In this document: positions 1 to 17,268 of the stretch, piece after piece
Layout of the letters: each line of letters opens with the position of its first letter
Numbering within the stretch: the stretch's first letter is position 1
Assembly (NCBI GenBank): GCA_030599175.1
Contig: JAUVON010000021.1
Location: forward strand, 1 to 17,268
Origin: Desulfobulbaceae bacterium
Lineage (GTDB): Bacteria > Desulfobacterota > Desulfobulbia > Desulfobulbales > Desulfocapsaceae
Length of the DNA: 17,268 bases
Direction: 5' to 3'
Position numbers and translations under genes: made by a program
Notes under the pieces: generated by a model
Told to the model about the DNA's origin: nothing
The model's input: the letters and a program-made list of their open reading frames with translations, nothing else
Database searches by the model: none

Positions 1-423
1 GGCGGATTTACAAAAGGTCCCTGGCTGCAAAAAGAGTTGGCCCGGGAAAAGGCAAGGTTTCTTATTAAAGAATTTGATATTCGCCCTCCCGACCTGGCCA
101 TTTTTGCCTGGCAATTATCAGGTGGTAATCTTCAGAAAATGGTGCTTGCCCGTGAGTTTTATCGTAAACCGCGACTGATTGTGGCTGAGCAACCCACCCA
201 GGGGCTGGACATTGCTGCCACCGAAGACGTCTGGAATCTTTTGCTCACAGCCCGTGAACAGGCGGGAATTCTTCTGGTAACCGGGGATCTCAATGAGGCG
301 TTTGTCTTATCCGACAGGATCGGCGTAATGTATAACGGTAAAATCGTTGAGATCTTTGATACTGATAATAAGGAGAAGCTCGACCAGATTCCCCAGGTGA
401 TGGCAGGATTGGCAGTTTCGTGA
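1..423 (+). CDS. ABC transporter ATP-binding protein, C-terminal part (sugar/nucleoside type), 5' truncated
   Basis: The reading frame is open from base 1, so this is the 3' end of a gene that begins upstream of the window; the first visible Met or Leu is not a real start. The fragment shows the ABC signature LSGGNLQK and a Walker B region reading LIVAEQPTQGLD. The A/E-Q-P-T-x-GLD form is typical of the second ATPase domain of double-ATPase sugar or nucleoside importers (RbsA/MglA/YufO-like). The H-loop region reads TGDLNEAFVLSDR without the usual switch histidine, which is also normal for the second domain of this family. It would energise import of a ribose-, nucleoside- or purine-like solute, but the substrate cannot be told from this part. 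The next plus-strand gene starts 97 bp downstream. Confidence 0.85.
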   Translation, partial: GGFTKGPWLQKELAREKARFLIKEFDIRPPDLAIFAWQLSGGNLQKMVLAREFYRKPRLIVAEQPTQGLDIAATEDVWNLLLTAREQAGILLVTGDLNEAFVLSDRIGVMYNGKIVEIFDTDNKEKLDQIPQVMAGLAVS

Positions 424-520
424 TTCGCTTAAAGAATTATTGATTACGAGATAAAAGTAAGATAAGTTTGTTGGCAGTCAGCAGTTTACAGTTATCCTTA
501 TTCCAGGGAGCCCATACATT

Positions 521-2023
521 ATGAATAGCCCTTATAACCTGACCTTTTTTGATATCTATGAAAAAAATGCACTCTTTAGGGGTAGTTCCTGCGCAATTCG
601 CCGGGGGACTGAGGAGAGCACATATTCCGATCTTTTTCTGCAGACCGCAAGACTTGCCGGTGGCCTTAAAGACCTGAATCTTCCTGCCGGCAGCAGGATA
701 GCCGTACTCTGTAAAAATCATCCCGCTTTCTTCCACCTGTTTGGTGCGGCATCAGCTCTGAACCTTGTACTTGTTCTTATTAACAGACGATTAAGTGAGG
801 AGGAGGTATCCTATATCATAGAAGACACAACACCCTCTCTGATAATTTGCGACAATGAAATGGCTGATCAGGCCAGAGCACTTAATAACTCATTTTCATG
901 TCTTCAGCACTGTTATGTTGTTGACGAGAATGAGGGAGATTTCTCGAAGTTGTATAGTGGTACTCCTCTTAAAACTGCTTCATCATGTCGCCCGTCTGAT
1001 CCATTTGTGATCATCCATACAGCTGCAATGCTGGGCAAACCACGGGGGGCTGTCCTCGGTCAGGAGAATATTATCCTGGCAAATCAGCAGATTATCCACG
1101 CATACGGAATTGATGACAGTAAAGCTTATTTAAATATTTTACCATTATTTCATATCATGGGAGTCAATCTTGGTTTAGCTACCCTGCAAGCCGGCGGCAA
1201 AAACATAATAATGGAAAAATTTGATCCTCAAAAAACTTTGGAAATCATCGGGGATGAAAAAGTTACTTTGTTTGGATCATTTCCCCCTATAGTGGCAAAC
1301 CTTATAGACACTCTTGAAAAAGGTGATTTTGACCTTTCCAGTCTTGAGATAGTGGCTGGGTTGGATATGCCTGATACTGTAAAAAAATGGGAATCCTGCA
1401 CGGATTCCAAATTTTGGACCATGTATGGACAGACTGAGACGTCAGGCCTGATTACCTTTGGCGAATATTTTGCAAAATCAGGGTCAGCAGGTGCCATTTC
1501 ACCGCTTGTAAATATTAAAATTGCGGATGACTTGGATAACTTCCTGCCCGCCGGGGAAACCGGGGAAATTGTCGTCAGGGGGCCACTGGTTTTCCAGGGA
1601 TATTGGAATGGTGACGAATTGAATGAGTACACTTTTCGGGGAGGCTGGCATCACACCGGAGACCTCGGGATGATAGATTCTGATGGATTCTTATATTTTA
1701 AAGGTCGAAAAGCTGAAAAAGAACTCATTAAGCCGGGCGGGGAGAATGTCTTTCCGGCAGAGGTGGAAAAAGCTATCCTTGCGCATGAAGCAATTAAAGA
1801 AGTGTGCGTCTTCGGGGTACCCGACCCTAAATTTGGCGAAGGGGTAAAGGCAGTTTGCTCTCTGAGGTCGGGGTCTACCCTGACCAAAGATGATCTGATC
1901 AAGTTTTGCGGTTCTCTTATTGCCGGGTACAAGAAACCAAGATATGTTGAGTTCGTTGACGATCTGCCCAAGGGGGAAGACGGCGCAATTGACCGTGAAA
2001 AAATAAAGCTGGATTACCCTTGA
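521..2023 (+). CDS. AMP-binding acyl-CoA synthetase-like protein with degenerate catalytic motifs
   Basis: The 500-residue ORF covers a full ANL-superfamily adenylating enzyme. Visible motifs are a P-loop-equivalent at residues 166-178, MYGQTETSG at 301-309, HHTGDLGM at 377-384 and GRKAEKELIKPGGENVFP at 395-412. Two key motifs are abnormal. The A3 P-loop, normally TSGTTGxPKG, reads TAAMLGKPRG. The A10 motif, normally LPRTxxGKIDR, reads LPKGEDGAIDR, placing Ala489 where the adenylation lysine should be. The protein may therefore be a thioesterifying half-enzyme, a divergent ligase using another lysine (Lys494 and Lys496 are near), or an inactive paralogue. The ATG start has an AGGGAG Shine-Dalgarno about 10 bases upstream. 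The acyl substrate is unknown. It is followed by a palindromic repeat and a convergent stress-protein gene. Confidence 0.85.
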   Translation: MNSPYNLTFFDIYEKNALFRGSSCAIRRGTEESTYSDLFLQTARLAGGLKDLNLPAGSRIAVLCKNHPAFFHLFGAASALNLVLVLINRRLSEEEVSYIIEDTTPSLIICDNEMADQARALNNSFSCLQHCYVVDENEGDFSKLYSGTPLKTASSCRPSDPFVIIHTAAMLGKPRGAVLGQENIILANQQIIHAYGIDDSKAYLNILPLFHIMGVNLGLATLQAGGKNIIMEKFDPQKTLEIIGDEKVTLFGSFPPIVANLIDTLEKGDFDLSSLEIVAGLDMPDTVKKWESCTDSKFWTMYGQTETSGLITFGEYFAKSGSAGAISPLVNIKIADDLDNFLPAGETGEIVVRGPLVFQGYWNGDELNEYTFRGGWHHTGDLGMIDSDGFLYFKGRKAEKELIKPGGENVFPAEVEKAILAHEAIKEVCVFGVPDPKFGEGVKAVCSLRSGSTLTKDDLIKFCGSLIAGYKKPRYVEFVDDLPKGEDGAIDREKIKLDYP

Positions 2024-2080
2024 AGTAAATCTTCTCGACACCCTCACTCTTTAACCATTTCATGACAATCTTCTGTCAGA

Positions 2081-2203
2081 TTGATTCATAAAAAACTTCA
2101 TATACGAGGCGCGTAAATATCCTATTATTTCGGCGTACTAAGGTACGTCGTAATGATAGGATATTTATAGCAACGAAGGATATGGAGAGTTTTTAGGAAT
2201 CAA
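2081..2203. repeat. Palindromic intergenic repeat, copy 1
   Basis: This 123-bp imperfect palindrome lies between convergent genes. Its outer arms are TTGATTCATAAAAA at the left and, on the other strand at the right, TTGATTCCTAAAAA. The inner stem pairs AAATATCCTAT (2115-2125) perfectly with ATAGGATATTT (2156-2166), and GGCGTAC/GTACGTC sits near the tip. The right edge ends at the stop codon of the minus-strand stress-protein gene. A second copy lies at 6856-6982. No coding capacity is seen. It could act as a bidirectional terminator for the two flanking genes, or be a MITE- or REP-like element. Confidence 0.9.
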
Positions 2204-2599
2204 TCACTTTTTGACAGTGGTGACAGGGCAGGGAGCCTTCAAAATAACATATCGTGAGGTGGAGCCTAAAAGAATCTTCTCGACCCTGGATCTTTTCTTT
2301 ATACCAAGAAAGATATGGTCAATTTCATTGTCTTCAGCAAATTGGACAATATCTTCACCGGATGAAAGCCCTCTGACGCTTTGCTGCACATCGCATTGCA
2401 CTCCTGCATCTTCCATCATTTTTTTGGCAAAAACAAGACCTTCTTCTGCTTTTCTGATGTCGGATGCCTTCTCAGATGAGCCTCCCTCAAGCGAGGTGAT
2501 GACATAGACAAAAGCATTGTATGTTTTTGCATAATCCCTGGCGAGGGACAGTGCTGTTGCGCCTACTTCTCCACCATTATATCCAACCAGTATCTTCAC
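2204..2599 (-). CDS. Universal stress protein, UspA family
   Basis: The 131-residue protein has the usual length of a single-domain universal stress protein. It opens with the typical beta strand KILVGYNGG and ends with the nucleotide-loop region GIKKRSRVEKILLGSTS followed by VILKAPCPV. The ATP-binding consensus G-x2-G-x9-G(S/T) is only partly kept: the second glycine is Lys, so ATP binding is uncertain. The start codon is GTG at 2599, supported by AGGAG six bases upstream. It begins 22 bp after the LivF-type ATPase and is probably the last gene of the transporter operon. Stress-protein genes often sit beside solute transporters, where a regulatory role is suspected; any such role here is inferred. 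Confidence 0.88.
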   Translation of the reverse strand: MKILVGYNGGEVGATALSLARDYAKTYNAFVYVITSLEGGSSEKASDIRKAEEGLVFAKKMMEDAGVQCDVQQSVRGLSSGEDIVQFAEDNEIDHIFLGIKKRSRVEKILLGSTSRYVILKAPCPVTTVKK

Positions 2600-2621
2600 A
2601 ATGAACTCCTGAGTTCTCAGT

Positions 2622-3428
2622 TTACATCCAGCGTTTACGTCGTTTATATGATTTTACATCTTTAAAGGATTTTCTGCCACCTCCCTGTGTAATTCCCATA
2701 TAAAATTCCTTAACATCGGGGTTGTCCTGCAGTTCTTCAGATGGACCTTCCATTACAATTTTACCGGATTCCATGATATAGGCATAATCAGATACGGCTA
2801 AAGCGACTTTGGCATTTTGCTCAACAACCAGTATGGTTGTATCAAGTTCTTTGTTAATGAGTTTTATATTATCAAAGATTTCTTTTACCAGTAAGGGGGC
2901 AAGGCCAAGGGACGGCTCATCCAGCATCAGCATTTTAGGAGCAGCCATCAATGCCCTTGCTATGGCGATCATCTGCTGTTCACCGCCGGAGCTGTACCCT
3001 GCCATTCGATTGGTTACTTTTGAAAGCCTTGGGAAATGTTTATACATCATTTCATTGTCTTCACGGATTTTTCTGGCCCCGTCTTTTCTGGTTATGGAAC
3101 CGACCAGGATATTCTCATTCACGGTCAGGTGTTTGAAAACACGCCTGCCTTCAGGAACCATAACGGATCCTAATTTTACAACATCCGTCCCAAGCATTTT
3201 TGTTGTATCCGTACCGTCAAATTTTATATAACCTTCCTTTATGGCACCGTTTTCCGGTTTTAGGAGACCGCTGATGGCTCTTAGTGTGGTAGTTTTGCCT
3301 GCACCGTTTGTGCCGAGCAAAGCGACAATACTTCCCTCGGGGACGCTGAGGCTGACACCACGCAGAACCTGAATGATATCATTATAGACAACTTCAATAT
3401 TATTGACTTCAAGCAGATTGTTTTCCAT
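2622..3428 (-). CDS. livF: Branched-chain amino acid-type ABC transporter ATPase, LivF-like, with basic C-terminal tail
   Basis: The 268-residue cytoplasmic ATPase belongs to the LivF family of the HAAT importers. Walker A GTNGAGKT is at residues 39-46, the Q-loop equivalent at about 90-94, signature SSGGEQQ at 146-152 and Walker B MLMLDEP at 166-172. VVEQNAK occupies the H-loop site, with Gln in place of His as usual in LivF. The protein is about 30 residues longer than a typical LivF because of a basic tail containing KSFKDVKSYKRRKRW. It would pair with the LivG-type ATPase at 8901-9662 and the two permeases to power uptake. The ATG at 3428 has only a weak Shine-Dalgarno, AAAGAAAG. A perfect hairpin separates it from the upstream binding-protein gene. 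Confidence 0.92.
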   Translation of the reverse strand: MENNLLEVNNIEVVYNDIIQVLRGVSLSVPEGSIVALLGTNGAGKTTTLRAISGLLKPENGAIKEGYIKFDGTDTTKMLGTDVVKLGSVMVPEGRRVFKHLTVNENILVGSITRKDGARKIREDNEMMYKHFPRLSKVTNRMAGYSSGGEQQMIAIARALMAAPKMLMLDEPSLGLAPLLVKEIFDNIKLINKELDTTILVVEQNAKVALAVSDYAYIMESGKIVMEGPSEELQDNPDVKEFYMGITQGGGRKSFKDVKSYKRRKRWM

Positions 3429-3448
3429 ATGGCTTTCTTTGTTTTCGT

Positions 3449-3488
3449 CTTAACCTGCCGAAAACAGTATGGTTTCCGGCAGGTTAAG
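3449..3488 (-). promoter_or_regulatory. Perfect 12-bp stem-loop between binding-protein and LivF genes
   Basis: CTTAACCTGCCG (3449-3460) is exactly complementary to CGGCAGGTTAAG (3477-3488). Three further A-T pairs extend into the loop past a one-base bulge. Neither side is followed by a run of T, so it does not look like a simple intrinsic terminator. Between a binding-protein gene and a downstream ATPase gene, such a stem could stabilise the upstream mRNA against 3' decay and keep binding-protein levels high. That role is inferred from position. Confidence 0.7.
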
Positions 3489-3512
3489 GTTCATCGTAGT
3501 CAAGAGTTGAAT

Positions 3513-4745
3513 TTACTTGATTTTTGTCATGTATTCAGACTGGATAGGCTCACCGACCTTCTTGAATGCACCATCCTGTACACTGTAAATCTGCAGCGCA
3601 TCAACACCAGCACGGTCAGTTTCTGAATAGGTTACAGGTCCTATGGTGGTATATGGTGAATAACTATTTTTACCATTCATACCATTCAGGGTTTTGTAAA
3701 GGTTTTCTTTATTGATCTCAAGACCGGCATCCTTAGCCCTCTTGATGGCTTCCGTTGCTACCTGGGCTACCATGATTCCTGCCGCATAATTATGGGAGTT
3801 TGCTGCTTTATCATCCCGACCATACTTTTTGGCCAGGGCAAGTTGTTTTGTGGTTCCTTCATTCTTTTCCGAAGTCAGGTTAAAGGAGCAGGTCCAGACA
3901 TATCCTTTACAGGCGTCGCCGGCGAGGGCAATCAAATCATTTCCGCCGGTATAATGAACTCCGAGAAAAGTCAGTTTCCCTGCTTCGCCGTAAGAACCGG
4001 CGGTAAGACCAAGACGTGCTGAGTCTTTAAGCATTGTTGCAACAGGAGACTGTACTGTATGGCTGAGAACATACTGAACGTCTTTACTCATCAACCTTTT
4101 AAGCATGGCTGAGTTATCAAGATCTTTACCATGTTCAACTACTTCAACAATCTCCATGTTCAAACCTGCCGCAACCGCTTTTTTAGCATCATCAACAGGT
4201 CCCCGGCCAAATGCTGACGGATGGATAAACATGGCAACTTTCGCTTTTCCTTCTCCTTTGTGATTTTTTACAACGTACTCAGACAGGGCAACCAGCTGTT
4301 CCGAATAGGATGCTACCGGCAGGAAGATATAGTTTGAATCATCCAGGTTTCCAGCATGGTAGGAAGCAGGAAGGACAGCAATTTTCTCTTCCTCAAAATC
4401 CCTTTTCAAGCCCAGGGTGCTGCCTGTTGAATAGTTGAGATACATGACAATGCCATCGTCAAGATACTCTTCAAAGTTTCTTTTAGTGATATCAGTTTTA
4501 TACTGATCATCCCTGATGGTACAGTCGATGGTGTCATCACCCAGCATTTTTGTTTCATTTACAAATTTAAAATAATCTTCAGTACCCTTGGCGTATGGGT
4601 TGCCTGCATCCGATGTCGGTCCGGTAATGGCAAGGGACATACCAAGTTTGTAAACCTTTCCACCTGCATTTGCTGTTGCGGTAAATGCAAACATTACGGC
4701 AAGAACCAGTAATGCGTTTAGGAACAAGACGTTTTTGTTTTTCAT
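3513..4745 (-). CDS. Periplasmic substrate-binding protein of a HAAT/Liv-type ABC transporter
   Basis: From the ATG at 4745 the protein has 410 residues. That start is chosen because GGAGGAGAAG precedes it closely and because it opens a clean signal peptide: MKNKN, a hydrophobic stretch of about 17 residues, then TATANA before Gly-Gly. The frame stays open upstream as far as 4889, but that would place 48 non-signal residues first and run towards the permease gene. The mature part starts YKLGMSLAITGPTSDAG, typical of the type I periplasmic fold of LivK-like receptors (Peripla_BP_6), and continues through two lobes of normal total length. It would capture the imported solute outside the membrane. 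Its ligand cannot be read from sequence. The neighbouring acyl-CoA synthetase hints at a carboxylic acid rather than an amino acid. Confidence 0.9.
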   Translation of the reverse strand: MKNKNVLFLNALLVLAVMFAFTATANAGGKVYKLGMSLAITGPTSDAGNPYAKGTEDYFKFVNETKMLGDDTIDCTIRDDQYKTDITKRNFEEYLDDGIVMYLNYSTGSTLGLKRDFEEEKIAVLPASYHAGNLDDSNYIFLPVASYSEQLVALSEYVVKNHKGEGKAKVAMFIHPSAFGRGPVDDAKKAVAAGLNMEIVEVVEHGKDLDNSAMLKRLMSKDVQYVLSHTVQSPVATMLKDSARLGLTAGSYGEAGKLTFLGVHYTGGNDLIALAGDACKGYVWTCSFNLTSEKNEGTTKQLALAKKYGRDDKAANSHNYAAGIMVAQVATEAIKRAKDAGLEINKENLYKTLNGMNGKNSYSPYTTIGPVTYSETDRAGVDALQIYSVQDGAFKKVGEPIQSEYMTKIK

Positions 4746-4815
4746 GTTTCTTCTCCTCCAGAGTTTTGGGTTAGCTGCTGCATTTGTAACCAAAATATAT
4801 TGAGGTAAATCTACC

Positions 4816-5910
4816 TTAATACCGGAATGGCCACTTCTTGGTATACGATTTGGCGATTCTCCACCAGTTTGCAATTCCCCTTGGTTCAAACATTAAAAAG
4901 AGTACAATAACCAGACCAAAGGTGAAAGGTTTCAGCGCTGTCGCAAGATTCATGCTTGACGGCAGGTATTGTCCTGCAAGTTCAGCAAGACTCTCAACTT
5001 GCAGATCGAGAAATTTAATGGCGACCGGCCCCCAGAAACACCCGTTCAATGTTCCCAGTCCTCCGACAATGGCCATAGCCAGGTAGCCAATGGATTCATG
5101 AAGGGTAAAGGATTCAAATCCCACGCCTCTATAGAGGTAGGCGTGCAGAGCACCTGCCACTCCTGCAAAAAAACCTGATAAAGCAAAGGCATACACCTTG
5201 GTGAGTCCGGGGTTCATTCCCATGGCATCTGCGGCCCGGTCATTGTCTCTAACGGCGATAAGGGATCTGCCATATCTGGTTTTAAGCAGGTTCCTGATGC
5301 CAAATCCCAGGATGACTACAACAGTTAGAATGACAAAATACCAGAACACATAATGATCCTTTCGTCCAACTTTTCCGGTAAACCAGAAAACCCGGCCGAC
5401 AAAAATGGTCTGCCCCTGGTTGAAAAATGACATAAAATTGATGACCCATTGGAAAATCATCTGAAATGAGAGGGTGGCGATGGCAAGGTAAAGGTGCTTC
5501 AACCTCAGTGCCGGTAAACCGACAATTGCGCCAAATATCGCCCCCATGAAACCGCTGAAGATGATCAGCAATGGCCAGAAATGGGTAATTATAATATGAG
5601 AATCACCGATTGTCCGGCAGAAAGATGCGACAGTGTAGGCACCTATGCCGACGAAAGCTGCATGGCCTATAGAGATGAGGCCTGCAAATCCGGTGACAAG
5701 ATTCAGACCCATGACAGCCACAATAGCGATGAGAATATTATCAATCACCAGCATGGATTTGTTGCTCAGTTCAAACAGCAGGGGCCAGCCAAAGAGAAGA
5801 ACGAGAAACAGAGTAAAAAATGACTGGTCCAGATTTGTAAGAAATGTCCTCTGTTCCTGTTTGTAAGTAGTAAAGAAATTTCCTGTTGCTAACCATTTAT
5901 TTGCTGACAT
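4816..5910 (-). CDS. livM: Branched-chain amino acid-type ABC transporter permease, LivM-like
   Basis: The 364-residue, highly hydrophobic protein has the LivM pattern. A cytoplasmic N-terminus of about 30 residues is followed by many membrane segments. LNLVTGFAGLISIGHAAFVGIGAY is the conserved early region, and TRYGRSLIAVRDNDRAADAMGMN is the cytoplasmic coupling loop that contacts the ATPases. GGLGTLNGCFWGP and MFEPRGIANWW are further conserved late motifs. The ATG at 5910 lies 3 bases after the stop of the LivH gene, which suggests translational coupling; GAGCGAG in the end of that gene may serve as its ribosome site. It forms the membrane channel with LivH. Confidence 0.93.
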   Translation of the reverse strand: MSANKWLATGNFFTTYKQEQRTFLTNLDQSFFTLFLVLLFGWPLLFELSNKSMLVIDNILIAIVAVMGLNLVTGFAGLISIGHAAFVGIGAYTVASFCRTIGDSHIIITHFWPLLIIFSGFMGAIFGAIVGLPALRLKHLYLAIATLSFQMIFQWVINFMSFFNQGQTIFVGRVFWFTGKVGRKDHYVFWYFVILTVVVILGFGIRNLLKTRYGRSLIAVRDNDRAADAMGMNPGLTKVYAFALSGFFAGVAGALHAYLYRGVGFESFTLHESIGYLAMAIVGGLGTLNGCFWGPVAIKFLDLQVESLAELAGQYLPSSMNLATALKPFTFGLVIVLFLMFEPRGIANWWRIAKSYTKKWPFRY

Positions 5911-5913
5911 AGA

Positions 5914-6807
5914 TTACACTCGCTCAATTTCGTGAACTCCAAATAACCCATGGGGTTTAAATAGAAGTATAATTAATAAAATAATATAGGGCATAACATC
6001 ACCCGTTCCATTCAAACCCCAATTTCCATCAAGATATCCACTGGCAAACTGCTGGATCAGTCCCATGATGATTCCGGCAACGACTGCCCCGAGGATTGAA
6101 TCAAGCCCACCAAGAATAACCACAGGAAATACAATTATTCCAAATGAATGCAAGGTGTCAAAATTCAGTCCTGTAATGTTACCGATAATACATCCAGCCG
6201 CAGCAGCAGACAGTCCTGCCGTTGCCCAGGCGAGTCCAAACACCCTCGGTACGGAGATACCCACAGACATAGCCCCAAACTGGTCGTCAGACACGGCCCT
6301 CATGGATATTCCAACGGTGGACTTTTTAAAAAACCAGGAGAACCCGCCAATTAAGAGAAAGGTTATTATAACCCCAGAAAGCTGTGTCCAGGAAATGGAG
6401 ACACCGCCAAGAGTCAGTGGTGCCTGGGGAAGAAATTGAGGAAAAGAGTAATTCTCGGTGCCAAACGGAGTCAGATAAATCAAGCCGTCAATAATCGACC
6501 CTAAGCCGATTGTGACCATAATAACCGAAATTATGGGCTCACCAATAAGACGTCGCAGGAAAATCCTTTCAACACTCATGGCAAGAAAAAAAGTGATGAC
6601 CATACTTGCCAGAAAAGAGAAGAAAATTGGTATCCCTACCGTTACAGTCAAAAAATAGGTGATGAAAGCACCTGCCGCAATAATTTGTCCATGGGCAAAG
6701 TTTGCAACCCGGCTGGATTTATAAACCAGTACAAGGCCCAGAGCCGCCAGCGCATAAATTGATCCCACCACCACACCGCTTACCACAATTTGAAAAAAAT
6801 AACTCAT
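5914..6807 (-). CDS. livH: Branched-chain amino acid-type ABC transporter permease, LivH-like
   Basis: The 297-residue integral membrane protein has the LivH signature features. The N-terminal region GVVVGSIYALAALGLVLVYKSSRVANFAHG is near diagnostic for LivH. AVSDDQFGAMSVGISVPRVFGLAW is the coupling loop, and VVILGGLDSILGAVVAG is a conserved late helix. ATG at 6807 is preceded by GGAGTCTG, a good ribosome site. It ends 3 bases before the LivM start. Upstream lie 162 bases holding the second palindromic repeat, separating it from the acyl-CoA synthetase of the same cluster, so transcription into livH may be modulated there. Confidence 0.93.
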   Translation of the reverse strand: MSYFFQIVVSGVVVGSIYALAALGLVLVYKSSRVANFAHGQIIAAGAFITYFLTVTVGIPIFFSFLASMVITFFLAMSVERIFLRRLIGEPIISVIMVTIGLGSIIDGLIYLTPFGTENYSFPQFLPQAPLTLGGVSISWTQLSGVIITFLLIGGFSWFFKKSTVGISMRAVSDDQFGAMSVGISVPRVFGLAWATAGLSAAAAGCIIGNITGLNFDTLHSFGIIVFPVVILGGLDSILGAVVAGIIMGLIQQFASGYLDGNWGLNGTGDVMPYIILLIILLFKPHGLFGVHEIERV

Positions 6808-6855
6808 CAGACTCCTTCCACTGTATAATGGTTTCTCTTAAAACCTGATTTGTCA

Positions 6856-6982
6856 GATGGGTTTGTAAAAAACTTTATATCCGAGGCGCGTAAATTTTCT
6901 ATTATTTTGGCGTACTTTAGTACGTCGCAATGATAAAAAATTTATAGCAACGAAGTATATGAAGGAATTTTACGAATCCATC
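6856..6982. repeat. Palindromic intergenic repeat, copy 2
   Basis: This 127-bp imperfect palindrome matches the element at 2081-2203 along its whole length, including shared blocks GAGGCGCGTAAAT, GGCGTACT, GTACGTCG and TTTATAGCAACGAAG. Inner arms are AAATTTTCTAT (6892-6902) and ATAAAAAATTT (6933-6943). Two base-pair positions differ from copy 1 on both sides so that pairing is kept. The right edge supplies the final codons (Met-Asp-Ser) and the stop of the acyl-CoA synthetase gene. It separates that gene from livH and may cause partial termination or mRNA processing. Confidence 0.9.
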
Positions 6983-8895
6983 ACTGTGTAAAAGTTAATA
7001 CTTGCCTCTCCCGTTGTTGACTGGCCGTCCTGGTACTGAATGGAGGCTTCAAGATCTTTTTTGTCAACTGATTCGTCATAAAGTGCTTCGTATAGATGCT
7101 GGTATCTTTCCTGTACAAATTTACGACGAATTTTTCCGGTTTTTGTCAACTCCCCATCATCAACATCAAGTAGTTTATAAAGCAGCGCAAAGCGTTTAAT
7201 TTTAAAATGTTCTTTTTCGGCCCGTGAATTGACATCCAGCACCTGTTCCATCATAAGCTCGGCGACTTCAGGTTTACCTGAAAGATCCATATAGGTGGTA
7301 TAGGAAATACCCTTATCCTCCGCCCATTTGCCAACCACAATAGGATCAATATTGATCAGGCATGAAACAAAGTCCTCTTTGTTGCCAAAAATAATTGCTT
7401 CTTTAATAAACGGGCTGAATTTGAGAGAATTTTCCAGGAACTGAGGAGAAAACATCTCTCCTTTATTGCTGTGCATCACATCTGAAAGACGGTCGATGAC
7501 CACAAGATGACCGTGTTCATCTATAAACCCGGCGTCTCCTGAATGGAGCCATCCACCCTCGAGCACTTCTTCCGTTTTTTCAGGCAGATTATAATATCCC
7601 GGTGAAACAGAGGCTGATTTTGACAGAATTTCCCCGTCTTCAGCAATTTTACATTCCGTACCGGGTAATGGTTTGCCAACTGTCTCTGGTCTGATGTCTC
7701 CATCACGATGCATATAGGCAATACCGGTGATTTCGGTCTGTCCGTAAATCTGTTTCAAGTTCACCCCGATTGCCTGGTAAAAGGTAAAGAGTTCAGGTCC
7801 AAGAGCGGCGCCACCGGTATAGGCACGTCTCAGACGCATAAGACCTATCTGATTGACAAGAGGTCGAAGTATGAGTTGAGTGCCCAGCCATGATTTGATT
7901 TTTAAGCCAAGGGGCATGGGTTTTCCTACCATTCTGTATTCTGCAGAATTCAGCCCTATCTTTATGAAATAATTGTAGAAAAGTTTATTCAGCCAGTAAG
8001 ATTGGTCTATTTTCAGCCAGATTTCAGAGCGGATTGTTTCGTAAATTCTGGGAGCACCAAACATGAAGTGAGGGCCAATCTCTTTGAGATCAGACATGGC
8101 CGTTTCAACAGATTCGGGGAAGTTAATGGTGATTCCGGTTGCCATGGCAACTCCGAAGGAGTTCATCTGCTCACCGATCCAGGCAAAGGGTAGAAAAGAG
8201 ACATATTCATCTGTAGATTCCAGTGGATCAACCTCGGTGATTCTTACCCCCATGTTGATATAATTCCTATGGGTCATCATGGTTCCCTTAGGGAGCCCTG
8301 TTGTACCTGATGTGAGACAAAGGTGACACACATCATCAGGCTTTCCCAGGTCAACCAGGGTTTCAAAAAGATCAGGATTATCTTCGTATTTTTTCTCACC
8401 AAGTTCGTAAAGGTCCTTAATGTCGATGAACCAGTCATCCGACATATACTCTCTCATGCCCCTGGGATCTTCAAAAATGACTTTTTTAACGTTTGGGATC
8501 TGATCCCGTACTTCAAGAACTTTATCCACCTGCTCCTGGTTGTCACAAAATACCGCACTGACCTTAAGATATTGAATGATCTGGGCAATTTCATCCGGCA
8601 TGCTGGTTTGATAAATACCTGCGGAAATGGCACCGAGGCAATGCCCGCCTATGGCTACAAACAACAGTTCAGGGATATTATCGCTGATAATTGCAATGGT
8701 ATCTTCTTTGCCAAGACCTATTGTCCTAAGACCAAGGGCAGTTTTCCTGACATAGTCATAATAATCTTCCCATGTATAGGTGTTCCATATCCCGAAATCT
8801 TTTTCTCTGAGTGCCGGCCGTTTTGGTGTGCTGTTAACTCGCCAGCGAAGCAATTGGGGGATAGAGTATTCAAGCAGGTGGTCTTTTGTGCTCAT
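6970..8895 (-). CDS. Long-chain-type acyl-CoA synthetase (AMP-forming) embedded in a Liv-type transporter cluster
   Basis: The 641-residue protein matches the long-chain fatty-acid/AMP-forming ligase family in length and motifs. These are LTSGTTGLPKGTMMTHRN at residues 194-211, AYTGGAAL at 358-365, IYGQTEITG at 383-391, WLHSGDAGF at 449-457, VVIDRLSDVM at 465-474, and TKTGKIRRKF at 584-593 with the adenylation lysine at 588. All catalytic elements are present, unlike the ligase at 521-2023. The expected reaction is carboxylate + ATP + CoA to acyl-CoA + AMP + PPi. ATG at 8895 lies 5 bases after the LivG-type stop, with AGGA inside the upstream gene, so translation is coupled. The position inside a transporter operon suggests it activates the imported acid. 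Fatty, aromatic and other acids are all possible. The last three codons fall in the palindromic repeat. Confidence 0.92.
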   Translation of the reverse strand: MSTKDHLLEYSIPQLLRWRVNSTPKRPALREKDFGIWNTYTWEDYYDYVRKTALGLRTIGLGKEDTIAIISDNIPELLFVAIGGHCLGAISAGIYQTSMPDEIAQIIQYLKVSAVFCDNQEQVDKVLEVRDQIPNVKKVIFEDPRGMREYMSDDWFIDIKDLYELGEKKYEDNPDLFETLVDLGKPDDVCHLCLTSGTTGLPKGTMMTHRNYINMGVRITEVDPLESTDEYVSFLPFAWIGEQMNSFGVAMATGITINFPESVETAMSDLKEIGPHFMFGAPRIYETIRSEIWLKIDQSYWLNKLFYNYFIKIGLNSAEYRMVGKPMPLGLKIKSWLGTQLILRPLVNQIGLMRLRRAYTGGAALGPELFTFYQAIGVNLKQIYGQTEITGIAYMHRDGDIRPETVGKPLPGTECKIAEDGEILSKSASVSPGYYNLPEKTEEVLEGGWLHSGDAGFIDEHGHLVVIDRLSDVMHSNKGEMFSPQFLENSLKFSPFIKEAIIFGNKEDFVSCLINIDPIVVGKWAEDKGISYTTYMDLSGKPEVAELMMEQVLDVNSRAEKEHFKIKRFALLYKLLDVDDGELTKTGKIRRKFVQERYQHLYEALYDESVDKKDLEASIQYQDGQSTTGEASINFYTVMDS

Positions 8896-8900
8896 TTCTG

Positions 8901-9662
8901 TTAATCCTCTCCAATATAGGCTTCAATAACTTTAGGATTCTTGGCAATTTCTTCTGGTGTACCGGAACCGATGACTTCTCCAAAATCAAGAACATATATT
9001 CGATCGGAAATATCCATGACAACACCAAGGTCATGTTCCACAAGCACCACTGTAATGTTTCGTTCTTTCTGAATATCCATGACAAACCGGACAATATCTT
9101 CTTTTTCCTCTTGATTCATCCCTGCCATCGGTTCGTCTAAAAGCAGGATGTCAGGTGCCAGAGTTAACGCACGGGCCACTTCAACTTTCTTCTGGACACC
9201 GTAACTTAAGTTGCCAACAAGGCTTTTTCGGTAGGGCTCCAGTTCCATAAAATCAATGATACTCTCTACATAGCCCCTGTTCTCAGCTTCAACTCTGGAT
9301 GCTTTGCCGAGAAAGAAGACAGCGTGGAGAAAGCTGTATTTTAAATTCTGGTGGCGGGCCAAAAGCAGGTTGTCCAAAACTGAAAGACCGGAAAAAAGCT
9401 CGAGGTTTTGAAATGCTCTTGCGATCCCCATGCTTGATACCTGGTGGGGGGAGGCGTGGGTCAGCTTTTTTTCCTTGTAATAAATATCGCCCTGGGTTGG
9501 ATGATAAAAACCTGATATGCAGTTAAGCATGCTGGTTTTACCGGCGCCGTTGGGACCAATAATAGAGGTGATTAATCCCGGCTCAATCTTCATGTCCACA
9601 TGGGAGAGGGCCTTAAGTCCACCAAAAGAGAGGGTTACGTCTGAAACATTTAGATATGCCAT
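8901..9662 (-). CDS. livG: Branched-chain amino acid-type ABC transporter ATPase, LivG-like
   Basis: From ATG at 9662 the protein has 253 residues, a normal LivG length. The frame extends a further 34 codons upstream, but the extra residues are Cys- and Phe-rich with no family resemblance, and the usual LivG start (LNVSDVTLSFGGLKAL) follows directly after this Met. Walker A is GPNGAGKTS at 36-44, signature LSYGVQKKVEVARAL at 152-166, Walker B ILLLDEP at 172-178 and the switch histidine is His210 in VEHDLGVV. The late sequence GEVIGSGTPEEI is also typical. It pairs with the LivF-type ATPase. It is the first gene of the cluster and is followed after 5 bases by the acyl-CoA synthetase. The ribosome site is weak (GAG). 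Confidence 0.93.
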   Translation of the reverse strand: MAYLNVSDVTLSFGGLKALSHVDMKIEPGLITSIIGPNGAGKTSMLNCISGFYHPTQGDIYYKEKKLTHASPHQVSSMGIARAFQNLELFSGLSVLDNLLLARHQNLKYSFLHAVFFLGKASRVEAENRGYVESIIDFMELEPYRKSLVGNLSYGVQKKVEVARALTLAPDILLLDEPMAGMNQEEKEDIVRFVMDIQKERNITVVLVEHDLGVVMDISDRIYVLDFGEVIGSGTPEEIAKNPKVIEAYIGED

Positions 9663-9817
9663 ATAAACAAGAGTCTCAATGTTGAAGAAGGGAAGGTGCG
9701 TAGCTAAACAATTTAATGTAATTTTTAAATAGCAATATTTGCAACATGTAAAAAAAATACGCAAGTAAAAACTTTGAGCAAGATCCTACTGTGTGACAAT
9801 TCAAAGAGGCTCTGTGG
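9663..9817 (-). promoter_or_regulatory. Candidate promoter region for the transporter cluster
   Basis: This 155-bp AT-rich gap precedes the LivG-type gene and follows the acetoacetyl-CoA synthetase stop. On the minus strand TTGCAA, 18 bases, then TACATT make a plausible but imperfect sigma-70-like pair. No hairpin terminator or palindromic operator is evident, and the TTAAGACTTAA site found elsewhere in the window is absent. This suggests that the transporter is not under the same operator, though readthrough from upstream cannot be excluded. Confidence 0.35.
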
Positions 9818-11767
<1,950 letters not shown>

Positions 11768-11838
11768 TACCTTCCTCTCAGTTGACTCCTGTTCGCAAAA
11801 ACCTTCAGGTAACTTTCCTTCCTCCGCTCATGCTCCTA

Positions 11839-11873
11839 GGAGAACACAGTCCGACTAGCCGGGTCAGTTCTCC
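11839..11873 (-). promoter_or_regulatory. Hairpin between regulator and acetoacetyl-CoA synthetase genes
   Basis: GGAGAAC (11839-11845) pairs with GTTCTCC (11867-11873), enclosing CCGACTAGCCGG, itself a 12-base palindrome with one mismatch. On the minus strand, in the direction of the flanking genes, no T run follows, so it is not a clear terminator for them. On the plus strand TTTTT follows, but no plus-strand gene ends here. It may act as an mRNA processing or attenuation structure between the regulator and the enzyme. Confidence 0.5.
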
Positions 11874-11890
11874 CTTTTTAAAATTTTGCG

Positions 11891-12433
11891 TTAAAGCGTT
11901 CCGACCCACAACACGAAACTACGCTCCGTGCTGTTGTTGGTAATCTTCTGACTCTCCGGTTTAGACCAGTAATGCGCTGCGTCACCTTCAACCATGCTAA
12001 GAATTTCATCACTTAACACCAGCTCTATGGACCCTTTCAGAACACAGAGCACTTCCTGGCCATTTTTTATATTTTTTCTTGCGGGAATTGAACGTCCTGG
12101 TTCAATAACCAAAATGGATGAATCAATTATGGATCTGTAATCAGGTGGAAAGAATCGCCGGGTGACAAAACCTATATGCGACAAATCTATGTCATCCCAT
12201 TCCGCCTTTTTTATGAGTACAGCCTTTTTTTGTTTACTCATTTGGGAAAGAATATCGCCTGCATCAGCACCAATGGCCTGGCAAATCCGTATCAGTGTGT
12301 CCACTGACGGCGAATTCACATCATTTTCCACCTGGCTTAAAAAACCCTCTGAAACAGATGCCTTCTCTGCAACTTTTTTAAGGGTTAAGCTCCGATCCTT
12401 CCTGTATTTCCTGATGATGGTACCTATATGCAT
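11891..12433 (-). CDS. XRE-family transcriptional regulator with C-terminal cupin domain
   Basis: The 180-residue protein joins an XRE helix-turn-helix with a cupin-2 ligand domain, the layout of SutR/PuuR-type regulators. The helix-turn-helix (about 5-60) includes IRKYRKDRSLTLKKVAEKA and SVSEGFLSQVENDVNSPS; the cupin (about 95-178) includes GQEVLCVLKGSIELVL and VEGDAAHYW. The HxH metal ligands of classic cupins are missing, so the pocket probably binds a small molecule without metal. ATG at 12433 is the start, with only a weak ribosome site (GGCAG). Its promoter holds the palindrome with core TTAAGACTTAA, also found before the acyl-CoA dehydrogenase, so autorepression is likely. Acetoacetyl-CoA synthetase lies downstream on the same strand. 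The effector may be a related acid or CoA ester, which is inference only. Confidence 0.88.
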   Translation of the reverse strand: MHIGTIIRKYRKDRSLTLKKVAEKASVSEGFLSQVENDVNSPSVDTLIRICQAIGADAGDILSQMSKQKKAVLIKKAEWDDIDLSHIGFVTRRFFPPDYRSIIDSSILVIEPGRSIPARKNIKNGQEVLCVLKGSIELVLSDEILSMVEGDAAHYWSKPESQKITNNSTERSFVLWVGTL

Positions 12434-12454
12434 ACTGCCATAGTCGCTTTTTCA

Positions 12455-12542
12455 TTAAGATTTCATATAAGTTAAGACTTAATTTATGTTAAATATTAAC
12501 AAGAAGTCAACATTAAAATGGACTGGTTGTGATAATTTTTGG
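12455..12542 (-). promoter_or_regulatory. Promoter/operator block, copy A (XRE-cupin regulator)
   Basis: This 88-bp block aligns without gaps to 14703-14790 with about 80% identity. On the minus strand a -35 box TTGACT (12505-12510) is followed after 16 bases by CATAAA (12483-12488). A 21-bp palindrome at 12467-12487, core TTAAGACTTAA, overlaps the -10 box and has a single mismatched pair. That placement suggests repression by blocking RNA polymerase. The block fills the gap between the second regulator's stop and the first regulator's leader. Confidence 0.75.
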
Positions 12543-12543
12543 A

Positions 12544-13182
12544 TTACTTCCCGTAAAGTACAGCAAGTATACTGGTTTTCCCCTTTCTTGAGGTAATAAG
12601 GTGTGGAGTTGTGGAAAGGTAATAAACACTGTCACCTGGATTTAAGTCGTAAACATCATCGCCGATTTTAAACAGTGCTGTACCGTTTAAAACAAAAATA
12701 AATTCCTCTCCGTCGTGGACAGACATCTCTCCATCTCTATTCTCTTCAAGCTGAACAATAAAGGATTCCATATGCCTGCCCTTGACGTCTGGAGCAAGCG
12801 ATTTGTATTGATAGAGAGGTTTGCCATCTTTTTGTGATGTGGATCCAAGCACGTTTTTTTGCTCACCATGCCTTGTAATAGAATAAAGGCAATTTCCTTC
12901 ACCGGATACAATTCTTCCAAAAGCACTATCAAGAGCTTTTGATAGCTTCATTACAGTCCCAAGCTGTGGTTTCAGAGAACCGCTTTCAATATTTAGAAGT
13001 CTTTTCGATGAAAACCCGGTCATTTTGGACAACTCTTCAATCGAAACTCCTTTCTCTTCTCTTAACTCCTGTATTCGTTTTCCTACTTCCTTTACATTTT
13101 TTTCTTCCTGAGTGTTTATTTCACCAGTAAGATCTTCAAAAAAGTCAACATTATCATAGGGGTTTTTGTCGTCAGGAATCAT
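12544..13182 (-). CDS. Second XRE-family regulator with C-terminal cupin domain
   Basis: The 212-residue protein has an acidic N-terminal extension of about 33 residues. An XRE helix-turn-helix at about 34-92 contains GKRIQELREEKGVSIEELSK and FSSKRLLNIESGSLKP. A cupin at about 130-210 contains VHDGEEFIFVLNGTALFKIG and LNPGDSVYYLSTTPHLI. Its cupin keeps more of the classic His/Glu motif than the neighbouring regulator's, so metal binding is possible. The two regulators share architecture but little sequence, so they are not a recent duplication. ATG at 13182 has GAGGAG seven bases upstream. It ends just before promoter block A. Its own upstream region holds a large palindromic element and no copy of the TTAAGACTTAA operator. 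The target is unknown, and acyl-CoA or acid metabolism nearby is plausible. Confidence 0.87.
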   Translation of the reverse strand: MIPDDKNPYDNVDFFEDLTGEINTQEEKNVKEVGKRIQELREEKGVSIEELSKMTGFSSKRLLNIESGSLKPQLGTVMKLSKALDSAFGRIVSGEGNCLYSITRHGEQKNVLGSTSQKDGKPLYQYKSLAPDVKGRHMESFIVQLEENRDGEMSVHDGEEFIFVLNGTALFKIGDDVYDLNPGDSVYYLSTTPHLITSRKGKTSILAVLYGK

Positions 13183-13237
13183 GGCAACTCCTCAATTAAG
13201 TTGTTTTATGAAAGTCTCCATTAAAGCAGGATAGACC

Positions 13238-13397
13238 AGGAGGCTGTCCGAGAATAAGGATTTTGTTCAAAATCGAGGTTTTCCAAAAAAATAAGCACAG
13301 CCATATACTTGATATCGGAGTCTACGCTTACCTGCGAGCATTATTTTTTTGAAAATAACGAAGAGTTTGGATAAAATGCATTCTCGGACAGGCTCCT
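13238..13397. repeat. MITE-like palindromic element with AGGAGsCTGTCCGAGAAT ends
   Basis: This 160-bp segment between the acyl-CoA dehydrogenase stop and the second regulator's start has 18-bp terminal inverted repeats. They are AGGAGGCTGTCCGAGAAT at 13238-13255 and its complement at 13380-13397, with one mismatch. Further arm pairing includes ATTTT, CAAA and AAAAAAATA. The centre carries GAGTCTACGCTTA, nearly identical to a stretch in the element at 15804-15989. No ORF is seen. It looks like a non-autonomous repeat and could end dehydrogenase transcription. Confidence 0.85.
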
Positions 13398-13415
13398 AGG
13401 ACTTTCATTTTGTTA

Positions 13416-14564
13416 TCAGCAGCCTATGTGACGTGAAATCACAATTCGTTGAATTTCAGATGTACCTTCTCCTATATCGAGTAGCTTCTGATCACGGTAG
13501 AAACGTTCCACATCATATTCTTTCATAAGTCCGTATCCGCCATGGATCTGAACAGCATGGTTAGCTACACGTCCCATAACCTCAGAGCAGTATAGTTTTG
13601 CCATTGCAGCTTCTTTTTCATACGGTCTTCCTTCATTTTTGAGCCAGCAGGCTTTATAGAGAAGGTTTCTTGCACATTCTATTTCAATGGCACAATCGGC
13701 AAGTTTAAATGCAATGGCTTGAAATTTACTGATTGGCTGATCAAACTGTTTTCTCTGCTTAGCATATTTGAGAGCCTGTTCATAAGCTCCCTGAGCCCCG
13801 CCAAGGCCCATGGCACCAATGGAAAGTCTTCCACCGTCAAGAGTTTTCAGCATCTGATGGAAACCGTCACCTTTGTTTCCCAATAAATTTTCTTTTGGAA
13901 CACGTACATTGTCGAAATACAGTTCGGCTGTATTTGATGCTCTCCACATCATTTTTTTATGCATCGTAACAGCTTTAAATCCTTTAGTTCCACTCTCAAC
14001 GATGAAACAGGAATATTCCGGTTTGCCGTTATCCTTTGTTCCTGTAATAGCCTGAACAGTAACTCCAAGCGTAAGATCGCAGGAAGCATTGGTTATGAAT
14101 ATTTTTGATCCATTGATTATCCAGTCATCACCATCCTGCTTTGCGGTTGTGGTGCTCCCACCCGCATCTGAGCCAGCGGTAGGCTCAGTTAAGCCAAATC
14201 CCCACAGGTAGTTGCCACTGCATAATTTTGGCAGATATTTTTGTTTCTGTTCTTCGGTTCCGAAATAGTATAGAGGGCCTATGCCCAGAGAATTTCCTGC
14301 CGCAACCGTTGCTGCCTGGGAGCCATCTACTCTTGCAAGTTCTTCAACTGCGATGATGTATGAGATGTAATCCATTCCCTGACCTTCATACTCATCTGAG
14401 ACAAACATGCCGAAAAGACCGATTTCCCCCATCTTTTTTGTTATTTCAACAGAAAACTCCTCCTTTTCGTCAAGTTCAGTTGCTACAGGGGCAATTTCCT
14501 TTTTGGCAAATTTTCTGACTTCTTTTTGGATCATTTTCTGTTCTTTAGATAAATCGAAGTTCAA
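13416..14564 (-). CDS. Acyl-CoA dehydrogenase (short/medium-chain type flavoprotein)
   Basis: The 382-residue length is standard for soluble acyl-CoA dehydrogenases. Conserved features are the flavin/substrate stretch GFGLTEPTAGSDAGGS, the following IINGSKIFITNA, the helical region RKQFDQPISKFQAIAFKLAD and the C-terminal IGEGTSEIQRIVISRHIG. The last holds the likely catalytic base, Glu366, at the short/medium-chain (MCAD-like) position. It oxidises an acyl-CoA to the 2-enoyl-CoA and passes electrons to an electron-transfer flavoprotein. Chain specificity cannot be read; butyryl-, glutaryl- or branched-chain acyl-CoA remain possible. The start is TTG at 14564, with GGAG six bases upstream and no in-frame ATG nearby. 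Its upstream region holds promoter block B, implying control by an XRE-cupin regulator in this window. Confidence 0.94.
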   Translation of the reverse strand: MNFDLSKEQKMIQKEVRKFAKKEIAPVATELDEKEEFSVEITKKMGEIGLFGMFVSDEYEGQGMDYISYIIAVEELARVDGSQAATVAAGNSLGIGPLYYFGTEEQKQKYLPKLCSGNYLWGFGLTEPTAGSDAGGSTTTAKQDGDDWIINGSKIFITNASCDLTLGVTVQAITGTKDNGKPEYSCFIVESGTKGFKAVTMHKKMMWRASNTAELYFDNVRVPKENLLGNKGDGFHQMLKTLDGGRLSIGAMGLGGAQGAYEQALKYAKQRKQFDQPISKFQAIAFKLADCAIEIECARNLLYKACWLKNEGRPYEKEAAMAKLYCSEVMGRVANHAVQIHGGYGLMKEYDVERFYRDQKLLDIGEGTSEIQRIVISRHIGC

Positions 14565-14994
14565 AATATTCTCCTTTTCTTTTCATGTTGGACATAATGC
14601 CCTACGGGCAGGCGGAAGGTTTTAGGCTAACAGCCCTCAGGTTGTCTTTTTCCGACACATTGAAAACAGATGTATGTTGCATACTGTTACGGTTCGGCTG
14701 TGTTAAGATTTTATATAAGTTAAGACTTAATCTATATTAGACCTTGATAAGAAATCAACATTTAAATAGACTAGCGGTGATTTTTTTTGGGAAAAGCCTG
14801 CTGAGTCGTCACTATGCGTAGGAACCCAGTCCCCTGGGCGATTGTTGCTCCTTTGCAAAATGTCGATTTAAATTGTGTTTATGGCTGAGTTTCATACGTA
14901 ATCAGAAAAGAAAATAGCACCAACAATTTAAGCATAAACTCACGGTTATGTCTTTGTATGGAAAAAAGTAAAAAGGTTCTAAGGGGACAATCCA
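14565..14994. other. 430-bp intergenic region with promoter block B
   Basis: This gap separates the dehydrogenase start from the methyltransferase stop. It holds promoter/operator block B at 14703-14790, about 139 bases above the dehydrogenase start, leaving a long leader. The leader includes a small GCCC-TAC-GGGC hairpin near 14609-14619. Between 14791 and 14994 there is a weak CCCAG/CTGGG hairpin near 14826 and otherwise AT-rich sequence in which I see no gene. Confidence 0.6.
14703..14790 (-). promoter_or_regulatory. Promoter/operator block, copy B (acyl-CoA dehydrogenase)
   Basis: This block aligns gap-free with 12455-12542. On the minus strand TTGATT (14753-14758) is followed after 16 bases by TATAGA (14731-14736). 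The palindrome at 14715-14735 keeps the core TTAAGACTTAA and overlaps the -10 box, with two mismatched pairs in its outer arms. The conservation reaches beyond the promoter and operator, suggesting duplication of the whole control region. Confidence 0.75.
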
Positions 14995-15768
14995 TCAGCA
15001 TTTTTGCGCATAAACATATAATCCTTCTTGTCTTGCTACCCATTCACCTCTGTCCATTTTAGCTTTGATTTGCCGGGCCATCTGCCTGACATTTTGTTCA
15101 GTACAGAGAAGGTGATGGTTGCTGATCATGGGTTGCGGTGGTTCCGACTTAACAACTATTCTGCATCCAAGTGATTCAAGAATAGAGATGACCTGCGGCT
15201 GGGTTATGTCATAAACTCCCTCATACAGGGAGGGAGATTTGCCGAACTCTTCAATCCAGGCTCGTGTAAGTCGACTGGGCAGATAGGGAATCCACGGGAT
15301 ATTACAGTGTCCTTCCCAACTGGTACGGGCATCTTGAGCGCGAATCATAATAACTCCCCCGGGGCGGGTAACACGTACCATTTCCCTGATAACCTCTCCG
15401 GGAGTTATAATATGTTCAAACACCCACCAGGAACTGACAAAATCGAAACACTCCGAGGAAAAGGGAAGAATCACACCATCGCCAACCAGACAGCGTTCCC
15501 TCCACTTCTTTGGCTTCGAAGTATAGTCTATCAATTTTCTGTAACGCTTTATTTTTCCAAAAAATTGATCAACTCCCCAGATGTTCATTTCCCGACACAG
15601 CCCTTCCAGAACAAAGTACCCGACACCACAGCCAAAATCCAGCATTGGCCCTTGCAGTAATTCCGGGTTAATCTTGTTAAGAGTATCAGAACACTGGTTC
15701 CAGCGACTGACCCCTTTCTTAATTTTGGCAGGGATATAGATCGCTTTTTGAGAAAATTTATCCGGCAT
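14995..15768 (-). CDS. Class I SAM-dependent methyltransferase (Methyltransf_11 type)
   Basis: The 257-residue protein has the Rossmann-like methyltransferase core. Motif I is MLDFGCGVGYF at residues 42-52, an acidic residue follows in WGVDQFF, and GDGVILPFSSECFDFVSSWWVFEHI forms the motif II/III region. VRVTRPGGVIMIRAQD is the post-motif strand. The C-terminal half is rich in aromatic residues and has no recognisable substrate motif. The fold class is clear but the methylated substrate is not; lipid, quinone or glycan-linked targets are all possible. The gene stands alone between long intergenic regions, is unrelated to its neighbours' pathway, and has a poor ribosome site (CCCCCAAA before ATG at 15768). 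A large palindromic repeat lies upstream. Confidence 0.82.
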   Translation of the reverse strand: MPDKFSQKAIYIPAKIKKGVSRWNQCSDTLNKINPELLQGPMLDFGCGVGYFVLEGLCREMNIWGVDQFFGKIKRYRKLIDYTSKPKKWRERCLVGDGVILPFSSECFDFVSSWWVFEHIITPGEVIREMVRVTRPGGVIMIRAQDARTSWEGHCNIPWIPYLPSRLTRAWIEEFGKSPSLYEGVYDITQPQVISILESLGCRIVVKSEPPQPMISNHHLLCTEQNVRQMARQIKAKMDRGEWVARQEGLYVYAQKC

Positions 15769-15803
15769 TTTGGGGGTAGCCTGGTGTCTTTGGGTACTTT
15801 ATC

Positions 15804-15989
15804 TGAAAGTTATGTTTGATAAACTCGTAAAAACCTCCGTGCTCCGTCATTCCCGCGCAGGCGGGAATCCAGAACGTATTTAAATGACTGGATCGAAGTC
15901 TACGCTTATCTCCCGCCTGCGCGGGAATGACGAAATGGCGAAATATTTAAGTTTTTACGACGCCATCATGTTTACTTTAATAACTTTCA
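15804..15989. repeat. Large palindromic repeat with GCGCAGGCGGGAAT arms
   Basis: This imperfect palindrome of about 186 bp has nested arms. TGAAAGTTAT (15804-15813) pairs with ATAACTTTCA (15980-15989), TCGTAAAAAC (15825-15834) with GTTTTTACGA (15951-15960), and CGTCATTCCCGCGCAGGCGG with its complement near 15912-15933. The CATTCCCGC-GCGGGAATG type of arm is common in proteobacterial intergenic repeats. The right side reads TTTTTACGAcgCCATCA, resembling the end of the copy-2 element at 6971-6983. It lies between the methyltransferase start and the malate dehydrogenase stop. Confidence 0.85.
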
Positions 15990-16019
15990 TAACAGCGAAG
16001 CGGTGTCATTGTTATGAAA
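15985..16019 (-). terminator. Stem-loop downstream of malate dehydrogenase
   Basis: TTTCATAACA (15985-15994) is perfectly complementary to TGTTATGAAA (16010-16019), around a loop with a small AGC-GAA-GCG helix. It lies 36 bases after the malate dehydrogenase stop in its direction of transcription. It is AT-rich and lacks a clear T run, so it may be a weak or factor-assisted terminator or a 3' stabiliser. Confidence 0.5.
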
Positions 16020-16054
16020 TTCATTTCATGGGTGTTGGAGGAGTTAGTTGACTG

Positions 16055-17032
16055 CTACAGCAGTTCGGCAACAGCCTCTCTTTCAGAAAGCAGTTCCTCT
16101 TCAGTAGCAGAGATCATTTTACGGGCAAAGTCACTGATTTCAAGTCCTGTAACCTCTTTCCATTCACCATTCTCGCAGGTGATCGGCAGAGCAAACATAA
16201 GATCCTGGTCGATACTATAGCTGTTGCCGCCGCTGAAGACACCCATGCTGACCCAGCCACCGTCTGAACCAAGTGCCCAGCTTCTCATATGATCGACTGC
16301 AGCAGAAGCAGCGGAAGCTGCACTGGATGCTCCTCTGGCCTTGATGATCGCTGCACCGCGCTGCTGAACGGTGGGAATAAAATCATTCACGTACCAGTCG
16401 TTATCAACTGCGTCCTGGACAGGTTTACCATCCACAGTTGCATAGCTGATATCGGGGAACTGAGTTGCAGAGTGATTTCCCCAGACAACCATCTTTTCAA
16501 CCTTGGTGCTGTGACTATCAGTTTTATCTGCAATCTGGGAAAGGGACCGGTTGTGGTCAAGGCGCATCATTGAGGTGAAGTTGCGTGGATTGAGATCCGG
16601 TGCATTTTTCATGGCGATAAAAGCGTTGGTGTTGGCTGGATTGCCGACAACCAGGACTTTTACATCGCGACTTGCGTTATCATTGAGGGCCTTTCCCTGG
16701 ACGGTGAAAATTGCGCCATTATCCTTGAGGAGGTCAGCTCGTTCCATGCCTGGACCACGGGGTTTTGAACCGACCAGGAGGGCGAAATCGACGTCTTTGA
16801 AAGCGACATTCGGGTCATCAGTTGTGACGATGCCGGCCACCAGGGGAAATGCGCAGTCATTAAGTTCCATAACTACACCCTGAAGGGCTCCCATCGCAGG
16901 AGGAATTTCCAAAAGCTGCAGAATAACCGGTTGATCTTTTCCTAACATATCACCTGCTGCAATACGAAAGATAAGGGAGTAGCTGATCTGACCGGCAGCG
17001 CCGGTTACTGCAACACGTACTGGGGTTTTCAT
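16055..17032 (-). CDS. mdh: Malate dehydrogenase, NAD-dependent
   Basis: From ATG at 17032 the protein has 325 residues, the usual length. That start is chosen because AGGAGAATACAG precedes it and the Rossmann strand [12 protein letters not shown] follows at once; the 24 extra upstream codons look non-coding. Active-site features are [15 protein letters not shown] (88-102, with Arg92 and Arg98), NPANTNA (131-137), MMRLDHNRS (155-163, Arg157 and Asp159) and the catalytic His187 in [11 protein letters not shown]. This is the group resembling cytosolic malate dehydrogenase rather than the lactate-dehydrogenase-like group. It interconverts malate and oxaloacetate in the citric acid cycle, which many sulfate reducers use for acetyl-CoA oxidation or biosynthesis. 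A repeat and hairpin lie downstream. Confidence 0.95.
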
Positions 17033-17076
17033 CTGTATTCTCCTTAGAATTTTTATGGTGTTGTAAAATTGCACAC

Positions 17077-17091
17077 TTTGCTTCAAGCAAA
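17077..17091. promoter_or_regulatory. Perfect 15-bp palindrome upstream of malate dehydrogenase
   Basis: TTTGCTTCAAGCAAA is a perfect palindrome around its central base and lies about 45 bases before the mdh start. It could be an operator or a small leader hairpin. No convincing -35/-10 pair could be fixed around it, so its role is open. Confidence 0.35.
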
Positions 17092-17164
17092 AAGAAGATA
17101 CCATAATGTTTGCAAGGAATCCAGCCCAAGGAATGACTGGTGGCCCATTTTTATGACACCATCA

Positions 17165-17268
17165 TTACTGGACAGAGCCATAACCTCCACCACCGGGGGT
17201 TTTGATGATAAAAATGTCTCCGGAAGACATTGAAATCTCGTCATTTCCTTTAAGTTTAACCGTTGTAC
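17165..17268 (-). CDS. Hydantoinase B/oxoprolinase-family protein, C-terminal end only
   Basis: A minus-strand frame open from the window edge ends at TAA (17165-17167) and encodes 33 visible residues. They include GNDEISMSSGDIFIIKTP and then GGGGYGSVQ. The sequence GDxxxIxTPGGGGYG is the characteristic C-terminus of hydantoinase B/5-oxoprolinase beta and acetone carboxylase-related subunits, where it normally reads ETPGGGGYGDP. The gene continues past the window. Its partner subunit and substrate are unknown. The family hydrolyses or carboxylates cyclic amides or ketones with ATP. It ends 133 bases before the mdh start on the same strand. Confidence 0.75.
   Translation of the reverse strand, partial: TTVKLKGNDEISMSSGDIFIIKTPGGGGYGSVQ

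What the first reader, a model, noticed from the sequence alone, without database searches (positions are those of the whole stretch)
12455..14790. Duplicated 88-bp promoter/operator block links an XRE-cupin regulator to an acyl-CoA dehydrogenase
Segments 12455-12542 and 14703-14790 align gap-free over 88 bp at about 80% identity. Both lie directly upstream of minus-strand genes and hold a -35/-10 pair and a palindrome (core TTAAGACTTAA) overlapping the -10 box. The arms are 21 bp long, nearly perfect in copy A. This predicts a local regulon of regulator, acetoacetyl-CoA synthetase and dehydrogenase, with the regulator at 11891-12433 as the likely autorepressor. The operator is not one I recognise.
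Basis: partly seen in the sequence, partly recalled or inferred. Interest (0 to 1): 0.75.

Follow-up and report, generated by a model that had tools for sequence, protein, structure and literature searches.

The report
Duplicated operator of an XRE-cupin regulon
Two copies of one switch-like promoter, very probably the control site of the XRE-cupin regulator gene that follows the second copy, put an acyl-CoA dehydrogenase and an acetoacetyl-CoA synthetase operon under the same control, and a similar three-part switch stands before this regulator in many sulfate reducers and some spirochaetes.

Summary
In detail: 12455-12542 and 14703-14790 match at 72 of 88 positions, are the only two copies found in the draft genome, and each precedes a minus-strand gene. 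The reading also holds in the main and can be extended. Comparison assigns the block to the regulator at 11891-12433 (XC1), not to the second XRE-cupin (XC2). All 17 genomes with an XC1 ortholog (of 58 searched, own included) carry the operator before XC1. Two congeners with the dehydrogenase and XC2 but no detected XC1 show no operator. In 19 genomes, 46 of 46 model hits (E<=0.05) lie at XC1 promoters, block B or a thiolase pair. The operator is three AATATT-type palindromes at a 17-bp pitch across the core promoter, seen also in Spirochaetes MAGs. Enzyme roles persist while genes are swapped: block B carries a dehydrogenase where the XC1 operon has none of its own, and a thiolase pair replaces the operon thiolase in 7 of 17 genomes (own operator copy in 4, apparently a shared one in 2, unread in 1). 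Binding, repression and ligand are inferred, not shown. This is a new member of the known kind of local XRE-cupin regulators.

The parts
12455..12542 (-). Block A: promoter/operator of XC1 and the acetoacetyl-CoA synthetase genes behind it
   Evidence: 82% identical to block B; model hit 12450-12512, E 1.3e-13
12505..12510 (-). -35 box TTGACT of copy A
12488..12500 (-). Operator O1 of copy A, GTTAATATTTAAC, between -35 and -10
12483..12488 (-). -10 box CATAAA of copy A, 16 bp from the -35
12471..12483 (-).
   Evidence: right half-site TTAA invariant in 21 of 21 aligned sites; left half-site TTAA in 17 of 21, with G020, G023, G025 (TAAA) and G032 (ATAA) differing
12454..12464 (-). Operator O3 of copy A, GAAATCTTAAT; O1-O2 and O2-O3 centres are 17-18 bp apart because O2 is one base wider than in most other genera
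14703..14790 (-). Block B: second copy of the promoter/operator, upstream of the acyl-CoA dehydrogenase
   Evidence: found before this gene in G000, G001, G002 and G005 among 58 genomes
14753..14758 (-). -35 box TTGATT of copy B
14736..14748 (-). O1 position of copy B, degenerate (ATCAAGGTCTAAT)
14731..14736 (-). -10 box TATAGA of copy B
14719..14731 (-). Operator O2 of copy B, ATTAAGTCTTAAC
   Evidence: inside a 40-bp run identical in the four B copies
14702..14712 (-). Operator O3 of copy B, AAAATCTTAAC
11891..12433 (-). XC1: XRE-cupin regulator, proposed autorepressor and cognate regulator of both blocks
   Evidence: Pfam HTH_3 5.5e-11, Cupin_2 7.5e-4 and below its cut-off; operator co-occurs with it
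12544..13182 (-). XC2: second XRE-cupin regulator, behind the dehydrogenase on the same strand; disfavoured as cognate regulator
   Evidence: Pfam Cupin_2 8.9e-12, HTH_19 6.6e-10
13416..14564 (-). Acyl-CoA dehydrogenase behind block B
   Evidence: Pfam Acyl-CoA_dh domains; best NCBIfam match acryloyl-CoA reductase AcrC, 414 bits, below its cut-off 640
9818..11767 (-). Acetoacetyl-CoA synthetase, next gene after XC1
   Evidence: TIGR01217, 924 bits, cut-off 521
2204..9764 (-). LivG, AMP-ligase, LivH, LivM, binding protein, LivF, Usp: further genes on the same strand, possibly read from block A (not tested)
   Evidence: order; ligase, binding protein and Usp scanned; LivF, LivG, LivH and LivM named by likeness from recall, not scanned

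Best explanation
Both blocks are the operator-promoter of XC1. XC1 dimers bind three AATATT-type palindromes spaced about 17 bp apart that cover the region from the -35/-10 spacer to about +20, and so keep RNA polymerase off. Release would come when the cupin domain binds a ligand, perhaps an acyl-CoA or a 3-oxo acid. XC1 thereby represses itself, the acetoacetyl-CoA synthetase genes behind it and, through block B, the acyl-CoA dehydrogenase-XC2 pair. Block B arose by duplication of the XC1 promoter in an ancestor of four species of this genus, and put an incoming dehydrogenase under the control that the XC1 operon's own dehydrogenase has in related genera. Shown: sequence, conservation, co-occurrence, spacing, specificity within genomes. 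Inferred: binding, repression, ligand, history.
For: XC1 orthologs (68-100% identity) occur in 17 of 58 genomes, own included, and the promoter-operator stands before 17 of 17. In a model search of the 58 genomes the best hit of each of the 17 is its XC1 promoter or block B, E 2.4e-7 to 3.9e-15; in the other 41 the best E is 0.0065. With laxer filters, 46 of 46 hits at E<=0.05 in 19 genomes fall on XC1 promoters (17 genomes), block B (4) or the DNA before a thiolase pair (4: G005, G017, G031, G036), which was not in the training set. G003 and G004 hold the dehydrogenase (83%) and XC2 (56-57%), no XC1 ortholog and no operator. G025 and G035 have XC1 and operator but no XC2-like protein at E<=1e-20. 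11 XC1 genomes have another dehydrogenase downstream of XC1, the four block-B species have theirs behind block B, and 2 contigs end too early. Wider set: 46 of 57 dereplicated XC1 upstream regions reach score 7 in leave-one-out, against 8 of 515 upstream regions of other ORFs and 160 of 2850 first-order resampled sequences. Anchored on the middle site, AATATT (<=1 mismatch) sits at -17 in 30 of 52, at 0 in 44 of 52, at +17 in 31 of 51, and at no other offset from -45 to +34 in more than 7.
Against: No binding or expression data. The PWM was seeded by hand and refined on the same 57 rows, so 52 of 57 is optimistic; in leave-one-out 11 of 57 fail. R1 at E<=0.01 finds 21 of 56 orthologs outside the training genomes (my count). 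The genome searches scored only the best 90 or 150 candidates per genome, so weaker sites could be missed. Between E 0.05 and 1, one search lists scattered weak hits, taken as noise and not examined. XC1 absence in G003 and G004 rests on drafts, 87% and 72% complete. Cupin_2 is below its gathering score. O1 is degraded in block B and the G001 copy has a weak -35 (TTGCTT). L197:4607-4646 (E 0.0057) is unexplained. Not every XRE-type regulator of such genes represses: LfsT of P. aeruginosa is reported to raise fatty-acid degradation genes, among them a probable acyl-CoA dehydrogenase (PMC9769523, passages seen).
Confidence: 0.8

Rival explanations
1. XC2, which lies between the two blocks, is the regulator that binds them.
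For: XC2 sits between the blocks, behind the dehydrogenase; XC2-like proteins (35-40%) stand divergently beside XC1 in G007, G008 and G036, and 8 of the 10 other XC1 genomes searched have some XC2-like protein at 35-40%.
Against: Close XC2 orthologs (90-95%) were found only in the species with block B; of the other XC1 genomes, 10 of 10 searched lack one above 40%, and G025 and G035 have none at E<=1e-20, yet all carry the operator (G017, G031 and G032 were not searched for XC2). G003 and G004 have XC2 at 56-57% next to the dehydrogenase and no operator.
Confidence: 0.06
2. XC1 activates from these sites rather than repressing.
For: Sign cannot be read from sequence with certainty; an XRE-type regulator, LfsT, raises fatty-acid degradation genes in P. 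aeruginosa (PMC9769523, passages seen).
Against: The three palindromes lie from the -35/-10 spacer to downstream of the start, where a bound protein should block polymerase. The six P. aeruginosa XRE-cupins with determined targets all inhibit transcription (PMC7901475, section 7 read).
Confidence: 0.1
3. Block B is a neutral relic of a segmental duplication, or a mobile repeat, with no regulatory role.
For: Its O1 is degenerate and the G001 copy has a weak -35, TTGCTT.
Against: Only two copies in the genome. B is kept upstream of the same gene in four species, with a 40-bp run over -10, O2 and O3 identical in all four, although XC1 of G000 and G001 differ at 14% of residues. A true dispersed element lies nearby and behaves quite differently (at least 43 matches in the genome).
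Confidence: 0.06

Closest known systems
XRE-cupin local repressors of Pseudomonas aeruginosa (PsdR, PauR, ErfA, PA0535, PA1359, PA1884, PA4987; Trouillon et al. 2021, PMC7901475, outline and sections 7 and 10 read)
   Same: XRE helix-turn-helix plus cupin, palindromic sites in the core promoter, few targets, enzyme genes next to the regulator
   Different: Other target pathway; three phased palindromes per promoter here, of which the sections read make no mention; DNA motifs were not compared letter by letter. XC1's cupin stretch has invariant R119, K120 and K123 where, from recall, metal cupins have HxH
Lambda-type multi-site operators (OR1-OR3; recalled, not tested)
   Same: Several tandem palindromes of one HTH repressor overlapping a promoter
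   Different: 17-bp pitch, cupin effector domain, no phage switch
LiuR, FadR and PsrA-type regulators of acyl-CoA catabolism (recalled, not tested)
   Same: Control of acyl-CoA dehydrogenase, ligase and thiolase genes
   Different: From recall those are MerR, GntR and TetR proteins; XC1 is XRE-cupin

Membership tests
XRE-cupin transcription regulators | N-terminal XRE-type HTH | tested here: met
   HTH_3 42.8 bits against cut-off 23
XRE-cupin transcription regulators | C-terminal cupin domain | tested here: inconclusive
   Cupin_2 E 7.5e-4, 19.6 bits, below cut-off 27.2; AF2 model (mean pLDDT 77.2, pTM 0.51) has nine strands after residue 70 and a stretch 82-96 below pLDDT 50; fold search not accepted
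XRE-cupin local repressors | Palindromic site within the core promoter of targets | tested here: met
   in silico only:
XRE-cupin local repressors | Few targets, near the regulator gene | tested here: met
   1 to 3 operator-bearing promoters per genome in 17 genomes, adjacent to or within about 8 kb of XC1, except the G005 thiolase pair on another contig
XRE-cupin local repressors | Inhibits transcription of targets | not testable with these tools
   needs mutant RNA or in vitro transcription
Dispersed repeat / MITE | Many copies in the genome | tested here: not met
   two copies

The most novel reading that the evidence does not exclude
XC1 heads an old regulon spread over Desulfobacterota and Spirochaetota, with three operators at a 17-bp pitch in its promoter. 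Its enzyme roles (acyl-CoA dehydrogenase, thiolase, acetoacetyl-CoA or acyl-CoA ligase) are kept while the genes that fill them are replaced by non-orthologs. Newcomers are enrolled by copying the operator in front of them: block B for the dehydrogenase, a further operator for the thiolase pair.
Probability: 0.55. Interest if true: 0.65.

Novelty: new member of a known kind. Interest (0 to 1): 0.5.

Why it matters
It gives an XRE-cupin subfamily of anaerobes, for which my paper searches found no study, a testable operator, a target list and a predicted sign. It also offers a clear natural case in which promoter duplication goes with gene replacement inside a regulon, so that roles rather than genes are conserved. 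The fixed 17-bp spacing of three palindromes makes cooperative binding directly testable by gel shift.

Tried and rejected
Dispersed repeat: rejected, two copies. XC2 as the regulator: disfavoured by co-occurrence. Single palindrome as the full operator: replaced by the triplet. A first scan for TTAA-N2,3-TTAA alone was too narrow: 19 of 73 upstream regions against 3.4 expected, because the wider family prefers GTAAATATTAAC. Leucine-degradation reading of the dehydrogenase: in G003 it is followed by XC2, a carboxyltransferase and an enoyl-CoA hydratase, but the nearest carboxyltransferases in the own genome are only 35% identical to that one, so the substrate stays open.

Print: five motif strings gave 14 papers. 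Of the four that concern bacteria or binding-site prediction, three hold a string in a primer or a listed sequence (PMC9871927, PMC7920481, PMC13119179; passages) and PMC13145115 showed none in its main text; the other ten were judged unrelated from titles in the listing. Searches returned no paper. One search returned PMC9769523 (LfsT, passages seen). One search returned six papers, among them PMC7901475 (read in part) and PMC10965056 (PsdR, listing only). One search listed nothing on point among the ten shown. The library holds only open-licence papers.

Rows dropped: 71 upstream regions became 57 after removing short, N-bearing and >=70% similar ones; 5 of the 57 (L153, L163, L166, L168, L175) scored below 7 and were left out of the offset counts; L199-L202 (24-30% identical) were left out of the wide set (4 of 73 loci).
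Full report
What is there. The window is one whole contig (C229) of a draft genome of 2.9 Mb in 430 contigs, 86.8% complete. Two congeners have contigs of the same length as named MAG contigs (G002 and DEIL01000064.1, 57,222 bases; G005 and MAXH01000223.1, 7,762 bases; both titled Desulfobulbaceae), so the window most likely belongs to the Desulfobulbales; this is inferred. On the minus strand the order is dehydrogenase, XC2, XC1, acetoacetyl-CoA synthetase, then an ABC-transporter set with an AMP-ligase and Usp. Block B stands before the dehydrogenase, block A between XC2 and XC1. The blocks agree at 72 of 88 positions and the match stops sharply at both ends.

Chance. The second copy has E 1.1e-18 in the own genome and no third was found. 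The 21-bp pattern with up to 3 mismatches occurs nowhere else in it.

Whose operator. XC1 orthologs were sought in 58 genomes: own, congeners, family and order. 17 have one at 68% identity or more; an 18th (G003) has only a weak 27% match. Each of the 17 carries a promoter in which GTTAA-N2,3-TTAAC-like DNA overlaps the -10 to start region; in G008 and G024 the -35 is poor (TTTTCA). A sequence-only profile, R1, was built from these 17 plus the four block B copies. In the 58 genomes R1 has its top hit in each of the 17 at the XC1 promoter or block B; the best hit in the 41 others is E 0.0065 in G055. With laxer filters on 19 genomes 46 of 46 hits at E<=0.05, both strands counted, belong to XC1 promoters, block B, or the DNA before a thiolase pair in G005, G017, G031 and G036 (gene contexts). 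XC1 and B sites were training data; the four thiolase sites were not. Both searches scored only the best 90 or 150 candidates per genome.

Why XC1 and not XC2. G003 and G004 hold the dehydrogenase (83%) next to XC2 (56-57%) but have no XC1 ortholog and no operator hit. Both are drafts, so XC1 may be unassembled, but the DNA before their dehydrogenase is read and lacks the site (in G003 only 194 bp remain before the contig end). Conversely G025 and G035 have XC1 and operator but no XC2-like protein at E<=1e-20.

Operator anatomy. Titles name Desulfobacterota of several groups and Spirochaetes (L155, L161, L164, L167, L169, L177). R1 at E<=0.01 hits just upstream of XC1 in 21 of the 56 others. 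A 14-mer profile of the form RGTAAATATTAACY reaches score 7 in 52 of 57 dereplicated upstream regions, 46 in leave-one-out; five Spirochaetes rows are among the 52, the sixth locus (L169) is masked there. Controls: 160 of 2850 first-order resampled sequences and 8 of 515 upstream regions of other ORFs reach 7. Of those 8, three are block B copies, two lie at the thiolase pair (L151, L154), one before an AMP-ligase-like gene (L174) and two have no known link (L180, L194). Anchored on the 14-mer, AATATT with at most one mismatch occurs 17 bp upstream in 30 of 52, in the middle in 44 of 52, 17 bp downstream in 31 of 51 and 34 bp downstream in 6 of 50; the largest count at any other offset is 7. 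The flanking sites were no part of the 14-mer. So there are three palindromes: O1 in the -35/-10 spacer, O2 over the -10 edge and start, O3 downstream. In the window copy A has all three, with O2 one base wider than in most other genera; copy B has O2 and O3 and a degenerate O1.

Regulon logic. In relatives XC1 is often followed on the same strand by a thiolase (PRK06365 type), a protein with a weak ChsH2-type zinc-ribbon match, often an acyl-CoA ligase, acetoacetyl-CoA synthetase and a dehydrogenase of another type, 33-37% identical to the window's. The thiolase was found at the XC1 locus of 10 of 17 genomes; the other 7 (own, G005, G008, G017, G024, G031, G036) have a two-gene thiolase pair instead, which was found in none of the 10. 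Absence of the operon thiolase was checked genome-wide only in G000 and G005 of those 7. Of the 7, four have an operator of their own before the pair; in G024 the pair is divergent from XC1 over one operator; in G008 an XC2-like gene and the pair run divergently from the XC1 operator; in the own genome the pair is cut by a contig end. The dehydrogenase follows the same rule: 11 genomes have one downstream of XC1, the four block-B species have a non-orthologous one behind block B and none downstream of XC1 in the stretch read, and two contigs end too early (the rest of those four genomes was not searched for the other type). Relatives of the window's dehydrogenase (62-78%) do occur at XC1 loci of more distant groups, downstream of XC1 or divergent from it; in L189 it stands with an XC2 (57%) divergently beside XC1. 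In the wide set 33 of 38 loci with at least 4 kb downstream and 2 kb upstream have some dehydrogenase next to XC1 (25 downstream, 5 divergent, 3 in tandem upstream); two of the five without (L138, L152) have it beyond the 5-kb flank.

Mechanism. Three sites across the core promoter argue for repression by occlusion. The kind is known: the six P. aeruginosa XRE-cupins with measured targets inhibit transcription, bind in core promoters and mostly act next to their own genes (PMC7901475, sections 7 and 10 read). Against a blanket rule, the XRE-type regulator LfsT is reported to raise fatty-acid degradation genes (PMC9769523, passages). The ligand is unknown; the invariant R119, K120 and K123 in the cupin stretch would suit an anionic ligand, which is a guess.

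Verdict. The finding is a real, conserved, very probably autoregulatory operator whose duplication enrolled a second transcription unit. It is a new member of a known kind; the phased triple operator and gene replacement under a copied operator are what a specialist would find fresh.

Noticed in passing
window 13228-13405: MITE-like element with inverted ends (GGCTGTCCGAGAAT) between the dehydrogenase and XC2; at least 43 matches in the own genome and matches in 7 of 7 genomes of the genus searched, own included. G001, G002 and G005 lack it at this place, so it probably inserted here recently.
   Followed up: yes
window 2074-2218 and 6851-6995: 145-bp repeat at 81% reaching over the 3' ends of the Usp gene and of the AMP-ligase gene, the first copy with a 25-bp-arm inverted repeat; the second is also present at the same place in G002. 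Perhaps a terminator or other 3' element.
   Followed up: partly
window 15820-15957: REP-like inverted repeat with TCCCGCCTGCGCGGGA arms between the methyltransferase and malate dehydrogenase genes.
   Followed up: no
window 11768-11890: The thiolase and zinc-ribbon genes that stand here in G001, G002 and G006 are missing at this place in the own genome and in G005; the thiolase was not found elsewhere in either draft.
   Followed up: yes
window 14565-14702: The leader between block B and the dehydrogenase start (138 bp) is about twice as long as in G002, apparently through an insertion.
   Followed up: no
L197:4607-4646: R1 hit at E 0.0057 about 350 bp upstream of XC1 that no gene assignment explains.
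   Followed up: no
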